Assembly: GCA_038396605.1 (NCBI GenBank)
Contig: CP121690.1
Coordinates: 2,202,500-2,266,499, forward strand
DNA: 64,000 nucleotides
Origin: Eubacteriales bacterium mix99
GTDB lineage: Bacteria; Bacillota; Clostridia; Caldicoprobacterales; DTU083
Direction of reading: 5' to 3'
The position numbers were made by a program, and so were the translations under genes. Positions 1 to 64,000 of the stretch are shown one piece after another. Each line of letters begins with the position of its first letter. Positions within the stretch are counted from its first letter, which is position 1. The notes beneath the pieces were generated by a model. That model was not told the origin of the DNA, ran no database searches, and saw only the letters and a program-made list of their open reading frames with translations.

Positions 1-75
1 TTTCCGTATTCTGATATTTGCGGAAGAACCGGATTACGTTGTTTCAAATAATTACAAAAGGCAGGAGAGAGGAAA

Positions 76-474
76 ATGGCAAAATATCAAAAAAACAAGG
101 CAAATTACGAGATGAATGTGGATCGGGTAAACAAGGTCCTGCATTTAAAGGCAGATGGATTTTTCAATGAAGAAGACGGAAAATCCTTTCTGGAGGACTA
201 CGACAGGATTGTCCAGACCTTTCCCACGAAAGAGTATGCTCTCATCATCGACGTACCGGATTTGAAGCCATCCGGCAGTAAGGTTGCAGAAATGCTGGGG
301 ACTTTGCTGCAAAGATATATGAGTGTTTCCTTCCGGAAAAGATATTTGATAACCAAAGGGAATACCATAACTGTTATGCAGTTCAAAAGACTGGGTCAGC
401 ACATTCCCGGCTGGAAGGATGGAGTGGAGTATGTAATCGATTACGCGGAAGCAATGCAAAAATCCAGAGAATAG
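76..474 (+). CDS. Hypothetical protein, possibly STAS/SpoIIAA-like
   Basis: A 132-residue soluble protein starting at ATG 76 behind a good ribosome binding site (GGAGAGAGG). It has no signal peptide or membrane segment. The pattern is an early beta pair (residues 15-30), a helix, a strand ending in 'IIDVP' (about 56-60) and a C-terminal alpha/beta stretch with 'YVIDYAEA'. This resembles the alternating strand/helix layout of STAS or SpoIIAA-like domains, but no diagnostic motif is present. The gene ends in a clear terminator, so it looks monocistronic or last in an operon that begins outside the window. Function unknown; the STAS idea is a weak inference. Confidence 0.6.
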   Translation: MAKYQKNKANYEMNVDRVNKVLHLKADGFFNEEDGKSFLEDYDRIVQTFPTKEYALIIDVPDLKPSGSKVAEMLGTLLQRYMSVSFRKRYLITKGNTITVMQFKRLGQHIPGWKDGVEYVIDYAEAMQKSRE

Positions 475-486
475 GGATGGACTGGG

Positions 487-522
487 AAGCCATTTCTGTT
501 GTATACAGGAATGGCTTTTTTT
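487..522 (+). terminator. Intrinsic terminator after the first gene
   Basis: AAGCCATT (487-494) pairs with AATGGCTT (510-517), with CTGT/ACAG continuing the stem inside. A run of seven T (516-522) follows. It lies 13 bases after the stop codon of the hypothetical gene. Confidence 0.85.
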
Positions 523-679
523 CAAAGTAGTTTTTGCAGATGGATCCCATCGCAGGCACAGGTGCCTGTCATATATTTACATAAAATAAAGATGCTCTTT
601 TGTTCCTGCAGATTCGCTATTCCAAATGTTTTGTGATAGAATATGTGACGGTAAAAATATAAAAAAGGATGCGAACATT

Positions 680-2062
680 TTGAAGCTTTCACAAAACCGC
701 GATATGGACATGTGTAATGGACCCTTATTCAAAAAAATGCTGTTGTTTGCCCTGCCCCTTATGGCAATGAATGTTCTGCAGCTGCTGTTCAATGCTGCTG
801 ACATTATCGTAGTCGGGCGCTTTTCAGGCAAGGAAGCAATGGCTGCAGTTGGAGCCACAGGGTCTCTGATCAGCCTTCTTGTCAATTTTTTCATGGGATT
901 GTCCGTTGGTACCAGCGTTATTGTTGCCCAGGAATATGGCGCGGACAGGCCGGATTCCGTAAGCCGGACGGTTCATACTTCCATTGCCATCAGTTCCATC
1001 GGCGGGATCATTGTCATGGTTTTGGGGCTCATTCTCTGTAAGCCATTGCTGGAGCTGATGGGCACTCCGGAGGATATTATTGATCTGTCCACAACTTATA
1101 TGAGGATTTACTTTCTCGGACTGCCGGCCAGTATGGTCTTTAACTTCAGTGCGGCAGTTTTGCGTGCCATAGGCGACAGCCGGCATCCAATGTACTATCT
1201 TACCATTGCCGGTATTGTCAATGTGATACTCAATTTGTTTTTTGTGCTGGTGGTGCATATGAGTGTTGCAGGCGTCGCATGGGCTACGATAATTTCCCAG
1301 TACATTTCTGTGGTTCTGATTCTTCTCTGTTTGTACCGAAGCAACGGAGCCATCCAGTTTATGCCCCGGGAAACACGCATTGACAGGGAGCAGCTGAAGG
1401 AGATTGTGAAAATCGGACTGCCGGCAGGCTTCCAGAATTTCTTGTTCTCTCTTTCCAATGTGACCGTTCAGTCTGCCGTGAATTCCTTCGGGTCCACCAT
1501 GGTGGCAGCCAATTCCGCGGCCAGCAACATCGAAAATCTGGTGGGAACCACGATGAATGCCTATTATAACTCTGCCATTACTTTTACCGGTCAGAATATG
1601 GGAGCGGGGAAGTATAGGCGGATCGATACCATAGCAAAGGTTTCCACGATGTTTGTGTTTGCTACCTGGATTCTTTTAAGCGGTGGCATCATACTGTTCG
1701 GAAAGCCATTGCTTCATATATATACGGCTGATCCGGAGGTGATCCGTTTGGGAAATATACGTCTGAATATCATGATGGCCGTATACTTTACCTGCGGTAT
1801 CATGAACGTGTTTCCAGGCCTTACCCGCGGGATGGGCTACTCCATTCTTCCGATGCTCTGTACGCTGATCGGGGCCTGCATCTTGCGAATCGTATGGATT
1901 TATACTATTTTTGTATGGAAACCGACGATCATGATGCTTTATGCCTGCTATCCGGTTACCTGGGCCCTGGCCGGGCTGGGGCAGGTTGCCAGCTTCTTTT
2001 ATGCGAGACATCAGATACACAAACGGGGATCCTGTGAACCCGCCGGCAATGAAACAATATAA
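680..2062 (+). CDS. MATE family multidrug/cation efflux transporter
   Basis: A polytopic membrane protein of about 460 residues with the duplicated MatE architecture: about twelve hydrophobic helices in two six-helix halves, the second beginning around 'IVKIGLPAGFQNFLFS'. The N-terminal 'PLFKKMLLFALPLMAMN' is typical of MATE proteins, which export drugs or metabolites in exchange for Na+ or H+. I placed the start at TTG 680, ten bases after AAAAGGA. An open frame reaches upstream to 626 and an in-frame ATG lies at 704, so the start is uncertain. Substrate cannot be predicted. It is monocistronic, flanked by a terminator upstream and the tRNA-Leu promoter downstream. Confidence 0.9.
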   Translation: MKLSQNRDMDMCNGPLFKKMLLFALPLMAMNVLQLLFNAADIIVVGRFSGKEAMAAVGATGSLISLLVNFFMGLSVGTSVIVAQEYGADRPDSVSRTVHTSIAISSIGGIIVMVLGLILCKPLLELMGTPEDIIDLSTTYMRIYFLGLPASMVFNFSAAVLRAIGDSRHPMYYLTIAGIVNVILNLFFVLVVHMSVAGVAWATIISQYISVVLILLCLYRSNGAIQFMPRETRIDREQLKEIVKIGLPAGFQNFLFSLSNVTVQSAVNSFGSTMVAANSAASNIENLVGTTMNAYYNSAITFTGQNMGAGKYRRIDTIAKVSTMFVFATWILLSGGIILFGKPLLHIYTADPEVIRLGNIRLNIMMAVYFTCGIMNVFPGLTRGMGYSILPMLCTLIGACILRIVWIYTIFVWKPTIMMLYACYPVTWALAGLGQVASFFYARHQIHKRGSCEPAGNETI

Positions 2063-2077
2063 ATTTTGAAAAAGGTG

Positions 2078-2107
2078 TTGACAAGCGTCCGGCATTTCCG
2101 TTATAAT
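2078..2107 (+). promoter_or_regulatory. Sigma-A-type promoter for tRNA-Leu
   Basis: TTGACA at 2078-2083, an 18-base spacer and TATAAT at 2102-2107, placed 19 bases before the tRNA. Both boxes match consensus perfectly, as is usual for stable RNA genes. Confidence 0.9.
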
Positions 2108-2126
2108 AAGCATGTTGTCCGGTTTT

Positions 2127-2213
2127 GCGGGAATGGCGGAATTGGCAGACGCGCTAGATTCAGGTTCTAGTGAGGTCACACTCATGCAGGTTCAAGTCCT
2201 GTTTCCCGCACCA
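2127..2213 (+). tRNA. tRNA-Leu (anticodon CAG)
   Basis: Acceptor stem GCGGGAA (2127-2133) pairs with TTCCCGC (2203-2209), followed by an encoded ACCA end. The anticodon stem CTAGA/TCTAG encloses the loop TTCAGGT, giving anticodon CAG, which reads CTG codons. A long variable arm is present between the anticodon and T arms, as expected for class II tRNA-Leu. The T arm contains GTTCAAGTC. The gene is 87 bases including CCA. Confidence 0.97.
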
Positions 2214-2247
2214 TATAGGAGAACATGAATTATAATGCTTTTAAAGC

Positions 2248-2280
2248 GAAAGGCCTCTGGTGATCAGGGGCCTTTCTTCC
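2248..2280 (+). terminator. Putative terminator after tRNA-Leu
   Basis: GAAAGGCC (2248-2255) pairs with GGCCTTTC (2269-2276), with CTCT/AGGG-type pairs inside. Only a short pyrimidine tract (TTCTTCC) follows, so the terminator is of moderate strength. Confidence 0.6.
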
Positions 2281-2350
2281 AAAAACACTCCATTTCCGGG
2301 AAAGATTTTTTGGAGGTGAGTGTTAACGATGATACAGAGGGATGTTTTCC

Positions 2351-2989
2351 ATGGAAGGCATGAAGGCGGAGGCACCGGTTTATCAGAAGATTGCTGCGGA
2401 TATTGCAGCAAAGATAATGGACAAGCGTTACCATGTAGGAGAAAAGATATATGCCAGGTCATATCTTGCCAGTCAGTATAATGTTTCTTCTGAAACCGCC
2501 CGGCGTGCCATTTGTGTCCTGTCCGACCTGGAGATTGTTGACGTAACGAAAGGCAGCGGCGTGATCATCAGGTCGTATGACAATGCCGTAAAATTTGTCC
2601 ACCAGTACAATGATATTCAGTCATTGAATGATTTGAAAAAAGACATTATGAAGAGCATCCAAAAGCAGAAGGAAGAGATGAAGACTCTGCAGAAATCCGT
2701 TTCCAGCATCATAAGTCAGACGGAACGATTTCAATCTTTTAATCCGTTTATTCCATTTGAGATTGAGATTACGGATCAGACTCCCTTGTTGGGAAAATCC
2801 ATATCGGAAATGAATTTCTGGCATCACACGGCAGCTACCATTGTTTCCATCAAGCGGAACGGGGCGTTGATGATGTCTCCCGGTCCCTATGCGGTTTTGA
2901 AAAATCAGGATGTGCTGTATTACTGCGGGGAAGCGGGCTGTCGGGAACGGGTAAAAAACTTTCTCTATCCGCATGGAAAAGCAACATAA
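2351..2989 (+). CDS. GntR-family regulator with C-terminal RCK_C (TrkA-C) domain, BusR-like
   Basis: About 212 residues in three parts. Residues ~8-75 form a GntR-type winged helix with 'ARSYLASQYNVSSETARRAI' and the wing 'TKGSGVII'. A coiled coil covers ~90-125 (KSIQKQKEEMKTLQKSV). An RCK_C domain covers ~132-205 with 'LLGKSISEMNFW' and 'LKNQDVLYYCG'. This architecture is that of BusR, a c-di-AMP-binding repressor of betaine transporters in streptococci and lactococci (established for those proteins). Here the gene converges on an OpuC-type importer operon, so control of that operon is a reasonable inference. The start is ambiguous: ATG at 2342, 2351 (chosen, 9 bases after GAGGG) and 2360 are all in frame, while the best ribosome binding site (GGAGG, 2311) precedes an out-of-frame ATG at 2329. 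Confidence 0.85.
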   Translation: MEGMKAEAPVYQKIAADIAAKIMDKRYHVGEKIYARSYLASQYNVSSETARRAICVLSDLEIVDVTKGSGVIIRSYDNAVKFVHQYNDIQSLNDLKKDIMKSIQKQKEEMKTLQKSVSSIISQTERFQSFNPFIPFEIEITDQTPLLGKSISEMNFWHHTAATIVSIKRNGALMMSPGPYAVLKNQDVLYYCGEAGCRERVKNFLYPHGKAT

Positions 2990-3028
2990 AGAAAAACAAC
3001 ATAAAGAAAAGCAACATAAAAACATAAA
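2983..3028. repeat. Short degenerate tandem repeat
   Basis: Three imperfect copies of a unit close to (G/A)CAACATAAAGAAAA span the end of the GntR-like gene and its 3' flank (2983-3028). On the minus strand they supply the T-rich tract after the OpuC operon terminator. Probably slippage-generated. Confidence 0.6.
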
Positions 3029-3034
3029 ATAGAA

Positions 3035-3068
3035 GGCATCCAAAAGCATTTCCTGCATTTTGGATGCC
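3035..3068 (-). terminator. Terminator of the OpuC-type operon (shared with the convergent regulator)
   Basis: An 11-bp perfect stem: GGCATCCAAAA (3035-3045) against TTTTGGATGCC (3058-3068). On the minus strand it is followed by a T-rich tract (TTCTATTTTATG), so it serves the minus-strand operon ending at 3104. It may also block read-through from the convergent regulator gene. Confidence 0.8.
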
Positions 3069-3103
3069 GGGCGGTTCCGGATGAAATGCGCCTCTTGTTC
3101 CTC

Positions 3104-4018
3104 TTATTCCAGCAGGCCTTTTTCCTGCAGAAACTGTTTGGCAACTTCCTGTGTGCTTTTTCCTTCCACGTCCACTGCATAGGTCAGGTCGACCATGGTT
3201 TCGTTGCTGAAGATTCCGCCAAGTTTATTCAGGGTTTCCTTCAGATTGGGTGCCTTGTCTTTGTACCGCTCAAACAAATCTTTCCGTACAAGCAGTGCGC
3301 CGTTGTATTCCGGGAAGAAGTTTTTATCATCCTCCAGCACTTTAAGATGGGCCTTTTTGTTCAGACCGTCGGTAGCATATACTTCTGTCACATCGATACT
3401 CCCATTTTCCGCTGCGGAGTATTTCAGCCCGATATCCACCGGCTTGCTTTCCCTGAACTTCAGCCCATAGAATTTAACAAAAGGATTGAATTTCATACTG
3501 CCTTCCTCGCTGAAGAACTCATGTTCTGCCCCAAACACCAGCTTGTCGGCCACCGGGACAAGGTCGCTGATCTTCTCAAGGTCATACTGGTCTGCGATTT
3601 TCTCCGGAACGGCAATGGAATAGGTGTTATCTGTACCAAGCGGATCCAGGAGCATGACGCCCTTTCCCTTTTCTGCGGTCTCATTCACAAAATCATACAG
3701 GGTCTGCCCTTCGGGAATATCCTTTGTATCCATTTTCAGATAGGTGGTAAGCAGCGTCCCATCGTAGCTGTTCATCAGGTCACAGTTGCCCCTGACCAAT
3801 TCATTGAAACCGTTGACAGGAGAGATTTCGTCCTTTATGAGCACCCTGGCATCGGTATCCTGCTCCACCAGCATTTTTACCATTTGATGAATCAATTTCA
3901 TTTCGGAAAATTGACCATCCATAATGATGATTTCCTCCCCGCCTCCCTTTCCCGAGGAGCAGCCTACGACTGAGAGTATCAAAAGTAAACATGTTATGGC
4001 AGCTATCTTTCTTTTCAT
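3104..4018 (-). CDS. opuCC: Osmoprotectant (glycine betaine/choline/carnitine) ABC transporter substrate-binding lipoprotein
   Basis: 304 residues with a lipoprotein signal ending in the lipobox 'LSVVGC' (Cys about 20), then an OpuAC-type binding domain beginning 'EEIIIMDGQFSEMKLIHQMV'. Such domains capture quaternary amines in an aromatic cage outside the membrane. It is the last gene of a four-gene minus-strand operon (ATPase, permease, permease, binding protein) and has its own ribosome binding site (GGAAAGGAG). The length is normal for OpuCC/OsmX proteins. The exact ligand cannot be read from sequence. The symbol follows the Bacillus and Listeria naming by similarity, although the gene order differs from B. 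subtilis opuCABCD. Confidence 0.87.
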   Translation of the reverse strand: MKRKIAAITCLLLILSVVGCSSGKGGGEEIIIMDGQFSEMKLIHQMVKMLVEQDTDARVLIKDEISPVNGFNELVRGNCDLMNSYDGTLLTTYLKMDTKDIPEGQTLYDFVNETAEKGKGVMLLDPLGTDNTYSIAVPEKIADQYDLEKISDLVPVADKLVFGAEHEFFSEEGSMKFNPFVKFYGLKFRESKPVDIGLKYSAAENGSIDVTEVYATDGLNKKAHLKVLEDDKNFFPEYNGALLVRKDLFERYKDKAPNLKETLNKLGGIFSNETMVDLTYAVDVEGKSTQEVAKQFLQEKGLLE

Positions 4019-4088
4019 ACGGTTCTCCTTTCCGAATGACCCGTGCTGTCTTTATTATACGTGTTGTCAGTCTTTGTCATTTTCCTTT

Positions 4089-4730
4089 TCATGTTCCTGG
4101 TTCAACCCCATTACTTTTATTACTTGTACTGCTTGTTTTGGATTCCTGTCGATTCAGCCGTTTTTCAACGGCAGCCATGACACTGTCAAATAATACGGCC
4201 ATGATCATCAGGGACAGCGTTCCGAATAAAATCATCCGCATGTTTTCAATGCGAATGCCCTGGTAGATAACGGAACCCAGTCCGCCTCCGCCTACAAACG
4301 TACCAAAAACAGCTACACCGACTGCTGTGACAGTGGCAATCCGGATCCCGGTAAAAATAACCGGGAAGGCGATGGGCATCTCCACATGGATCAGCCGATA
4401 CCATCGGCTCATTCCCATGCCGGTGGCAACTTCCTTAATGGCAGGATCGATATTTTTCAGGCCAAGGTAGGTGTTACGTACAACCGGGAGCAAGGAATAC
4501 AGAATCAGCCCGATGATGACGGTTGGTTTCCCGGCGCCCAGAAAGGCCATCAGGATGCCCAGCAGAGCCAGAGCGGGAATCGTCTGCAGAACATCCGCAG
4601 TCCATAAAATGACGGAGCGCACGGAATTTTTCATATAGGCCAGAATACCGAGGGGCAGACCAATGATGATGGTAAGCAGTACCGAAGTCAGGACAATGTA
4701 AAGATGCTCAAGAACTATGGACAAATTCAT
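4089..4730 (-). CDS. Osmoprotectant ABC transporter permease (second)
   Basis: 213 residues with about six membrane helices and the BPD-type EAA motif region 'EVATGMGMSRWYRLIHVEMP', the contact site for the ATPase. The motif 'LQTIPALALLGIL' is characteristic of OpuC/ProW-type permeases. Start ATG 4730 follows AGGAGGG and overlaps the end of the upstream permease by 4 bases (ATGA-type coupling), so the two permeases are probably translated together and form the heterodimeric channel. The binding protein lies 70 bases downstream. Confidence 0.9.
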   Translation of the reverse strand: MNLSIVLEHLYIVLTSVLLTIIIGLPLGILAYMKNSVRSVILWTADVLQTIPALALLGILMAFLGAGKPTVIIGLILYSLLPVVRNTYLGLKNIDPAIKEVATGMGMSRWYRLIHVEMPIAFPVIFTGIRIATVTAVGVAVFGTFVGGGGLGSVIYQGIRIENMRMILFGTLSLMIMAVLFDSVMAAVEKRLNRQESKTSSTSNKSNGVEPGT

Positions 4731-5365
4731 CGGATCTCCCTCCTTAATCCCTTTGGAATGACCTTTTTCTGTATCCAGTCAATGATCCGTCCCAGCCCCA
4801 CTGCAAGAATGGCAGCTGGAATCGCACCTGCAATAATCAGAGTATTGTTGTTTGTACTGACACCAATATAAACAAAATCCCCCAGACCTCCCAAACCGAT
4901 CATGGAAGCCAGGACTACCCAGCTTACCGTATATACCGTGGACATACGCAGTCCGCCTATGATTTCAGGGAGTACCAGGGGAAGCTCTACCCAAAAAAGC
5001 GACTGCAGGGAAGACATTCCGCAACCCTTTGCGGCTTCCTTGTATTCCTGGGAAACACCGATCAATCCGGTATAGGTGTTTTTCAGCACGGGGAAAATGG
5101 CATAAATGGTGAGTGCAATAAATACAGTAGCGGGCACCATTCCGGTATACAGAAAAAGGATTCCTATGAAGACAATGCCGGGGATGGTCTGTACTACGGA
5201 AATAATCGGAAGAACGTATCTGGATATTCTGGGAAGTCTCGACAAAAGGATCCCCAGGGCCAAGGCGATGATGAAACCAATGGATACGGAAACCAGCACA
5301 TAGACCAGATGAATCCCGATGGCGTTCCATAGCTTGGTCCCGTAAAGGCGGAAAAAGTCATTCAT
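4727..5365 (-). CDS. Osmoprotectant ABC transporter permease (first)
   Basis: 212 residues with five to six membrane helices, the signature 'VQTIPGIVFIGILFLYTG', and an EAA-like loop 'EAAKGCGMSSLQSLFWVELP' for ATPase coupling. I chose ATG 5365 because it follows a GGGGGG-rich ribosome binding site; the frame stays open seven codons further to 5386. The start lies inside the end of the ATPase gene (8-base overlap), indicating translational coupling. It pairs with the following permease to form the membrane channel of the quaternary amine importer. Confidence 0.9.
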   Translation of the reverse strand: MNDFFRLYGTKLWNAIGIHLVYVLVSVSIGFIIALALGILLSRLPRISRYVLPIISVVQTIPGIVFIGILFLYTGMVPATVFIALTIYAIFPVLKNTYTGLIGVSQEYKEAAKGCGMSSLQSLFWVELPLVLPEIIGGLRMSTVYTVSWVVLASMIGLGGLGDFVYIGVSTNNNTLIIAGAIPAAILAVGLGRIIDWIQKKVIPKGLRREIR

Positions 5366-6482
5366 TGTTATCCCCCCACACCTCACTTGCCAAAGCCTTG
5401 GACATACTGGTTTTGGTAATCATACCGGCCACTTTTTTATCATCTGTCAAAACAAACACATACCCTGCCTGTTTGCTGTTGATGATGTCGAAAGCGGCTT
5501 TTGCCGGAGTATTCTCTGTCACGGTGGGGAAGTCCCTGGTAATCAGGCCTTCGATGGAATCGCCTGCCCTGCCGCGCTCGTTGATGGTATCAACCAGCAA
5601 AACACCGATATAATGCCCCTGCTTATCTATAACGACAAGGGAATCAATATCCAGGTGGTTCATCCGACTGACACATTCCAGTGTTCTTTTGTCCTGGGTG
5701 ACCTTTGCCACCCTGGTTTTCATCAGGTCGGAGCATACCAGCTGATTCCGGGAAAAATTGTGAACGTGTCTGCCCATGAATTCCCCGACCGTATCGTTGA
5801 CCGGTGCCCGAAGCATTCCCTCCGGAGAGTCTGTCTGCAGAATCCGGCCGTCGCTCATAAATACAATGGTATCTGCCATTTTCAGGGCCTCATCCATATC
5901 ATGGGTTACAAAAATAACGGTTTTCCCCAGCTCCTGCTGCAGAGTTTTGACTTCATCCTGGAGGGAATCCCTTGTAATGGGGTCCAGGGCACCAAAAGGT
6001 TCATCCATTAGAATAATGGGGGGTTCAGCTGCCAATGCGCGAAGTACGCCGATACGCTGTTGCTGTCCGCCGCTCATCTCATTTGGATATTTATGGGCAT
6101 ACTCATCATAGGGCAGTTCCACCAGTTCCAGAAGCTTCTTTGCTCTCTGATGCCTTTTCTCCTTATTCCATTTCAGCAGGCGCGGCACCACACAGATGTT
6201 CTCTTCCACTGTCATATTTGGGAAAAGCCCAATCTGTTGGATGACGTATCCGATGTGGCTGCGCAGCTTTTCCGGGTTCATATCCATGATGCTCTTTCCG
6301 TCTATGCTGATACTGCCTGAGTTCATTGGGATCAGACGGTTCAGCATTTTCAGTGTTGTCGTCTTTCCACAACCGGAAGGGCCGATCAGCACTACAAATT
6401 CGCCATCTGATATGGTAAGGCTCAGGTTTTTTACAACTTCGTGTTTTCCATAGGATTTACTGACATTCTTATACTCAATCAT
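5358..6482 (-). CDS. opuCA: Osmoprotectant ABC transporter ATP-binding protein with tandem CBS domains
   Basis: About 374 residues. The nucleotide-binding domain has Walker A GPSGCGKT (34-41), a Q-loop 'VIQQIGLFPN', signature 'MSGGQQQR', Walker B 'IILMDEPFG' and H-loop 'VTHDMDEAL'. Two CBS domains follow from about residue 255 (first 'MKTRVAKVTQDKRTL', second 'DFPTVTENTPAKAAF'). In ProV/OpuCA-type importers such C-terminal CBS pairs sense ionic strength, and those of Listeria and Staphylococcus OpuCA bind c-di-AMP (established for those proteins). Start ATG 6482 follows GGGAG; the open frame extends to 6533. It is the first gene of the operon, about 140 bases after a promoter-like sequence. 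Confidence 0.92.
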   Translation of the reverse strand: MIEYKNVSKSYGKHEVVKNLSLTISDGEFVVLIGPSGCGKTTTLKMLNRLIPMNSGSISIDGKSIMDMNPEKLRSHIGYVIQQIGLFPNMTVEENICVVPRLLKWNKEKRHQRAKKLLELVELPYDEYAHKYPNEMSGGQQQRIGVLRALAAEPPIILMDEPFGALDPITRDSLQDEVKTLQQELGKTVIFVTHDMDEALKMADTIVFMSDGRILQTDSPEGMLRAPVNDTVGEFMGRHVHNFSRNQLVCSDLMKTRVAKVTQDKRTLECVSRMNHLDIDSLVVIDKQGHYIGVLLVDTINERGRAGDSIEGLITRDFPTVTENTPAKAAFDIINSKQAGYVFVLTDDKKVAGMITKTSMSKALASEVWGDNNE

Positions 6483-6578
6483 ATACTCCCTCTTTTTCTG
6501 CTTCCATCCGTTTGTTTGTTTAGATTCTTCCATATCATCAGATTTTATCCCAAAAGGAATCCAATGTTCTGAACATAA

Positions 6579-6616
6579 AAAGAAGCAACTTGATGTAATT
6601 AACAGATTGCTTCTTT
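6579..6616 (-). promoter_or_regulatory. Inverted repeat in the opuCA leader (candidate operator or attenuator)
   Basis: AAAGAAGCAA (6579-6588) and TTGCTTCTTT (6607-6616) form a perfect 10-bp inverted repeat with an 18-base spacer. It begins about six bases after the predicted transcription start of the opuCA operon. On the minus strand it is followed by further T residues (TTTTTATG), so it could be an operator for the nearby GntR/RCK_C regulator or a weak RNA hairpin. Confidence 0.55.
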
Positions 6617-6628
6617 GTACGGTTTATT

Positions 6629-6657
6629 ATGATAGCAAAATTAGATGGAGTTGTCAA
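6629..6657 (-). promoter_or_regulatory. Promoter of the OpuC-type operon
   Basis: On the minus strand TTGACA (6657-6652), a 17-base spacer and TATCAT (6634-6629). The inverted repeat above lies immediately downstream. Confidence 0.75.
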
Positions 6658-6735
6658 ATATATTCGTGGAAAAGACAACATCCACCTGCTGCAGGGAATA
6701 GGGAACTTTCATTGTGCAGACAGGGATTTTTTAAC

Positions 6736-6772
6736 AAAAAAGCCCCCGCAGGAAAATCGCAGAGACTTTTTT
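6736..6772 (-). terminator. Terminator of the ade/purine permease operon
   Basis: On the minus strand a 14-bp stem, AAAAAAGTCTCTGC against GCGGGGGCTTTTTT, encloses a 9-base loop and ends in a T run. Three positions are T·G: they are wobble pairs in minus-strand RNA but would be A·C mismatches on the plus strand, which fixes the direction. Confidence 0.85.
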
Positions 6773-6817
6773 AAATGCATTCATGGAGTGAATTTCATTG
6801 AAATATTGAAACCAGGA

Positions 6818-8140
6818 TTAAACAAAGAATTTGATGGACATGATGGCAGCCATGATAAATGTTCCGACAGTAGGCACTTTGCTCCGGTCTTTGGTAAAGG
6901 CATACTGCACCAGGGCAATCACCACATGAACGACAACGCCCAAAGCAACTCCCAGGACGAAGTCCCCGGTAAATGCGGTGGTCAGGAGCATAAGGGCCAG
7001 CGGGGTCCATTCCATGGGAGTAAACTCCACATCCTCCAGAACCTCCATCATGGAAGCGCCAATCAGGATCAGGACGGGGGAAGTGGCTGCACTTGGGATC
7101 ATCAGGAATAGGGGGGAGAGGAACATGGAGAGCAGGAACATCCCTCCGGTCACTACGGCGGTCAGGCCGGTCCGTCCGCCTGCCTCAATTCCGGCAGCGG
7201 ATTCCACATAGGTTTGAACGTTGGTGATGCCAAACATCCCGCCGATGGAAGTGCCGACAGCGTCTGTCAGAAATACGCGGCTGATACCCGGAAAATTTCC
7301 GTCCTCATCCAGCATTTTGGCTTTTCCGGCCAGACCCAGTGAGGTACCCATTGTGGAAAAGAAGTCGCTGAGCAGAAAGAACATTAAAATGGGTATGTTG
7401 GCAACCTTGAAAACGCCTTTTACATCCGCCTTGAAGGCAACGTCCCCCAATGAACTTAAATCAAAGCTGACGATGGAATGCGGAACCTTGACGACTCCCA
7501 TGACGACTCCGATTCCCGTGGTCAGAAGAATGGAAATCAGATAAGCCCCGCGAACCTGATATTTTTTCCCCTTGATTTCAATCCGAAGGTAATTCAGGAT
7601 CAGGGTAATGGCAAGCCCGATAAAGGCAAGCCGGACAGAAGGCTGGGAAAGATCGCCCAGGCCGGAAAAATCCTTTTTGACGATTCCTGCGTTGGAGACG
7701 GCCAGCCTGGCAAGAAAGATTCCGACGGCTGCGCCGATGCCAACTTTTATATTCTTCGGCATGACACGGACCATGTCTTCCCGGACCTTAAACAATGTCA
7801 ACAGGATCAATATAGCGCCGGTCACCACGAACATGCCGACACCGACCTGCCAGGTGGACTGACCGGGAGCAACCAGGGAATACGCCATGATCGCATTGGA
7901 GCCCATGGCGGGTCCCAATGCAAAAGGCACCCTGGAGTAGAAGGCGGACATGAGAGTGAAGATGCCGGACATCAGGGCAGTCGCGATTACGACGCCCTCC
8001 GGACTCATCCCCACATCTGCCATCATGGAGGACTGGACGGAAAACATATAGGCCATGGTTGCAAATGTTGTGATTCCCGCCACAATTTCTGTTCTTACAT
8101 CGGTTCCGTGCTTTTTCAGTTCAAAATAGTTCTTCAACAT
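6818..8140 (-). CDS. NCS2-family purine permease (AzgA/PbuG-like)
   Basis: 440 residues with 12-14 hydrophobic segments. The N-terminal 'TEIVAGITTFATMAYMFSVQ' and 'FALGPAMGSNAIMAYSLV' match the AzgA branch of NCS2 proteins, which import adenine, guanine or hypoxanthine with protons. 'TNVQTYVESAAGIEAGGRTG' holds the conserved acidic and glycine residues of the transport core. It starts 62 bases after adenine deaminase on the same strand, so a purine imported here can be deaminated at once. Both genes lie behind a guanine-class riboswitch. Exact base specificity cannot be decided from sequence; adenine or hypoxanthine is favoured by context. Confidence 0.9.
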   Translation of the reverse strand: MLKNYFELKKHGTDVRTEIVAGITTFATMAYMFSVQSSMMADVGMSPEGVVIATALMSGIFTLMSAFYSRVPFALGPAMGSNAIMAYSLVAPGQSTWQVGVGMFVVTGAILILLTLFKVREDMVRVMPKNIKVGIGAAVGIFLARLAVSNAGIVKKDFSGLGDLSQPSVRLAFIGLAITLILNYLRIEIKGKKYQVRGAYLISILLTTGIGVVMGVVKVPHSIVSFDLSSLGDVAFKADVKGVFKVANIPILMFFLLSDFFSTMGTSLGLAGKAKMLDEDGNFPGISRVFLTDAVGTSIGGMFGITNVQTYVESAAGIEAGGRTGLTAVVTGGMFLLSMFLSPLFLMIPSAATSPVLILIGASMMEVLEDVEFTPMEWTPLALMLLTTAFTGDFVLGVALGVVVHVVIALVQYAFTKDRSKVPTVGTFIMAAIMSIKFFV

Positions 8141-8202
8141 ATTGATGCACCCCTGTATCCAGTGATCGAACCCGGATCAATTTTCTCTTGCTTGGAATTT
8201 TC

Positions 8203-9993
8203 CTACTTTTCATTATCCGTTTCATCGAATATGGGCAAGAATGTCTGGGATGGTCCGTCCACCAGCCCCTTGTCGGAAAGGAGGGTCCCCGGCAGGACAA
8301 CCAAAGCCAGTGAGGTAATCCTGGGAAATACATTCTTCCCGCCGCTGACTTTGCAAATGGCCTGGATTGCCTGACCCACCTCAACAGCCAGCTGTTCCAC
8401 CGGCAGGGGAGACATCAGTCCGGCGACCGGAAGAGCCGCTGTGGCCAGGGCCGAGCCATCGGAAACGACCGTAATCCCGCCGCCTGTTCGGCACAGTTCC
8501 CTCGCTGCTGCACAGGCATCCTCCGGATTTTTGTAAACCACGCAGAAATTATGCGAATCGTGGGAGATGGTTGAGGCGATGGCTCCATGCACCAGGCCAA
8601 AGTCCCGTACGACTGCAATGGTCCGGTCTCCGCTTCCGTGACGGTTGCAAACAGCGGCAAACGCCAGATCCGGGTCCTTGCTGATGTCCACTTTCCCATC
8701 CTGAATGGGCAGCGTTTCCCAGACGGCTTTGTTGAAGGCTCCGCCCTTGTATTTGCTTACGATCACATTGGTCCGGACGCTTCCCGTTTTTCCATCCGGC
8801 GCGTGCAGCACAAAGTCTTCCGGAGAGGTAATGCGGTCCATATGCATGGTGTTGGGGAAAGAATGGGGTTTCTTTTCTTCCCATTCCCGGGGAATGTATT
8901 TTCCGTGCTCTGCCGTCAGCTGCCCCTGGGTGAATACAGCAAGGGGCTTTTCACCGTCCAGATCTTTTACCAACTGCATATCGGCAATATAACCGGGGCA
9001 AATCGCTCCCAGATCGGAAAAGCCATACTCACGCGCCGCATTCAGCGTGGCAAACCGGATGGCATCGATGGGATCGGTGCCCAGCCTGATGGCTTTCCGG
9101 ACCACACGGTTCATATGACCGGTCTCCAGAATATCCCTGGCATGGACATCATCGGTACAGAAGGAGACGAAATCGGTATAGCGCATCCCTTTGATTCCTT
9201 GAAGGGATTCCTCGAGAAAGTCGGACAGGGAGCTGGACTTCATATTGACATGCATTCCGGCACGCAGCTTCTGTCTGCACTCCTCAGGGAAACGGCATTC
9301 GTGATCGCTGATGGGGCCGGCGGTGGTGTAGGCCTGCATGTCTTTTCCCATCACGCCGGGAGCATGTCCCTGCAGGAATACATCACGCTTCAGACCTTCT
9401 GCCAAAATATCGTGCATCCGCTTTTCATCTTTTATTACATTGACATAGTCCATGACTTCTGCAATGCCGATCACACCGGGGGTATCCAGCAGATCTGCAA
9501 TCTCTTCCGCATGGAAAGCAGCTCCGCCTCCCTCCAGTGCCGGAACGGAGGGGACACAGGACGGGGCCAGAACATATTGGCGCAAAGGCGTATTTTTGGC
9601 GTTTTCCAGCATGAACTTCACGCCCTCAATTCCCATGACATTGCCAATCTCGTGAGGATCGGTTACGACGGTGGTTGTCCCCCATGGAAGGACTGCCCTG
9701 GCAAATTGCTCCGGGATCATCATTGTACTTTCCACATGCATATGCGTATCAATGAAACCGGGGATCAGGTATGCACCGTTTCCCTTATAAGTGGTTTTGC
9801 TTTTCCGGTCATTGGTTTCTCCTTTTTCCCGGACCCGGACAATCATCCCGTCCAAAACATCCACGGAAGCAGGATAGATCTCACCGGTTACGACATTCAA
9901 CAGCCGTACATTTTCGATGGTCAGGTCGCATGGGATTTTTCCCATGGTGGCTGCGACCAGACGGCTTCTGCTTTTTTGCTTTGCAATTCTCAA
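8203..9993 (-). CDS. ade: Adenine deaminase
   Basis: 596 residues, typical for bacterial Ade. It hydrolyses adenine to hypoxanthine and ammonia in the cytoplasm. The amidohydrolase metal site appears as 'GFIDTHMHVESTMM' (about residue 78) and 'TTVVTDPHEIGNVMG'; the C-terminal adenine deaminase domain includes 'SHDSHNFCVVYKNPEDA'. I chose TTG 9993 because it follows GGAGGAG at good spacing. It is the first gene after the purine riboswitch and a terminator in the leader, and is followed by a purine permease. The pair forms an adenine salvage operon feeding hypoxanthine phosphoribosyltransferase. Confidence 0.95.
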   Translation of the reverse strand: MRIAKQKSRSRLVAATMGKIPCDLTIENVRLLNVVTGEIYPASVDVLDGMIVRVREKGETNDRKSKTTYKGNGAYLIPGFIDTHMHVESTMMIPEQFARAVLPWGTTTVVTDPHEIGNVMGIEGVKFMLENAKNTPLRQYVLAPSCVPSVPALEGGGAAFHAEEIADLLDTPGVIGIAEVMDYVNVIKDEKRMHDILAEGLKRDVFLQGHAPGVMGKDMQAYTTAGPISDHECRFPEECRQKLRAGMHVNMKSSSLSDFLEESLQGIKGMRYTDFVSFCTDDVHARDILETGHMNRVVRKAIRLGTDPIDAIRFATLNAAREYGFSDLGAICPGYIADMQLVKDLDGEKPLAVFTQGQLTAEHGKYIPREWEEKKPHSFPNTMHMDRITSPEDFVLHAPDGKTGSVRTNVIVSKYKGGAFNKAVWETLPIQDGKVDISKDPDLAFAAVCNRHGSGDRTIAVVRDFGLVHGAIASTISHDSHNFCVVYKNPEDACAAARELCRTGGGITVVSDGSALATAALPVAGLMSPLPVEQLAVEVGQAIQAICKVSGGKNVFPRITSLALVVLPGTLLSDKGLVDGPSQTFLPIFDETDNEK

Positions 9994-10035
9994 ACGGTAT
10001 CTCCTCCAATTTATGAAAATAAAAAAAACAAATAA

Positions 10036-10072
10036 AAAAAGACAAGGTATCGTGTTCCTTGTCTTTTCATTC
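10036..10072 (-). terminator. Leader terminator in front of ade
   Basis: On the minus strand AAAAGACAAGG pairs with CCTTGTCTTTT around a 9-base loop and runs into a long T tract. It lies about 45-80 bases before the ade start, and about 200 bases downstream of the riboswitch aptamer, so it is the probable expression platform. Confidence 0.85.
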
Positions 10073-10269
10073 CCGGCATTATGCTACCACGGATTCCACA
10101 AAACGATTCTGCCTGTATCAAAGCAATCTGTCCGATGCCTTGGCAAGCAAAACATATCGATATGCCATACAGAAAATAGAGTCCCAAAACGTGAAGGATA
10201 TATCTGTATCCATCGATACAAAATTGCAGGATTCTCCATGAGTATCTTCATGCAATACGAAAAAGAACA
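10073..10269 (-). other. Long linker between purine aptamer and leader terminator
   Basis: About 197 bases without a convincing gene. On the minus strand it holds several small alternative hairpins, for example GTATC/GATAC with a 4-base loop, GGATA/TATCC overlapping it, and the palindrome CATATCGATATG. It may act as an unusually long antiterminator region. I see no second aptamer here. Confidence 0.45.
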
Positions 10270-10338
10270 CCATAGCGTAGGCAATTTACGGTTGCCACGT
10301 AGAAACTTCCACACCGTATTAGTGGACTTATATGGGTA
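10268..10338 (-). ncRNA. Purine riboswitch aptamer, guanine/hypoxanthine class
   Basis: Minus-strand RNA starting near 10335. P1 CCATA/TATGG is followed by J1/2 (TAA) and P2 (TCCAC/GTGGA). L2 is AATACGG, J2/3 the diagnostic TTTCTAC, and P3 is GGCAA/TTGCC around L3 CCGTAAA. The L2 GG and L3 CC can form the usual loop-loop pairs. The base just before TATGG in J3/1 is C, the position that selects guanine or hypoxanthine rather than adenine (U). P3 seems to carry one bulged U. The position ahead of ade and a purine permease fits. Confidence 0.87.
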
Positions 10339-10374
10339 TCAACTCTTCGACAATATTCACTTTTTATAAATCAA

Positions 10375-10403
10375 ATTATAACATCCCCGGGGGATAAAAT
10401 CAA
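10375..10403 (-). promoter_or_regulatory. Promoter of the riboswitch-ade operon
   Basis: On the minus strand TTGATT (10403-10398), 17-base spacer, TATAAT (10380-10375), about 40 bases before the riboswitch aptamer. The spacer contains the palindrome TCCCCCGGGGA. Confidence 0.75.
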
Positions 10404-10473
10404 CCAGTTTAATCATGGAATTAATTGTAAGTTAGTAAGCAAAAAACTTTAAAGGATAAGCGCAAAAGAGAGA

Positions 10474-10501
10474 ATAGGTCCATAAAGGACTATGTTTTTT
10501 T
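10474..10501 (+). terminator. Hairpin with T run upstream of rubrerythrin (terminator or attenuator)
   Basis: ATAG-g-TCC (10474-10481) pairs with GGACTAT (10487-10493) around a 5-base loop and is followed by seven T (10495-10501). No plus-strand gene precedes it closely, so it may attenuate rubrerythrin transcription. Direction is supported by the T run on the plus strand. Confidence 0.5.
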
Positions 10502-10567
10502 GTCTTTGTTTAAACCGGACCATTGTGGTTATCTATTAGATATCAACAATGAAGGAGGAAACAGAAT

Positions 10568-11107
10568 ATGAATTTAAAAGGGAGCAAAACAGAGAAGAAT
10601 CTTCAGGCAGCGTTTGCCGGGGAATCCCAGGCAAGGAACAAATATACCTTCTTTGCATCTCAGGCGAAAAAGGACGGATATCAGCAGATCGGGGCAATTT
10701 TTGAGGAAACAGCCGGCAATGAAAAGGAGCACGCAAAGATCTGGTATAAAATCCTGAATGGCGGCGGGATGGGATCCACGGAGGAAAATCTGAAGATCGC
10801 AGCTGAAGGGGAACATGGTGAATGGACAAGCATGTACAAAGGCTTTGCCGAGGAAGCAAAGGCGGAGGGCTTTGATAAAATTGCGGAGTTGTTTGAGAAA
10901 GTCGGAGAGATTGAGAAGGAACATGATGAGCGCTATCAGAAGCTCCTGAAAGCCCTTCAGAACAATACGGTTTTTGAGAAGGACGGGGAAGTATATTGGA
11001 AATGCCGGAACTGCGGGTATATCTACAAGGGGAAATTCCCGCCGGAAGTATGCCCTGTATGCAGTCATCCGAAGTCTTTCTTTGAGCTGAAAGCAGAGAA
11101 TTACTGA
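10568..11107 (+). CDS. rbr: Rubrerythrin
   Basis: 179 residues. The N-terminal ferritin-like four-helix domain (about 5-135) carries the di-iron ligand motifs 'FAGESQARNKY', 'FEETAGNEKEHA' and 'EVGEIEKEHDERY'-type repeats. A rubredoxin-like FeS4 domain follows (about 143-178) with CRNCGY and CPVCSH. It reduces hydrogen peroxide to water with electrons from NADH through rubredoxin-type carriers, a standard oxygen defence of anaerobes. The start ATG 10568 follows AAGGAGG. It is monocistronic, with a hairpin/T-run upstream and a strong bidirectional terminator downstream. Confidence 0.95.
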   Translation: MNLKGSKTEKNLQAAFAGESQARNKYTFFASQAKKDGYQQIGAIFEETAGNEKEHAKIWYKILNGGGMGSTEENLKIAAEGEHGEWTSMYKGFAEEAKAEGFDKIAELFEKVGEIEKEHDERYQKLLKALQNNTVFEKDGEVYWKCRNCGYIYKGKFPPEVCPVCSHPKSFFELKAENY

Positions 11108-11189
11108 TATTCGGAATATTCGCATCCGGCTTTTCGTTTTATTTTGGCGAAAAGCGTAGGGATGCTGACAAATGAAGTCCTGTTTAATA

Positions 11190-11235
11190 AAAAGTTGTCT
11201 CAGCGAAGTTTGCAGGCTGAGACAACTTTTTATTT
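11190..11235. terminator. Strong bidirectional terminator between rbr and the nucleoside importer operon
   Basis: AAAAGTTGTCTCAGC (11190-11204) pairs perfectly with GCTGAGACAACTTTT (11216-11230), a 15-bp stem with A/T runs on both sides. It can end rubrerythrin transcripts on the plus strand and the nup operon on the minus strand. Confidence 0.93.
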
Positions 11236-11301
11236 TGGCATTTCAGGAGATTTCCTGTCTGTGAGCTGTTTTGTCTTTCATTTTGTCAGAGGGAGCATCT
11301 G

Positions 11302-12267
11302 CTATCTCTGGCTTTTATCATAGGGAATGCCTTCCGCCCTGGGAGCTCTGGATTTTCCGGAGGTAAAAGCCAGGACGACCATGGTTGCAAGGTAAGGCAG
11401 CATTTTATAATAGGTCTGATTGATGTTCAGGGCCTTCAGGAACGGAATCAGGGAAACAGAATAGGCCAGGGTACGGAGAAAGGCAAAGAACAGGGATGCC
11501 AGGAAAATCCGGATGGGCTTCCATTGCCCGAAAATCATAACCGCCAGTGCCAGGAAACCGAAGCCGGCCACGCCGGTATGCCCGTTGGTGTTTCCGTCCA
11601 TTACTCCCACAGCGTAAAAAAAGCCGCCAATTCCTCCAAGTATACCGGAAATACCGACGCCTGCATGCCGCATGAGCATCACATTGATGCCGACGGAGTC
11701 CGCCGCATGGGGATGTTCGCCGCAGGCACGGAGACGCAAGGCAAATCGGGTTTTATAGAAAAGGATGGTGGATAGCACCAGGAACACGATGCCAATGGGG
11801 ACGGTAAGATAGGTATTTTGGAAAAACAATTTTCCGACGGCCGGTATCTCCCCCAGATGCGGTACCTTCCGAATATAAAAATTTATGTCGGTGGTTACGC
11901 CGTCGCTGTTGAAATACATTTTTGAGAACAGCAGGACGACAGCGGGGATCAGCATGTTCAGAGCCGTTCCGGTAATGGTCTGATCTGCCCGCAGGTTCAC
12001 GGCAGCCAGGGACAGCAGCATGGAATACAGGAATCCGAAGACAGCCGCCACCATCATTCCGAGCAGGAGGATCAGCTGCGCATTCATCCCGGTTTCCTGA
12101 ACGGAGTAGACAAAGAGGCAGCCGGTAAAGGCGCCCACCAGCATAATTCCTTCCAGAGCAATGTTGATGACTCCGCTGTGCTCGCTGAACATGCCGCCAA
12201 GTGCCACCAGGAGCAGCGGAATCGCTACCGGAAGGGTGCCTTGAACCAGATAATACAGGGTATCCAA
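11302..12267 (-). CDS. nupQ: Nucleoside ABC transporter permease (NupQ-like)
   Basis: 321 residues with 8-10 hydrophobic segments of the BPD_transp_2 family. Features include 'LVALGGMFSEHSGVINIALEG' near the N terminus and the conserved 'LRACGEHPHAADSVGIN' cytoplasmic loop that contacts the ATPase. Start TTG 12267 follows GGAGGAG at normal spacing. It is the last gene of a four-gene operon (BMP lipoprotein, ATPase, two permeases) that matches the B. subtilis nupNOPQ and Lactococcus bmpA-nupABC nucleoside importers. Symbol by similarity. Confidence 0.88.
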   Translation of the reverse strand: MDTLYYLVQGTLPVAIPLLLVALGGMFSEHSGVINIALEGIMLVGAFTGCLFVYSVQETGMNAQLILLLGMMVAAVFGFLYSMLLSLAAVNLRADQTITGTALNMLIPAVVLLFSKMYFNSDGVTTDINFYIRKVPHLGEIPAVGKLFFQNTYLTVPIGIVFLVLSTILFYKTRFALRLRACGEHPHAADSVGINVMLMRHAGVGISGILGGIGGFFYAVGVMDGNTNGHTGVAGFGFLALAVMIFGQWKPIRIFLASLFFAFLRTLAYSVSLIPFLKALNINQTYYKMLPYLATMVVLAFTSGKSRAPRAEGIPYDKSQR

Positions 12268-12269
12268 AA

Positions 12270-13427
12270 TTATATCTCCTCCTTCCGGACCGACTCACCG
12301 GATGAATTTGTACCCGGGATCCTGCCGGCACGGCTGTTTTCCGCTTTCTTGCCCCGCCGTTTTTGAAACATTCTGCCGATGGCTGTGTTCATCAGCATGG
12401 CAAAGGCGGAAAAATAGATAATGACGGCGATTACAATATCAATGATCTCCGGCTTATAGCCATACAGGCTTGCCATGGTACCGCCGCGCTGGATATGGGA
12501 AATAAACAAGGCGGAAAAAATGATCCCGATGGGACTGGAATTTCCAAGCAGGGCGACGGCGATTCCGTTGAAACCGTTGGAGGCAATCACGTTGATTGGC
12601 TCATAAGTCATGCTGCTTCCCGAAATGGTGGATGGTGCCAGAATGGAAAAGGCTCCTCCCATTCCTGCCAGGGCTCCGGCAATGGCCATTGTCGTGATGA
12701 TGTTGCGCTTTCCATTCATGCCGGCGTAAACGCTGGCATATTGATTGAAGCCCGTTGCCTTCAGTTCATAGCCAAAAATGGTTTTGTTCAGTACAATATA
12801 TAAAAGTATGGCCAATGCAACGGCGATGAGAACCGAGATGTTGGCATTGGAATTTGGGATGCCCAGGGAAGGAATCTGCGCGGAGCCAGGCAGATAAGCC
12901 GTTCGTGTTTTCGAAGAAACATACATAACGGAATTCCCCCGGATCAGCATGTCCACCAGGTACATGCCGATATAGTTGAACATGATGGAGGTAATGACCT
13001 CATTTACATTGAGCAAGGCCTTGAAAAGCCCTGGAATCAGCCCCCAGAGCAGCCCGCCGGCCATACCTGCCAGAATACAGACCAGCCAATGGATCTCTTT
13101 CGGCATGTCCCACATAAATCCCGCATAGAGGGCAAAGAACATTCCCATGGTATACTGACCGGAAGCGCCGATGTTGAACAGACCCATTTTGAAAGCAAAG
13201 CCCACTGCCAGACCGGTCATTAAAATAGGCGTCGCAAAGTACAGCACATCACCGATTCGTTGAAAGCCGCTGGTCAATACGGTGAAAAAACCCGGAAGGG
13301 CATTTGTCGGGCTTGCGAAAGCCATAACGAGGAGGCCGAACAGAAGGCCCATGAGAATGGCCAGCAGTGCAGCCGTAAAGGAGGAGAAACTTTTGCTTTT
13401 TCCTGGCTTGCTCCAATCAAATCGCAT
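12270..13427 (-). CDS. nupP: Nucleoside ABC transporter permease (NupP-like)
   Basis: 385 residues, BPD_transp_2 family, with about ten membrane segments and the coupling loop 'LKATGFNQYASVYAGMNGKR'. 'FNIGASGQYTMGMFFA' is a typical NupP/RbsC-family signature. ATG 13427 lies inside the end of the ATPase gene (11-base overlap) after AAGGAGA, so the two are translationally coupled. Its stop is 2 bases before the next permease start. With NupQ it forms the heterodimeric membrane channel. Confidence 0.9.
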   Translation of the reverse strand: MRFDWSKPGKSKSFSSFTAALLAILMGLLFGLLVMAFASPTNALPGFFTVLTSGFQRIGDVLYFATPILMTGLAVGFAFKMGLFNIGASGQYTMGMFFALYAGFMWDMPKEIHWLVCILAGMAGGLLWGLIPGLFKALLNVNEVITSIMFNYIGMYLVDMLIRGNSVMYVSSKTRTAYLPGSAQIPSLGIPNSNANISVLIAVALAILLYIVLNKTIFGYELKATGFNQYASVYAGMNGKRNIITTMAIAGALAGMGGAFSILAPSTISGSSMTYEPINVIASNGFNGIAVALLGNSSPIGIIFSALFISHIQRGGTMASLYGYKPEIIDIVIAVIIYFSAFAMLMNTAIGRMFQKRRGKKAENSRAGRIPGTNSSGESVRKEEI

Positions 13428-14964
13428 AATCCATCTCCTTTGCCGTGTTGCGTTTGGCGCCTGACATATACAGGCCCAGTTCTGAAACGGTAACGGACTT
13501 CGGATTCAGATCGCCGACGATTTCTCCTTCGTACATGACAAGAATGCGGTCGCTTAAATCCATCACCTCATCCAGGTCATAGGAAACCAGCAGAATTGCT
13601 TTTCCGGCATCCCGCTCTGCCACCAGTTGCCTGTGGATATATTCAACAGCGCCGATGTCCATGCCCCGGGTGGGCTGAACTGCCACCAGCAGCTCATGAT
13701 CCTTGTCCATTTCCCGGGCAACGATTGTCTTCTGCTGATTGCCTCCCGACATGCTGCGCATCATGGCAACCGGCCCCTGTCCGCTTCGGATATCGTACTG
13801 TGCGATCAATTTTTCGGCATAGGAACGGATCGGCTTCTTTTTTATCAGGCCCCCATGCTGGAATTCTGTCTCCCAGTAACGCTGCAGGATCAGATTTTCC
13901 TCCAGGGTGTAATCCAGCACCAGACCATATTTCTGCCGGTCCTCCGGGATATGACTCATTCCCGACCGGGATCGGGTGCGGATATTGGCTTTTGTAATAT
14001 CCCTTCCGCAGAGCCGGATGGTGCCGCTGCTGAGCTTTCCCAAACCGGTCAGGGCAGAAATGAATTCTGTCTGTCCGTTTCCGTCGATCCCTGCAAGGCA
14101 TACAATTTCACCGGCCCGAACCTCGAAGGATACGTTCTTTACCGCATTGTTCCTGTGAACTTCGGAAGGTGCGGTAACATGGTTCACAGAGAGTACCGTG
14201 CTGCCGGGCCGGGCTGCTTCCTTTTCCACCGTGGAGCTGACATTTCGTCCAACCATCATTTGAGACAGCTCTTCCCTGGATGTTTTTGGAATCTCCACGG
14301 TGCCGACGCATTTTCCCATGCGCAGTACTGTACAGCGATCCGCTACCGCCATGATTTCATTCAGTTTATGGGTGATGAACAAAATGGATTTGCCGGACCG
14401 GGCAAATTTCCGCATAATCTCCATGAGATCATTGATTTCCTGGGGAGTCAGAACGGCAGTTGGTTCGTCAAAGATCAGAATATCATTGTTTCGGTACAGC
14501 ATCTTCAATATTTCCACTCTTTGCTGCATGCCCACTGTTGTTTTTTCAATCTGTGCATCCGGATTCACTTCCAATCCATATTCCCCGCTCAGTTTCAAAA
14601 CCCTTTCCCTGGCTTCTTTTTTTTGCAGGAAGCCCATTTTGCAGGGCTCCACTCCCAGAATGATGTTCTCCAGGACCGTGAAGACCTCCACCAGCCTGAA
14701 GTGCTGATGTACCATGCCAATGCCCAGGGCGTTGGCATCATTGGGGCTGTTGATCCGGACGGCTTTTCCGTTTTTCCGGATTTCTCCCCCTTCTGCCTGG
14801 TACAGCCCGAACAGCACACTCATCAGGGTGGATTTACCGGCACCGTTCTCTCCCAGCAATGCATGAATTTCACCTTTCTTCAGACGGAGGGTAATATCAT
14901 CGTTTGCAACGATGCCGGGAAATCTCTTCGTGATATGGAGCATTTCGATAATATAGTCTTCCAT
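13417..14964 (-). CDS. nupO: Nucleoside ABC transporter ATP-binding protein (tandem domains)
   Basis: 515 residues with two fused nucleotide-binding domains, as in RbsA/XylG/NupO. The first has Walker A 'GENGAGKST' (about 37-45) and Walker B 'ILIFDEPTAVLTP'. The second has the degenerate loop 'GIDGNGQTEF', signature 'MSGGNQQK' and 'LLVAVQPTRGMDIGA' in place of a standard Walker B glutamate. Only the first domain is likely to be fully competent for hydrolysis, the usual asymmetry in this family. Start ATG 14964 follows AAGGGG; the BMP gene ends 27 bases upstream. Confidence 0.93.
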   Translation of the reverse strand: MEDYIIEMLHITKRFPGIVANDDITLRLKKGEIHALLGENGAGKSTLMSVLFGLYQAEGGEIRKNGKAVRINSPNDANALGIGMVHQHFRLVEVFTVLENIILGVEPCKMGFLQKKEARERVLKLSGEYGLEVNPDAQIEKTTVGMQQRVEILKMLYRNNDILIFDEPTAVLTPQEINDLMEIMRKFARSGKSILFITHKLNEIMAVADRCTVLRMGKCVGTVEIPKTSREELSQMMVGRNVSSTVEKEAARPGSTVLSVNHVTAPSEVHRNNAVKNVSFEVRAGEIVCLAGIDGNGQTEFISALTGLGKLSSGTIRLCGRDITKANIRTRSRSGMSHIPEDRQKYGLVLDYTLEENLILQRYWETEFQHGGLIKKKPIRSYAEKLIAQYDIRSGQGPVAMMRSMSGGNQQKTIVAREMDKDHELLVAVQPTRGMDIGAVEYIHRQLVAERDAGKAILLVSYDLDEVMDLSDRILVMYEGEIVGDLNPKSVTVSELGLYMSGAKRNTAKEMDYAI

Positions 14965-14991
14965 AGCGACCCCTTTTTCCTTGTCGTATTC

Positions 14992-16155
14992 CTATCTTAC
15001 TTCCACGGTGACTTTTTTCAGATTCAGGCCGCTGGTCAGTTCTTCCGCAGTGGCATATCCGTCGGCATCGGCAACATCGATGGTCCGGACAGGTTTCACA
15101 TCGCCGTTCTTCAAGGTTGCAAACACTTTTTCATAGTCTTCCTCTGTAAACTTGTTGAACCGATCAAAAGCATCGGCTTTTTTGTCCCCGATTACCGTCG
15201 TGGGAAGTCCCACTCCGTCATTGGTTGCATCGAAGGTTGTGGTTTTGCCGCCGAAATCATCCCAACTGTCCGTCTTGTAAATGGACTCCAGCACCTGCTT
15301 CACGGAAGAGCCCAGACCTTTCATGGCTGACGTGATGACCATATCGCTGTCATACCTCTGATCCACATCCACACCAATCATTTTTTTATTCGCTTCGGAG
15401 GCAGCCGCAATTACGCTCTTGCCGACGGAACCGCCACAGCCGAAGATGACCTCCGTTCCTTCCTGATACATGGTCTTTGCGGTAGCTTTATTGGTATCGG
15501 TCTCCGCAAAATCGCCGGTATAGTGATAGGTAACGGAAACGGCACCGTCCTTCATTCCCAGATCCTCTGTTGCGGCTTCCGCCCCCTGCAGATATCCGTA
15601 TCCGAAAGCCTGTACAGGCGGCACTGGCATTCCGCCGACGAATCCAAGACTGGTATAACCATCCTGGACGGCAGCGTATCCTACCAGATAACCGGATTGT
15701 TCCTCTGCATACACAACGCTGGCCACATTGGATTTGGTTTCGTAATTCTGGTCCGGATCGTGGGGAGAACCATCCAAAAGGATGAATTTCACTTTGGGGT
15801 ATTTCGTCTGTGCTTCGTAAATCGGCACTTCAAACAGGTAGCCGGGCGTTACGACCACCTTGGCGCCGCCGGTGACTGCCAGGTCGATGGCTGCCAGATA
15901 GCCGGCATCAGATGCTTCCTCGGGTTTGAAATATTTTGCCTTGACATTGTTTTTTTCGGAAAAAGCGGTTACGCCTTCCCAGGAACCCTGATTGAAAGAT
16001 TTGTCGTCAATGTTTCCTTTGTCCGTAATCAGTGCAATTTCATACTTTCCGGATTTTCCGGAACCGCCGGTTTGGCTGGAACAGCCTGTGGAGAGAGTAA
16101 ATACAAGCAGAGACATCAGTACAAGAGCCAGTGTTCTTTTCACAGTTCTTTTCAT
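14992..16155 (-). CDS. nupN: BMP-family nucleoside-binding lipoprotein
   Basis: 387 residues. A lipoprotein signal ends in 'LSTGC' (Cys about 25), followed by a BMP/Med domain: 'EIALITDKGNIDDKSFNQGSW' is the family hallmark and 'IFGCGGSVGKSVIAAA' the hinge region. BmpA/PnrA-type proteins bind purine or pyrimidine nucleosides outside the membrane for an ABC importer. It is the first gene of the operon, with its promoter about 60 bases upstream. The insertion sequence ends just upstream of that promoter and leaves it intact. Confidence 0.92.
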   Translation of the reverse strand: MKRTVKRTLALVLMSLLVFTLSTGCSSQTGGSGKSGKYEIALITDKGNIDDKSFNQGSWEGVTAFSEKNNVKAKYFKPEEASDAGYLAAIDLAVTGGAKVVVTPGYLFEVPIYEAQTKYPKVKFILLDGSPHDPDQNYETKSNVASVVYAEEQSGYLVGYAAVQDGYTSLGFVGGMPVPPVQAFGYGYLQGAEAATEDLGMKDGAVSVTYHYTGDFAETDTNKATAKTMYQEGTEVIFGCGGSVGKSVIAAASEANKKMIGVDVDQRYDSDMVITSAMKGLGSSVKQVLESIYKTDSWDDFGGKTTTFDATNDGVGLPTTVIGDKKADAFDRFNKFTEEDYEKVFATLKNGDVKPVRTIDVADADGYATAEELTSGLNLKKVTVEVR

Positions 16156-16212
16156 TGATATTTCCCCCTAAATGATTTTAAAATTGTGGTAGAGTATCTG
16201 TTGTCAAATGAT

Positions 16213-16241
16213 ATTCTATCATTATCAGACAGTTTTAACAA
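16213..16241 (-). promoter_or_regulatory. Promoter of the nucleoside importer operon
   Basis: On the minus strand TTGTTA (16241-16236), 17-base spacer, TAGAAT (16218-16213). The end of the insertion sequence lies only 34 bases upstream of the -35 box. Confidence 0.7.
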
Positions 16242-16372
16242 TTTCCCTGCGCAGAGTGGATAGCGTCAATTTACTGTAGGGAAAGAAAGAATAGAGACAT
16301 CCTGAAATATTCTTACTAGCAACAGTGGTCTTGATTGATTTCATTAATTTTAACAGCAATCAATCTTGTCAG

Positions 16373-16545
16373 CTGCATTTATTCCACGATCTGCTTGACA
16401 ACGAGCCTCTGCCGGTGTGGCTTACGGCAGATGTCGGCAGCAGCCATCTCTAACAGCGGGATAGGCTTTGGAGCGGTTGCTGCCGTACCTCAATGCTACC
16501 ACACCGACTTCTCGTTATCAAGCAGCTTTCGCGGCATAAACGCTT
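16373..16545 (-). ncRNA. Long nested inverted repeat in the 3' part of the insertion sequence (structured RNA candidate)
   Basis: Four paired blocks are nested around one centre: GCATTTATTCCACGA (16375-16389) with the block ending at 16543, CTGCTTGACAACGAG (16391-16405) with CTCGTTATCAAGCAG (16511-16525), CGGTGTGG (16413-16420) with CCACACCG (16499-16506), and CGGCAGCA (16435-16442) with TGCTGCCG (16478-16485). Three of the four outer mismatches become G·U wobble pairs only when read as minus-strand RNA, the transposase strand. A competing short hairpin CTGCCG/CGGCAG overlaps the inner blocks. No coding frame explains this region. Confidence 0.55.
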
Positions 16546-16597
16546 GATCTATGTCGTCCCGGCTATTAAAAACGCCATAACGAGCTTTATGAAGGGC

Positions 16598-18028
16598 CTA
16601 ATAGCGTATTCCGGCCATACTCCTCATCTCATTAAACAGCCCTGTCTTTTTCCCCATGGTAATTACAGTTGGGCTGCTACTCCATGAACCAGCATATCTG
16701 CTTTCTGATGATTTCCTTACTTCCTTGATTAATTCATCCTGCAATTCATGTTTCCTGTTCTCCTTCTCCTTAAGCTTCTGTGCCATAACCAGGTCATAGA
16801 TCCTGCCGCCATTTTTCTTATATACGATAAGTTTGGACATCCTGGCAACACCTTTTTCAGACCATCCCTTAGGCCTGCTGCTTAGCCTGCTTGAAAACAC
16901 ATGGCTTATATGACCTTCGGCACTGCATCCTATCAGTTCATAGTCCTTATCAGCCTTTATTTCTATTCCATGCCAGTTATTCAATATGTACCGTCTGGCA
17001 TCCTTAACTGCCTTCCTCTTCGTTTTGGAAACCGTTCGTTTGAGGATCTTCTTGAAAACATCCTTGACCATGTCCTTGTCCGGCCAATCCAATGCATCCT
17101 TCAACTCCTGATAGATGTCTCCATCGTTTAAGTGTGCAGTCGCAGTTATCATATATTTCTTAAGATGAAAATTGTCCAGCACAAACTTGCTTTTGGGAAT
17201 CCAGTCAAGCCCGGCCTTAATCCATGATGCCCCATCCCCGGAAAGGTATATGGTTTCAATGAAATCCATGTTGTACTGCTTGTCTATATATTCTATGACC
17301 TCCAGCCACAGATCCTCACTCTCATCATACATGCCGCCAAAATATTTAACGTTTTTAAGCCTGGTCCTTGTTTGGCTGCTTTTTTCGGGATCTACGCCTT
17401 CATGAACATAAACCAGCCTGGGCATAGCTATCTTGCTTTTATCGTCTTCTCCCTGCAGGGAAACATGATCTTCATCTGCTTCAACATACAGTATCCTGAC
17501 ATCCCTCTTCTTGTCCACCTTATGCTCATGTTCGCTGATCTCAAGGTTATGTATTTTATCCATAACAGCCTGCTTGCTTATTTCATCCATATATCCGGCT
17601 CTTTCTCCACCTTTCCTGTAGCTGCTGTCTATGGCCTCTTCCACCACATTGATCACCACATCTGCACTCACTCTGTCATGTGGCTTAAGACCAACAAGCT
17701 CATCAACGAGATATTTCCTTTTGCCACCACTCTTTGGCTTAAAATACGTTCTATTATACTTGATCGTTCCAAAGGTCGTTAAGATCCCTGTCTCATCTTT
17801 CCTGACAATCTCCCAATTGTTTTTCCTGACCCCGGACTTTCGAAGCTGTTCATCCATCCCCTCAAGAGTCTCCACCAGTATATTCCGACCAAGTTCAAAC
17901 AGATCCTCCTGCAGCCCCAGAGTCAGTTCTGCCAGATCCTTACCTTCCCTTAAAAATTCTCTTACCTTATTTTCTGTTTTTCTTGCAAACTCGTTAAAAT
18001 CTTGTATACTGTACATGGAAGGTGACAC
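16598..18028 (-). CDS. ISLre2-family transposase
   Basis: 476 residues, intact, of the UPF0236/ISLre2 type. Recognisable parts are the N-terminal 'REGKDLAELTLGLQEDLFELGRN' segment, the beta-rich 'GTIKYNRTYFKPKSGGKRKYL', the catalytic core with 'DVRILYVEADEDHVSLQ' and 'IYLSGDGASWIKAGLDW', and the basic region around 'LDNFHLKKYM'. Acidic residues of the core are as expected for a DDE-type transposase. Full length and no internal stop suggest recent activity. It is the only gene inside the insertion sequence; about 320 bases of structured non-coding DNA lie between its stop and the left end. Confidence 0.9.
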   Translation of the reverse strand: MSPSMYSIQDFNEFARKTENKVREFLREGKDLAELTLGLQEDLFELGRNILVETLEGMDEQLRKSGVRKNNWEIVRKDETGILTTFGTIKYNRTYFKPKSGGKRKYLVDELVGLKPHDRVSADVVINVVEEAIDSSYRKGGERAGYMDEISKQAVMDKIHNLEISEHEHKVDKKRDVRILYVEADEDHVSLQGEDDKSKIAMPRLVYVHEGVDPEKSSQTRTRLKNVKYFGGMYDESEDLWLEVIEYIDKQYNMDFIETIYLSGDGASWIKAGLDWIPKSKFVLDNFHLKKYMITATAHLNDGDIYQELKDALDWPDKDMVKDVFKKILKRTVSKTKRKAVKDARRYILNNWHGIEIKADKDYELIGCSAEGHISHVFSSRLSSRPKGWSEKGVARMSKLIVYKKNGGRIYDLVMAQKLKEKENRKHELQDELIKEVRKSSESRYAGSWSSSPTVITMGKKTGLFNEMRSMAGIRY

Positions 18029-18115
18029 CCTTTCTTAATATTTTTGTGATGATCAATATTTTAGCAGGATGTCGCCTTCTTTTCAATCCTTATGGTAATT
18101 TATTACTCTTAATCC

Positions 18116-18805
18116 CTACGGTAACTTTACGCTAACCGCAGAGTGTTCTGCGAAATCCCTTGCCTTGATGATTTTAACGATTCGGCTGGTACCCAGCCTG
18201 GAGGCTCCCAGTCTCAAAAAGTCCTCTGCGTCCTTCAGGGAAGAGATGCCTCCGGCTGCCTTGATTTTTACGTGAGGGTTTACATGCCTTGCAAACAGGG
18301 CGACATCTTCCTTTGTCGCTCCGCCGATAGAGAAGCCGGTGGAGGTTTTGATATAATCCGCGCCGGATTTGGATACGATTTCACACATTTTTATTTTTTC
18401 CTGGTCGTCCAGCAGACAGGCTTCGATGATGACTTTGAGGATTTTCCCTTCACAGGCCATTTTCACTGCCTTGATTTCCTTCAGCAGGGAATCGTATTTT
18501 TTGTCTTTCAGGCATCCGACATGAATCACCATGTCAATCTCCTCCGCTCCGTTGTGCACGGCGTCGGAAGCTTCAAAACATTTTACAGCGGTGGTCGCAT
18601 AACCGTTTGGAAATCCGATGACGGTACAGATGGGGATTTTGCCATCCACATATTCAGAAGCGGCCTTTACATAAGCCGGAGGAATACAGACCGAAGCGAC
18701 GCCATATTGCATCCCTTCGTCGCAGAGCATACGGACTTCTTCCCAGGTGGCAGAGACCGAAAGCAAAGTGTGATCCACTGCCGACAGAATTGTTTGTTCG
18801 TTCAT
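18116..18805 (-). CDS. deoC: Deoxyribose-phosphate aldolase
   Basis: About 229 residues. It cleaves 2-deoxy-D-ribose 5-phosphate to glyceraldehyde 3-phosphate and acetaldehyde, a step of deoxynucleoside breakdown. The TIM barrel shows 'DHTLLSVSATWEEV' at the N terminus, 'TVIGFPNGYATTAVKCFEA', the Schiff-base lysine in 'GADYIKTSTGFS' and the phosphate-binding 'IKAAGGISS'. ATG 18805 is preferred (9 bases after GAAGGG) over ATG 18814. The stop codon TAG (18118-18116) is made of the terminal bases of the insertion sequence, so the C terminus (…SVKLP) may be altered. Context with the nucleoside importer fits catabolism of imported deoxynucleosides. Confidence 0.93.
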   Translation of the reverse strand: MNEQTILSAVDHTLLSVSATWEEVRMLCDEGMQYGVASVCIPPAYVKAASEYVDGKIPICTVIGFPNGYATTAVKCFEASDAVHNGAEEIDMVIHVGCLKDKKYDSLLKEIKAVKMACEGKILKVIIEACLLDDQEKIKMCEIVSKSGADYIKTSTGFSIGGATKEDVALFARHVNPHVKIKAAGGISSLKDAEDFLRLGASRLGTSRIVKIIKARDFAEHSAVSVKLP

Positions 18806-19087
18806 TGCATTCATCCCTTCTGATTTTGATTTTTATGGATTGTGATATCTGGTTTGCGGTCTTCCATGAAGGATGAAAATAAAAAGTTCCCCAATCATCA
18901 TATCATATTTTCAGACAGACTGCTTACTTTTTTAAAAAGAAAAAAGTTTGGGATGGATCGAATGAAAAAGCCCCTTCACTCATTCTCAAAAGCGTTGTCC
19001 GGTGATATAATGGTCAGCAACGAATATTGACGGAAGACTTCGGGGACAGGCACTCACAGTGATCCCAAAGAATGGAGGATTTATGCA

Positions 19088-19858
19088 ATGGAAACACAGC
19101 CGGATTTGCAGAATATGCAGGATATAATGAAGAAATCGTATTCGCCCAAAGAAATCAAAATCAGAAGGAAAAAGGTATCCTCCTTTCTTTTGACCGAATC
19201 GGAGCAAATAAAGGATTCATCCATATGCGCCATTTCCAATACGGATCTGCGTCTTTTATTTGATTTATACGATCGAATTTTTCTGAAGAATTGGTTTGCG
19301 GGGAACTACAGGGGAGAAATTGCATTTTCCTTTTCCCGCCGGATGACCAAAAGCGCCGGCAAGACATTTTACCGGAGAAGTTCCGATCCGGTCCGGCCGG
19401 AGAACCTGAAGATCGAAATCCGCTTAGGCACTGATTTTTTCTTTCAGTATAATGCGATTGAAGGCAGCAAGACGGTCTGCGGAATCCGCACAGATTCTGC
19501 TCTGGAAGCACTGCAGCTTGTTTTTGAGCATGAATTATGCCATGCCATGGAGTTTATCCTGTTCGGGGAATCCAGCTGCAGCAGACAAAGATTCCAGGTA
19601 TTGGCCAATCATCTGTTTGGCCATACGGAAAGTTATCACAGACTGCCAACCCAAAGGCAGATTGCCGACCGGAAGTTCGGGCTGCAGATAGGGGATGCCG
19701 TATCTTTTGCTGACGGGAAAAAGGAGCTGTCGGGGGTCATTTACAACATCAATAAAAGAGCGACTGTTCTGGTGCAGGATCCGGAGGGAGGCTTGATCGA
19801 CCGGCATGGGAACCGTTATACGAAATATTATGTTCCGCTGCCACTTTTGAAGCGCTGA
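19088..19858 (+). CDS. SprT-like zinc metalloprotease-type protein
   Basis: 256 residues, soluble. The zinc-binding motif HExxH appears as 'FEHELCHAMEF' (about residue 143), inside an SprT-like domain that starts near 'LFDLYDRIFLKNWF'. The sequence 'GEIAFSFSRRMTKSAGKTFY' matches the strand region before the active site in SprT/Spartan relatives. A beta-rich C-terminal domain (about 195-255) has 'KYYVPLPLLKR'. Start ATG 19088 follows GGAGG. Related proteins cut DNA-protein crosslinks in eukaryotes; the role of the bacterial forms is not established. It is transcribed ahead of, but separate from, the T-box operon. Confidence 0.75.
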   Translation: METQPDLQNMQDIMKKSYSPKEIKIRRKKVSSFLLTESEQIKDSSICAISNTDLRLLFDLYDRIFLKNWFAGNYRGEIAFSFSRRMTKSAGKTFYRRSSDPVRPENLKIEIRLGTDFFFQYNAIEGSKTVCGIRTDSALEALQLVFEHELCHAMEFILFGESSCSRQRFQVLANHLFGHTESYHRLPTQRQIADRKFGLQIGDAVSFADGKKELSGVIYNINKRATVLVQDPEGGLIDRHGNRYTKYYVPLPLLKR

Positions 19859-19952
19859 TTTCCAGTCTGCCGGTTTCTGCTGACAGGAACATTGCTTACG
19901 GCCTGTGTTACAGCTTATAGCTTGTATGAATATACAAATTTGAGAATTTTCA

Positions 19953-19981
19953 TTGACAAGAAGAGCTGCATCGCATATAAT
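19953..19981 (+). promoter_or_regulatory. Promoter of the T-box operon
   Basis: TTGACA (19953-19958), 17-base spacer, TATAAT (19976-19981). Perfect consensus; the T-box leader starts about ten bases downstream. Confidence 0.9.
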
Positions 19982-19994
19982 AGCAAAATAAATA

Positions 19995-20269
19995 CAAAGA
20001 AAAGGCAATGACCAGGAAGCAGTAACGGCAGCCTTTGTCCTTGCAGAGAGCCTTCGATCGGTGGGAGAAGGCAGGATACAAGTGCCGCGAATTCATCCTG
20101 AGAGCCGTACACTCAAAGGCACTGGCCCGGTAGGCTGTACCGGTTTCCGCCCGTTAGCGCGGAGGGGCAATGAAATTGTTGCTCACTGAGATTGTTGAAA
20201 ATAGCAATGAAGACAAGGTGGTACCGCGAAGGAAAAGTCGCCCCTGTTATACAGGAGCGGTTTTTTTAT
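19995..20269 (+). ncRNA. T-box riboswitch, specifier TTC (Phe)
   Basis: The canonical T-box AAGGTGGTACCGCG lies at 20215-20228, followed by a terminator (20239-20259) and seven T. Stem I is complete: a basal GGC/GCC and AGGA/TCCT stem, the S-turn AGTA (20021) opposite GAA (20089-20091), CGGCA/TGCCG above the specifier loop, and a distal arm with CAGAGAGCC and GGTGGGAGAAGGC. The codon after GAA is TTC (20092-20094) followed by A, the usual place of the specifier. Uncharged tRNA-Phe should therefore open expression of the downstream ABC importer. Confidence 0.92.
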
Positions 20270-20371
20270 ATCCGGATTTGGGAATATGCCGGAGTCTTTG
20301 CCATACAAGAAATACAGTCTGCAAGTGTTTTGGAAGTGGGACCGTTTCAATTCAATAAAGGAGGAAGAAGC

Positions 20372-21463
20372 ATGAAAAAGGCAGGGAGAATCGTATCCTT
20401 TCTGTTATCAGCAATGATGATTCTGATGGTTGTGGGCTGTCGTGCCCAGGACGGCGCAAATACCGGAAACGCAACAGGGCAGAAATCATCTGTGAATGCG
20501 GAAAATACGACAGGATCAAAGCCGTCTGAAAGTCCGGGAAATACACCAGGCAAAAAATCATCTGAAAACGGAAAAAAGAGAAAGCTGAAAATCGGCATCA
20601 TTCAATATACGGAGCACGTCTCTTTGGATACAGCCCGGGAAGGTTTTCTGGATGCTCTGGAAGACAACGGGTATCGGGATGGCAGCAATATTACCGTTGA
20701 CTTCCAGAATGCGCAGGGAGATCCTTCCAATCTGTCCACGATCAGCGATCAGCTTGTCAGTACCAAGGCAGACCTGATTCTGGCGATTGCCACACCTGCT
20801 GCACAGTCCATTGCCGGCAAGACCACGGAGATTCCTGTTCTCGCCACTGCGGTTACAGATTTTGCAGACGCAAGGCTGGCAGACTCCAATAAAGTACCCG
20901 GTGGAAACGTCAGCGGAACATCGGATAGGAACCCGGTCCGAAAGCAGATCGATCTGTTGCTGAAACTGGCGCCGGATACCAAAACCATTGGTGTGATCTA
21001 TGCGTCCAATGAGGATAACTCCATACTGCAGGCATCCCTGGCCAAAAAGGCGGTGAAAAAACTCGGCCTGAAATATGTGGAAACCACTGTTTCCAATACC
21101 AATGACGTACAGCAGGCAACCCAGTCCATTGCAGATCAATGTGATGCAATCTATATTCCGACGGACAATGTCCTGGCTTCTGCCATGCCGACGGTTCATG
21201 GTGTGACTGCCCGGACCAAAACCCCGGTGGTCTGCGGGGAATCCGGAATGGTAAAAAACGGTGGACTGGCAACTCTGGGAATCAATTATCATGATCTTGG
21301 ATATCAGACCGGGGAAATGGCCGTCCGGATCCTGAAAGGGGAGGCGGAGCCGGCCAGTCTGCCGATTGAATCCGCCAAAGATCTGGATTTTTTCATCAAT
21401 GGCAAAGTGGCGAAGGAAGTCGGTGTGAAGATTCCGGAAGATCTTCAGAAATACGTAAAGTAA
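20372..21463 (+). CDS. TrpX-like ABC transporter substrate-binding lipoprotein
   Basis: 363 residues from ATG 20372, behind AAAGGAGG. The signal peptide ends in 'MVVGC' (Cys about 23). A Ser/Gly/Lys/Asn-rich spacer of about 45 residues contains the repeated 'TGxxSSxN' pattern. An ABC_sub_bind (PF04392-type) domain follows, starting 'LKIGIIQYTEHVSLDTAREG'. 'IYIPTDNVLASAMPTV' and 'ATLGINYHDLGYQTGEMAVR' are typical of this family. TrpX of streptococci is a close architectural relative and takes up tryptophan, but here the T-box reads Phe. An aromatic amino acid or a precursor is a reasonable ligand guess. It is the first gene of a three-gene transporter operon. Confidence 0.87.
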   Translation: MKKAGRIVSFLLSAMMILMVVGCRAQDGANTGNATGQKSSVNAENTTGSKPSESPGNTPGKKSSENGKKRKLKIGIIQYTEHVSLDTAREGFLDALEDNGYRDGSNITVDFQNAQGDPSNLSTISDQLVSTKADLILAIATPAAQSIAGKTTEIPVLATAVTDFADARLADSNKVPGGNVSGTSDRNPVRKQIDLLLKLAPDTKTIGVIYASNEDNSILQASLAKKAVKKLGLKYVETTVSNTNDVQQATQSIADQCDAIYIPTDNVLASAMPTVHGVTARTKTPVVCGESGMVKNGGLATLGINYHDLGYQTGEMAVRILKGEAEPASLPIESAKDLDFFINGKVAKEVGVKIPEDLQKYVK

Positions 21464-21479
21464 AGAGGAGGGGATTGTA

Positions 21480-22370
21480 TTGGAGATTGTATCGGGAGCC
21501 GTTTCTCTTGGATTGCTATGGGCGGTAATGACCATTGGGGTGTTTATCTCTTACCGGATCCTGGATATTGCGGATCTGACGGTGGAGGGAAGCATCGCCA
21601 TGGGCGCCGCCATAGCGGCCCGTGTAATAGCAGCAGGGGGGAATCCCTATATTGCAACATTGCTTGCTTTGTTGGGTGGGATGGCAGCCGGCCTCTGTAC
21701 CGGACTTTTGCAGACGCGTCTGAAGATACCTGCACTTTTGTCAGGCATTCTGGTCATGATTGCCTTATGGTCCGTCAACCTCCGTATCATGGGCAAGTCA
21801 AATATTTCCCTGCTGCGGATGGAGACGATATACACGGCATTTGAAAACATGGGCTTGAATGGGACGGCTTCCATTACCGTACTGGGGCTGCTGTGTGTTT
21901 TCCTGTTGATCAGCGTCCTGTATTGGTTTTTTGGAACAGAGGTCGGCTCCGCGATCCGTGCGACGGGCAGCAATCCCCACATGGCAAGAGCACAGGGAAT
22001 TAATACGGATACCATGACCTGCCTGGGTCTGCTGATCAGCAACGGACTGGTGGCAGCCAGCGGAGCATTGATTGCGCAAAGCCAGAGTTATGCGGATGTA
22101 CAGATGGGAACCGGTGCTATTGTGATCGGACTGGCTTCGGTGATTATCGGGGAGGTATTGTTTCGTGGGAAAAATTTTTATACCCGCCTGATTTCCCTGG
22201 TGCTGGGAGCGGTAACCTATCGGATGATCATTGCCCTGGTGTTGAAGCTGGGTATGCCGGCCAATGATCTGAAGCTGTTTACCGCTGTCACAGTAGCGGT
22301 TGCGCTGTCGCTTCCGGCTTTACTGCAGCGCTTTCGTCAGAACCAGAAATCACATGGGAGGGTGGAGTAA
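21480..22370 (+). CDS. TrpY-like ABC transporter permease
   Basis: 296 residues, BPD_transp_2 family, with about eight membrane helices. 'ITGLSYRILDIADLTVEGS'-like sequence at the N terminus ('GVFISYRILDIADLTVEGS') is the hallmark of this permease class, and 'SAIRATGSNPHMARAQGINT' is the ATPase-coupling loop. Translation starts at TTG 21480 after GAGGAGGGG. The stop codon TAA is directly followed by the ATPase start, so the genes are coupled. It forms the channel, probably as a homodimer since no second permease is present. Confidence 0.9.
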   Translation: MEIVSGAVSLGLLWAVMTIGVFISYRILDIADLTVEGSIAMGAAIAARVIAAGGNPYIATLLALLGGMAAGLCTGLLQTRLKIPALLSGILVMIALWSVNLRIMGKSNISLLRMETIYTAFENMGLNGTASITVLGLLCVFLLISVLYWFFGTEVGSAIRATGSNPHMARAQGINTDTMTCLGLLISNGLVAASGALIAQSQSYADVQMGTGAIVIGLASVIIGEVLFRGKNFYTRLISLVLGAVTYRMIIALVLKLGMPANDLKLFTAVTVAVALSLPALLQRFRQNQKSHGRVE

Positions 22371-23165
22371 ATGCTGTCTGTTGAAGGAATCTGCAAGACA
22401 TTCAACCCTGGGACGATCAATGAGAAGGTCGCCTTGCGGAACGTCAGCGCCGAATTGCCGGAAGGGGACTTTGTCACCCTGATCGGCGGCAACGGGGCGG
22501 GAAAATCCACTTTTTTGAATGCCGTGGCCGGTGTGTATGGTGTGGATCAGGGGTCCATCCGGATAGACGGGAAGGATGTGACCCGGCTTCCCGAATACAA
22601 ACGGGCAGCTGTCCTGGGACGGGTATTTCAGGATCCCATGATGGGGACAGCGGCGAATATGGAAATCGGGGAGAATCTGGCCCTTGCTTCCCGGCGCGGG
22701 GAGCATCGGGGACTGAAATGGGGCATCCGCCGCAGGGAACGGGAGACCTATCGGCAGCTGCTCCGGGAACTGGAGCTGGGACTGGAGGACCGGATGACGG
22801 TTAAGGTTGGCCTGTTGTCCGGCGGACAGCGGCAGGCACTGGCACTGCTGATGGCTACGCTGAAAAAGCCGAAAGTACTGCTGCTGGATGAGCATACTGC
22901 GGCACTGGATCCCAAAACGGCGGAAAAGGTGCTGGAAATCAGTGACCGTCTGATCTCTGCCCACCATCTGACGACGTTGATGGTCACCCACAATATGAGG
23001 GATGCCATCAAACATGGCAATCGTCTGATTATGATGCATGAAGGGCAGATCGTCCTGGATATTAAAGGGGCAGAAAAGAAGAATCTCACCGTTGAGGATC
23101 TCCTGGAACGTTTTGGGAGGGTCAGCGGGGAAGAATTTGCCAATGACCGCGCCCTGCTTTCCTAA
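22371..23165 (+). CDS. TrpZ-like ABC transporter ATP-binding protein
   Basis: 264 residues. Walker A is 'GGNGAGKST' (about 39-47), the signature is 'LLSGGQRQAL', Walker B is 'VLLLDEHTAALDP' and the H-loop is 'VTHNMRDAI'. The histidine in 'DEHTAAL', where most ABC ATPases have proline, is typical of this TrpZ-like subgroup. It is the third gene of the T-box controlled operon, beginning immediately after the permease stop. No terminator with a T run is visible in the 57 bases before the pdxK promoter, so read-through into pdxK is possible. Confidence 0.92.
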   Translation: MLSVEGICKTFNPGTINEKVALRNVSAELPEGDFVTLIGGNGAGKSTFLNAVAGVYGVDQGSIRIDGKDVTRLPEYKRAAVLGRVFQDPMMGTAANMEIGENLALASRRGEHRGLKWGIRRRERETYRQLLRELELGLEDRMTVKVGLLSGGQRQALALLMATLKKPKVLLLDEHTAALDPKTAEKVLEISDRLISAHHLTTLMVTHNMRDAIKHGNRLIMMHEGQIVLDIKGAEKKNLTVEDLLERFGRVSGEEFANDRALLS

Positions 23166-23222
23166 TTGTCCGGAAAAGCATGGAATTGCCGGTTCCGGGG
23201 TGTCAAAGGGACAGGGTGGGTA

Positions 23223-23251
23223 TTGACAAATCAAAGCTCCGGACTTATGAT
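23223..23251 (+). promoter_or_regulatory. Promoter in front of pdxK-metNIQ
   Basis: TTGACA (23223-23228), 17-base spacer, TATGAT (23246-23251); the overlapping ATAATT may contribute. It lies about 58 bases before the pdxK start. Confidence 0.75.
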
Positions 23252-23308
23252 ATAATTTATATAATTGTAAACATACTTATTTACTACGAATTATTCAGGA
23301 GAGCGAAC

Positions 23309-24226
23309 ATGAAAAAACAAAAGAAAGTACAAAAAAGAGTTTTGGCGATACACGACATCTCCTGTGTTGGGAAATGCTCCCTCACGGTTGCCCTGCCCAT
23401 TATTTCGGCGGCCGGCATTGAAGTCAGCGTGATTCCCACTGCAGTGCTGTCAACCCATACCGGCGGGTTCACCGGCTATACCTTCCGCGATCTGACGGAT
23501 GATATCCTTCCCATTGTCAGTCACTGGGAGTCCCTGAACCTGCAGTTTGATGCCATTTATACCGGCTATCTGGGTTCCTTCCGACAGCTGGATATCATGT
23601 CTGAGGTATTTCAGCGGCTGGGAGCGGATGGAGCGATGAAGCTGGTGGATCCTGTCATGGGAGACAATGGAGTACGGTATCCGGCCTTTTCGGACACCTT
23701 TCCTGCAGGAATGCGAAAGCTTTGCGGAAAGGCAGATACGATTGTTCCGAATATTACGGAAGCCGCCATGTTGCTGGATGAGCCCTATCAGGAGGGACCC
23801 TATACCCAGGATTATGTGGAGCATCTGCTGAAAGGTCTGGGGGAAATTGGGCCGAAGCAGATTGTGCTGACCGGTGTGTATTTTGATGACCGGCAGCTGG
23901 GCGCAGCAGTCTATGACCGGGCCACCGGGGAAATCGATTATGAGTTTGCGGATCGGATCGAAGGGTATTATCACGGCACCGGGGATGTTTTCGGCAGTGC
24001 CCTGGTTGCTGCTTTGATGCGCAACTGCGAATTGAAAAAATCGGCTTCCGTTGCAGTGGACTTTACGGTCCGGAGCATCCTGCGTACAAAGAAAGCCGGG
24101 ACCGATATCCGTTTCGGGGTGGACTTTGAATCCGGCCTTGCTGGGCTGGCACAGCAGCTTGGCAAGGCGGGAACCGATCCGGCGGGAGATCCGGGGGGAA
24201 ACAAAGAGCAGGAATATGGGAAGTGA
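23309..24226 (+). CDS. pdxK: Pyridoxal/pyridoxamine kinase
   Basis: About 305 residues from ATG 23309 (ribosome binding site AGGAGAG). It phosphorylates pyridoxal-type vitamers to make or salvage PLP. The ribokinase-like fold shows 'AIHDISCVGKCSLTVALPI' (substrate side), 'VSVIPTAVLSTHTGG', 'LVDPVMGDNG', 'IVPNITEAAMLL' and the anion hole/catalytic Asp region 'GYYHGTGDVFGSALV'. These fit PdxK/PdxY of Clostridia better than ThiD. The C-terminal tail after residue ~285 is Gly/Asp-rich and not conserved. Its stop is 4 bases before metN, so it shares a transcript with the methionine importer. Confidence 0.9.
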   Translation: MKKQKKVQKRVLAIHDISCVGKCSLTVALPIISAAGIEVSVIPTAVLSTHTGGFTGYTFRDLTDDILPIVSHWESLNLQFDAIYTGYLGSFRQLDIMSEVFQRLGADGAMKLVDPVMGDNGVRYPAFSDTFPAGMRKLCGKADTIVPNITEAAMLLDEPYQEGPYTQDYVEHLLKGLGEIGPKQIVLTGVYFDDRQLGAAVYDRATGEIDYEFADRIEGYYHGTGDVFGSALVAALMRNCELKKSASVAVDFTVRSILRTKKAGTDIRFGVDFESGLAGLAQQLGKAGTDPAGDPGGNKEQEYGK

Positions 24227-24230
24227 CAGA

Positions 24231-25247
24231 ATGAGCAGCGGAAATCCAATTATTCGGATAGAAGGATTGAGTAAAAAATTCAAAGGTGCCAATGGCGATA
24301 TTTCTGCCCTGGAGGATATCAATCTGGAAATCCGGAAGGGAGAAATCTTCGGAATTATCGGTATGAGCGGCGCCGGGAAGAGTACCCTGGTGCGCTGCGT
24401 GAATTTTTTGGAAAAGCCAACGAAAGGCAAGGTCTATTTTAACGGACGCGATCTCTCCCGGCTGACCAAAAAGGAATTGTACCAGGTCCGGAGATCCATC
24501 GGAATGATATTCCAGCAGTTCAACCTGCTGATGCAGCGTACCGTAGCCGGCAATGTCTGCTTTCCCCTGGAGATTGCCGGAGTGGATCGAAAAACGGCAG
24601 GAAAACGTGCGGGGGAGCTGCTGAAGTTGGTGGGGATATCCGAGAAGGCGGATGCCTATCCGTCCCAGTTATCCGGAGGACAGCGGCAAAGGGTGGCGAT
24701 TGCCAGGGCTCTTGCCACCAATCCCAGGGCGCTTCTCTGCGACGAGGCAACCAGTGCCCTGGATCCGGCGACAACACGTGGGGTACTGAAACTTCTGCGG
24801 GACATCAACCGACGTCTGGGCATTACGATTGTCGTGATCACCCATGAAATGAAGGTCATTGAAGAAATATGCAGCCGGGTTGCCATCCTGGACAGCAGTC
24901 ATATTGCAGAGGTAGGCAGTGTGGAGGAGATCTTTACCAGGCCGAAGACATCAGCAGCCAGGCGTCTGGTGTTTCCCGGGGATCCCTCCATGGGAAAACT
25001 TTCCGGTACCCGTTGCTGCCGGATAGTATTCAACGGGAATTCTTCCTTTGAGCCGGTGATCGCGGAAATGGTGCTGGATTTCCGGCAGGTGGTGAATATT
25101 CTGTTTGCCGATATGAAAAACATAGATGGAAAGGCGTTCGGACACATTGTCATTCAGCTTCCGGACAATGACCTGGTTGCGGATCGGATGATGGAATATG
25201 TTCGGTCCAGGGGTCTTGCGGCGGAGGAGGTGGAAGGGTATGTTTGA
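24231..25247 (+). CDS. metN: Methionine ABC transporter ATP-binding protein
   Basis: 338 residues. Walker A 'GMSGAGKST', Q-loop 'IFQQFNLLMQ', signature 'LSGGQRQR', Walker B 'ALLCDEATSALDP' and H-loop 'VITHEMKVI' form the nucleotide-binding domain (about 5-245). The C-terminal NIL domain (about 262-338) is the allosteric methionine sensor of MetN-type importers. The DEATSALDP variant of Walker B is diagnostic of MetN. ATG 24231 was chosen after GGGAAG; ATG 24216 is also in frame but overlaps pdxK. It overlaps metI by 8 bases. Confidence 0.95.
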   Translation: MSSGNPIIRIEGLSKKFKGANGDISALEDINLEIRKGEIFGIIGMSGAGKSTLVRCVNFLEKPTKGKVYFNGRDLSRLTKKELYQVRRSIGMIFQQFNLLMQRTVAGNVCFPLEIAGVDRKTAGKRAGELLKLVGISEKADAYPSQLSGGQRQRVAIARALATNPRALLCDEATSALDPATTRGVLKLLRDINRRLGITIVVITHEMKVIEEICSRVAILDSSHIAEVGSVEEIFTRPKTSAARRLVFPGDPSMGKLSGTRCCRIVFNGNSSFEPVIAEMVLDFRQVVNILFADMKNIDGKAFGHIVIQLPDNDLVADRMMEYVRSRGLAAEEVEGYV

Positions 25248-25902
25248 TATGGAAGTGTTCCGCATGATCGGTTCCGGGCTGCTGGAGACCCTTTATATGG
25301 TGCTGGTTTCCACAGCAATGGCTTACGTGCTTGGTCTGCCTCTGGGCATTGCACTGGTGGTGACGGACAGGGACGGAATCCGGCCGATGCCGCATGTGAA
25401 CCGGATCATCGGCCTAATTGTAAATATACTGCGTTCTGTTCCGTTTCTGATTTTGCTGATTGCTGTGATACCGATTACCAAGAAGATCGTAGGAACGACC
25501 ATCGGCCCCAATGCCACTGTAGTTCCGCTGGTCATTGCTTCCGCACCGTTTGTTGCCAGGGTTGTGGAATCCTCTCTGAAGGAAGTGGACAAGGGGGTCA
25601 TTGAGGCAGCGGAGTCCATGGGGGCTTCCCCCTGGAAGATTATTTATAGGGTGATCCTTCCGGAAGCCCGGCCTTCGCTGATCGTGGGGGGCACCATTGC
25701 GGTGACCACCATTCTGAGTTACTCCGCCATGGCCGGTATCGTTGCCGGCGGCGGACTGGGGGATATCGCCATACGATATGGATATTACCGTTATCAGACC
25801 AATATCATGCTGGTCACTGTGGCGCTGCTTGTCATCATCGTACAGGTTCTTCAGGAAATCGGGATGAAGCTGGCGAATATCGGTGACAGAAGAAATGGAT
25901 AA
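25240..25902 (+). CDS. metI: Methionine ABC transporter permease
   Basis: 220 residues with five membrane helices and the EAA loop 'EAAESMGASPWKIIYRVILPE'. 'NILRSVPFLILLIAVIPITK' is typical of MetI. ATG 25240 follows GGAGGTGGAAGG and lies within the end of metN, which gives translational coupling. It forms the homodimeric channel with MetN for D/L-methionine import. Confidence 0.95.
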   Translation: MFDMEVFRMIGSGLLETLYMVLVSTAMAYVLGLPLGIALVVTDRDGIRPMPHVNRIIGLIVNILRSVPFLILLIAVIPITKKIVGTTIGPNATVVPLVIASAPFVARVVESSLKEVDKGVIEAAESMGASPWKIIYRVILPEARPSLIVGGTIAVTTILSYSAMAGIVAGGGLGDIAIRYGYYRYQTNIMLVTVALLVIIVQVLQEIGMKLANIGDRRNG

Positions 25903-25940
25903 GCATTCCTGCAAGAAATATGAAACCGGAGGTTTTCTAC

Positions 25941-26747
25941 ATGAAACGAACTGTTATCTTTACTCTGACAGTGATTCTGACCTTGTCCCTGTTTGCCGGA
26001 TGTTCCAAACCTGCGGACGACAAGAAAATTGTGGTGGGCGCGTCACCGACTCCTCATGCAGAGATACTGGAGGTGGCAAAGGAGATATTGGCAAAAAAAG
26101 GCTATCATCTGGAAATTAAGGAATTCACGGATTATGTACAGCCGAATCTGACGCTGGATTCCGGAGATCTGGATGCCAACTATTTTCAGCATAAGCCCTA
26201 TCTGGATGATTTCAACAAAGAGAACAAGACCAACCTGGTTTCCATGGCTGCCATTCATTATGAGCCATTTGGAATTTATGCCGGAAAGACGGATTCCCTG
26301 GCTGATCTGCCGGACCATGCCCGGATCGCGGTTCCCAATGATGCAACCAATGAAGCCAGGGCCTTGATTTTGCTGGAGTCCCAGGGGCTGATCAAACTGG
26401 ATCCCGATGCCGGATTGAAGGCAACGGCCAGGGATATCACGGAGAATCCGAAGAAAATTGAAGTGAAGGAAATCGAGGCGGCGCAGCTGGCCCGTTCCCT
26501 GTCGGATGTGGATATGGCGGTCATCAACGGCAATTATGCCCTTCAGGCAGATCTGAATCCTGCAAAGGACGCTCTGGTACTGGAAAAGGAAAATTCACCC
26601 ATGGAGACGTTTGCCAATGTTCTGGCAGCGCGGAAGGGAGATCAGGACAGTGAGAAGCTGAAGGCGCTGGTGGAAGCTCTGAAGAGCGAAAAAGTAAAGA
26701 AATTCATGGAGGATAAATATCAGGGCGCTGTTGTGCCGGTGAATTGA
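25941..26747 (+). CDS. metQ: Methionine-binding lipoprotein
   Basis: 268 residues from ATG 25941 after CCGGAGG. The signal peptide ends in 'LSLFAGC' (Cys about 22), followed by an NlpA-type domain. 'KIVVGASPTPHAEILEVAK', 'DLDANYFQHKPYLDDFN' and 'IAVPNDATNEARAL' are the methionine-binding segments conserved in MetQ. It captures methionine outside the membrane for MetNI. It is the last gene of the operon and is followed by a bidirectional terminator. Confidence 0.95.
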   Translation: MKRTVIFTLTVILTLSLFAGCSKPADDKKIVVGASPTPHAEILEVAKEILAKKGYHLEIKEFTDYVQPNLTLDSGDLDANYFQHKPYLDDFNKENKTNLVSMAAIHYEPFGIYAGKTDSLADLPDHARIAVPNDATNEARALILLESQGLIKLDPDAGLKATARDITENPKKIEVKEIEAAQLARSLSDVDMAVINGNYALQADLNPAKDALVLEKENSPMETFANVLAARKGDQDSEKLKALVEALKSEKVKKFMEDKYQGAVVPVN

Positions 26748-26766
26748 TAAACGAGCCAAAGGAAAA

Positions 26767-26804
26767 AGCCGTATCTCACGATGGAGAACGGCTTCTTTCA
26801 TTTT
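26767..26804. terminator. Bidirectional terminator between metQ and citrate synthase
   Basis: AGCCGT (26767-26772) pairs with ACGGCT (26788-26793), extended inside by CTC/GAG. T-rich tracts follow on both strands (TCTTTCATTTT on plus, TTTTTCC on minus). Confidence 0.75.
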
Positions 26805-26893
26805 ATGACAGGTTTCTTCATGGTTCTGCAGTTCTTTAAGCTTCTGGCCTGAGGTCTGCAGTCCTTCAGAAACGGGAGATTCCTCCGTCTCTT

Positions 26894-28285
26894 TTATCTG
26901 GCTGCCTTCTGAAGCTGTTTGCGCTGATCAATGGATGCATATTCCCTGTGCGGCGCAACGCTCCTATAGGAGGGACGGATGATTTTTCCTGCATTGATCA
27001 GTTCCTCCATGCGATGGGCACTCCATCCTGCAATACGGGAAATGGCGAAGATCGGAGTGTACAGCTCCAGCGGCAGACCCAGCATGTGATAAACCAGGCC
27101 GCTGTAAAAATCCACATTGGCGCTGACGCCCTTATAAATTTTTCTTTTTTTCGCAATCAGTTCGGCAGCCAGGCGCTCTACCAGGGAATACAGCTGAAAC
27201 TCCTCGGTTCGTTCCTTTTCCACACTCAGACGCTTGAGGAAGCTCTTCAGCATGTCTGCTCTCGGATCGGACAGCGAATAGACAGCATGGCCCATTCCAT
27301 AGATCAGGCCGGTTTTGTCAAAGGCTTTTTTATCCAGAAGAGCGCTCAAATAATCGGCGACCTGGCCATCGTCTGTCCAGTCGGAGACATTCTTCTTCAA
27401 ATCCTGGAACATCCGGACCACTTTGATATTGGCGCCTCCATGCTTCGGCCCCTTCAGGGATCCAAGGGAGGCTGCCGTGGAGGAGTAGGTGTCGGTACCG
27501 GAAGAGGAAACCACATGGGTGGTGAAAGTGGAGTTGTTTCCACCTCCATGCTCCGCATGAAGAACCAGGGCAATATCCAGTATCCGCGCTTCTGTTTCGG
27601 TGTACCTGCTGTCCGGGCGCAGCAGATACAGGATGTTCTCCGCCGTGGACAGCTCTGGCTGAGGGGTGTGAATGAACAGGCTCTGTCCGTCATGATAATG
27701 GCGGTATGCCTGATAGCCGTATACCGACAAACAGGGGAAAAGGGCGATCAGCTGAAGCGACTGTCTCAATACATTGGGGATGGAAATATCGTCGGCATTG
27801 TCATCATAGGAATACAGGGTCAGTACGCTTCTTGCCAGCGTGTTCATCATGTCATTGCTGGGAGCCTTCATGATAATGTCCCGGACAAAGCTGGTCGGCA
27901 GGGTACGGTAATGTGCCAGAAGCTTTTTGAAGTCCTTCAGCTGCTCCACGGAAGGCAGTTCGCTGAACAGCAGCAGGTAAGCGGCCTCCTCATAACAAAA
28001 GTATCCCTTTTGGATGGACCCTTTTACAATTTCTTCAATATCGTATCCTCTATAATATAATTTCCCCCGGCAGGGTACGCTTTTGCCGTTTTCATCCCTG
28101 GTCCGGGAAACGATTTCGCTGATTTCCGTAAGGCCGGTCAGAACTCCGTTTCCCTGTAAATCACGCAAGCCCCGTTTCACATCGTATTTCGCGTACAGTG
28201 ATGGATCCACGTGGCTGTTTTTCAGACATAGTTCTGATAGATTCTGAATCTCCGGTGTGATTTCAGAAAAATGTGTTTTCGCCAT
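26894..28285 (-). CDS. Citrate synthase
   Basis: About 463 residues. It condenses oxaloacetate and acetyl-CoA to citrate, here most likely the entry to 2-oxoglutarate and glutamate synthesis in an anaerobe. Active-site motifs: 'HAEHGGGNNSTFTTHVVSSSG' (first His), 'LKGPKHGGANIKV' (second His) and 'GMGHAVYSLSDPRAD' (third His and following Asp/Arg region). The length and the N-terminal extension of about 40 residues match clostridial type II-like enzymes. ATG 28285 was chosen six bases after GGAGAG; the frame is open to 28312. Confidence 0.92.
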   Translation of the reverse strand: MAKTHFSEITPEIQNLSELCLKNSHVDPSLYAKYDVKRGLRDLQGNGVLTGLTEISEIVSRTRDENGKSVPCRGKLYYRGYDIEEIVKGSIQKGYFCYEEAAYLLLFSELPSVEQLKDFKKLLAHYRTLPTSFVRDIIMKAPSNDMMNTLARSVLTLYSYDDNADDISIPNVLRQSLQLIALFPCLSVYGYQAYRHYHDGQSLFIHTPQPELSTAENILYLLRPDSRYTETEARILDIALVLHAEHGGGNNSTFTTHVVSSSGTDTYSSTAASLGSLKGPKHGGANIKVVRMFQDLKKNVSDWTDDGQVADYLSALLDKKAFDKTGLIYGMGHAVYSLSDPRADMLKSFLKRLSVEKERTEEFQLYSLVERLAAELIAKKRKIYKGVSANVDFYSGLVYHMLGLPLELYTPIFAISRIAGWSAHRMEELINAGKIIRPSYRSVAPHREYASIDQRKQLQKAAR

Positions 28286-28666
28286 ATCCATCTCTCCTTT
28301 CCTTCTTTTCATTCAAACAGGCAATATGATCAGCGGGCTCTCAGGCCCAACTAAAAAACAGTCCGGAACAAAGGCCCATATGCCTTGGAAAGCTATTGCA
28401 GAATCGTTGTCAAAAAGGGAGCCAATGACAGAAACATGACAGAATAAGCCTCGTCCCAAATGCTGGATAATCTTCATTTTACCATTTTACAGATTCCATG
28501 TCAATTCATTATTCTGGAAATCCTGGATTGTCATATATCTGCCCTGCCCGGGATCCCAGGCACATCCGGATGGGGTCAGCGGAAAGAAAATAGCACTTGT
28601 ATTACACCGGCTGCCGATATAAAATAAAGGAGGCTTACAACAAAAACAGGAAGGAGAGGCATTGAT
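28286..28666. other. Divergent intergenic region between citrate synthase and galE
   Basis: No gene seen. It holds two direct copies of ATGACAGAA at 28425-28433 and 28436-28444 (11-base period). They sit just upstream of a minus-strand TTGACA (28413-28408) that could be the -35 box of the citrate synthase promoter, although the matching -10 (TTCCAA) is poor. Near galE, GATATAAAATAAAGG provides a possible -10 region. A regulatory role for the repeat is a guess. Confidence 0.45.
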
Positions 28667-29683
28667 ATGGCAGTATTGGTAACGGGGGGTGCCGGCTATA
28701 TCGGCAGTCATACCTGTGTACAGCTTCTGGGAGCAGGCTATCAGGTGGTTGTCGCAGATAACCTGTACAACAGTAAAAAAGAAGCGATTTACAGGGTGGA
28801 ACAGATTACCGGGAAAAAAATAACGTTTTATGAATCGGATCTCTGCGATCCGGATGCAGTACATAGGATTTTCGAACAGGAAGACATAGATTCCGTGATT
28901 CATTTTGCAGGTTACAAAGCGGTGGGAGAGTCTGTAGCAAAGCCTCTGGCCTACTACCGAAACAATCTTCTGTCCACCATGGTCGTACTGGAGGCCATGA
29001 AGGAGTTCCATGTCCGGAATTTTGTATTCAGCTCCTCCGCAACGGTATACGGAAAGCCACGTACCGTACCGATACGGGAGGATTTTCCCACTTCTGCAAC
29101 CAATCCCTATGGGCAGACGAAACTGATGATCGAGAGAATCCTGACGGATGTTCAACATGCCAATCCGGAAATGAATATTGCCATTCTCCGGTACTTCAAT
29201 CCGATAGGTGCTCATGAAAGTGGACGGATCGGGGAGGATCCCAACGATATCCCCAACAATCTTGCTCCGTACATTACTCAGGTGGCCATTGGAAAGCTGG
29301 ATAAGCTGAAGGTGTTCGGCGACGATTATGAAACAGCAGATGGAACCGGCATCCGGGATTATATTCATGTTATGGATCTGGCAGACGGACACATCGCCGC
29401 ATTGAAAAAGTTGAAGAAGGACTGCGGCCTTGTGGTTTACAACCTGGGAACCGGAACAGGCTATTCCGTGCTGGATATGCTGCATGCGTTTGAAAAGGTG
29501 GTTGGACAGCCGATTCCCTATGAGATTATGGGGCGCAGGCCCGGGGATATTGCGCAGTGTTATGCGGACCCCTCCAAAGCGGAAAAGGAATTGGGCTGGA
29601 AGGCTTCCCGTTCTCTGGAAAAGATGTGTCAGGACAGTTGGAACTGGCAGCGGGAAAATCCTGATGGATACGGTGAGGAGTAG
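28667..29683 (+). CDS. galE: UDP-glucose/UDP-N-acetylglucosamine 4-epimerase
   Basis: 338 residues, normal GalE length. The NAD-binding GxxGxxG is 'VTGGAGYIGSHT' at the N terminus. The catalytic triad is visible as Ser in 'FSSSATVYG' and Tyr/Lys in 'NPYGQTKLMIE'. 'YFNPIGAHESGRIGEDP' and 'GTGIRDYIHVMDLADGH' are standard GalE segments. It interconverts UDP-Glc and UDP-Gal and possibly the N-acetylated forms. The next two genes encode a nucleotidyltransferase and a NahK-like kinase, which suggests it completes a hexosamine salvage route. Confidence 0.95.
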   Translation: MAVLVTGGAGYIGSHTCVQLLGAGYQVVVADNLYNSKKEAIYRVEQITGKKITFYESDLCDPDAVHRIFEQEDIDSVIHFAGYKAVGESVAKPLAYYRNNLLSTMVVLEAMKEFHVRNFVFSSSATVYGKPRTVPIREDFPTSATNPYGQTKLMIERILTDVQHANPEMNIAILRYFNPIGAHESGRIGEDPNDIPNNLAPYITQVAIGKLDKLKVFGDDYETADGTGIRDYIHVMDLADGHIAALKKLKKDCGLVVYNLGTGTGYSVLDMLHAFEKVVGQPIPYEIMGRRPGDIAQCYADPSKAEKELGWKASRSLEKMCQDSWNWQRENPDGYGEE

Positions 29684-29749
29684 GGGAAACCGGATTTTGC
29701 AGTGAAATAACAGACAATCGATTATCATTTTTGGGGGGGCTCGAGGTAG

Positions 29750-30739
29750 ATGAATCATCCGAACAGGACCGGAGGGGCTGCAGCGGGTAGTCCGGTTACT
29801 CTGGTTGTAATGGCCGCCGGTATGGGAAGCCGATATCATGGATTGAAACAAATTGATCCTGTCGGGAAAAGCGGCGAGATCATCATGGATTTTTCCCTGT
29901 ATGATGCCTGGAAAGCCGGTTTTCGAAAAGTGGTCTTTATTATAAGCAAGGATGTGGAAGCGGATTTTCGGGAGACAATCGGTGATAAAGTCTCCCGGTT
30001 TATGGAAGTTCATTACGCTTTTCAGAGCATGGAGGATCTGCCGGAAGGATACGATGTGCCAGGGGGCAGGACAAAGCCATGGGGGACTGCTCATGCCGTG
30101 TTTTCCTGCCGGCACGTGGTCGATGGCCCCTTTGCGGTGATCAATGCAGATGATTATTATGGGAGAAAGGCCTTTCGGCTGATCCATGATTATCTGGTTT
30201 CCATGAAGGAAGGGGAAACGAAAGGCGAAACATACCGCTATGCCATGGTTGGCTATACCCTGGAGAACACCATGACGGAAAACGGATCTGTTGCAAGAGG
30301 GGTCTGTACCATTGATGAAAATGCCAATCTTCAGGACATTCAGGAACGGACCCGGATCGAAAAAAGGAACGGACTGTCCCGGTATACTGAGGATGGGGAA
30401 CGTTGGATCACCATTCCGGAGGGAAGCATCGTTTCCATGAATCTATGGGGGTTTGGACCCAGCTTCCTGAAGGAATTGGAACGAAACTTTCCTGCCTTTC
30501 TGAATAAAATACTGAGGGAGGATCCGCTGAAAGGGGAATTTTTCCTCCCAAGCGCAGTGGATGTTCTGTTGAAAACCGGAAAAGCATCCGTAAAGGTATT
30601 GCATACGCCGGATCGGTGGTACGGAGTAACCTATCGGGAGGATAAGCCTGCATTGGTGAAGGCTTTAACCCATATGCAGGAGACGGGCGTTTATCCGGAA
30701 GAATTATGGGAGGATATTGGGGATGAAGGAATTAACTAA
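29750..30739 (+). CDS. Sugar-1-phosphate nucleotidyltransferase family protein
   Basis: 329 residues. The N-terminal NTP-transferase signature 'VMAAGMGSRYHGLKQIDPVG' and the metal-binding 'INADDYYGRKAF' are clear. The fold lacks a left-handed beta-helix domain, so it is not a bifunctional GlmU. It probably transfers UMP to a hexose or N-acetylhexosamine 1-phosphate. In the order galE, nucleotidyltransferase, NahK-like kinase it could play the part that LnpC plays in the Bifidobacterium lacto-N-biose pathway, though it is from a different enzyme family. Start ATG 29750 follows GAGGT. The end overlaps the kinase gene by 17 bases. Confidence 0.83.
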   Translation: MNHPNRTGGAAAGSPVTLVVMAAGMGSRYHGLKQIDPVGKSGEIIMDFSLYDAWKAGFRKVVFIISKDVEADFRETIGDKVSRFMEVHYAFQSMEDLPEGYDVPGGRTKPWGTAHAVFSCRHVVDGPFAVINADDYYGRKAFRLIHDYLVSMKEGETKGETYRYAMVGYTLENTMTENGSVARGVCTIDENANLQDIQERTRIEKRNGLSRYTEDGERWITIPEGSIVSMNLWGFGPSFLKELERNFPAFLNKILREDPLKGEFFLPSAVDVLLKTGKASVKVLHTPDRWYGVTYREDKPALVKALTHMQETGVYPEELWEDIGDEGIN

Positions 30740-31847
30740 GGAAAGAGTTCAGTCAGCCGCAGAGCATTTTCAGTTTGAAGGGCGATTTTCGGAAGCCATG
30801 TCCTATGGCAGCGGGCATATCAACGATACCTTCGCAGCCCGGTTTGAGCGGCCGGACGGCAAAAGCCGGCCCTATGTCCTGCAGAGGATCAATACAGAAG
30901 TCTTTCAAAAACCGCTGGAGCTGATGGAGAACATTGTGCATGTGACGGATCATATCCGGAATACCGTGACCCAAATGGGAGGGGATCCCTTTCGGGAGAC
31001 GCTGACAATCATTCCTGCCATCGATGGCCGTCCGGTTTATTGCGACAGGGAGGGGGAGTACTGGAGAGCCTATCTTTTTATTGAGGGGACGGTTTCCTAT
31101 GATACAGCAGAAAGTGAACAGGATCTTTACCAATCCGCTAGAGCCTTCGGCAAATTCCAGCAAATGCTGGCTGATTTTCCGGCGGAAACCCTGTATGAAA
31201 CGATCCCGGACTTTCATAATACACCGGATCGGGTTTCCAAATTCAAGGATGCACTGGACAGGGATCTGCTTGGCCGGGCAAAGTCGGTGCAAAAGGAAAT
31301 TGATTTTGTATTCCGTCACGAGGAAGAAACCCATCGGCTGGTGGATCTGCAGAAAACAGGCAGGCTTCCCCTGCGGGTCACTCATAACGATACCAAGCTG
31401 AACAACGTTCTCATCGACCGGAAAACCGGGGAAGGCGTCTGTATTGTGGATCTGGATACGGTGATGCCGGGACTTTCCCTTTATGATTACGGGGATTCCA
31501 TCCGTTTTGGAGCAACTTATGCAGCGGAGGACGAACCGGATTTGTCCAGAGTGAATTTTGATCCCGGCTTATTTGAGGCTTATACAAAAGGATATCTGGA
31601 AATCGCGGGAGGAGTGCTCACGGACTGTGAGATTGAAAACCTGCCCATGGGAGCCAAGCTGATGACGCTGGAATGCGGGATCCGCTTTCTGACGGATTAC
31701 CTTTCAGGGGATACCTATTTCAAGACCGACCGGGAGGGGCAGAATCTGGACCGCTGCCACACGCAGTTCAAGCTGGTTTCTGATATGGAAAAGGAATGGA
31801 AGACCATGGCTGACATTGTACAGAGGTGTACAAACTGGCTGGTTTGA
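30723..31847 (+). CDS. nahK: NahK-like N-acetylhexosamine 1-kinase (APH family)
   Basis: 374 residues. The aminoglycoside phosphotransferase fold shows the catalytic loop 'LRVTHNDTKLNNVLID' and the metal-binding 'VCIVDLDTVMPGLSLYDYGD'. The N-terminal 'FEGRFSEAMSYGSGHINDTF' and 'YVLQRINTEVFQKPLELMEN' closely follow Bifidobacterium NahK, which phosphorylates GlcNAc or GalNAc at C1. ATG 30723 (9 bases after GGAGG) is preferred over TTG 30717. It overlaps the nucleotidyltransferase gene, so the two are coupled. Substrate assignment is by similarity and context; a strong terminator follows. Confidence 0.8.
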   Translation: MKELTKERVQSAAEHFQFEGRFSEAMSYGSGHINDTFAARFERPDGKSRPYVLQRINTEVFQKPLELMENIVHVTDHIRNTVTQMGGDPFRETLTIIPAIDGRPVYCDREGEYWRAYLFIEGTVSYDTAESEQDLYQSARAFGKFQQMLADFPAETLYETIPDFHNTPDRVSKFKDALDRDLLGRAKSVQKEIDFVFRHEEETHRLVDLQKTGRLPLRVTHNDTKLNNVLIDRKTGEGVCIVDLDTVMPGLSLYDYGDSIRFGATYAAEDEPDLSRVNFDPGLFEAYTKGYLEIAGGVLTDCEIENLPMGAKLMTLECGIRFLTDYLSGDTYFKTDREGQNLDRCHTQFKLVSDMEKEWKTMADIVQRCTNWLV

Positions 31848-31887
31848 ACGAAAACGGAAAAGTGAAAACCGAAAGGCAGAAAAAACA

Positions 31888-31922
31888 GCTGCTGCATGGA
31901 CAGAATGCAGCAGCCCTTTTTT
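31888..31922 (+). terminator. Terminator of the galE operon
   Basis: GCTGCTGCAT (31888-31897) pairs perfectly with ATGCAGCAGC (31905-31914) and is followed by six T. It lies 41 bases after the kinase stop codon. Confidence 0.93.
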
Positions 31923-32022
31923 ATTCACTTAAAAATATTCTTTTCAAAAAATATGGAAAAATAAAAGGAAATTGATGACTTTTTATCGAATAGTCCAATT
32001 ATCATAAAAAAATCACAAAAAA

Positions 32023-32070
32023 TGAAAAGGCATTTCCGCCTTTTGAAGTATCGTTTGATACGACAAAAAA
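32023..32070. other. Two small hairpins upstream of the deacetylase gene
   Basis: AAAAGGC/GCCTTTT around a 6-base loop and, directly after it, GTATC/GATAC around GTTT. On the minus strand the first is followed by long T runs, so it could act as a terminator for antisense transcription. No clear promoter is seen for the downstream gene. Confidence 0.4.
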
Positions 32071-32124
32071 GAGGGAATTTCCTTTTCTGACCAATCACAG
32101 TCTATGACAGAGAGGCGATGGAAT

Positions 32125-33075
32125 ATGTACGATATCAGGGAGAAAACGAAGGATTTGTTTGCGTATCGGCCGCCGCTGACCAGGGAAGCGGATTTTGATG
32201 TCTTTTGGAGGGATACCATTGCCGCTTCGGAATCGGTGCCGTTGAATCCGAAGATGGAGAAGTACGGGTATCCCAGTCCTTATGTGTCCGTTTATTCAGT
32301 GGAATACAACGGGTTTGATGAGACCGGAATACACGGGTGGTATCTGGTACCCGAATTTGTACCGAAAGAGAATCTGCCCTGCCTGATTCATTATCATGGC
32401 TTTTCCGGAAACCGGGGAATGCCTGCGGATTTCATGCAGTGGATCATGATGGGAGTGGCAGTGCTGTCTGTGGATTGCCGGGATCAGAGCGGCGTTACAG
32501 GCAACTGTGCAGACTATTCCGGCGGATACACAAAAAATGTGGTATGCAAAGGCATCCTGGATAAAAACGAGTACTATTTCCGCGCGGTCTATATGGACTG
32601 CAAAAAAGCAATCGACTTTGCCTGTTCCCGGCCGGAGATCAATCCGAAGAGGATTGCCATGGAAGGGGGCAGCCAGGGCGGGGCATTGACCATGGCTGTC
32701 TGCGCATTGGATTCCCGTCCTGCCCTTGCTCTGGCAGATGTGCCCAGCAACAGCAATCTGGAGAAAAGAGTGGAAGGGGCACACGGTTCCTTTTCCAGTG
32801 TAACGGACTATCTGAAGCTCTATCCGCAGCATACAGAGAAAGCTTTTGAGACACTCAGCTATTTTGATACCATGAATCTGGCTTCCCGGATCCAGTGCAG
32901 GGTACTCGCATCGGTGGGACTACAGGATTCCACTTGTCCCGCAAAGCTCTATTTTGCGACATACAACCGGATTACAAGTCCGAAGGAAATCCGGATCTAT
33001 CCCTTTAATGCCCATGACGGCGGCAGGGGAGTCCAGAACGAAGTGAAACTGAATTACCTGGCAAAATATCTTTGA
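32125..33075 (+). CDS. Acetyl xylan esterase / cephalosporin-C deacetylase family protein (AXE1)
   Basis: 316 residues, alpha/beta-hydrolase. The nucleophile is Ser183 in 'EGGSQGGAL', the acid Asp268 in 'VGLQDSTCP' and the base His297 in 'FNAHDGG', all spaced as in B. subtilis Cah. 'YHGFSGNRGMPADFMQW' forms the oxyanion region. Such enzymes remove acetyl groups from xylo-oligosaccharides or other acetylated small molecules in the cytoplasm; there is no signal peptide. ATG 32125 follows GAGAGG; the frame is open to 32104. It is monocistronic, between a strong terminator and an ABC gene remnant. Confidence 0.9.
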   Translation: MYDIREKTKDLFAYRPPLTREADFDVFWRDTIAASESVPLNPKMEKYGYPSPYVSVYSVEYNGFDETGIHGWYLVPEFVPKENLPCLIHYHGFSGNRGMPADFMQWIMMGVAVLSVDCRDQSGVTGNCADYSGGYTKNVVCKGILDKNEYYFRAVYMDCKKAIDFACSRPEINPKRIAMEGGSQGGALTMAVCALDSRPALALADVPSNSNLEKRVEGAHGSFSSVTDYLKLYPQHTEKAFETLSYFDTMNLASRIQCRVLASVGLQDSTCPAKLYFATYNRITSPKEIRIYPFNAHDGGRGVQNEVKLNYLAKYL

Positions 33076-33105
33076 TATACTTTTTCTGTTTATCACAGTA
33101 AAGCC

Positions 33106-33285
33106 ATGATGAATTTAGATGAGGAAACGCAGCACAGGCTCTTTGAGTATCTGGTTGGCCTGAAAGGAAGCAAAACCATCGTTATCCTTACCCATGACAA
33201 TGTTTTTGATGCTGTGGCAGACGATATTATCACGATTTCAAACTACTCAATTGCGACGGGTCAAGGATCCGAAACCGTGGTATAG
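33106..33285 (+). pseudogene. Remnant of an ABC transporter ATPase gene (C-terminal part)
   Basis: An open frame of 59 codons whose translation 'MMNLDEETQHRLFEYLV' followed by 'KTIVILTHDNVFDAVADDII' matches the stretch just after Walker B (normally DEPxxxLD) through the switch/H-loop (LTHD) of an ABC ATPase. Walker A, Q-loop, signature and most of Walker B are missing, and no ribosome binding site is present. The frame is open a few codons upstream without a start. It is best read as the decayed 3' end of a deleted ABC gene, about 30 bases after the esterase. Confidence 0.75.
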
Positions 33286-33346
33286 TCAGGATGTTACTTT
33301 TTCTATTCACGGTCAAAATTTATTTTTCAAAATTGATGAAAACCTA

Positions 33347-33375
33347 TTGCTTAAAAAAATGAATCATGCTATAAT
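33347..33375 (+). promoter_or_regulatory. Promoter of the peptide importer operon
   Basis: TTGCTT (33347-33352), 17-base spacer, TATAAT (33370-33375). It implies an unusually long leader of about 340 bases before the binding-protein start at 33725. Confidence 0.7.
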
Positions 33376-33381
33376 CAGTGA

Positions 33382-33724
33382 AATTAGTTTACCACACGGT
33401 TTGGTCATATAGTATACCTGTAAAGTGCAGCTTCGGCTTTTTATACTTTCACTTTACAGAAAAGTCATATTATATGGATAGGTATAATATATATAATCAA
33501 ATTACGGTTCTTCCCCGGATAGTCCATAGGGCGAGGACGGGCACAGGGGAAGGCAAAAGCGATATCACGCAGGACAGTGGAAATTTGGGAACGCAGGTTT
33601 CGGATCGGATTGTTTCAAAAAAGTAAGGGCAGAGGTTTTAGGCAATGCAATCCTGCATTGCCTTAACAATATATATATAAAAGCATTCGGAGATACCGAA
33701 ATGCGGATAAGGGAGGAATATTTT
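33382..33724 (+). other. Long structured 5' leader of the peptide importer operon
   Basis: No gene seen. Structures: CTGTAAAGTG (33418-33427) with CACTTTACAG (33450-33459), a perfect 10-bp stem; TTCCCC/GGGGAA (33511-33516 with 33546-33551) enclosing GTCC/GGAC (33522-33525 with 33535-33538); two direct ACGCAGG copies (near 33570 and 33591); and AGGCAATGCA/TGCATTGCCT with a 4-base loop (near 33642-33665) just before the binding site. The last hairpin lacks a T run. It does not match the ykkC, c-di-GMP, cobalamin, lysine, SAM, glycine or c-di-AMP consensus as I know them. Confidence 0.5.
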
Positions 33725-35638
33725 ATGAAGAGAAGACTGGTATCCATTCTTCTGGTTGTATTTCTGCTGCTTTTGGCAGGATGCGGGAGGGGCAGTGAGA
33801 CCGGTGTGGTGGAGAAGTCCGCCAAGCCAACAAAGGCATCGGATCAGGCGGACGATAAGGCGAAGGACAAAGACGAAGGGGAAAAGGCAGAAAATCAGAT
33901 TGTCGTGGGGAATACCACGGAAATGTCCGGTGACTGGATTCCCTATTGGCAGAACAACGCAGCAGACAAGGATGTTTATGAGATGATTACCGGTCAGGGT
34001 TTGGTGGAGACCACCAAGGACGGGAAGTTTGTCATCAATGATACGGTTGTGAAAGATCATGAGATCAAGGAAAACGAAGATGGATCCAAAACTTATGTCT
34101 GGACCATCAACGATGGCCTAGTATATGACGACGGATCCCCTATCAACGCGAAGGATTATGTGACGTCTTACCTGTTCTGGTCTTCTCCTCAGGTCGGGGA
34201 CGCCGGCGCAGAGAACTCCTATGGATATTATCTGAAAGGATGGAAAGAGTTTTCCGGTGGAGAATCCAAGGTGTTTTCCGGTGTCCGGCTCACCGGTGAG
34301 AAAACCTTTGAAGTCACCCTCTCCGCAGACGAGCTTCCTTACTTCTATGAGCTGGATGCAGTGGCCGCCAAACCGACGAAGCTGTCCTTCTGGACAGACG
34401 ATCAGGTGGACATCAAGGACGACGGCGAAGGATGCTACTTTACCGACAACTTTACAACGGATGCCTATAAGGAGAAATTCAATCAGGCGAGAAGGGCGAT
34501 CCCCCGTCCTTCCAGCGGAGCTTATGTTCTGAAAAGCTATGATGAATCCTCCAAGACAGCGGTGCTGGAAATCAATGATAAATATCCTGGAAACCGTGAA
34601 GGGCAGAAGCCTTCCATTCAAAAAGTCATTATGAAGAAAGTAAATCAGGATACCCAATTTGATGAGCTGTCCACCCACGCTGTAGATCTGTTGTTCCAGG
34701 CGGCAAGCGGGGACGATATCAATGCCGGGCTGGATCTGGTGCAAAAAGGCGGATTTGCTTATACGAAGTATCCCCGTTCCGGCTATGGCATGATTCAGTT
34801 TTCCTGCGATTTTGGTCCAACCCAGTTTGTGGAGGTTCGTCAGGCTCTTGCACACCTGCTGGATCGGAATGATTTTGCCAATTCCTTTACCGGCGGCTTT
34901 GGCTCTGTGGTAAATGGCCCTTATGGGGAGTCCATGTGGTTTTACCAGGAGACCAAGGCGGAGCTGAACGAAAAGCTGGATCAATACGCCTATAGCCTGG
35001 ATAAGGCAAAGGAGCTTCTGGAGAAAGGCGGATGGATCTATGATGAAAAAGGCAATAAATATCAGTCCGGCACCCGCTACAAGAAGATGGACGACGGAAG
35101 CCTTATGCCTCTGGTCATTAATTGGGCTTCTTCCGAGAAAAATGATGTTTCCGAGATGCTGGTGGTAAAACTGATGAAAAATCCGGATGTGGCTGCGGCA
35201 GGAATGGAAATCCATCAGACCGTGATGACCTTCCCGGAGCTGCTGAACTGGCTTTACCGGGACGGTTCGGAGGATGCAAAATATGCAGTTCCCACCTATC
35301 ATATGTTTAACCTGGCATCCGGCTTTACTCCGGCATATAATCTTATGACCCAATACACGAATGATCCCAAATTCCTGGAACAGGGCACCAATACCAACTT
35401 CATCAAGGATGAAAAGCTTGCCAGGCTGGCAAAGGACATGGTGAAGGTGGATCCGGAAGACAAGGAGACATACAAGAAGAACTTTGTGGCCTTTATTCAA
35501 AGATGGAATGAACTGATGCCGGATATTCCGCTGTACTCCAATATCTATCATGACTTCTATGCTGAGAAGCTGAAGGATTACGAAAAGAACGACTTAATGG
35601 AACTGGTGGATGCCCTGCTCTATGCCCACGTGGAATAA
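33725..35638 (+). CDS. oppA: Oligopeptide ABC transporter substrate-binding lipoprotein
   Basis: 637 residues from ATG 33725 after GGGAGGAA. The signal peptide ends in 'LLLAGC' (Cys about 20), then a charged Lys/Glu/Asp spacer (about 30-58), then an SBP_bac_5 domain starting 'NQIVVGNTTEMSGDWIPYWQ'. The domain is longer than the usual 500-550 residues. 'DEDGSKTYVWTINDGLVYDDG' and 'INAKDYVTSYLFWSSP' are typical OppA/DppA segments. It captures peptides for the permeases OppB/OppC encoded next. Its partner permease carries a large extracellular propeller, so this binding protein may dock in an unusual way. Confidence 0.9.
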   Translation: MKRRLVSILLVVFLLLLAGCGRGSETGVVEKSAKPTKASDQADDKAKDKDEGEKAENQIVVGNTTEMSGDWIPYWQNNAADKDVYEMITGQGLVETTKDGKFVINDTVVKDHEIKENEDGSKTYVWTINDGLVYDDGSPINAKDYVTSYLFWSSPQVGDAGAENSYGYYLKGWKEFSGGESKVFSGVRLTGEKTFEVTLSADELPYFYELDAVAAKPTKLSFWTDDQVDIKDDGEGCYFTDNFTTDAYKEKFNQARRAIPRPSSGAYVLKSYDESSKTAVLEINDKYPGNREGQKPSIQKVIMKKVNQDTQFDELSTHAVDLLFQAASGDDINAGLDLVQKGGFAYTKYPRSGYGMIQFSCDFGPTQFVEVRQALAHLLDRNDFANSFTGGFGSVVNGPYGESMWFYQETKAELNEKLDQYAYSLDKAKELLEKGGWIYDEKGNKYQSGTRYKKMDDGSLMPLVINWASSEKNDVSEMLVVKLMKNPDVAAAGMEIHQTVMTFPELLNWLYRDGSEDAKYAVPTYHMFNLASGFTPAYNLMTQYTNDPKFLEQGTNTNFIKDEKLARLAKDMVKVDPEDKETYKKNFVAFIQRWNELMPDIPLYSNIYHDFYAEKLKDYEKNDLMELVDALLYAHVE

Positions 35639-35789
35639 GGATAGGCAGACAGGTGTTTATCTCCCATAGTCGCTGGAAATAGGGTATTGGCATCAATACC
35701 CTATTTCCAGTATTCATTTTTCGATTGGTTTGAGCTTTTATCGGAAAGAATCGTTTCAGAATCATCGAAATAGGAGGAAGTGATTTACA

Positions 35790-36776
35790 GTGGGGAAGTA
35801 TGTTGTAAAAAGAGTCCTGTATATGATATTTGTTTTTTTTATTATGTCCTTTGTTCTGTTTTCCCTGTATAATATGATCCCGGGGGATCCGGCCCGAAGC
35901 CAGCTGGAGATGGTGAAGAGCAAGTTGGATCCGCATGAATATCAGGTCCGGTATCAAAAGCTGCGGGCGGATTTGGGACTGGATGATCCCATTCCGATTC
36001 GATATGGAAAATGGATGGGCAGTATTCTGCAGGGAGACTTCGGAAAATCCTTTATTTATCGGCGCCCGGTACTGGATGTGGTGAAGCAGCCGCTGAAGAA
36101 CACCATATTCATCAATGTGTTTTCTGTCATTCTCGCATTGGCCATTACCATTCCTTTGGGAATTCACTGTGCAGTGAAACGGAATTCCCTGTTTGATAAG
36201 GTCGTACAGGTTCTGACCATCGTCGGATACAGTATTCCGGTCTTTATCATCAGCCTTTTGTTCATCTTCCTGTTTGCCGTCGTTCTGCATTGGTTCCCGG
36301 TAAGTGGGATGAGCACGGCAGATTTCAAGGGTACGCCGGTTCGGTTGTTTCTGGACAGGCTGTGGCATCTGGTATTGCCCCTGGCGGTGATGACCGTCGG
36401 CTCATTGGGAGGGATGACAAGGTATGTCCGCGCTGCCATGTCGGATGCCCTGAGCATGGATTACATCAAGACGGCAAGGGCCAAGGGCCTGAAGGAGAAG
36501 GTCGTCATTTATTCCCATGCATGGAGGAATGCCCTGCTCCCCGTTATCACATTGATTATCGGATGGTTTCTCAGTATTTTTTCCGGTTCCCTGGTGGTGG
36601 AAACCATGTTCAACTGGAACGGGATGGGAAAGTTCTATATGGATTCCCTGAACAATCAGGATTATAATGTGGCGCTGGCCATTCAGATGTTTTATATTGT
36701 TGTTTCACTTGTGGGCTATCTGATCACGGACCTGAGCTACGGATTGGTTGATCCAAGGGTCCGGGTGAATCAGTAA
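35790..36776 (+). CDS. oppB: Oligopeptide ABC transporter permease OppB
   Basis: 328 residues, about six membrane helices. The N terminus 'KYVVKRVLYMIFVFFIMSF' is typical of OppB/DppB, as are 'LGLDDPIPIRYGKWMGSILQGDFGKSF' spread over the first extracellular loop (about 60-90) and the EAA loop 'YIKTARAKGLKEKVVIYSHAWRNALLP' (about 230-255). Translation starts at GTG 35790 after TAGGAGG. Unlike its partner OppC it has no insertion and is of normal length. The next gene starts 17 bases downstream. Confidence 0.95.
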   Translation: MGKYVVKRVLYMIFVFFIMSFVLFSLYNMIPGDPARSQLEMVKSKLDPHEYQVRYQKLRADLGLDDPIPIRYGKWMGSILQGDFGKSFIYRRPVLDVVKQPLKNTIFINVFSVILALAITIPLGIHCAVKRNSLFDKVVQVLTIVGYSIPVFIISLLFIFLFAVVLHWFPVSGMSTADFKGTPVRLFLDRLWHLVLPLAVMTVGSLGGMTRYVRAAMSDALSMDYIKTARAKGLKEKVVIYSHAWRNALLPVITLIIGWFLSIFSGSLVVETMFNWNGMGKFYMDSLNNQDYNVALAIQMFYIVVSLVGYLITDLSYGLVDPRVRVNQ

Positions 36777-36792
36777 TGGGAGGTATTGCAAA

Positions 36793-38628
36793 ATGAGCAT
36801 AAATGTAAATGGTGAAACGAGAAAGAAAAAGCCCGGTTTCCTGCGCCTCCTGTTTGCAAAACTGTTTCAGGGGAAAAAGAAAATGTCCATATTGGAAGAG
36901 GAGCAGCTGCAAAGCCCGTTTCGAACGGTTCTCAACAACTTTCGGGACAATAAGGTTTCCATGTCCGCGCTGATTGTTTTTTTAATGATCTTTGTTGTTG
37001 CTCTGGTTGTTCCCTATTTTCTTCCCCTGGATTTGTCCTATTCGGACACCAGTCAGCAAAATCTGCCTCCCGGCAGGAACATGATGAGTTATCCGAGAGG
37101 CTCGAATGGAAAGGTATCAGTGATATCCACCGGCCCCTCCTTTTCGGTTGGGGCGTCTACGGATGGCAAGCTGTTTATCTGGGGGAAAACCGGGATCACC
37201 AGTAAAATTGATGTAAAATATGTTCCGGCCAACATGGGAAAGATTGTAGACCTTGTTGCCGGATACGATCATATTCTGGCGTTGAACGATCAGGGAAAGC
37301 TTTTTGCCTGGGGCAATGGCAGGCAGGGGCAAACACAGATTCCACCCGACGTGGAGCAGCTGGACGACATCCGGGAAATCAAGGCAGGGAATCAAAGCTC
37401 TGTGGTATTGTCCGAAGATGGAACCAGTTACTTTTTTGGAAATGACATGAATAATGACTACAATGCCTTTCACCCATATCAGGGTCAGCTGGCTCAGGTG
37501 GAGCTGACCTCCGATGCTGTTCTGGGGAGGACGACGGATGGGAAGGCCGTGTATCTGGGCTCCATGAAAAACGGATATTCCGAAATCCCGAAGAATATGG
37601 GCAATGTTACGGATATTGCCGCCACTTCTTCCACCATGGCTGCAGTCAACGATCAGGGGGAAGTGTTTGTATGGGGCAACATTTCGCAGAAGTGGAAGGA
37701 AAACCAGGTCCCGAAAACAAAAAGCAGGATTGTCGCCCTGCAGGGCGGTAAAAATCATTACACCGCCGTTACTGAAGACGGGGAAGTGGTTGCCTGGGGA
37801 GCGGATCAGTACCATCAGGCAACGGTGCCGAAATCCCTTCAGGGAACAAAGGTATCCGCGGTTTATACCGGATTCTTTCAAAATTATGCCATTACCAAAG
37901 ACGGCAGCATCAAAACCTGGGGATTGAAGGGGTACCCGCTTGGTTCCGATGAAATGGGAAGGGATATCCTTACAAGATTGGTGAACGGCGGGCGCATGTC
38001 CATCATGGTAGGCGGTGTGGCGGTTATCATTTCCACCATTATCGGCGTTCTTATCGGGAGTATATCCGGCTATTTTGGAGGAAAGATCGATACTGTCCTG
38101 CAGCGGATCACAGAGATGATCGTTTCGCTGCCGTTCCTGCCCTTTGTCATGATACTGTCCGCATTGATCGGGAACTCCATGGGTTCCAATCAAAAGGTGT
38201 GGCTCATTATGGTGATACTGGGTTTTTTGTCCTGGCCCAATCTGGCCCGGCTGGTGCGCGCACAGGTGCTTTCCGTGAGGGAACAGGAGTACGTAGTTGC
38301 TGCCCGGTCGGTGGGAGTGAAGAAAAGAAATATTGTATTTAAGCACATTCTTCCAAATGTCATATCCGTCATACTGGTTTCGGCAACCCTGGATTTTGCC
38401 ACCTGTATGCTCACTGAAGCAACGTTGTCCTTTCTGGGCTTTGGTGTTCCGGCACCGCAGCCGACATGGGGGAATATGTTGTATGGCGCAAACAGCAGCA
38501 TCGTGATACAGAATTATTGGTGGAGATGGGTGTTTGCCTCCATTGTGCTGGGGATATGCGTGATCTGCATAAATCTGATCGGCGATGGTTTGAGAGATGC
38601 CATTGATCCGAAATCTCAGGAAAGGTAG
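36793..38628 (+). CDS. OppC-like peptide permease with an inserted RCC1-type beta-propeller
   Basis: 611 residues, about twice the usual OppC length. Residues 1-56 are cytoplasmic and 57-78 form TM1. Residues ~105-378 form seven RCC1-like repeats, each ending near 'DGKLFIWG', 'QGKLFAWG', 'DGTSYFFG', 'DGKAVYLG', 'QGEVFVWG', 'DGEVVAWG' or 'DGSIKTWG'. The permease then resumes at once with the conserved 'YPLGSDEMGRDILTR' (381-395), the remaining helices and the EAA loop 'EYVVAARSVGVKKRNIVFKH' (about 499-518). In OppC the loop after TM1 is extracellular, so the whole propeller is predicted to sit outside the membrane. The reading frame is uninterrupted and codon use is like its neighbours. Transport function is known family knowledge; the propeller's role is unknown. 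Confidence 0.92.
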   Translation: MSINVNGETRKKKPGFLRLLFAKLFQGKKKMSILEEEQLQSPFRTVLNNFRDNKVSMSALIVFLMIFVVALVVPYFLPLDLSYSDTSQQNLPPGRNMMSYPRGSNGKVSVISTGPSFSVGASTDGKLFIWGKTGITSKIDVKYVPANMGKIVDLVAGYDHILALNDQGKLFAWGNGRQGQTQIPPDVEQLDDIREIKAGNQSSVVLSEDGTSYFFGNDMNNDYNAFHPYQGQLAQVELTSDAVLGRTTDGKAVYLGSMKNGYSEIPKNMGNVTDIAATSSTMAAVNDQGEVFVWGNISQKWKENQVPKTKSRIVALQGGKNHYTAVTEDGEVVAWGADQYHQATVPKSLQGTKVSAVYTGFFQNYAITKDGSIKTWGLKGYPLGSDEMGRDILTRLVNGGRMSIMVGGVAVIISTIIGVLIGSISGYFGGKIDTVLQRITEMIVSLPFLPFVMILSALIGNSMGSNQKVWLIMVILGFLSWPNLARLVRAQVLSVREQEYVVAARSVGVKKRNIVFKHILPNVISVILVSATLDFATCMLTEATLSFLGFGVPAPQPTWGNMLYGANSSIVIQNYWWRWVFASIVLGICVICINLIGDGLRDAIDPKSQER

Positions 38629-38640
38629 GGGGGCTGACAA

Positions 38641-39633
38641 ATGGCATTATTGGAAGTAAAGGATCTGCATACGTACTTTAAAACAAAACGTGGAACCGTA
38701 AAGGCAGTAAACGGTGTGTCCTATTCCGTGGAACCCGGCCGGACCCTGGGAATTGTCGGGGAGAGCGGCAGCGGGAAAAGCGTTTCCGCCATGAGCATAA
38801 TCAAGCTGCTGGACGGCAACGGATATATCGACAGCGGGGAAATCCTTTTTGAAGGCAGGGACCTGGTCAAGGTCCCGGTGAATCAGATGTCCGGAATTCG
38901 TGGAAATGACGTATCCGTCATATTCCAGGAACCCATGACGTCGCTGAATCCGGTGTTTACCGTGGAGAGACAGGTGGGAGAACCGTTTATGATCCATCAG
39001 GGGCTGACGAGAAAGCAGGCGTCCCAAAAGGTGATCGAGGAATTATCCCTGGTAAAAATACCAAACCCGGAAGCAGTAGCAAAACAATATCCCCATCAGC
39101 TCTCCGGGGGCATGCGGCAGAGGGTGATGATTGCCATGGCTCTGGCCTGCCGGCCCAAATTGCTGATTGCGGATGAGCCGACCACTGCACTGGACGTAAC
39201 CATACAGGCGCAGATATTGAAGCTGATGAATGAACTGAAAAGTGAAATTGACACCTCCATTCTGTTCATTACCCACGATCTGGGTGTGATCTGTGAAATG
39301 GCGGATGATGTGGCAGTGATGTATTGCGGGGAAGTGGTGGAGTATGCTTCTGCAAGAACCATTTTTTCAAAAACGCCGCACTTTTCTCACCCCTATACAG
39401 AGGGACTGATGTTTTCCATTCCGAGACTGGATATGCCGGTGGGCACCAGACTGGAAGCCATACCGGGGTCCGTACCCCATCCATTGGATCTTCCGAAAGG
39501 CTGCAAGTTTGCTCCCAGATGCAAATATGCCACCGACCGGTGCAGGGAAAAGCCGCCGGAACTGACGGAAGTTGAGCCGGGTCATACCGTACGCTGTTTC
39601 TATCCCGATATGGAGGTGAGAACCAATGGATAA
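38641..39633 (+). CDS. oppD: Oligopeptide ABC transporter ATP-binding protein OppD
   Basis: 330 residues of normal OppD layout. Walker A '[12 protein letters not shown]', Q-loop '[13 protein letters not shown]', signature '[15 protein letters not shown]', Walker B '[13 protein letters not shown]' and H-loop 'FITHDLGVI' are intact. The C-terminal oligo_HPY region carries the four-Cys cluster motif ('[14 protein letters not shown]' and 'VRCFYPD') that binds an iron-sulfur cluster in DppD-type ATPases. ATG 38641 follows the permease gene by 12 bases and the end overlaps oppF by 8 bases. Confidence 0.95.
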
Positions 39634-41197
39634 GATGAAGGAGAAGACGGATCGAAAGGTTTTACTGAGAATAGAACATCTGAAGCAGTATTTCCCGGTA
39701 AAAAAGTCCAGTGTATTTTCCGGAGAACGGTTGTATGTCCGGGCAAACGACGATATATCCCTGGATATCTATGAAGGGGAGACCCTTGGTCTGGTGGGAG
39801 AAAGCGGATGTGGGAAATCCACGCTGGGACGTTCCCTGCTTCAGCTGTATCAACAGACCGACGGCCGTACGATGTACTACGGACGGGATGTGGATGAACT
39901 GGCTCCCAAATATGTGATGCATATCCTGAGTCATCTGACCGAAGAACGCAGGAAGATGGAAGAGCAAAAGAAAAAGGCAACAGAGGCAAGGAAACATTAT
40001 GAATCTTTGCCGGATGGAAGGGAAAAGCAGGAAGCCTGGCTTGGTTACCGGAATGCCCATAAGACAGCACGGGATACCTTTCTGGATATTGTACAGCTCA
40101 TCGGTGGTTTCTTTGTGGCGGAGGATTTGTCACCGATATCGGAAATCCTGGTGAAGGAGTATCAGGAAAGCGTAGCGGTGCGCAGACGGAAGGACCGGCT
40201 CAATATGGACCGGCTGGAGCTGGCTGCGCTGGAATCCACGTTAAAGGATAAGGGAAAAAGTGAAGCGGAAATCAAAAAGGATACGGTGGACAACCGGAAA
40301 GCCATTGATCAGAAGGAAAGCAGGCTTGCGAAGGAAGAAGCCGTACTACAGGAGGTACGGAACCGGATATATAAAATGATGGAACAGTACCGGTCCCATC
40401 CGGATTTTGAGAAATACGAGGCATACCGGGACAAGGGGATCAACCTGACCAGACTGACGGAAGAGGAGATGCGAACACTCCGGAAGGACCTTCAGCTGAT
40501 CTTCCAGGACCCTTATTCTTCCCTGAATCCCAGGATGACAGTGGGGCAGATTATAACAGAAGGCCTGCTGGCTCATAAGATGTTTCACAGAAATGATAAA
40601 AAGCTGCAGGGTTATGTGATGGATACCATGGAGAAATGCGGGCTGGCTCCCTATTTCATTCATCGTTATCCCCATCAGTTTTCCGGCGGTCAGAGACAGC
40701 GTATCGGCATTGCCCGGTCCGTCGCCCTGAATCCGAAATTCATTGTATGTGATGAAGCCGTATCTGCGCTGGATGTATCCATACAATCCCAGATTATCAA
40801 CCTGCTTCTTGATCTGAAAGAGCGGCAAAATCTGACCTATCTGTTTATCTCCCATGATCTCAGCGTCATCAAGTATATCAGTGATCGGGTCGGGGTGATG
40901 TATCTGGGCAATATTGTTGAACTGGCGGAAACGAAGGAACTATATGATGCGCCCATGCATCCCTATACGGAAGCGCTGCTTTCTGCCATCCCAACCACGG
41001 ATATAGAAGATAAAAAGAAAGATGTTATTCTGGAAGGAGATATACCAAGTCCCATTCATCCCCCGGCAGGCTGTAAATTTCATACCCGATGCCGGTATGC
41101 AACAGAAATTTGCAGCAAAAGGGTACCTGAAATGAAAGAAGCAAGGCCAGGCCATTTTGTGGCGTGCCATCACCGTCTGAATCAGGGAAATGGATGA
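39626..41197 (+). CDS. oppF: OppF-like ATP-binding protein with a large helical insertion
   Basis: 523 residues; normal OppF proteins have about 310-340. Walker A 'GESGCGKST' is at about 58-66. Instead of reaching the Q-loop some 50 residues later, the chain continues through a charged, helix-rich segment (about 92-280, e.g. 'RKMEEQKKKATEARKHYE', 'DQKESRLAKEEAVLQEVRN') before 'LRKDLQLIFQDPYSSLNPRM' (Q-loop Gln about 294). Signature 'FSGGQRQRIGIAR' (352-364), Walker B 'FIVCDEAVSALDV' and the C-terminal Cys cluster are intact. Part of the insertion looks coiled-coil. Start ATG 39626 follows GGAGGTG, overlapping oppD. Confidence 0.92.
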   Translation: MDKMKEKTDRKVLLRIEHLKQYFPVKKSSVFSGERLYVRANDDISLDIYEGETLGLVGESGCGKSTLGRSLLQLYQQTDGRTMYYGRDVDELAPKYVMHILSHLTEERRKMEEQKKKATEARKHYESLPDGREKQEAWLGYRNAHKTARDTFLDIVQLIGGFFVAEDLSPISEILVKEYQESVAVRRRKDRLNMDRLELAALESTLKDKGKSEAEIKKDTVDNRKAIDQKESRLAKEEAVLQEVRNRIYKMMEQYRSHPDFEKYEAYRDKGINLTRLTEEEMRTLRKDLQLIFQDPYSSLNPRMTVGQIITEGLLAHKMFHRNDKKLQGYVMDTMEKCGLAPYFIHRYPHQFSGGQRQRIGIARSVALNPKFIVCDEAVSALDVSIQSQIINLLLDLKERQNLTYLFISHDLSVIKYISDRVGVMYLGNIVELAETKELYDAPMHPYTEALLSAIPTTDIEDKKKDVILEGDIPSPIHPPAGCKFHTRCRYATEICSKRVPEMKEARPGHFVACHHRLNQGNG

Positions 41198-41286
41198 GGA
41201 ATAAGTGGATCCCGCATTTTTATCCGATTGAACTGTTCGGCAGAATCCATTGGAATGAGAGGGAGTAAGGCGGTTTCGATGTCGAT

Positions 41287-41496
41287 ATGATTTTACAGAG
41301 TAAATTGGACCGGGCCATGGAATGGCTGAAGGATCAAAGCAAAAAGCCGGACGGCAGGAAGGAAGGAAAAGAAGAACGGGAAGAAAACACCCTTCTGGAA
41401 AAGAAGGATGTTTCTGCTCTGATCCTTTCCGCCCTGTGTGTATTCGGGCCGATTCTGCTGGTGCTTCTGGCAATCGCGCTGTGGGCTTATCGATAA
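41287..41496 (+). CDS. Small single-pass membrane protein, unknown
   Basis: 69 residues: a charged N-terminal half (Lys/Glu/Arg-rich, 'PDGRKEGKEEREENTLLEKK') and one hydrophobic segment (about 45-66) ending in 'LWAYR', so a tail-anchored topology with the N terminus inside is likely. GAGGGAG lies about 20 bases upstream, a little far. It follows oppF by about 90 bases on the same strand and could be an accessory of the peptide importer. No family recognised; the coding call itself is only moderately sure. Confidence 0.5.
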   Translation: MILQSKLDRAMEWLKDQSKKPDGRKEGKEEREENTLLEKKDVSALILSALCVFGPILLVLLAIALWAYR

Positions 41497-41532
41497 GATA
41501 AGGGCTGCAGGATGGGAAAGCTGCGGCCGACG

Positions 41533-42807
41533 TCAGCCAGGATTGGCGAAGTTCAATTTGGCGGTGGACAGCATGAGCTTGATGCGGTTCTCCTGATTGA
41601 TCCGCGTCGCACTCGGGTCATAATCGATGGCTACGATGTTGGCATTGGGATGGTTTTCCCTGATTTTACGGATCATTCCCTTTCCGACGATATGGTTTGG
41701 CAGGCAGCCAAAGGGCTGGGTGCAGACGATATTCTCCACGCCGGACGTTACCATCCCCAGCATTTCAGCTGTCAGAAGCCAGCCTTCCCCCATTTTGGCG
41801 CCGGTTGAGATATAACCGGAGACCAGGGATTTGATGTGTTCAAAGGAAGCCGGCACCCGGAAACGCTTTTGGGTCCGGACCGCTTCCCTCATCATGTTCT
41901 GCATTTTTTCCAGGAATTTTTTCAGAATAAAATTCAGGGTGGCAGCTGCTTTGTGACCGCCATACAGTTTTGCATCGGTCACTCCATTGTCGCAGCTGTA
42001 GAGGACAAAATTGAGGAGCCCCGGGATTTCCACTTCCGTGTCTTCCTTCAGAAGAAATTCCTCCAGATTATTGTTTCCCAGGGGAGAATACTGCATATAG
42101 ATTTCCCCCACGATGCCCACACGGATCTTTTTTTTATCCTGAACGGGGATAGATGCAAACTCGGCCGCAATTTGATCCATATTCTTTTTTACTTGTTTGT
42201 TGTTCAGAATGCTTTTTCCGCTGAGCTCACGGCTTAGTTTCTGAATCCATTTTTCGGTCAGCCGGTCAGCAGCCCCTGTATGAACTTCGTAGGGGCGGAC
42301 CTGATTGGAAACCAACATGAGAATGTCTCCATAAAGAACAGCATAGACCAGCTGAACCAGCATTCCCGGTGTGATCTGAAATCCGGGATTTTTTTCCATA
42401 CCATTCATATTGAAGGAAACCACTGGTATCTTTTCCAAACCGTTCTTTTTCAGGGCCTTTCGAAGCAGATAGATGTAGTTGGATGCCCGGCAGCCGCCTC
42501 CGGTTTGGGTAATAATGAGGGCGATCCGGTCAATGTCATATTTTCCGCTCTGAATGGCATCCAGCAACTGTCCAATGACCAGAAGGGCAGGATAGCAGGT
42601 ATCATTATGAACATTCTGAAGCCCTTCGTTTATAATCTGCGGATGGGTAGTGCGCAGCAATTCCATATGATAGCCGAACTTGTCCAATATATTTTTCAAA
42701 AAAGTAAAGTGAATGGGAAGCATCATCGGCATCAGGATGGTGTATTCCTCTTTCATTTCCTTTGTAAACAGCAGTCTGCCGTCTTTTGCATATTCCAGTT
42801 TACTCAT
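41533..42807 (-). CDS. 2-hydroxyacyl-CoA dehydratase-like (HgdB/DUF2229-type) protein
   Basis: 424 residues, soluble. 'LRTTHPQIINEGLQNVHNDTCYPA', 'TQTGGGCRASNYIYLL' and 'ENIVCTQPFGCLPNHIVGKG' place conserved cysteines at the positions typical of the C-terminal half of large activase-related proteins (a CoA-substrate-specific enzyme activase family). In many Clostridia this half is fused to the preceding activase to make a protein of about 1,400 residues; here it is a separate gene 49 bases downstream with its own GAGGTG site. It may bind an iron-sulfur cluster of the double-cubane type. The reaction is unknown. Confidence 0.78.
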   Translation of the reverse strand: MSKLEYAKDGRLLFTKEMKEEYTILMPMMLPIHFTFLKNILDKFGYHMELLRTTHPQIINEGLQNVHNDTCYPALLVIGQLLDAIQSGKYDIDRIALIITQTGGGCRASNYIYLLRKALKKNGLEKIPVVSFNMNGMEKNPGFQITPGMLVQLVYAVLYGDILMLVSNQVRPYEVHTGAADRLTEKWIQKLSRELSGKSILNNKQVKKNMDQIAAEFASIPVQDKKKIRVGIVGEIYMQYSPLGNNNLEEFLLKEDTEVEIPGLLNFVLYSCDNGVTDAKLYGGHKAAATLNFILKKFLEKMQNMMREAVRTQKRFRVPASFEHIKSLVSGYISTGAKMGEGWLLTAEMLGMVTSGVENIVCTQPFGCLPNHIVGKGMIRKIRENHPNANIVAIDYDPSATRINQENRIKLMLSTAKLNFANPG

Positions 42808-42856
42808 GGATTCACCTCTGACAACTCACTGTCCGGAGACAGTCTCTCTATTGTAT

Positions 42857-45775
42857 TTATAATGAAACAGCTGCAATCAGACTGCGCAGACGGATCCGGG
42901 CAGCTCCGAGATTACTGATTTCATCAATTTTGATCTGGGTATAAAGCCGGGATCCATCCTCCAGGATCCTGCGCACTTCATCGGTGGTAATGGCGTCCAG
43001 CCCGCAGCCGAAGGAAACCAGCTGCACCAGCTGCATATTGCGGTGCCGGGTTACATACTTTGCAGCGGCATACAGCCTGGAGTGATAGGTCCACTGATTC
43101 AGGACATCCATCTTTTCCTTTTCTTCCAGGTAGCTGATGGAATCCTCCGATACGACCACCAATCCCAGGGAATTGATCAGCTGATCCATGCCATGATTGA
43201 TTTCCGGATCAATGTGATACGGCCTTCCTGCCAGGACAATCACCTGGTAACCATTCTTTTCTGCGAACTCCAGCGCTTTTTTCCCGTAGGAACGAACATC
43301 TTCCTGGTAGTGGGAATATTCTGCATATGCCTTTTCGGTTGCTGCCTTTGTAATCTTTTCCGGCACTCCAAATTCCTTTTTGAAATACCGGCCGGCTTTT
43401 TTTACAAATTTTTTCGGACTTGACAACGAAAAATAAGGATTCAGGAAGTTGATCTGTTCCAAAGCGGAGATATTTGCCTTGATCAGCTCCGGGTAGTAGG
43501 CGACGACCGGGCAGTTGTAGTGATTGTCTCCTGCATGTTCATCAAAGTTATACGTCATGCATGGATAGAAAATCGTGGAAACTCCCTTCTCCAGCAGCTG
43601 TTCAATGTGTCCGTGCATCAGTTTGGCAGGGTAGCATACCGTATCGGACGGAATGGTATGCTGTCCTTTTGTATAGGTTTTACGGGTGGTGGGACCGGAA
43701 AGTACGACTTCAAATCCCATCTCCGACAGCAGGGTATGCCAGAACGGGAGATTTTCGTACATATTCAATCCCATGGGAATGCCAATCCTGCCAAGAGGCG
43801 CTTCTTTTCCGGGCTGATATTTCTTCAGACGCTCCAGCTTAAACCGATAGGCATTGGGCAGCTCGGTTTTCTTTTTCTTTCCAAGAGGCCGGTCGCACCG
43901 GTTTCCGGAAATATATCGTTCCTTTCCGCTGAAGAGATTGATGGTAAGCTTGCAGTGATTGGTACAGCCGTTGCAGGTGGCGGCCTTTGAGGTATGGGTG
44001 AATGCGGCAAGCTCCGCCGGACCCAGGACATTGGAATGTTCTCTGCCCAGATCCTTTGCATGGAGGGCGGCGCCAAAGGCTCCCATCAATCCGGCAATGG
44101 GCGGCCGGGTTACCTGCTTTCCGGTCTCCTGCTCAAAGCTGCGGAGGATGGCATCGTTCAGGAAAGTCCCTCCCTGCACTACAATATGGTTGCCCAGCTT
44201 ATCCGGAGAGGAAATACGGATCACCTTGTACAATGCATTTTTAATAATGCTCATGGCCAGGCCGGCGGAAATATCCTTTATATCCGCACCGTCTTTCTGG
44301 GCCTGTTTCACGGAGGAATTCATGAATACGGTGCAGCGCGATCCGAGATCCACCGGATGCTCTGCAAACAGGCCCAGTTTTGAAAATTCGGAAATCGAAT
44401 ATCCCAGCGCCTGGGAAAAGGTATCGATAAAGGAACCGCAGCCGGAGGAGCAGGCTTCGTTCAGCATAATGGAATCAATGGCGTTGTTTTTTATTTTCAT
44501 GCATTTGATGTCCTGTCCGCCGATATCCAGGATAAAATCCACCTGTGGATCATAGAATCGGGCGGCAAAATAATGGGCAACGGTTTCGACGATGTTTCCG
44601 TCCAGATGGAAGGCATTTCGGATCAGCTCTTCCCCATAACCGGTGGAGGCGGCAGCACGGATCCGGATCCGGTCCCCGCAGAGACGGTAAATGTTTTTCA
44701 GTTGTTCCTTTACCAGGGGAATCGGTTCCCCATAATTGGACTGATAGAAATCATACAGGATGTCACCGTCCGGTGTGATCAAAACCAGCTTGATGGTGGT
44801 GGAACCGGCATCGATGCCTAGATAGGCGTCTCCCTGCCATGTCCGGATATCAAGGTGGTCCACCCTGTCCTTGCTGTGACGGGCATAGAATGCCTGATAA
44901 TCTTCCGGGGAATCAAACAGGGGAGGGGCGCATTGGATGGCACTCCGGTTGTACTGCGCCCCGGAAAGCTGATCCATGAGCTCTTCGTAATCCATGGTGG
45001 CGGTGTTTTTACTATACAGAGCAGCGCCCAGCGCAACATAGTACTCTGCATTGTCCGGAAACAGGGCGTGTTCGTCATCCAGGGACAGGGTATCGACAAA
45101 GCGCTCCTGCAGGCCCTTTTGAAAAGTCAGGGGGCCGCCCAGAAAAGCGACTTTTCCCTTGATCTCACGTCCCTGGGCCAAACCGGCAATGGTCTGATCC
45201 ACAACGGCCTGATAGATGCTGGCAGCGATATCGGATTTATTGGCTCCCTGATTCAGCAGGGGCTGTATGTCGGATTTGGCAAAAACACCGCAGCGGGATG
45301 CGATATTGTAAATCTTTTGATGCCCGGCGCTCAGTTTGTCCAATTCCTCCAGGGATACATTCAGCAGGGAAGCCATCTGATCGATGAAGGCTCCTGTGCC
45401 GCCTGCGCAGCTGCCATTCATTCTCTCTTCAATTCCTCCGGTCAGGAAAAGGATCTTTGCGTCTTCTCCGCCCAACTCGATGACAGCATCCACGTTTTCC
45501 TGAAAGTTTTCCACGGCTATCTGGGTGGAAAAAACCTCCTGAACAAATTCCAGCCGGGCATCCCTGGACAATCCCAGTCCGGCAGATCCTGTGATGGCGA
45601 CCTTCAGACGGTTCCCTTCCAGCAGATCATCAAGACCTTTGAGAATCTGCATGGTATTTTCCCGGACCTGTGCGTAATGCCTTCCGTAATGCTTGTATAT
45701 GATATTGCTTTTTTCATCCAATACAACGACCTTGACTGTGGTGGAACCGATGTCAATCCCGATGAAGCAGTTCAT
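42857..45775 (-). CDS. Tandem BadF/BadG-type activase with DUF2229 (acyl-CoA dehydratase activase-related)
   Basis: 972 residues. Two ASKHA-fold BcrAD_BadFG domains lie in tandem: the first starts 'CFIGIDIGSTTVKVVVLDEK' and contains 'GGEDAKILFLTGGIEERMNGSC'; the second starts 'YLGIDAGSTTIKLVLITPDG' (about 320) and contains 'DIGGQDIKCMKI' and 'LNEACSSGCGSFIDTF'. The latter includes the cysteine that anchors the bridging [4Fe-4S] cluster in HgdC-type activators. A DUF2229-like region follows (about 660-970, 'GIPMGLNMYENLPFWHTLL'). Such proteins hydrolyse ATP to push an electron to a low-potential partner, probably the product of the next gene. Start ATG 45775 follows AAGGTG. Confidence 0.87.
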   Translation of the reverse strand: MNCFIGIDIGSTTVKVVVLDEKSNIIYKHYGRHYAQVRENTMQILKGLDDLLEGNRLKVAITGSAGLGLSRDARLEFVQEVFSTQIAVENFQENVDAVIELGGEDAKILFLTGGIEERMNGSCAGGTGAFIDQMASLLNVSLEELDKLSAGHQKIYNIASRCGVFAKSDIQPLLNQGANKSDIAASIYQAVVDQTIAGLAQGREIKGKVAFLGGPLTFQKGLQERFVDTLSLDDEHALFPDNAEYYVALGAALYSKNTATMDYEELMDQLSGAQYNRSAIQCAPPLFDSPEDYQAFYARHSKDRVDHLDIRTWQGDAYLGIDAGSTTIKLVLITPDGDILYDFYQSNYGEPIPLVKEQLKNIYRLCGDRIRIRAAASTGYGEELIRNAFHLDGNIVETVAHYFAARFYDPQVDFILDIGGQDIKCMKIKNNAIDSIMLNEACSSGCGSFIDTFSQALGYSISEFSKLGLFAEHPVDLGSRCTVFMNSSVKQAQKDGADIKDISAGLAMSIIKNALYKVIRISSPDKLGNHIVVQGGTFLNDAILRSFEQETGKQVTRPPIAGLMGAFGAALHAKDLGREHSNVLGPAELAAFTHTSKAATCNGCTNHCKLTINLFSGKERYISGNRCDRPLGKKKKTELPNAYRFKLERLKKYQPGKEAPLGRIGIPMGLNMYENLPFWHTLLSEMGFEVVLSGPTTRKTYTKGQHTIPSDTVCYPAKLMHGHIEQLLEKGVSTIFYPCMTYNFDEHAGDNHYNCPVVAYYPELIKANISALEQINFLNPYFSLSSPKKFVKKAGRYFKKEFGVPEKITKAATEKAYAEYSHYQEDVRSYGKKALEFAEKNGYQVIVLAGRPYHIDPEINHGMDQLINSLGLVVVSEDSISYLEEKEKMDVLNQWTYHSRLYAAAKYVTRHRNMQLVQLVSFGCGLDAITTDEVRRILEDGSRLYTQIKIDEISNLGAARIRLRSLIAAVSL

Positions 45776-46011
45776 CTTTTCACCTTTTCTTTTATCAATG
45801 GTTTATTGAAGTACTCACCTAAGTATTCAATTATATATTGTATACCAAACTTTATCAACACCCAAACAGCCGGTTTTGTATGAATGCCAGGCATTACAGC
45901 ATTACAGGGCGTTGCGCCTGCTGCGGTATCCGGGGCCATGCTGTGGGGAAACTGTCATATTCTCCTTTTTATCGAATAGATAATAATAGAGATAGGAAAG
46001 GGGGAAGACCA

Positions 46012-46446
46012 ATGCCCAGACCGAGAACACTCAGTTACGCGTTGAACAAAAAAACAGACAAGTTGTTGAAAGTGTATCGTCAAAAAGCGACGGATCTGGC
46101 TGTCATGATACCGGTTGGACTGGTCGCTGCCCTGTTATGGGGTTATTTCCTTGGAAATATGGACTATTATATGAACAGCTGGTTCTCCCTTCCTGCTGCG
46201 GCTCCCAATGGCGCTCCCCTGCCTTCCTGGCTGGAAGCGGTTTATTTCCGCCTTCTGCTGGTTACCACCGTGATTTTCGGCTGCATGTATGCATTTTGGA
46301 ACAGGCATAATGAGAAATACAAAAAATACAAGAAAGAGATTCTGGAGATCCTGGAAGTAAACCCCTGTGAACACAGAAGCCCGTGTTCCTGTAAGGACGA
46401 CTACTGCCGCTGGCTGGAAAAGGAAGAAGGAGTGGATTTACTATAG
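46012..46446 (+). CDS. Membrane protein of unknown function, two helices
   Basis: 144 residues from ATG 46012 after a GGAAAGGGGG site. Two hydrophobic segments (about 30-50 and 80-100) are joined by an extracellular loop rich in Pro and Ala. The C-terminal cytoplasmic tail is charged ('NEKYKKYKKEILEILE') and carries the cysteine cluster 'NPCEHRSPCSCKDDYCRW', which could bind metal. It is divergently transcribed from the activase operon. No family recognised. Confidence 0.7.
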   Translation: MPRPRTLSYALNKKTDKLLKVYRQKATDLAVMIPVGLVAALLWGYFLGNMDYYMNSWFSLPAAAPNGAPLPSWLEAVYFRLLLVTTVIFGCMYAFWNRHNEKYKKYKKEILEILEVNPCEHRSPCSCKDDYCRWLEKEEGVDLL

Positions 46447-46569
46447 TGAAATAGACAAATAAGAATATTTGTAAGGATTTTTAACACTTCTACTATTTTG
46501 ACAATAGAGAATAGCTGCACTCCGGGCTACAATAAAATTGGGTTTTTGAATTCACAGGAGTTGATCACA

Positions 46570-47547
46570 TTGGATCTGCAGCATCGTTTGGTACGTCAGG
46601 CTATTAATATAGCGGTCAGCAAAGCCATGGAGGATATGAAGAGCAGTACGAAGCGAAGTACCAGGAATCTGGTGGATCTGGGGCTGCTTTATGCCCAGAC
46701 AGAGACGCAGAAAAATTTTTTCAGCATTGCCAAAAAAATCATTTCCAGTCCCCAGACTCCGTACCATATTCTTATTTCCAGTATGATCACCGATGTGAAC
46801 AATGACACGATCAGGAAAGTGGGATTGAATCTGGGATACAGCAGTTTAATCCACGGAGCCCGCAAGCTGAAAAAGAGATGGAAAAGCACAGGGGATTTGG
46901 CTCCCTGGCTGATCATTTTTGACCGGAGTGAGCCGGATCCGGACTTCTTTCCCAATATGGACCGTTGTATTCAGGAACTCCGGGAACTTGGCATTTACTC
47001 CTATATCGTCTGCCTGCATGACACAGGGGACGTTTCCAGGCTGTGCGACATTGTGGAGCGGTACGATGAATGCATGTTTGCCCTGAAGGTGCCGCCCGAC
47101 GTCATTACAGAGGAGACGGCGGATATCGTGGGCAGGAGAAACAATATGATTGTTTCAGTGCAGGCAGAGGGCAGCGATCTTCAATGGAAGGGCAGGGGAA
47201 CAGCATTCCACCTGCTGCGGTGCAACCGGTGTCTCTATGGATTCCATGTAAATTACAACGATAAGACAATGATTCCGGCAGTTGCCCCGGAGTATGTCCG
47301 GTCCGCCATTGATTCCGGCTGTTTCTTTGGAATATACGTTGCGGAAGAGGGCGTTTCGGACGAATGCAGAAAGTCCGTTTATCACTTTGCACGCAGCACA
47401 AGAGGGGAAAATGGCCAGCCGCTGCTGACGATGGAGTGGTATCGGGATATTCATGACATCACAAAGGCCATTCTCTCCGGGGAGGGGTATCGGAAGGTGG
47501 ATCTTTCTGCCCGGAAGACCAATCAAGTGTATCTCAGTACGACGTAA
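46570..47547 (+). CDS. Protein of unknown function, about 325 residues
   Basis: Soluble protein; I place the start at TTG 46570, nine bases after AGGAG, though the frame is open to 46498. Layout suggests a TIM-barrel-like alternation: 'MITDVNNDTIRKVGLNLGYS', 'APWLIIFDRSEPDPDFFPNM', 'GIYSYIVCLHDTGDVSRLCD', 'MIVSVQAEGSDLQW', 'GFHVNYNDKTMIPAVAPEYV'. It recalls the barrel of radical SAM proteins but lacks the CxxxCxxC cluster motif. It sits between a membrane protein and a convergent TetR regulator. I do not recognise the family. Confidence 0.75.
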   Translation: MDLQHRLVRQAINIAVSKAMEDMKSSTKRSTRNLVDLGLLYAQTETQKNFFSIAKKIISSPQTPYHILISSMITDVNNDTIRKVGLNLGYSSLIHGARKLKKRWKSTGDLAPWLIIFDRSEPDPDFFPNMDRCIQELRELGIYSYIVCLHDTGDVSRLCDIVERYDECMFALKVPPDVITEETADIVGRRNNMIVSVQAEGSDLQWKGRGTAFHLLRCNRCLYGFHVNYNDKTMIPAVAPEYVRSAIDSGCFFGIYVAEEGVSDECRKSVYHFARSTRGENGQPLLTMEWYRDIHDITKAILSGEGYRKVDLSARKTNQVYLSTT

Positions 47548-47553
47548 AGGACT

Positions 47554-48162
47554 TCAGTCCTTTTCTTTTTTTGTCATTTTTGTTATTTCTTTTCCGGACG
47601 ATTTTTGGATTTGGTCCGCCAGTTCATGAAGGACGCTCCCATCAAAAAAGCTACGGATCTTCTCTATGAATTCCGCAGGATCTTCTTTCATGCCCTCATT
47701 GGCCCAGCGGATAAGAAAAGCAACAAAAGCAGTAGCAAAGAACGATACGAAAAATTCCCATTTATCACGGTCGTACTTCTCCGGGGGCGGGGAGTTTTCA
47801 ATCGCAGATATGGCAATATCCCTGATGTAAGTATTCAAATACTCAGGGAAGGAATTTTGCCCGGTGGTGTTGAGTGCATTGGTATAAAATGTTTTGTTTT
47901 GCTGCATGTAGCAGCAAAGATCCTTCAAACCATCCGTCCAGTTCTCAAGGGAATCATAAGAGGTCATAAACCGGGTGGTCTCCGTGTAGTAGATCCAGTT
48001 CATCAAATCGTATTTATCTTTAAAGTGGTAATAGAAGGACTGCCTGGTCAGACCGCATTCGTCCACAATATCGCGGACGCTGAGTTTATTGAAAGACTTT
48101 TTCGTCATTAATTTTTTCAGGGAATTCGCAAGGGCAATCTTTGTTATATTTGCATCCGGCAT
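47554..48162 (-). CDS. TetR/AcrR-family transcriptional regulator (DhaS-like)
   Basis: 202 residues. The N-terminal helix-turn-helix is clear: 'LMTKKSFNKLSVRDIVDECG' then 'LTRQSFYYHFKDKYDLMNWI' (about 18-60). The C-terminal ligand-binding part resembles the TetR_C_8 type seen in DhaS and relatives ('TGQNSFPEYLNTYIRDIAIS'). The start ATG 48162 follows AGGAGGG; the frame is open to 48204. It ends 7 bases from the convergent unknown gene. Target and ligand are unknown; no adjacent divergent transporter or dehydrogenase is seen, so regulation in trans is possible. Confidence 0.87.
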   Translation of the reverse strand: MPDANITKIALANSLKKLMTKKSFNKLSVRDIVDECGLTRQSFYYHFKDKYDLMNWIYYTETTRFMTSYDSLENWTDGLKDLCCYMQQNKTFYTNALNTTGQNSFPEYLNTYIRDIAISAIENSPPPEKYDRDKWEFFVSFFATAFVAFLIRWANEGMKEDPAEFIEKIRSFFDGSVLHELADQIQKSSGKEITKMTKKEKD

Positions 48163-48556
48163 TGCAGCAAACCCTCCTGCTTTTCCCTCTTCTGCCTGCA
48201 GCAATCTTCGGTCATTTATTATTTCCTTTCTTCCCTGATCAAATCAGGACCTCTTCCTAAAGTATAGCAGGTATTTGAGACAGAAACAAACTGTATCCAA
48301 AAAAAATATAAAAATTTTAATCCTGAGGAGGAATTATTATATCTACGTCGAATATACTTATTAATGTAACAAAATTGTAATGTATTCGAAACATGGATGT
48401 AACACAGATTACGGATGGTACACGGATTGGCAGTGGTGTAACCATAGGACACAGGTATGACGAAGGCAGCGCAAGTCATGAATACATCTTGAGACACGGG
48501 TGCAGTAAGGTAGAAATGTTACAGGGGTTTATTCCAGTTGGGAGGGGGTCAATCAA
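48163..48556. other. Divergent intergenic region with repeated TGTAAC elements
   Basis: No gene seen between the TetR regulator and the NlpC/P60 gene. TGTAAC occurs at 48365-48370, 48398-48403 and 48437-48442, with an inverted GTTACA at 48518. The first is part of a perfect WalR-type repeat (separate entry). I could not place a convincing -35/-10 pair for either gene. Confidence 0.5.
48365..48381 (+). promoter_or_regulatory. WalR (YycF)-type direct repeat
   Basis: TGTAAC-AAAAT-TGTAAT matches the established WalR operator TGTWAH-N5-TGTWAH exactly. WalRK controls peptidoglycan hydrolase genes in low-GC Gram-positive bacteria, and the downstream gene encodes an NlpC/P60 hydrolase. The site is about 175 bases before its start codon. 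Confidence 0.55.
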
Positions 48557-50035
48557 ATGAAAAAATCCAAAATACTGCTTCCTATTACAATGTGTATGTT
48601 CACAGCAGGGACGCTGACATCTTTTGCTCCTGCCGAGCGCATGGTCAAGCAAAAAGAGAACGCCGGGGTCTATGAGATGTATGTCAATGATGTGTCGGTC
48701 GGCGTGATTCAGCATGCTGCCAGGGGGCTGGATTATTACGACGATGTGCTGAAGGATTTAAAGGAGAAATATCCGGACAACGTTGACATTATCTCTGATG
48801 TCCATTTCAAGAAAGTGGACGCCGGAAAGGCGGAGGATGTCAGTGAGGACAAGATGGCAGAGAGCATAGAGAAGGCTGTGGATATTGAGACAGAGGCCTT
48901 TGCGATTAAAGTGAACGGGAATACGGTATGCCATGTATGTTCCAAAGAACAGGCAGATCATATTGTAAACGCAATTCAGGCACCTTTTGTGAAGTCCATC
49001 GAAACCGCGGCGAATGAGGTACAGGAAGTGAAGTTTGCGGAGAATGTGAAGATCGAACCGGAGAAAGTTCCTTATGATAAAGTGACGGAGGAAAAGGAAG
49101 CAACCGATATGCTCCGTCAGAACAAGGAAGACAAGAAAAAATATACGATTGTGGAGGGAGATTCCCTGTGGACAATAGCCGCCGCCAATCAGACCCATGT
49201 CAACGATATTCTGACATTGAATCCGGGGCTGGACGTTTCCAATCTCAAGCCGGGGCAGGAGATTGAGCTGTCCGCTGAAAAGAAACTGCTGTCCGTTGTG
49301 ACAAAGGAAAAGTCCAGCTACCAGGAAGAGATCCCGTTTGGCACGGAGGAAAAAGAGGATAAGAGCATCCCCGTGGGAAAATCCAGGACCGTTCAGGAAG
49401 GCCGCAACGGGAAAAAGGAAATTCAGGTAAACATTGTCCGGGAAAATGGCAATGAGGTCAGCCGGGAGATCCTGGGAGAAAACGTTGTGGAGCAGCCGGT
49501 CAGCAAAATTATAGCCAAAGGAACGAAAAAGCCTAAGCCCGTTGTGGTGGAGGATGCTTCGATGCGGAGAACCTCTGCAGGGAAATCTTCCAGAAAAGCC
49601 CGTACCTCTGTTGCCAGCTATCAGGCACCTGTGACAAATCGAGGAGCCGCCCGGGGATCCGCAACGCAGAGTGCAGTGGTTGCATTTGCCCGGCAGCAGT
49701 TGGGAAAGCCATATGTATATGGAGCAGGTGGTCCCAATGCCTTTGACTGTTCCGGATTTACCTCCTATGTATACAGTCATTTTGGGTATCAGCTGAACAG
49801 AGTGTCCGGGGCACAAGCTGCGGATGGCAGATCGGTTTCCAAAGCAGATCTGGCTCCCGGAGATATTCTGCTTTTTTCCAGAAAACCAGGCGGCCCGATA
49901 GGCCATGTTGCAATTTATATGGGAGGCGGCCAGCTCATCCATGCATCGAACAGTCATAAAAAAATCATAACGAAAGGTCTCAACGGATCTTATTTTTCGA
50001 AGAACTATAAAGGGGCAAGGCGCATTCTGAATTAA
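48557..50035 (+). CDS. Secreted LysM/G5/NlpC-P60 peptidoglycan hydrolase
   Basis: 492 residues from ATG 48557 after GGGAGGGGG. A signal peptide (1-24) leads into an N-terminal region of unknown fold (30-190). A LysM domain covers about 195-239 ('YTIVEGDSLWTIAAANQT'), a G5-like domain about 244-322, then a basic Ser/Lys-rich linker. The NlpC/P60 domain (about 375-490) has the catalytic Cys398 in 'FDCSGFTSYVY', His450 in 'GHVAIYMG' and His462 in 'LIHASN'. It should cleave peptide stems of peptidoglycan during growth or separation. A terminator follows. Confidence 0.93.
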   Translation: MKKSKILLPITMCMFTAGTLTSFAPAERMVKQKENAGVYEMYVNDVSVGVIQHAARGLDYYDDVLKDLKEKYPDNVDIISDVHFKKVDAGKAEDVSEDKMAESIEKAVDIETEAFAIKVNGNTVCHVCSKEQADHIVNAIQAPFVKSIETAANEVQEVKFAENVKIEPEKVPYDKVTEEKEATDMLRQNKEDKKKYTIVEGDSLWTIAAANQTHVNDILTLNPGLDVSNLKPGQEIELSAEKKLLSVVTKEKSSYQEEIPFGTEEKEDKSIPVGKSRTVQEGRNGKKEIQVNIVRENGNEVSREILGENVVEQPVSKIIAKGTKKPKPVVVEDASMRRTSAGKSSRKARTSVASYQAPVTNRGAARGSATQSAVVAFARQQLGKPYVYGAGGPNAFDCSGFTSYVYSHFGYQLNRVSGAQAADGRSVSKADLAPGDILLFSRKPGGPIGHVAIYMGGGQLIHASNSHKKIITKGLNGSYFSKNYKGARRILN

Positions 50036-50070
50036 CCGGGAAAGGCCGGGAAAACAAATAAAGTACATAG

Positions 50071-50096
50071 AGTCCGGGGATACCCCCGGGCTTTTT
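50071..50096 (+). terminator. Terminator after the NlpC/P60 gene
   Basis: AGTCCGGGG (50071-50079) pairs with CCCCGGGCT (50084-50092) around a 4-base loop and is followed by a T run. Confidence 0.88.
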
Positions 50097-50236
50097 CTTT
50101 GCCCGGCCCTGCAGGCGGAATTCCAGTCTGTCATGGATTGTATTCTTATCTTTCATTTTCATTGGGCTAAACACGAATCCGACGGTTTGTGCTATAATAG
50201 AAACCGATATTATTAAAGCGGTTGGGATGAGATAGT

Positions 50237-51367
50237 TTGTTTTCACGAGAATCTGCATTGTTCGGGCAAAAGCGAAAGAGTTATAAAAAATATTGGCTGA
50301 TCCTGTTGCTCCCTCTCGGATGGCTGATCAACGTCCTGTCCAGGGAACACAGTCTGTGGACTGAGAAGTATTACTCGGGAGGGATATATAAAGGGATATC
50401 CTGGCTGATCGGAAAATTGCTGGGGTGGATTCCTTTTTCCGTGGGAGAAATGCTTGTGGCTGCACTGTTGCTGATTGTCCTGTGGAGACTGGCAGTTCTG
50501 ATCCGGGGAATGATCCGGGACCGCCGGGGCCGGTGGACCCGGCTGCGGAACTTTGTACTCAATGCACTGTTTGCAGTCAGTTTGCTTTATTCCCTGTTTC
50601 TTGTCCTTTGGGGATTCAACTATAATCGCCTGAGTTTTTCCGAAATTACCGGGCTGGAAATTCAGGCGTCATCCACGGAAGAGCTGGTTCAGTTGTCGCA
50701 GAAGCTGGCAAAGGACGCCAATACCCTTCGAAAAGACGTTTCGGAAAATCCGTCCGGTGTGATGGTACCCTTTGGCGGCGCAGAAGGGGGCTTCCGGCGA
50801 TGCTACAGGGGATACGAAGCGGCTTCCCGTTATGTGCCGGAGCTGAAGAGTGTCCGCAGCAGGCCGAAACCGCTGCTGTTCTCTCCTGTCATTGCCTATA
50901 CGCATATCTGGGGGATCTACTGCCCGTTTACCGTGGAGTCCAATGTCAATATGAAGATCCCGACTCCCATGATTCTGTCCACCATGATGCATGAAACGGC
51001 ACATCAGCTGGGATTTGCCAGGGAAGATGAGGCCAATTATATTGCCTATCTGACCTGCAGTCTTCATCCGGATGTGGACTTTCAATATGCCGGTGCACTG
51101 TTTGCCCTGGATTATACCCTGGATACGGTTTATGGACTGGACGAAAACGCGTATCGGGATCTGTATAACGAACTGGATCAGAGCGTTCGGAGAGATCTGG
51201 CCGAGAGCAGCAAGTATCAGGAAAAATACGACGGTCCCATCCGGAGGGCTTCCTCCCGGTCCAATGACCTGTATCTGAAAGCCAATCATCAGGAGGATGG
51301 GGAACGCAGTTACGGCAGAATGGTAGATCTGCTGCTGGCACAATATCGCTGTGAAAAGGAAAACTGA
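50237..51367 (+). CDS. DUF3810-type membrane-associated zinc metalloprotease-like protein
   Basis: 376 residues. Three hydrophobic segments occur in the first 125 residues ('WLILLLPLGWLINVLS', 'GEMLVAALLLIVLWRLAVLI', 'FAVSLLYSLFLVLWGFNYN'). An extracellular or peripheral domain follows with the zinc motif HExxH in 'MHETAHQLGFAREDEANYIAY' (about 252), where Glu of 'EDEAN' can be the third ligand. This is the DUF3810 pattern; the substrate is unknown. Start TTG 50237 follows GGGATGAG. It is 11 bases upstream of the ttcA-like gene, suggesting an operon. Confidence 0.83.
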   Translation: MFSRESALFGQKRKSYKKYWLILLLPLGWLINVLSREHSLWTEKYYSGGIYKGISWLIGKLLGWIPFSVGEMLVAALLLIVLWRLAVLIRGMIRDRRGRWTRLRNFVLNALFAVSLLYSLFLVLWGFNYNRLSFSEITGLEIQASSTEELVQLSQKLAKDANTLRKDVSENPSGVMVPFGGAEGGFRRCYRGYEAASRYVPELKSVRSRPKPLLFSPVIAYTHIWGIYCPFTVESNVNMKIPTPMILSTMMHETAHQLGFAREDEANYIAYLTCSLHPDVDFQYAGALFALDYTLDTVYGLDENAYRDLYNELDQSVRRDLAESSKYQEKYDGPIRRASSRSNDLYLKANHQEDGERSYGRMVDLLLAQYRCEKEN

Positions 51368-51378
51368 GGTGATGGGAA

Positions 51379-52269
51379 TTGGAAAACCTGGCAGGGAGCG
51401 GCTGTGAGGCAGGAATTTCCCTTTTGGAGAGGAAGCCACTGAAGGAAATCGAGCGCAGCATCGTGAAGGAATATCGGAAATACCTGTGGGCAAAGTTCAA
51501 TAAAGCCGTACGGGATTATAAACTGGTGCAAGAAGGGGACCGGATCGCCGTTGCGGTTTCCGGGGGGAAAGACAGCCTTCTGATGGCAAAGCTGTTTCAG
51601 GAAATGGAGAAGCACAGGGTCTGTCACTTTGAACTGGAGTTTATTTCCATGGATCCGGGCTTTCATGAGACCAACCGGCAGTTGTTGCTGGAGAACTGTG
51701 AGTATCTCAATATTCCGGTGAAGTTGTTCGAAACGGATATCTTCCGGATTGTGGATCACATTGCCCGGGATTATCCCTGCTATATGTGCGCACGGATGCG
51801 AAGGGGCGCTCTCTACGGGAAAGCACAGGAACTGGGCTGCAACAAGCTGGCACTGGCACATCATTTTGATGATATCATTGAGACGACGCTTTTGAACCTG
51901 TTTTATGCCGGCGAATTCAAAACCATGCGCCCAAGACTCCGGGCCCGGCATTTTGAGCACATGGAATTGATCCGTCCCATGTGCTATATCCATGAGGAAG
52001 ACATCAAAAGATTCACTTCTGATAACGGGATTCCCGCCATGAACTGCGGCTGTGTGGTGGCAGCAAAGAAGACATCCGGCAAGCGCAGGGAGGTCAAGGA
52101 GCTGATCGCAAAGCTGAAGGAGTCCAACAGCGGGATAGACCAGTCCATCTTCAAATCCGCCCAGAATGTCAACCTGGACTCCCTGTGGGGCTGGAAGAAG
52201 GACGGCGTACGTTTTTCCTGTCTGGATGGATTTGAGGACAAGAAGGGGAACGACTTGCCGGGAAATTGA
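51379..52269 (+). CDS. TtcA-family tRNA thiolation ATPase
   Basis: 296 residues. The PP-loop is 'AVAVSGGKDSLLMAKL' (about 56-71). Two cysteines in 'PCYMCARMRRGALY' and a third in 'AMNCGCVVA' match the three-Cys [4Fe-4S] site of TtcA, which makes 2-thiocytidine at tRNA position 32. 'ALAHHFDDIIETTLLNLFYAG' is the conserved ATPase-fold segment. Many Clostridia carry several TtcA-like paralogues, so the exact modification is not certain. TTG 51379 follows GAGGTGATGG; the extra N-terminal 20 residues are variable. Confidence 0.87.
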   Translation: MENLAGSGCEAGISLLERKPLKEIERSIVKEYRKYLWAKFNKAVRDYKLVQEGDRIAVAVSGGKDSLLMAKLFQEMEKHRVCHFELEFISMDPGFHETNRQLLLENCEYLNIPVKLFETDIFRIVDHIARDYPCYMCARMRRGALYGKAQELGCNKLALAHHFDDIIETTLLNLFYAGEFKTMRPRLRARHFEHMELIRPMCYIHEEDIKRFTSDNGIPAMNCGCVVAAKKTSGKRREVKELIAKLKESNSGIDQSIFKSAQNVNLDSLWGWKKDGVRFSCLDGFEDKKGNDLPGN

Positions 52270-52339
52270 GAAATACCGGCAGGAGAAATCTAATTTACAT
52301 TATAATTATCAGCATCATTTAGCTGGGAGGCAGAGTCGA

Positions 52340-52963
52340 ATGAAAGAGAATGCATTGGTTTTGTTTCAGGGAGACAGCACTTCGGACTGTGGCAGAAGCC
52401 GGGAGGATGATCACTATCTGGGGACAGGATATCCCTATATGGCAGCGGCCTGGTACGGCGCACTGCATCCGGGGAAGAATGTGCGGTTTGTCAATCGGGC
52501 CATCAGCGGCAACCGATCCATTGATCTTGTGAACCGGTGGCAGAGAGACTGCCTGGATGTGAAACCGGATGTGGTGTCCATATTGATTGGCATCAATGAT
52601 ACCTGGAGAAGATTTGATCGGAAAGATCCCACTTCTGCGGAAGTCTTTCGGGATCACTATCGCAGGATTCTGTCGCAGGTCCGGGAGCATCTGGACGCCG
52701 ATATTATTTTGATGGAACCTTTTTTGCTGATGGTAACGGAAGAGCAAAAGACTTCCTGGCGGGAGGACTTAAATCCAAAGATCGATGTCGTCCGGGAGCT
52801 GGCAAGGGAGTTTGACGCCGCACTGGTACCGCTGGACGGGATTTTTGCCGCCGCTTCTTCCCGAAAGGATCCGCGGTTCTGGGCGGCTGACGGGGTACAC
52901 CCAACGGCGGAGGGACATGCCATGATATGCCGGCATTGGCTGAAGGCTGCAGAGTCTTTATAA
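52340..52963 (+). CDS. GDSL/SGNH-family esterase
   Basis: 207 residues from ATG 52340 after GGGAGG. The four SGNH blocks are visible: 'FQGDSTSDCGRSRED' (Ser), a Gly region near 'NRAISGNRSIDLV', 'ILIGINDTWRRF' (Asn) and 'WAADGVHPTAEGHAM' (Asp and His). No signal peptide is present, so the enzyme is cytoplasmic. Such proteins deacylate sugars, phospholipids or other esters. It follows the ttcA-like gene by 70 bases; a terminator lies just downstream. Confidence 0.92.
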   Translation: MKENALVLFQGDSTSDCGRSREDDHYLGTGYPYMAAAWYGALHPGKNVRFVNRAISGNRSIDLVNRWQRDCLDVKPDVVSILIGINDTWRRFDRKDPTSAEVFRDHYRRILSQVREHLDADIILMEPFLLMVTEEQKTSWREDLNPKIDVVRELAREFDAALVPLDGIFAAASSRKDPRFWAADGVHPTAEGHAMICRHWLKAAESL

Positions 52964-52978
52964 AGGGAGGTTGGTAAC

Positions 52979-53010
52979 GGGAGGCCTTTGACAGGCCTTC
53001 CTGCCATTTT
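52979..53010 (+). terminator. Terminator after the GDSL esterase
   Basis: GGGAGGCCT (52979-52987) pairs with AGGCCTTCC (52993-53001) with one G·T pair around a 5-base loop; TGCCATTTTT follows. Confidence 0.75.
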
Positions 53011-53177
53011 TGCCTCTTATCAATCTCATGGCTGAAGGATTTTGGCGCAGCATCCGGCATGGGAACGGAGGAACAGCGGAATGGAAAAGGTGTGAATGGA
53101 AAAGGTAGAAAAGGAAGGTGTAGTTCTGGATAATCCATTCAGTATTTGATATAATGGAAATAATTTCGTACCGGAAC

Positions 53178-53537
53178 ATGATTTATTCTACATATATCGT
53201 CAGTATATCGGAAACGGTGGTGGTTGAATTGGCGAAGGAAGCGGTGGAAGCCATCCGCAGGGCAGAGCAGGAAGCCGATCAGATCGTGAAGGACGCGTCG
53301 GCAAAAGGTGCTAAAATGATTGCGGACGCCAAAAATGAGGCGAATGGCAGATATGAAAAACGAATCAGTGAAGCAAGGGAAAAAGCCCGTATTGATCTGG
53401 AGGCAGCAGGGCAGCAGGGAGCGGATTTGATTACAAAGACTCTGCGTCAGGCGGAAAAGGAAACGGAATCACTCCGAAAATCCGCTGAGAAAAAGGAGCA
53501 AACGGCAATTCAATGGATTCTGTCGAATATTCTGTGA
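53178..53537 (+). CDS. V-type ATP synthase subunit G/H-like (NtpF/NtpH-type stalk protein)
   Basis: About 119 residues if ATG 53178 is used. The conserved part begins at 'VVVELAKEAVEAIRRAEQEAD' and continues as one Ala/Glu/Lys-rich helix ('EANGRYEKRISEAREKARID'), the pattern of the peripheral stalk subunit that dimerises with subunit E. The true start could be GTG 53217 or TTG 53229, since the first residues look unlike the family and ATG 53178 has a weak site. A TATAAT (53150-53155) sits just upstream. It is the first gene of the V-ATPase operon. Confidence 0.8.
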   Translation: MIYSTYIVSISETVVVELAKEAVEAIRRAEQEADQIVKDASAKGAKMIADAKNEANGRYEKRISEAREKARIDLEAAGQQGADLITKTLRQAEKETESLRKSAEKKEQTAIQWILSNIL

Positions 53538-53593
53538 TTCCCTGTACCATTGCGGATCAGAGAAGGATTGGATCTTAAGGGAGGCAAGGTTCC

Positions 53594-56094
<2,501 letters not shown>

Positions 56095-56119
56095 CAGGCA
56101 TCAGAGATTGGAGAAAAAT

Positions 56120-56713
56120 ATGTCAGGCTTGGATAAAATACTGGCTCAGATCTTGTCCGAGGCCCGCAGCACTGCCGATGCAAAGATCGCATCGGCACAG
56201 CAGCAGGCGGAAAAGATCCTGAAGGAAAAAGAAGAAGAAGCAAAAAGGGAATGCGGGCGGATTGCCCGGCAGTCTGCGGTGGAGCAGGCAGACAGGATTG
56301 CCCGTGCGAAGTCTTCTGCATCCCTGCAGAAGCGAAAGACCATTCTGGCTGCCAAACAACAGATGATCGAAGATGTGATCCAAAAGGCGAGGAAGGCTGT
56401 TCTGGAGAGCAGCGAAGACGAGTACTTCAGGCGAATCCGGGAAATGGTGGAACAATATGCTCTGCCGCAGGACGGGCAGATCCTGTTCTGCTTAAAGGAT
56501 CGGGACCGCCTTCCTTCCGGTTTGGAAGCTTTGTTGAATCAGGCCATTTCCGCCAGGGGCGGTTCCCTGAAGATTTCTCAGGAAACCAGACCCATAGACG
56601 GAGGCTTTGTTCTGGTATACGGCGAAGTGGAGGAGAATTGCTCCTTTGAGGCTTTGTTTGAAAGCAGGCACGATGTCCTGCAGGATAAAGTCCATGAATT
56701 CTTATTTGCCTGA
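56120..56713 (+). CDS. ntpE: V-type ATP synthase subunit E
   Basis: 197 residues from ATG 56120 (GGAG six bases upstream); TTG 56108 is in frame but less likely. The N-terminal half is a long Ala/Gln/Lys/Glu helix ('KIASAQQQAEKILKEKEEE') and the C-terminal half a globular alpha/beta domain ('GGFVLVYGEVEENCSFEALF'), as in peripheral stalk subunit E. It should pair with the G/H-like protein encoded first in the operon. Confidence 0.92.
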   Translation: MSGLDKILAQILSEARSTADAKIASAQQQAEKILKEKEEEAKRECGRIARQSAVEQADRIARAKSSASLQKRKTILAAKQQMIEDVIQKARKAVLESSEDEYFRRIREMVEQYALPQDGQILFCLKDRDRLPSGLEALLNQAISARGGSLKISQETRPIDGGFVLVYGEVEENCSFEALFESRHDVLQDKVHEFLFA

Positions 56714-56734
56714 TACCGGGAAGGAGGAAATACC

Positions 56735-57703
56735 ATGGCGGAAGAGCTTTATACCTATGCCGTTGCACGAATTCGTTCCAGGGAACTGCTTCTGCTGAAC
56801 TCCGATTTTATAGAGCAGCTGATGGCGGCGAAAAGCTATGAAGAATGTCTGCGTCTGCTTACGGAAAAGGGGTGGGGCGGGAAAGGCCACACCGACGTGG
56901 AACAGATGCTTTCTGGGGAAAGGAGCAAAGCCTGGGCACTGATGGAGGAACTGGTGGAGGATATGTCGGTATTCGACATACTGCGATATCCCAATGACTA
57001 TCAGAATCTGAAGACGGCAATCAAGCTGGTGTATGCAGGGAAAGAAGGACAATCTCCGTTTGTCCGACACGGGACTGTGAATTCTGCCACAATTATGAAG
57101 GCAGTTCAAAGCCGGGATTTTTCCCTGCTGCCGGAGAAAATGCGCGATCCCGCCGGAGAGGCCTATGAGGCATTGATGCACACCGGGGATGGACAGCTTT
57201 GTGACAGAATTGTGGACAAGGCTGCCCTGGAGGCCATTCATCAGGCCGGGACAGCCCAGGGCAATGAATTTCTCGGACGATATGCGGAACAAACGGTGGC
57301 CCAGGCAGATATCCGGATTGCAGTGCGTGCATGGAAAACCGGCAAATCTCCGGAATGGACCCGCAATGCGCTGGCAGCCTGCGATACCCTGGATGTCGAA
57401 GCTCTTGCTTGGGCTGCGGAGTCCGGGTTGGAGGAGATTTGTGAATATCTGCGGCATACCGTATATGCAGAAGGAGTTCCGGACCTGGAAAAGTCCCTTT
57501 CCACCTTCGAGCTGTGGTGTGACAATCATCTGATTCGGGAGATCCGTCCTGAGAAATATCATTCCTTTACTGTCAGTCCGCTGGCAGCTTATCTTCTTGC
57601 CAGGGAAAATGAAATAAAAACGGTGCGGATTATCCTGCTGGGCAGACAGAACCATCTTTCAAAAGAATCCATCCGGGAAAGGATACGGGAAATGTATGTA
57701 TAA
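56735..57703 (+). CDS. ntpC: V-type ATP synthase subunit C (AC39/d-type)
   Basis: 322 residues, all-alpha, with the N-terminal 'YTYAVARIRSRELLLLNSDF' and 'LTEKGWGG' segments typical of archaeal/bacterial subunit C (d). This protein couples the central stalk to the K ring. ATG 56735 follows AAGGAGG. The stop overlaps the start of subunit F by 8 bases. Confidence 0.94.
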   Translation: MAEELYTYAVARIRSRELLLLNSDFIEQLMAAKSYEECLRLLTEKGWGGKGHTDVEQMLSGERSKAWALMEELVEDMSVFDILRYPNDYQNLKTAIKLVYAGKEGQSPFVRHGTVNSATIMKAVQSRDFSLLPEKMRDPAGEAYEALMHTGDGQLCDRIVDKAALEAIHQAGTAQGNEFLGRYAEQTVAQADIRIAVRAWKTGKSPEWTRNALAACDTLDVEALAWAAESGLEEICEYLRHTVYAEGVPDLEKSLSTFELWCDNHLIREIRPEKYHSFTVSPLAAYLLARENEIKTVRIILLGRQNHLSKESIRERIREMYV

Positions 57704-58034
57704 GATAGCAATAATGGGCAATTATGACAGTATTTATGGCTTTGCGGCACTAGGACTGGATATTGTCCCGGTGGCAGAACCGTTTGATCCGGAGGCAGCC
57801 GGCAGAAAGCTCAGGAAGATGGCCGGGAAAGATTATGCAGTCATTTATATTACCGAATCCCTGGCAGCGGTATTGGAAGAAGAAATCGATTCTTGCCGGA
57901 TGGAAAAGCTGCCTGCGATTATTCCCATTCCCGGGGTATCCGGCAATAACGGGATGGGGATCAAAATGGTAAAGAAATCAGTGGAGCAGGCGGTCGGTAC
58001 CGATATTGTCTTTCAGGATAAAAACCAGCGTTAG
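57696..58034 (+). CDS. ntpG: V-type ATP synthase subunit F
   Basis: 112 residues with a Rossmann-like pattern: '[21 protein letters not shown]', '[20 protein letters not shown]', '[20 protein letters not shown]'. This is the small central stalk subunit that binds subunit D (called F in most nomenclatures, NtpG in Enterococcus). It overlaps the preceding gene and is 37 bases from subunit A. Confidence 0.93.
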
Positions 58035-58071
58035 CGAACGGAAGGAATACAGCAAAGAAGGTGGACCAGAA

Positions 58072-59841
58072 ATGAGCAAAGGTACCATAAAGAAAGTTGC
58101 CGGGCCTCTCGTGATTGCAGAAGGCATGCGGGATGCAAATATGTTTGATATGGTCCGTGTCAGCGATCGACAGCTGACCGGAGAGATTATAGAGATTCAT
58201 GGCGGGGAAGCTTCCATACAGGTTTATGAGGAAACTTCCGGTCTGGGGCCGGGAGAGCCTGTGGAGTCCACCGGGTCTCCCATGAGTGTGGAATTGGGAC
58301 CCGGTCTGATTGGAAGCATCTATGACGGCATTCAGCGTCCTTTGGATAAAATCATGGAACAGACCGGAAACAACCTGAAACGTGGGGTGCAGGTGCTGTC
58401 TCTGAACCGGGAGACAAAATGGCATTTTCAGCCTGCCGTGGAAGTCGGACAGGAAGTTGTTCCCGGGGATATTGTTGGCACGGTTCCCGAAACGGAAATC
58501 GTGCTTCATAAAATAATGGTTCCGAATGGCGTATCAGGAAAGGTCACAGGGATCGCGGAAGGTGATTATACCGTTGCGGATACGATCGCTACAATAACCG
58601 GATCGGATGGTACCGGGCACAACCTGTCCCTGATGCAGAGATGGCCGGTCCGGGAAGGCCGGCCTTATCAGGAAAAGCTTTCTCCGGACATGCCGCTGAT
58701 CACCGGCCAGCGGGTGATTGATACCCTGTTTCCCATTGCCAAAGGCGGAGTTGCTGCAGTCCCCGGACCGTTTGGCTCCGGAAAGACGGTAGTACAGCAT
58801 CAGCTGGCAAAGTGGGCGGATGCCGACATCGTAGTATACATCGGCTGCGGGGAGCGGGGAAATGAAATGACGGACGTCCTGAATGAGTTTCCGGAGCTGA
58901 AGGATCCGAAAACCGGCTATTCCCTGATGAAGCGAACCATTCTGATTGCAAATACTTCCGATATGCCGGTTGCGGCGCGAGAGGCTTCCATCTATACCGG
59001 GATCACCATGGCCGAGTATTACCGCGATATGGGGTATTCGGTGGCATTGATGGCGGATTCCACTTCCCGCTGGGCGGAAGCGCTGCGTGAAATGTCCGGT
59101 CGATTGGAGGAAATGCCCGGCGAAGAAGGGTATCCTGCTTATCTTGGCAGCCGTCTTGCCCAGTTCTACGAACGGGCAGGGTATGTCAGAGCCCTGGGGA
59201 AAGAGGGACGAAAGGGAGCCTTATCGGTGATAGGTGCCGTATCTCCTCCCGGAGGCGATATATCCGAACCGGTTTCCCAGGCAACGCTTCGGATTGTAAA
59301 GGTGTTCTGGAGCCTGGATGCGGATCTTGCATACCGTCGTCACTTTCCGGCGATCAACTGGCTGACGAGTTATTCCCTGTATGTCGATACCATGGGAAAA
59401 TGGTTTAACGCCAATGTAAAAAACGACTGGATGGATTTGCGGGCGCGGCTGATGCGTTTGCTGCATGATGAATCGGAGCTGGAGGAGATCGTCAAGCTGG
59501 TGGGCATGGATGCATTGTCTGCAGGCGATCGTTTGAAACTGGAAGCCGCCCGGTCCATTCGGGAGGACTTTCTCCATCAGAATGCCTTTCATGAAACGGA
59601 TACCTATACCTCTCTGCAGAAGCAGTATCAGATGATGCATCTGGTTTTGGGGTATTATGATGCGGCTGTTTCCGCACTGGAAAAGAAAGCGAACATTGAG
59701 GACCTGGTTCGGTTGCCGGTGCGGGAGCGGATTGGGCGGTTCAAATATGTAGCCGAGGACAAAACTGACGAGGAATACGATCAGATCGAACAGATGCTGT
59801 CGGATGAGATCCAACAGGCCATTCAGAAGGAGGACTTATAA
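58072..59841 (+). CDS. ntpA: V-type ATP synthase subunit A (catalytic)
   Basis: 589 residues from ATG 58072 after AAGAAGGTGG. Walker A is '[11 protein letters not shown]' (about 233-243). The catalytic subunit is marked by the 'non-homologous region' insert (about 110-200, '[20 protein letters not shown]') and '[17 protein letters not shown]' with the catalytic Glu. '[27 protein letters not shown]' is the classic A-subunit signature (spans about 344-370). It hydrolyses or makes ATP at the A/B interface. Confidence 0.97.
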
Positions 59842-61221
59842 ATGCCAAAAGAGTATCGAACCATAGAAGAGATAGCGGGTCCTCTGATGCTGGTGCGGAA
59901 CGTGTCCGGCGTTACCTATGATGAATTGGGAGAAATTGAACTGAGCACCGGAGAAAAACGACGCTGTAAAGTGCTGGAGGTGGATGGCAGCAATGCTCTT
60001 GTACAGTTGTTTGAAAGCTCCGCCGGCATCAATCTGTCCCAGAGCAAGGTACGGTTCCTGGGACGCAGCATGGAGCTGGGTGTTTCCAGAGATATGCTGG
60101 GGCGTATCTTTGACGGGCTGGGGCGTCCCATAGATAACGGTCCGGAAATCCTGCCGGACAAACGCATGGATATTGATGGCCTGCCCATAAATCCGGTTGC
60201 GCGCAGTTATCCCCAGGAGTTTATCCAGACCGGGATCTCTGCCATTGACGGGCTGAACACTCTGGTACGGGGACAGAAGCTGCCGATCTTTTCTGCATCG
60301 GGGCTGCCCCATGCCAATCTTGCAGCGCAAATCGCACGCCAGGCCAGGGTGCGGGGAACACAGGAGTCCTTTGCAGTTGTATTTGCCGCCATTGGCATTA
60401 CCTTTGAGGAGGCCAACTTTTTTATCGAAAGTTTTCGTGAAACCGGTGCCCTGGACCGGACGGTTCTGTTTGTAAATCTGGCCAATGACCCGGCCATTGA
60501 ACGGATCTCCACCCCGAGAATGGCACTGACGGCAGCAGAGTACCTGGCATTTGAAAAGGGTATGCATGTCCTGGTGATTCTGACGGATATTACGAATTAT
60601 GCAGATGCCCTGCGTGAAGTATCCGCTGCACGCAAGGAGGTTCCGGGCAGACGGGGGTATCCCGGCTACATGTATACGGACCTGGCGTCCATTTATGAGA
60701 GGGCCGGCCGTCAGAAAGGCAAACCGGGATCCATTACAATGATTCCCATATTGACCATGCCGGAAGATGACGAGACCCATCCGATTCCGGACCTGACCGG
60801 ATATATTACGGAAGGGCAGATTATACTCAGCCGTGACTTGTACCGGAAGGGAATCACGCCTCCGATCGATGTACTGCCATCGTTGTCCCGTCTGAAGGAT
60901 AAGGGAATCGGGGAAGGAAAAACACGGGCAGATCATGCGGATACCATGAATCAGCTGTTTGCTGCCTATGCCCGGGGAAAAGAGGCCAAGGAACTGATGG
61001 TGGTACTTGGCGAAGCAGCCCTGACGGATATTGATAAATTGTATGCGAAATTTGCCGATGAGTTTGAAAAGCAATATATATCACAGGGATACCAGGTCAA
61101 TCGGGATGTGGAAGAAACGTTGGATCTCGGCTGGAAACTGCTTCGCATTCTGCCCCGCAGTGAACTGAAACGGATCAATGATCAACTTCTGGATGAATAC
61201 TATGATGCATCTGACAAGTAG
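59842..61221 (+). CDS. ntpB: V-type ATP synthase subunit B (regulatory)
   Basis: 459 residues. It lacks a canonical Walker A lysine loop ('[16 protein letters not shown]' replaces it), as expected for the non-catalytic B subunit. '[20 protein letters not shown]' and '[20 protein letters not shown]' are diagnostic. ATG 59842 directly follows the subunit A stop after AGGAGG. Together with A it forms the A3B3 head. Confidence 0.97.
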
Positions 61222-61233
61222 GGAGGGATATTT

Positions 61234-61932
61234 TTGGCTGCCGCTCATGTAAACCCAACACGTATGGAACTGACACAACTCAAGAGAAAGCTCGGTATAG
61301 CCATGAGAGGACATAAGCTGCTGAAGGACAAAAGGGACGAATTGATGCGGCAGTTTCTGGACCTGGTAAGAGAAAACAAAGTCCTGCGGGAACGGGTGGA
61401 GCAGGGTATTCAGTCCGCCAACAAAAACTTTGTCCTGGCACGGGCGGTGATGTCGGACGAAACATTGAAGACTGCGTTTCTGGCGCCCAAACAGGAAGTC
61501 TTTCTGGAGACAGACGTAAAAAACGTCATGAGCGTGGAAATTCCGCAATTCCATTATAAAACACGCACATCCGATGCCAATGATATCTACTCCTATGGGT
61601 TTGCATTTACCTCTGCCGACCTGGATGACGCTGTGAAATCCCTGGCGGACATTCTGCCGGATATGCTGAAACTGGCAGAATGTGAGAAAGCCTGTCAGAT
61701 GATGGCCACAGAGATTGAAAAAACCCGGAGGCGGGTAAACGCGCTGGAGCATGTCATGATTCCTGAAATGCAGGAAAACATCCGGTATATCACCATGAAG
61801 CTGGATGAGAACGAGCGCAGCACGCAGGTACGCCTGATGAAAGTGAAGGACATGATGCTGGAGCAGACACATCATTACAGCAGCCGATATGACCGACAGG
61901 CAGCCAGGGATGAAGCGGGACAGGAATCATAG
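61234..61932 (+). CDS. ntpD: V-type ATP synthase subunit D (central shaft)
   Basis: 232 residues, two long helices around a small middle region. 'VNPTRMELTQLKRKLGIAMR' followed by 'GHKLLKDKRDELMRQFLDLV' is the family N terminus, and 'RRVNALEHVMIPEMQENIRY' the family C-terminal helix. It is the rotating shaft inside A3B3. Start TTG 61234 follows GGGAGGG. It is the last gene of the operon, before a strong terminator. Confidence 0.96.
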   Translation: MAAAHVNPTRMELTQLKRKLGIAMRGHKLLKDKRDELMRQFLDLVRENKVLRERVEQGIQSANKNFVLARAVMSDETLKTAFLAPKQEVFLETDVKNVMSVEIPQFHYKTRTSDANDIYSYGFAFTSADLDDAVKSLADILPDMLKLAECEKACQMMATEIEKTRRRVNALEHVMIPEMQENIRYITMKLDENERSTQVRLMKVKDMMLEQTHHYSSRYDRQAARDEAGQES

Positions 61933-61952
61933 CATCCAAATAGTTCAAATAA

Positions 61953-61998
61953 CAGGAAAGGAGCCTGTCCTTTAGGACAAGCTCTTTTCCTGTTTTTG
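61953..61998 (+). terminator. Terminator of the V-ATPase operon
   Basis: CAGGAAAGGAGCCTGTCC and GGACAAGCTCTTTTCCTG form a long stem with minor mismatches around a TTTA loop (61953-61992), followed by a T run. Confidence 0.9.
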
Positions 61999-62081
61999 TT
62001 TTCCTTGTTTTCCTTTGTGATGAACCAGTTGAATCTTCCATGATGAGAGGATATCGATTCCGATTTCTGAATCTAAAACGC

Positions 62082-63431
62082 TTACTTCAAATAACCCATG
62101 GGATTGACAGGAGTCCCGTTTACCCGAACCTCGAAGTGAAGGTGCGGCCCGGTAGAACCTCCAGTGCTGCCGACGAGAATGACAGTATCACCCGCCTTCA
62201 CCTTCTGTCCCACAGAAACCTTTATAGCGGATCCATGAGCATAGGTGGTTGTAATCCCGCCGCCATGATCCACCGTTACCATGTTTCCATAACCTTTTTT
62301 ACGACCATTATCGTGTTGGATAAGAATTACCGTACCATCCGCTGCGGCTTTGGCAGGGTGTCCGGCAATGCCGCCTCCGGATATATCCATCCCTTTATGT
62401 AGTTTTTCTACTCCTTCAATAGGATGATTGCGCCATCCATATGGGGAAGTAATGGTGTAAAAACCAGGTGCCGGCCAAGCCAATCTGCCTCCCGTGTATT
62501 TGGATCCAACGTTGTTGACACCACTCCCTGGTCTTTTCACGGAACCCCGGCTGGCTTGCCGCTGTTGCTGCTGCTGCTGCTGTCTGGCCAGGACCAACCT
62601 TCGGATCTCTTTCTCCAGGTTTTTGGACTCTGCTTCCATTGCATCCAGGTCTTCACTGATCTTGGCCTTTTCGGCGTCGAGCTGAGTGATCAGCCTTTGC
62701 TTTTCGTTCTGCGTCGCTTCGATATCCTGCTTTTGCTTTGCAATCTGCGCTTTCGTGTTCTGGATTTCCCTTTCCTTTTGCTCCAGAGCAGCTTTCTGAC
62801 TCTCTATGCCACGCTTGCATTGCTCAATGTTGGCTTTTTGATCTTCACAAGCCTCTTTCTTCTTTTTCACTTCATCCCGGTACTGAGTCAGTTCATCAAA
62901 TACGCCCTGATCATAGGAGAACATTTTGGTGATCATATCCACCCGATCCATCAGATCGTTCAGGCCTTTGGATTCAAACAGCAGTTCCAGGTAGGAAGAG
63001 TTGCTGTTCATATACATGGCTCTCATTCGATCTGCATTGAGTTGCTCCTGTTCCTCGGCTTTTTTAATGGCCTGATTCAATTCTGTCTGAAGCTTGTCCA
63101 GATTTTTCCTGGTGTTCGCCAGGTTGTTCTCTGTGACTGCCAGCTCCTGCTTTTTGGCGGAGAGCTCGCTCTGTGTCTGGTTCAACTGGTTTTCCACTGC
63201 GGACAGTTCCTTCTGTTTTTCCTGCAGGCTCTGATCAACTTGCTTCAGCTGATTTTGCACGCTGTTTTGCTGATCCCTGACCTGATTCAGATTCTTTTTG
63301 CTATCTGTAATGTTCTTATGTACATCATTCAGCTTTCCCTGCTTTTCGGTTATACCGGAAGCAAAGGCCGACGCTGCCATGGTCATTACAAGAATAGCAG
63401 CCAGAAATGGAATAAGGAATTTTTTTCTCAC
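62082..63431 (-). CDS. Secreted EnvC/M23-type peptidoglycan hydrolase with coiled coil
   Basis: 449 residues. The signal peptide (1-24, 'AASAFAS') is followed by a long coiled coil (about 30-275). A Gln-rich hinge encoded by a run of CTG/CAG triplets (62566-62583) follows, then an M23 (LytM) domain (about 320-449). Zinc ligands and catalytic residues are seen in 'LHKGMDISGG' (His, Asp), 'TTTYAHGSA' and 'GPHLHFEV' (HxH). The architecture is that of PcsB/EnvC-like division hydrolases whose coiled coil keeps the enzyme in check until FtsEX acts. ftsEX is not in this window. Confidence 0.92.
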   Translation of the reverse strand: MRKKFLIPFLAAILVMTMAASAFASGITEKQGKLNDVHKNITDSKKNLNQVRDQQNSVQNQLKQVDQSLQEKQKELSAVENQLNQTQSELSAKKQELAVTENNLANTRKNLDKLQTELNQAIKKAEEQEQLNADRMRAMYMNSNSSYLELLFESKGLNDLMDRVDMITKMFSYDQGVFDELTQYRDEVKKKKEACEDQKANIEQCKRGIESQKAALEQKEREIQNTKAQIAKQKQDIEATQNEKQRLITQLDAEKAKISEDLDAMEAESKNLEKEIRRLVLARQQQQQQQRQASRGSVKRPGSGVNNVGSKYTGGRLAWPAPGFYTITSPYGWRNHPIEGVEKLHKGMDISGGGIAGHPAKAAADGTVILIQHDNGRKKGYGNMVTVDHGGGITTTYAHGSAIKVSVGQKVKAGDTVILVGSTGGSTGPHLHFEVRVNGTPVNPMGYLK

Positions 63432-63500
63432 AGAATCACCCCGTCATGGATTTTAAGCAAATGTGACAAAAGTATTAAAATTCATTTGCTTTCTTGTCAT

Positions 63501-63532
63501 TATACTATATCTTAAATAATTTGTATAGTATA
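63501..63532. promoter_or_regulatory. Palindrome between divergent M23 and yraN genes
   Basis: TATACTATA (63501-63509) and TATAGTATA (63524-63532) form a perfect 9-bp inverted repeat. It overlaps a possible minus-strand -10 (TATAAT) for the M23 gene, so it could be an operator or an accidental AT-rich palindrome. Confidence 0.4.
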
Positions 63533-63558
63533 AAATGAGCTGAATATGACGGAATTTG

Positions 63559-63587
63559 TTGATTCCACATGCTGTTTTCCCTATAAT
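63559..63587 (+). promoter_or_regulatory. Promoter upstream of yraN
   Basis: TTGATT (63559-63564), 17-base spacer, TATAAT (63582-63587), about 85 bases before the TTG start of the UPF0102 gene. Confidence 0.7.
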
Positions 63588-63672
63588 ATGAAGTAAGGGT
63601 CGAAAGGTATAAGATATGAAGCGTATTTTATTTTACCTGTCATAAATTAACGGAAAAGGAGAGAACAGAATT

Positions 63673-64000
63673 TTGGGTACCTATCGCAGGGAATTGGGGA
63701 AATGGGGGGAGGAGCAGGCTTGTCAGTATCTCATCCGGCAGGGCTATCGGATTGTATATCGGAATTATCGATGCCCCTTTGGCGAGGTGGATATTATTGC
63801 ATCCGGGGAAGGTCAACTGGTATTTGCTGAGGTGAAGACCCGGACATCCACGGCTTTTGGTACTCCTGCCCAGGCGGTAAACCGGAAAAAGCAGTCCAGG
63901 TATCGAAAAGCCGCGTTATGCTTTCTTCAGGACAGGCACTGGAAGGATACGTCCTGTCGTTTTGACGTCCTGGAGGTCTTTGCCCGGCCGGATTCCTCTT
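63673..64000 (+). CDS. yraN: UPF0102/YraN family protein (cut off by the window end)
   Basis: 109 codons visible from TTG 63673 (site AAAGGAGAG); the 3' end is beyond the window. 'RELGKWGEEQACQYLIRQGY' is the family N terminus. 'NYRCPFGEVDIIAS' and 'LVFAEVKTRT' carry the Asp and ExK residues of the nuclease-like (Holliday junction resolvase-type) fold. 'GTPAQAVNRKKQSRYRKAA' completes the family core. Function is not established; it is often found near rnhB and ribosomal protein genes. Only a few C-terminal residues are probably missing. Confidence 0.92.
   Translation, partial: MGTYRRELGKWGEEQACQYLIRQGYRIVYRNYRCPFGEVDIIASGEGQLVFAEVKTRTSTAFGTPAQAVNRKKQSRYRKAALCFLQDRHWKDTSCRFDVLEVFARPDSS

Follow-up and report, generated by a model that had tools for sequence, protein, structure and literature searches.

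What is a nested hairpin of about 170 bases doing in the non-coding tail of an insertion sequence, and why do its imperfect pairs wobble only on the strand that encodes the transposase? The window, that is, the whole 64,000-nucleotide stretch of DNA analysed here, carries such a hairpin in an ISLre2-type element, and the initial annotation read it as a structured RNA transcribed with the transposase gene or, alternatively, as a passenger element. With a probability of about 0.8, we believe the hairpin to be a single-strand origin (sso) of the RSB type, as found in Gram-positive rolling-circle plasmids, which the insertion sequence carries in its non-coding tail as a module of its own. The features concerned are as follows.

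16259..18136, minus strand: ISLre2-type insertion sequence, 1878 bp, with ends GTTAGCGT...ACGCTATC; the same ends recur in 12 near-full copies across the host genome
16598..18028, minus strand: transposase gene, 476 aa, UPF0236/ISLre2 family (Pfam PF06782, E 3.5e-88)
16250..16258, no strand: 9-bp target-site duplication CGCAGAGTG, tail side, same as 18137-18145
18137..18145, no strand: 9-bp target-site duplication CGCAGAGTG, head side, same as 16250-16258
16373..16546, minus strand: putative RSB-type sso module, imperfect hairpin of about 170 nt (covariance model R1, 189 bits)
16526..16539, minus strand: RSB motif TTATGCCGCGAAAG, part of the left arm; of the first 13 letters, 12 agree with RSB TTATGCCGAGAAAATTT as printed in the available part of PMC4598088
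16516..16521, minus strand: -35 box TTGATA, stem-paired
16493..16501, minus strand: extended -10 box TGG-TAGCAT, spacing 17, its hexamer mostly unpaired in the consensus structure
16375..16391, minus strand: conserved 3' arm GATCGTGGAATAAATGC, partner of the RSB arm

The carrier is an ISLre2 element by its transposase, its duplications and its promoter-directed insertion. In the part of PMC3942029 available, the family is described by a p-MULT 3/UPF0236 transposase, terminal repeats, an 8-9 bp duplication and insertion upstream of sigma-A promoters. Exact 9-bp duplications flank eight of the 14 copies of the element that were checked, and for 10 of the 14 host-genome copies (L001-L014) a -35-like hexamer follows 16-17 nt beyond the tail, the same placing as that source describes; past the tail of the window copy, the flanking promoter reads TTGTTA-17-TAGAAT (window 16200-16258 region). 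The hairpin has 15 sense matches in the host genome, every one of them inside a copy or fragment of this element: the tail is part of the element. No Rep_trans gene was found in the host genome, which speaks against the sso reading. A lipoprotein gene of one kind, presumably BMP/nucleoside-binding, stands directly downstream of the ISLre2 tail both in the window (14992-16155) and, in another genome, at L151 (dn177).

The hairpin first described from the letters of the tail is confirmed, and it belongs to the minus strand. As RNA, 16373-16545 folds on that strand at -91.7 kcal/mol (z -9.96), a stability reached by none of 200 dinucleotide shuffles, whereas the plus-strand fold is weaker (-80.5, z -7.32); with single-stranded DNA parameters the values are -44.7 (z -6.1) for the minus and -38.6 (z -4.9) for the plus strand. 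Among 48 non-redundant hairpins, the sense strand is the better folder in 45 as DNA and in 43 as RNA. The wobble bias is also real and recurs in the homologues, with 188 G.U cells versus 55 A.C cells across 66 aligned sequences and one hairpin pair for which 57 of the 65 distinct rows have G.U. Covariation is strong: in the 65 distinct homologues, in an alignment fitted to the covariance model, standard pairs make up 94.2% of pair cells, a share that falls to 45.4% or less once the partner is shifted by 1-3 columns, and double changes occur at 35 of the 45 pairs (488 double-change cells versus 137 in shuffles). A first, model-free alignment of nine sequences had compensated changes at 11 of 45 pairs. 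Double changes are found within single transposon families too (the six IS256 rows have them at 20 of the 45 pairs), which suggests that the pairing is still maintained after capture.

A selected, strand-specific structure was correctly recognised, and it is the assignment to the transposase transcript that is not supported as proposed. Selection on RNA had been suggested as the source of the wobble bias, yet G.T pairs are equally expected from folded single-stranded DNA, and a strand that folds while single-stranded accounts for the bias no less well than an RNA. Co-transcription of a structured RNA, regulatory or guide-like, with the transposase gene would agree with the bias, with the covariation and with a minus-strand RNA fold at z -10, but the curated covariance models of Rfam gave no match to the hairpin, and such an RNA would leave the conserved promoter boxes and the match to plasmid sso sites unexplained. 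Given that the module accompanies unrelated transposases, that it is convergent to the transposase gene in IS256 and in several IS3 copies, that its left arm contains a sigma-A promoter and that its homologues include plasmid sso sites, we consider an RNA of the transposase transcript very improbable; DNA is favoured over RNA by the promoter boxes, by the homologues on plasmids and by an orientation that is not fixed relative to the transposase. The window copy has the letters for the short competing hairpin in the right arm (CTGCCG...CGGCAG), from which a switch had been proposed, but no such hairpin was seen in the homologues inspected, so a switch is not supported. Nor is this a terminator-only hairpin: AAATGCAGCTGACAAG comes next instead of a U-run, and the structure does not qualify as an intrinsic terminator. 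Two other identities were discarded, namely a 'skipping-rope' motif, for which Rfam held nothing and a literature search gave nothing related, and an attC-like site suggested by GTTAGGC in the arm, for which no RYYYAAC partner was seen.

The left arm is where the sso reading finds its signals. In the plasmid matches the RSB motif of single-strand origins reads TTATGCCG[A/C]GAAA, and the available part of PMC4598088 gives RSB as TTATGCCGAGAAAATTT and CS-6 as TAGCGT. By its motif the window hairpin would belong to the RSB-type group (ssoA, ssoT, ssoU, ssoW), and its form, a large imperfect hairpin on one strand with homology to known sso regions, agrees with that assignment. The CS-6 box TAGCGT is absent from the window copy and from pFL5, and anything similar occurs in just 10 of 98 matches; CS-6-like boxes (TAGCGT/TAGCGA) are carried by six of the seven plasmid copies. 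Lacking CS-6, the window copy would not be an ssoA in the strict sense, and we class the module as a predicted RSB-type sso without CS-6.

Conserved in the same arm is a sigma-A promoter of the extended -10 kind, TTGACA-N17-TGnTAGGCT. In the homologues, TTGACA-like and TGnTANNNT boxes lie 16-18 bases apart, and some hairpins have the -10 variants TATAAT or TAAAAT, neither of which occurs in the nine training sequences of R1. Across the 48 non-redundant hairpins the promoter score is 9.7 on the sense strand versus 7.9 on the palindromic opposite strand (p 2e-6), a control that is not fully independent because the orientation of the hairpins came from the model. A good extended -10 promoter that leaves the tail in the direction of the 14992-16155 gene could also be taken for a strong outward promoter or a transcription boundary of the element, working in ordinary double-stranded DNA, but covariation between the promoter arm and the right arm has no role there, the U-run is missing after the hairpin, and in IS256 the promoter is directed inward. 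We therefore hold this explanation to be very improbable.

Under the sso reading, the minus strand, which encodes the transposase, would fold when single-stranded; the stem would restore the -35 box while the -10 would remain largely open, sigma-A RNA polymerase would begin a short RNA running apexward, and DNA polymerase would extend that RNA into the second strand. That the fold restores promoter boxes which host RNA polymerase can use is a prediction from the base sequence. A precedent exists in pT181, whose RSB is placed in the lagging-strand origin palA (ssoA), where RNA polymerase primes the folded origin, according to the available part of a review (PMC5703833). We infer that RNA polymerase would prime on the window hairpin, that second-strand synthesis would depend on its orientation, and that the hairpin would help the element or its carrier replicon through a single-stranded stage such as conjugation, rolling-circle replication or possibly transposition.

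The homologues of the hairpin connect it to rolling-circle plasmids. A blast search with the tail found matches in nine of 12 other genomes of the family; in seven of these nine it was the hairpin's outer arms that matched, mostly away from related transposases. The covariance model R1 was built from nine element-borne hairpins (four window-type copies and hairpins from three of those genomes) and matched 12 of the order's 30 genomes, at least 54 of 391 of the class, presumably Clostridia, and at least 22 of 398 of the phylum, the last two figures being lower bounds because only 6-7 candidates were scored per genome. On plasmids, R1 has a single strong site in pT181 (3765-3930, 34 bits, E 1e-8, two bases past mobV), in pC194 (2212-2044, 43.7 bits) and in pE194 (635-799, 34.3 bits), and the next best site in any of these three scores 10.9. 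One strong site was likewise present in pACK4 (50.2 bits) and in pFL5 (72.6 bits, the top plasmid score), and two Macrococcus plasmids scored 58.5 and 43.5 bits. There was no R1 match in pUB110, the sso of which we take to be ssoU. By blast, the L086 hairpin matches tiny Macrococcus plasmids, the hairpins of the window, L134, L146 and L165 had no match in the plasmid collection, and those of L134 and L182 had none in a phage search; the blank results for pUB110 and in these blast searches speak against the sso reading. The L086 hairpin has an SSB gene on one side and on the other a gene for a rolling-circle initiator, Rep_trans; blastp homologues of both neighbours occur at L088, and other neighbouring genes include Mob_Pre at L169 and a G2P/REP-type Rep at L197. 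A separate subfamily (L092, L097, L158, L160 and L161) has the same promoter and core with other ends (AAAGTTTTTTAAGT...GGATTCTTGAAAAAGTTTTT in L158) and without the RSB; it is possibly a second class of sso.

How the module came to lie in an ISLre2 tail is best seen from its other hosts. A host-type gene was assigned within 700 bases for 61 of the 98 matches, by blastp to labelled examples and by Pfam, and none for the remaining 37. The 61 comprise IS3 (19), ISLre2 (15), IS256 (8), a DDE family near IS240/IS66 (5), IS21 (4), IS110 (3), SSB (2), large serine recombinases (2), IS1202-like (2) and IS30 (1), the IS110 assignments being uncertain because the genes lie 170-508 bases away. The module is mostly 3' of the transposase gene and usually on its strand; in IS256, and in several copies of IS3 and IS21, the two are convergent. 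Between unrelated transposons, homology starts and stops with the hairpin: L083 (IS256) and L094 (another DDE transposase) are homologous from two bases inside the left end to the exact right end, and L094 and L115 (ISLre2) are 81% identical over 181 bases. In a tree of 53 host-labelled hairpins, the eight labels require 22 changes where the minimum possible is seven; the ISLre2 label alone requires 10, three of them forced by well-supported branches, and the hairpin nearest to that of the window comes from an IS3 element. It seems that unrelated jumping genes have acquired the sso module repeatedly, and the passenger element entertained in the initial annotation was in this respect right.

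The hairpin is, by the same token, not a structure specific to ISLre2. The closest relative, L053, has a transposase 84% identical and the same element ends, but no RSB hairpin was seen in its 369-base tail and R1 had no match in its genome. The tail of L053 (2941-3312) has a different 11-bp stem, GCTGTCAAGCC...GGCTTGACAGC, whose TTGACA was considered as a promoter and rejected for its unconvincing spacing; at L068, only 68 bases separate the stop codon from the element end.

Carriers without a transposase exist as well and have a MITE-like form: L184 and L203 (372 bp, with short terminal repeats), L131, L133 and L145, and L194 and L208. L150 and L151 were also considered as a MITE until their ends, once read, showed an ISLre2 tail. 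The 372-bp carrier, with both copies in one genome, lies about 91 bases upstream of genes that we take to be malic-enzyme-like (L184) and EF-Tu-like (L203), with its promoter aimed at them. The carriers L131, L133 and L145 are about 325 bp long, and their outermost flanks vary from copy to copy yet remain complementary, as if they were inserting into palindromes. Movement across families and MITE-like carriers (L184/L203, L131/L133) are what one would expect of a selfish palindromic repeat that inserts behind transposase genes and does nothing for the element. However, promoter, RSB and pairing have been maintained over deep divergence, no module-only insertion with duplications of its own was seen, and the homologues are plasmid sso sites; this is the most improbable explanation of those we weighed.

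Further observations concern individual hosts. At L201 (1501-1659), the match lies 59 bases behind a gene for an IS200-type Y1 transposase, a family that moves as single-stranded DNA. In several IS3 copies (e.g. L119, 696-1526) the transposase reading frame runs into the RSB arm, which then encodes its C-terminus (SVYAAKAA, for example), and an unrelated ORF at L190 also ends in the RSB arm, with SVYAAKAS; we presume a resemblance to ssrA-like degradation tags.

For the insertion sequence, the benefit of an sso may be second-strand synthesis while it resides on a conjugating or rolling-circle replicon, or it may be a step of its own circle-forming transposition; the presence of the sso may also be simple hitch-hiking. 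IS3 and IS21 are circle-forming families, and the available part of PMC3942029 reports circles for ISLre2 and IS256, so that the identified carriers (ISLre2, IS256, IS3 and IS21) are largely from circle-forming families. Among the 146 DDE_Tnp_1 (IS4/IS5-type) matches of 40 sso-bearing genomes, not one had a found sso within 1 kb, versus six ISLre2 elements outside the window's genome with an sso nearby, a contrast that rests on coordinates judged by eye in genomes picked for having an sso. We tentatively suggest, while thinking it rather unlikely, that the sso is a working part of insertion sequences with circular copy-out, in which the element would pass through a single-stranded circle and RNA polymerase would prime the second strand at the hairpin.

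Single-strand origins have been described for rolling-circle plasmids and some ICEs. For sso modules inside insertion sequences, we found no report in the open-access literature searched; the nearest, PMC12016507, describes in its available part an insertion sequence whose 17-bp repeats give a rolling-circle vector a different host range, and no sso for the insertion sequence. Carried again and again, and exchanged, by ordinary insertion sequences and by MITE-like elements, the sso would deliver a second-strand start to any single-stranded replicon in which its carrier lands, and this could alter plasmid host range and gene capture. Whether such elements themselves pass through a single-stranded stage also becomes a testable question.

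Among known systems, the closest are the ssoA (palA) regions of pT181, pC194 and pE194, which share with the window copy the RSB, an imperfect hairpin of about 165 nt and one strong R1 site each; they have an apical CS-6 where the window copy has none, and the carrier here is an insertion sequence. An unannotated hairpin of Bacillus licheniformis pFL5, a putative sso that we take to be of the ssoT type, has the same C-variant RSB TTTATGCCGCGAAAG and, like the window copy, no CS-6, but its carrier is a mobilizable plasmid and its apical part is unrelated to that of the window. Frpo, the single-stranded DNA promoter of the F plasmid, is similar in that folded single-stranded DNA rebuilds the -35 and -10 for host RNA polymerase, as described in the available part of PMC9849209; it differs in sequence and host, drives leading-region genes and is likened here by description. 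Finally, sso1 of ICEBs1 is likewise an sso on a chromosomal mobile element, according to the available part of PMC4595007, and it too is likened here by description; ICEBs1, unlike the insertion sequence of the window, is an ICE with rolling-circle replication of its own.

Follow-up and report, generated by a model that had tools for sequence, protein, structure and literature searches.

The question raised by this locus, which lies in a window of 64,000 nucleotides, is whether a peptide permease with a large domain in its first extracytoplasmic loop is genuine, and what such a domain might do. Solved OppC and DppC proteins are about 290-300 amino acids long and have no globular domain in the loop between transmembrane helices 1 and 2 (TM1 and TM2), whereas the OppC encoded here has about 270 extra residues in that loop, and the OppF ATPase of the same operon also contains an insert. 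Comparison with related sequences suggests that the surface domain of this importer is unusual and probably functional, and that the ATPase insert is linked to it. The structural and evolutionary description given below is much more secure than any of the functions proposed.

The OppC gene and its predicted structure

The oppC gene (36793-38628, plus strand) starts with ATG and encodes 611 amino acids in an intact frame with no internal stop. It is preceded by a good ribosome-binding site, GGGAGGT, read directly at 36778-36784 on the same strand. A minus-strand open reading frame at 37117-38640 was set aside as a gene because domain matches run all along the opposite, plus strand, which is under purifying selection.

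All features of the protein are encoded on the plus strand. Residues 1-40 (36793..36912) are a Lys/Arg-rich cytoplasmic extension with a short helix at residues 16-25. TM1 (residues 54-76; 36952..37020), located from Pfam and the AlphaFold model, lies inside an OppC_N domain at residues 41-93 (E 5.7e-9, 36.2 bits against a cut-off of 23.9). A linker (residues 81-107; 37033..37113), delimited from the model and from conservation, leads into a seven-bladed propeller of the RCC1/BLIP-II type (residues 108-377; 37114..37923), recognized by Pfam, AlphaFold, Foldseek and VIA-align to BLIP-II. This is followed, with no flexible linker, by a conserved junction, LKGYPLGSDEMGRD (residues 378-391; 37924..37965), and then by the permease core from TM2 onward (residues 392-608; 37966..38616), which was assigned from BPD_transp_1 and the OppC/DppC structures and has its EAA loop near residues 499-522. 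BPD_transp_1 matched residues 418-607 (E 6.4e-34, 117.7 bits against a cut-off of 26.4). In the middle of the protein, RCC1_2 matched five stretches (E 1.7e-30, 104.5 bits against a cut-off of 22), and a WD40_RLD match starting at residue 104 had an E-value of 9.2e-36, yet scored under the whole-model cut-off. The best NCBIfam match was the Opp4C equivalog NF045476, at 319.7 bits, which is below the curated 350 and leaves the protein outside that equivalog.

Each blade carries one DG..WG-type motif, seven in total: DGKLFIWG, DQGKLFAWG, DGTSYFFG, DGKAVYLG, DQGEVFVWG, DGEVVAWG, and DGSIKTWG. An overlapping motif search scores nine matches for these seven motifs. They are far above chance, since 5000 shuffles of the segment gave a mean of 0.07 and a maximum of 3, and the seven repeats that the first-pass annotation had reported from the sequence are thus upheld.

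An AlphaFold2 model of OppC, built from 47 family members (mean pLDDT 83.8), contained seven three-stranded blades at residues 108-377, mostly with pLDDT values of 90-95. The nearest solved structure to the propeller was BLIP-II, a secreted Streptomyces beta-lactamase inhibitor (Foldseek E 1.3e-19; VIA-align Z 31.4, rmsd 2.0 over 255 residues, 27% identity), which likewise has seven blades with GxxH and DG..WG repeats. Unlike BLIP-II, this propeller belongs to a membrane transporter, and the function of BLIP-II does not carry over. The rest of the chain superposed on E. coli OppC (8z21_B) with a Z of 30.2, with 277 residues aligned within model residues 39-606, so the permease fold is predicted to be intact on both sides of the propeller. 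In the model the propeller occupies the loop between TM1 and TM2. This loop is extracytoplasmic in OppC/DppC, and because the OppC topology is kept the propeller would lie outside the cell. The protein otherwise resembles the OppC/DppC subunits of known importers (E. coli OppBCDF, 8z21, and DppABCDF, 8z1y; M. tuberculosis OppABCD, 8j5s) in its OppC_N and BPD_transp_1 domains, membrane fold, EAA loop and oppABCDF operon, with the structural match extending across residues 39-606. The first-pass annotation had placed a complete seven-bladed propeller exactly between TM1 and the motif before TM2, in an extracellular loop and within intact OppC flanks and reading frame, and the model and domain matches agree with it on all of these points.

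Distribution, origin and selection

In the source genome, which is a single contig, the propeller OppC is the sole such fusion and the sole RCC1_2 match. The genome also encodes several ordinary OppC-like permeases, and a PF13540 search of it found no second RCC1 gene that could have been the donor of the propeller. Elsewhere, full-length relatives were found in six other genomes (among 60 relatives) and nearly full-length ones at 46 loci in the genome_contigs set, giving about 50 full-length relatives overall, the loci of the two searched sets being partly identical or near copies. The hosts are Tissierellia, Lachnospiraceae (including Roseburia) and Oscillospiraceae, and named hosts include Acetivibrio ethanolgignens, Soehngenia longivitae, and Merdimmobilis hominis. 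The propeller OppC was present in 13 of the 291 sampled genomes of the source's class and 13 of the 348 of its phylum. A search for plasmid spread returned no record covering 80% of the query.

In eight close pairs dN/dS was 0.03-0.16 for the propeller and 0.005-0.13 for the permease. The propeller is, judging by these ratios, under purifying selection, which is weaker than that on the permease in most pairs. An assembly artefact or a neutral fusion of two genes has a practically negligible probability given the one-contig genome, the relatives from separate assemblies and the low dN/dS of the propeller, and assembly error was ruled out on the last two grounds. The earlier proposal of a selected insertion is therefore sustained. 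The structure prediction of the whole protein and the search for long OppC homologs that had been suggested with it yielded the propeller and the clostridial relatives described above.

In a tree of the permease half, made by a quick method, all 53 RCC1-type rows fell to one side of one branch with a support of 93. Since these rows group together, a single origin fits best, in which the first extracytoplasmic loop of OppC would have received a BLIP-II-like propeller once, in the lineage that gave rise to a clostridial clade. No description of RCC1 together with OppC was found in the open-licence literature, although domain databases may list the architecture. As far as could be found, this is a conserved and apparently undescribed propeller-bearing peptide importer within an ordinary importer type, which accords with the first-pass statement that no peptide transporter of this design had been described.

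The operon, the OppF insert and possible roles of the propeller

oppC comes third in a compact oppABCDF operon, on the plus strand throughout, in which the binding protein, the partner permease and two ATPases are all present. oppA (33722..35638) encodes an SBP_bac_5 peptide-binding lipoprotein of 638 amino acids with the lipobox LLAGC. It is separated from the partner permease gene oppB (35790..36776; 328 amino acids) by a strong terminator-like hairpin of 18 pairs with a T tail (35672..35711), a usual layout in operons that must supply an excess of binding protein. Downstream of oppC are the ATPase genes oppD (38641..39633; 330 amino acids, no insert) and oppF (39626..41197; 523 amino acids), the latter with an insert between Walker A and the Q-loop. 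Past oppF, at 41533-45775 on the minus strand, are two large open reading frames, which we take to resemble 2-hydroxyacyl-CoA dehydratase activator-type proteins. In the relatives, oppA, oppB, oppD and oppF adjoin oppC in the same order as in the source wherever the flanks suffice. By gene content, the propeller OppC belongs to a complete peptide importer of the oppABCDF type, and transport is predicted. Peptide importers supply nutrients to anaerobes of the gut and of digesters, and some species use them to take in signalling peptides as well.

Conservation across the alignment was uneven. Mean top-residue frequency was 0.83 in the junction (378-391), 0.77 in the permease, and 0.52 in the propeller, and the passage from blade 7 to the permease was nearly invariant (WGLKGY-xx-GTD). 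Because the junction is better conserved than both the permease and the propeller, the propeller appears to be attached without a flexible tether on the junction side, and is probably held rigidly on the permease; so conserved a junction would be superfluous for a receptor that swings freely. In the propeller itself, the A-B turn residues H160, Q201, H322, Q363, N364 and Y365 of blades 2, 3, 6 and 7 were 89-100% conserved, versus 36-40% at the matching sites in blades 4 and 5, so one side of the propeller seems to be constrained. From the strand order of the model, we infer that the A-B turns lie on the face where the chain exits towards TM2. The usual RCC1 His is among the conserved turn residues, which counts against reading them as a dock for OppA.

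Pairwise distances among 38 operons, which are related loci, were compared by partial Mantel tests with the distances of OppB, OppD, the permease and the OppF core removed. Propeller distances correlated with those of OppA (r 0.40, p 0.0005) and also with those of the OppF insert (r 0.33, p 0.0005), in each case over and above the remaining transporter parts, whereas r between OppA and the OppF insert was only 0.16. Among the partial correlations of OppA, OppB, a subunit known to contact the binding protein in Dpp, was highest (0.48) and the propeller second (0.36). This pattern is suggestive of OppA docking on the propeller, although two fast-evolving extracytoplasmic domains of related loci can co-vary with no contact between them. 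Among the roles listed in the first-pass annotation (receiving OppA, filtering peptides, binding a surface partner or sensing a ligand), the conserved junction and the co-variation with OppA favour the first.

Our preferred reading, in which we have moderate confidence and which draws on sequence comparison and analogy, is that the propeller is a docking or coupling platform for OppA beside the entrance, like the MalF-P2 loop of the maltose importer. The propeller would be rigidly fixed to the outer face of OppC, where it would hold or orient the lipoprotein OppA above the OppC half of the entrance. OppB would keep its usual contact with OppA, and the whole arrangement may be likened to MalF-P2 holding MalE. 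MalF-P2 is also a large extracytoplasmic domain in a membrane subunit beside the entrance, and its residues 91-271 contact MalE, according to the passage of PMC3150292 that cites Daus 2009. The contact between propeller and OppA, however, is a proposal from co-variation, and MalF-P2 has another fold in another loop than this RCC1 propeller between TM1 and TM2, so it is an analogue at most. A second precedent is the TM1-TM2 region of DppB in E. coli DppABCDF, an extracytoplasmic scoop that works with the binding protein by entering the cleft of DppA (PMC12136057); unlike the propeller, which is a whole domain on the C subunit, the scoop has about 30 residues and is on the B subunit.

Alternatively, the propeller may bind peptide itself or screen passing peptides. 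Its position beside the entrance would suit such a role, as would the polar residues that are conserved in the turns of blades 2, 3, 6 and 7, but OppA and OppB have their usual domains, which makes capture by the propeller unneeded, and the nearest structure, BLIP-II, binds a protein. We consider this role very unlikely.

The lower conservation of the propeller than of the permease is also compatible with a domain that binds a variable ligand outside the cell. It is conceivable, if rather doubtful, that the propeller binds a partner such as the cell wall, a surface protease or peptidase, or another surface protein, and so brings the importer to sites of peptide release. BLIP-II and its RCC1-type relatives bind proteins, and the propeller evolves about as fast as OppA, as expected with a variable partner. 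M3/PepF-type oligopeptidase genes lie close to 10 RCC1-type operons (L042:13179-14984 and nine more loci), which may be counted for this placement and is in agreement with peptide uptake; peptidases of this type are normally cytoplasmic. As neighbours that might name a partner, only these genes and small clusters at 3-5 loci recurred. Against an outside partner, the neighbourhoods of the RCC1-type operons had no recurrent surface or secreted gene, and a short, conserved junction, not a long tether, leads to TM2.

The OppF insert comprises about 185 amino acids (approximately residues 90-275; 39893..40450, plus strand, bounds approximate) and is charged and, by its sequence, helical. Like the wider family and its second clade with other inserts, it goes beyond the first-pass annotation. 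From Walker A to the Q-loop there were 185-244 residues in every OppF measured of RCC1-type operons (about 40 loci), compared to 51-54 in a few other OppF proteins caught by the motif search, and complete OppF frames had 460-556 amino acids versus 321-412 elsewhere. OppD of the RCC1-type operons had the usual spacing. A Pfam scan of the whole OppF protein gave only weak matches for the insert, such as SMC_N, and the insert varies in length and sequence among RCC1-type operons. The insert and the propeller were found in the same 13 of 291 class genomes, at neighbouring positions. Because both come from one clade, this co-occurrence does not represent thirteen independent events, and the linkage may be mere inheritance. 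In E. coli Dpp, DppC pairs with DppF (PMC12136057), and by this pairing the propeller and the insert would be on the same half of the transporter. In the preferred reading of an OppA dock, the OppF insert may therefore be the counterpart of the propeller on the cytoplasmic side, adjusting how the ATPase is coupled to the occupancy of OppA.

Another possible role is that of a receptor or sensor (a transceptor), in which the propeller would bind an extracellular peptide or protein and signal via OppC to the OppF insert, recruiting a cytoplasmic partner or gating the ATPase. Such a role would draw on the co-occurrence in 13 of 13 genomes, on the correlation between propeller and insert, and on the conserved cytoplasmic N-terminus of OppC, where F25 was invariant in the alignment of 47 sequences. 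MalF-P2, moreover, is reported to relay substrate availability to MalK (Grote 2009, cited in PMC3328499). However, the neighbourhood comparison found no regulator or signalling gene consistently adjoining the RCC1-type operons, and the insert is variable, and we regard a sensor as unlikely. Recruitment of the binding protein by a membrane subunit is, to our knowledge, settled for few importers. An OppC propeller that always occurs with an OppF insert offers a naturally occurring case where deleting a single domain might separate docking, selectivity and control of the ATPase from one another.

Other inserts in the first loop of OppC

Relatives of the permease half included a second group of OppC proteins, 440-656 amino acids long, with inserts other than RCC1 in the same loop and in opp operons. 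L140 and its relatives (14 rows) have repeated alpha/beta units there; L017 (745-2220) has PQQ/BamB-like repeats at residues 76-235 (PF13360, 1.8e-8); and L016 and L136 have inserts of about 110 residues. Unlike the propeller proteins, these branch separately in the tree, where a single short row (L129) falls among them, and the OppF proteins of their operons are of ordinary length, lacking the long insert. Since this clade branches apart, the first loop of OppC appears to have gained domains at least two times. Large inserts are nevertheless the exception, because most of the Opp4C-like open frames listed from the phylum-wide sample have about 290-340 amino acids. The TM1-TM2 loop of OppC thus seems able to accommodate entire domains, a possible reason for other OppC annotations of unusual length. 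As a tentative possibility, the loop may serve as an insertion site that took up a recognition domain on two or more occasions, a different one each time, with the propeller and the OppF insert acting as a two-sided control that couples outside binding to the ATPase.

The alpha/beta-repeat loci are L140:5722-7554, L137, L138, L141-L151 and L018, and their insert has no Pfam match. A model of the L140 OppC contained four helix-plus-strands units (pLDDT 80.8, pTM 0.52), and whole-chain searches with it in Foldseek and VIA-align gave convincing matches to ABC permeases only. In place of the N-terminus of the propeller OppC, proteins of the second clade have another conserved motif, LDDxxRVKxLSP. 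Two further OppC proteins (L135:4183-5607 and L139:6384-7802) begin with some 180 residues that form an additional, membrane-like domain ahead of the usual OppC start.
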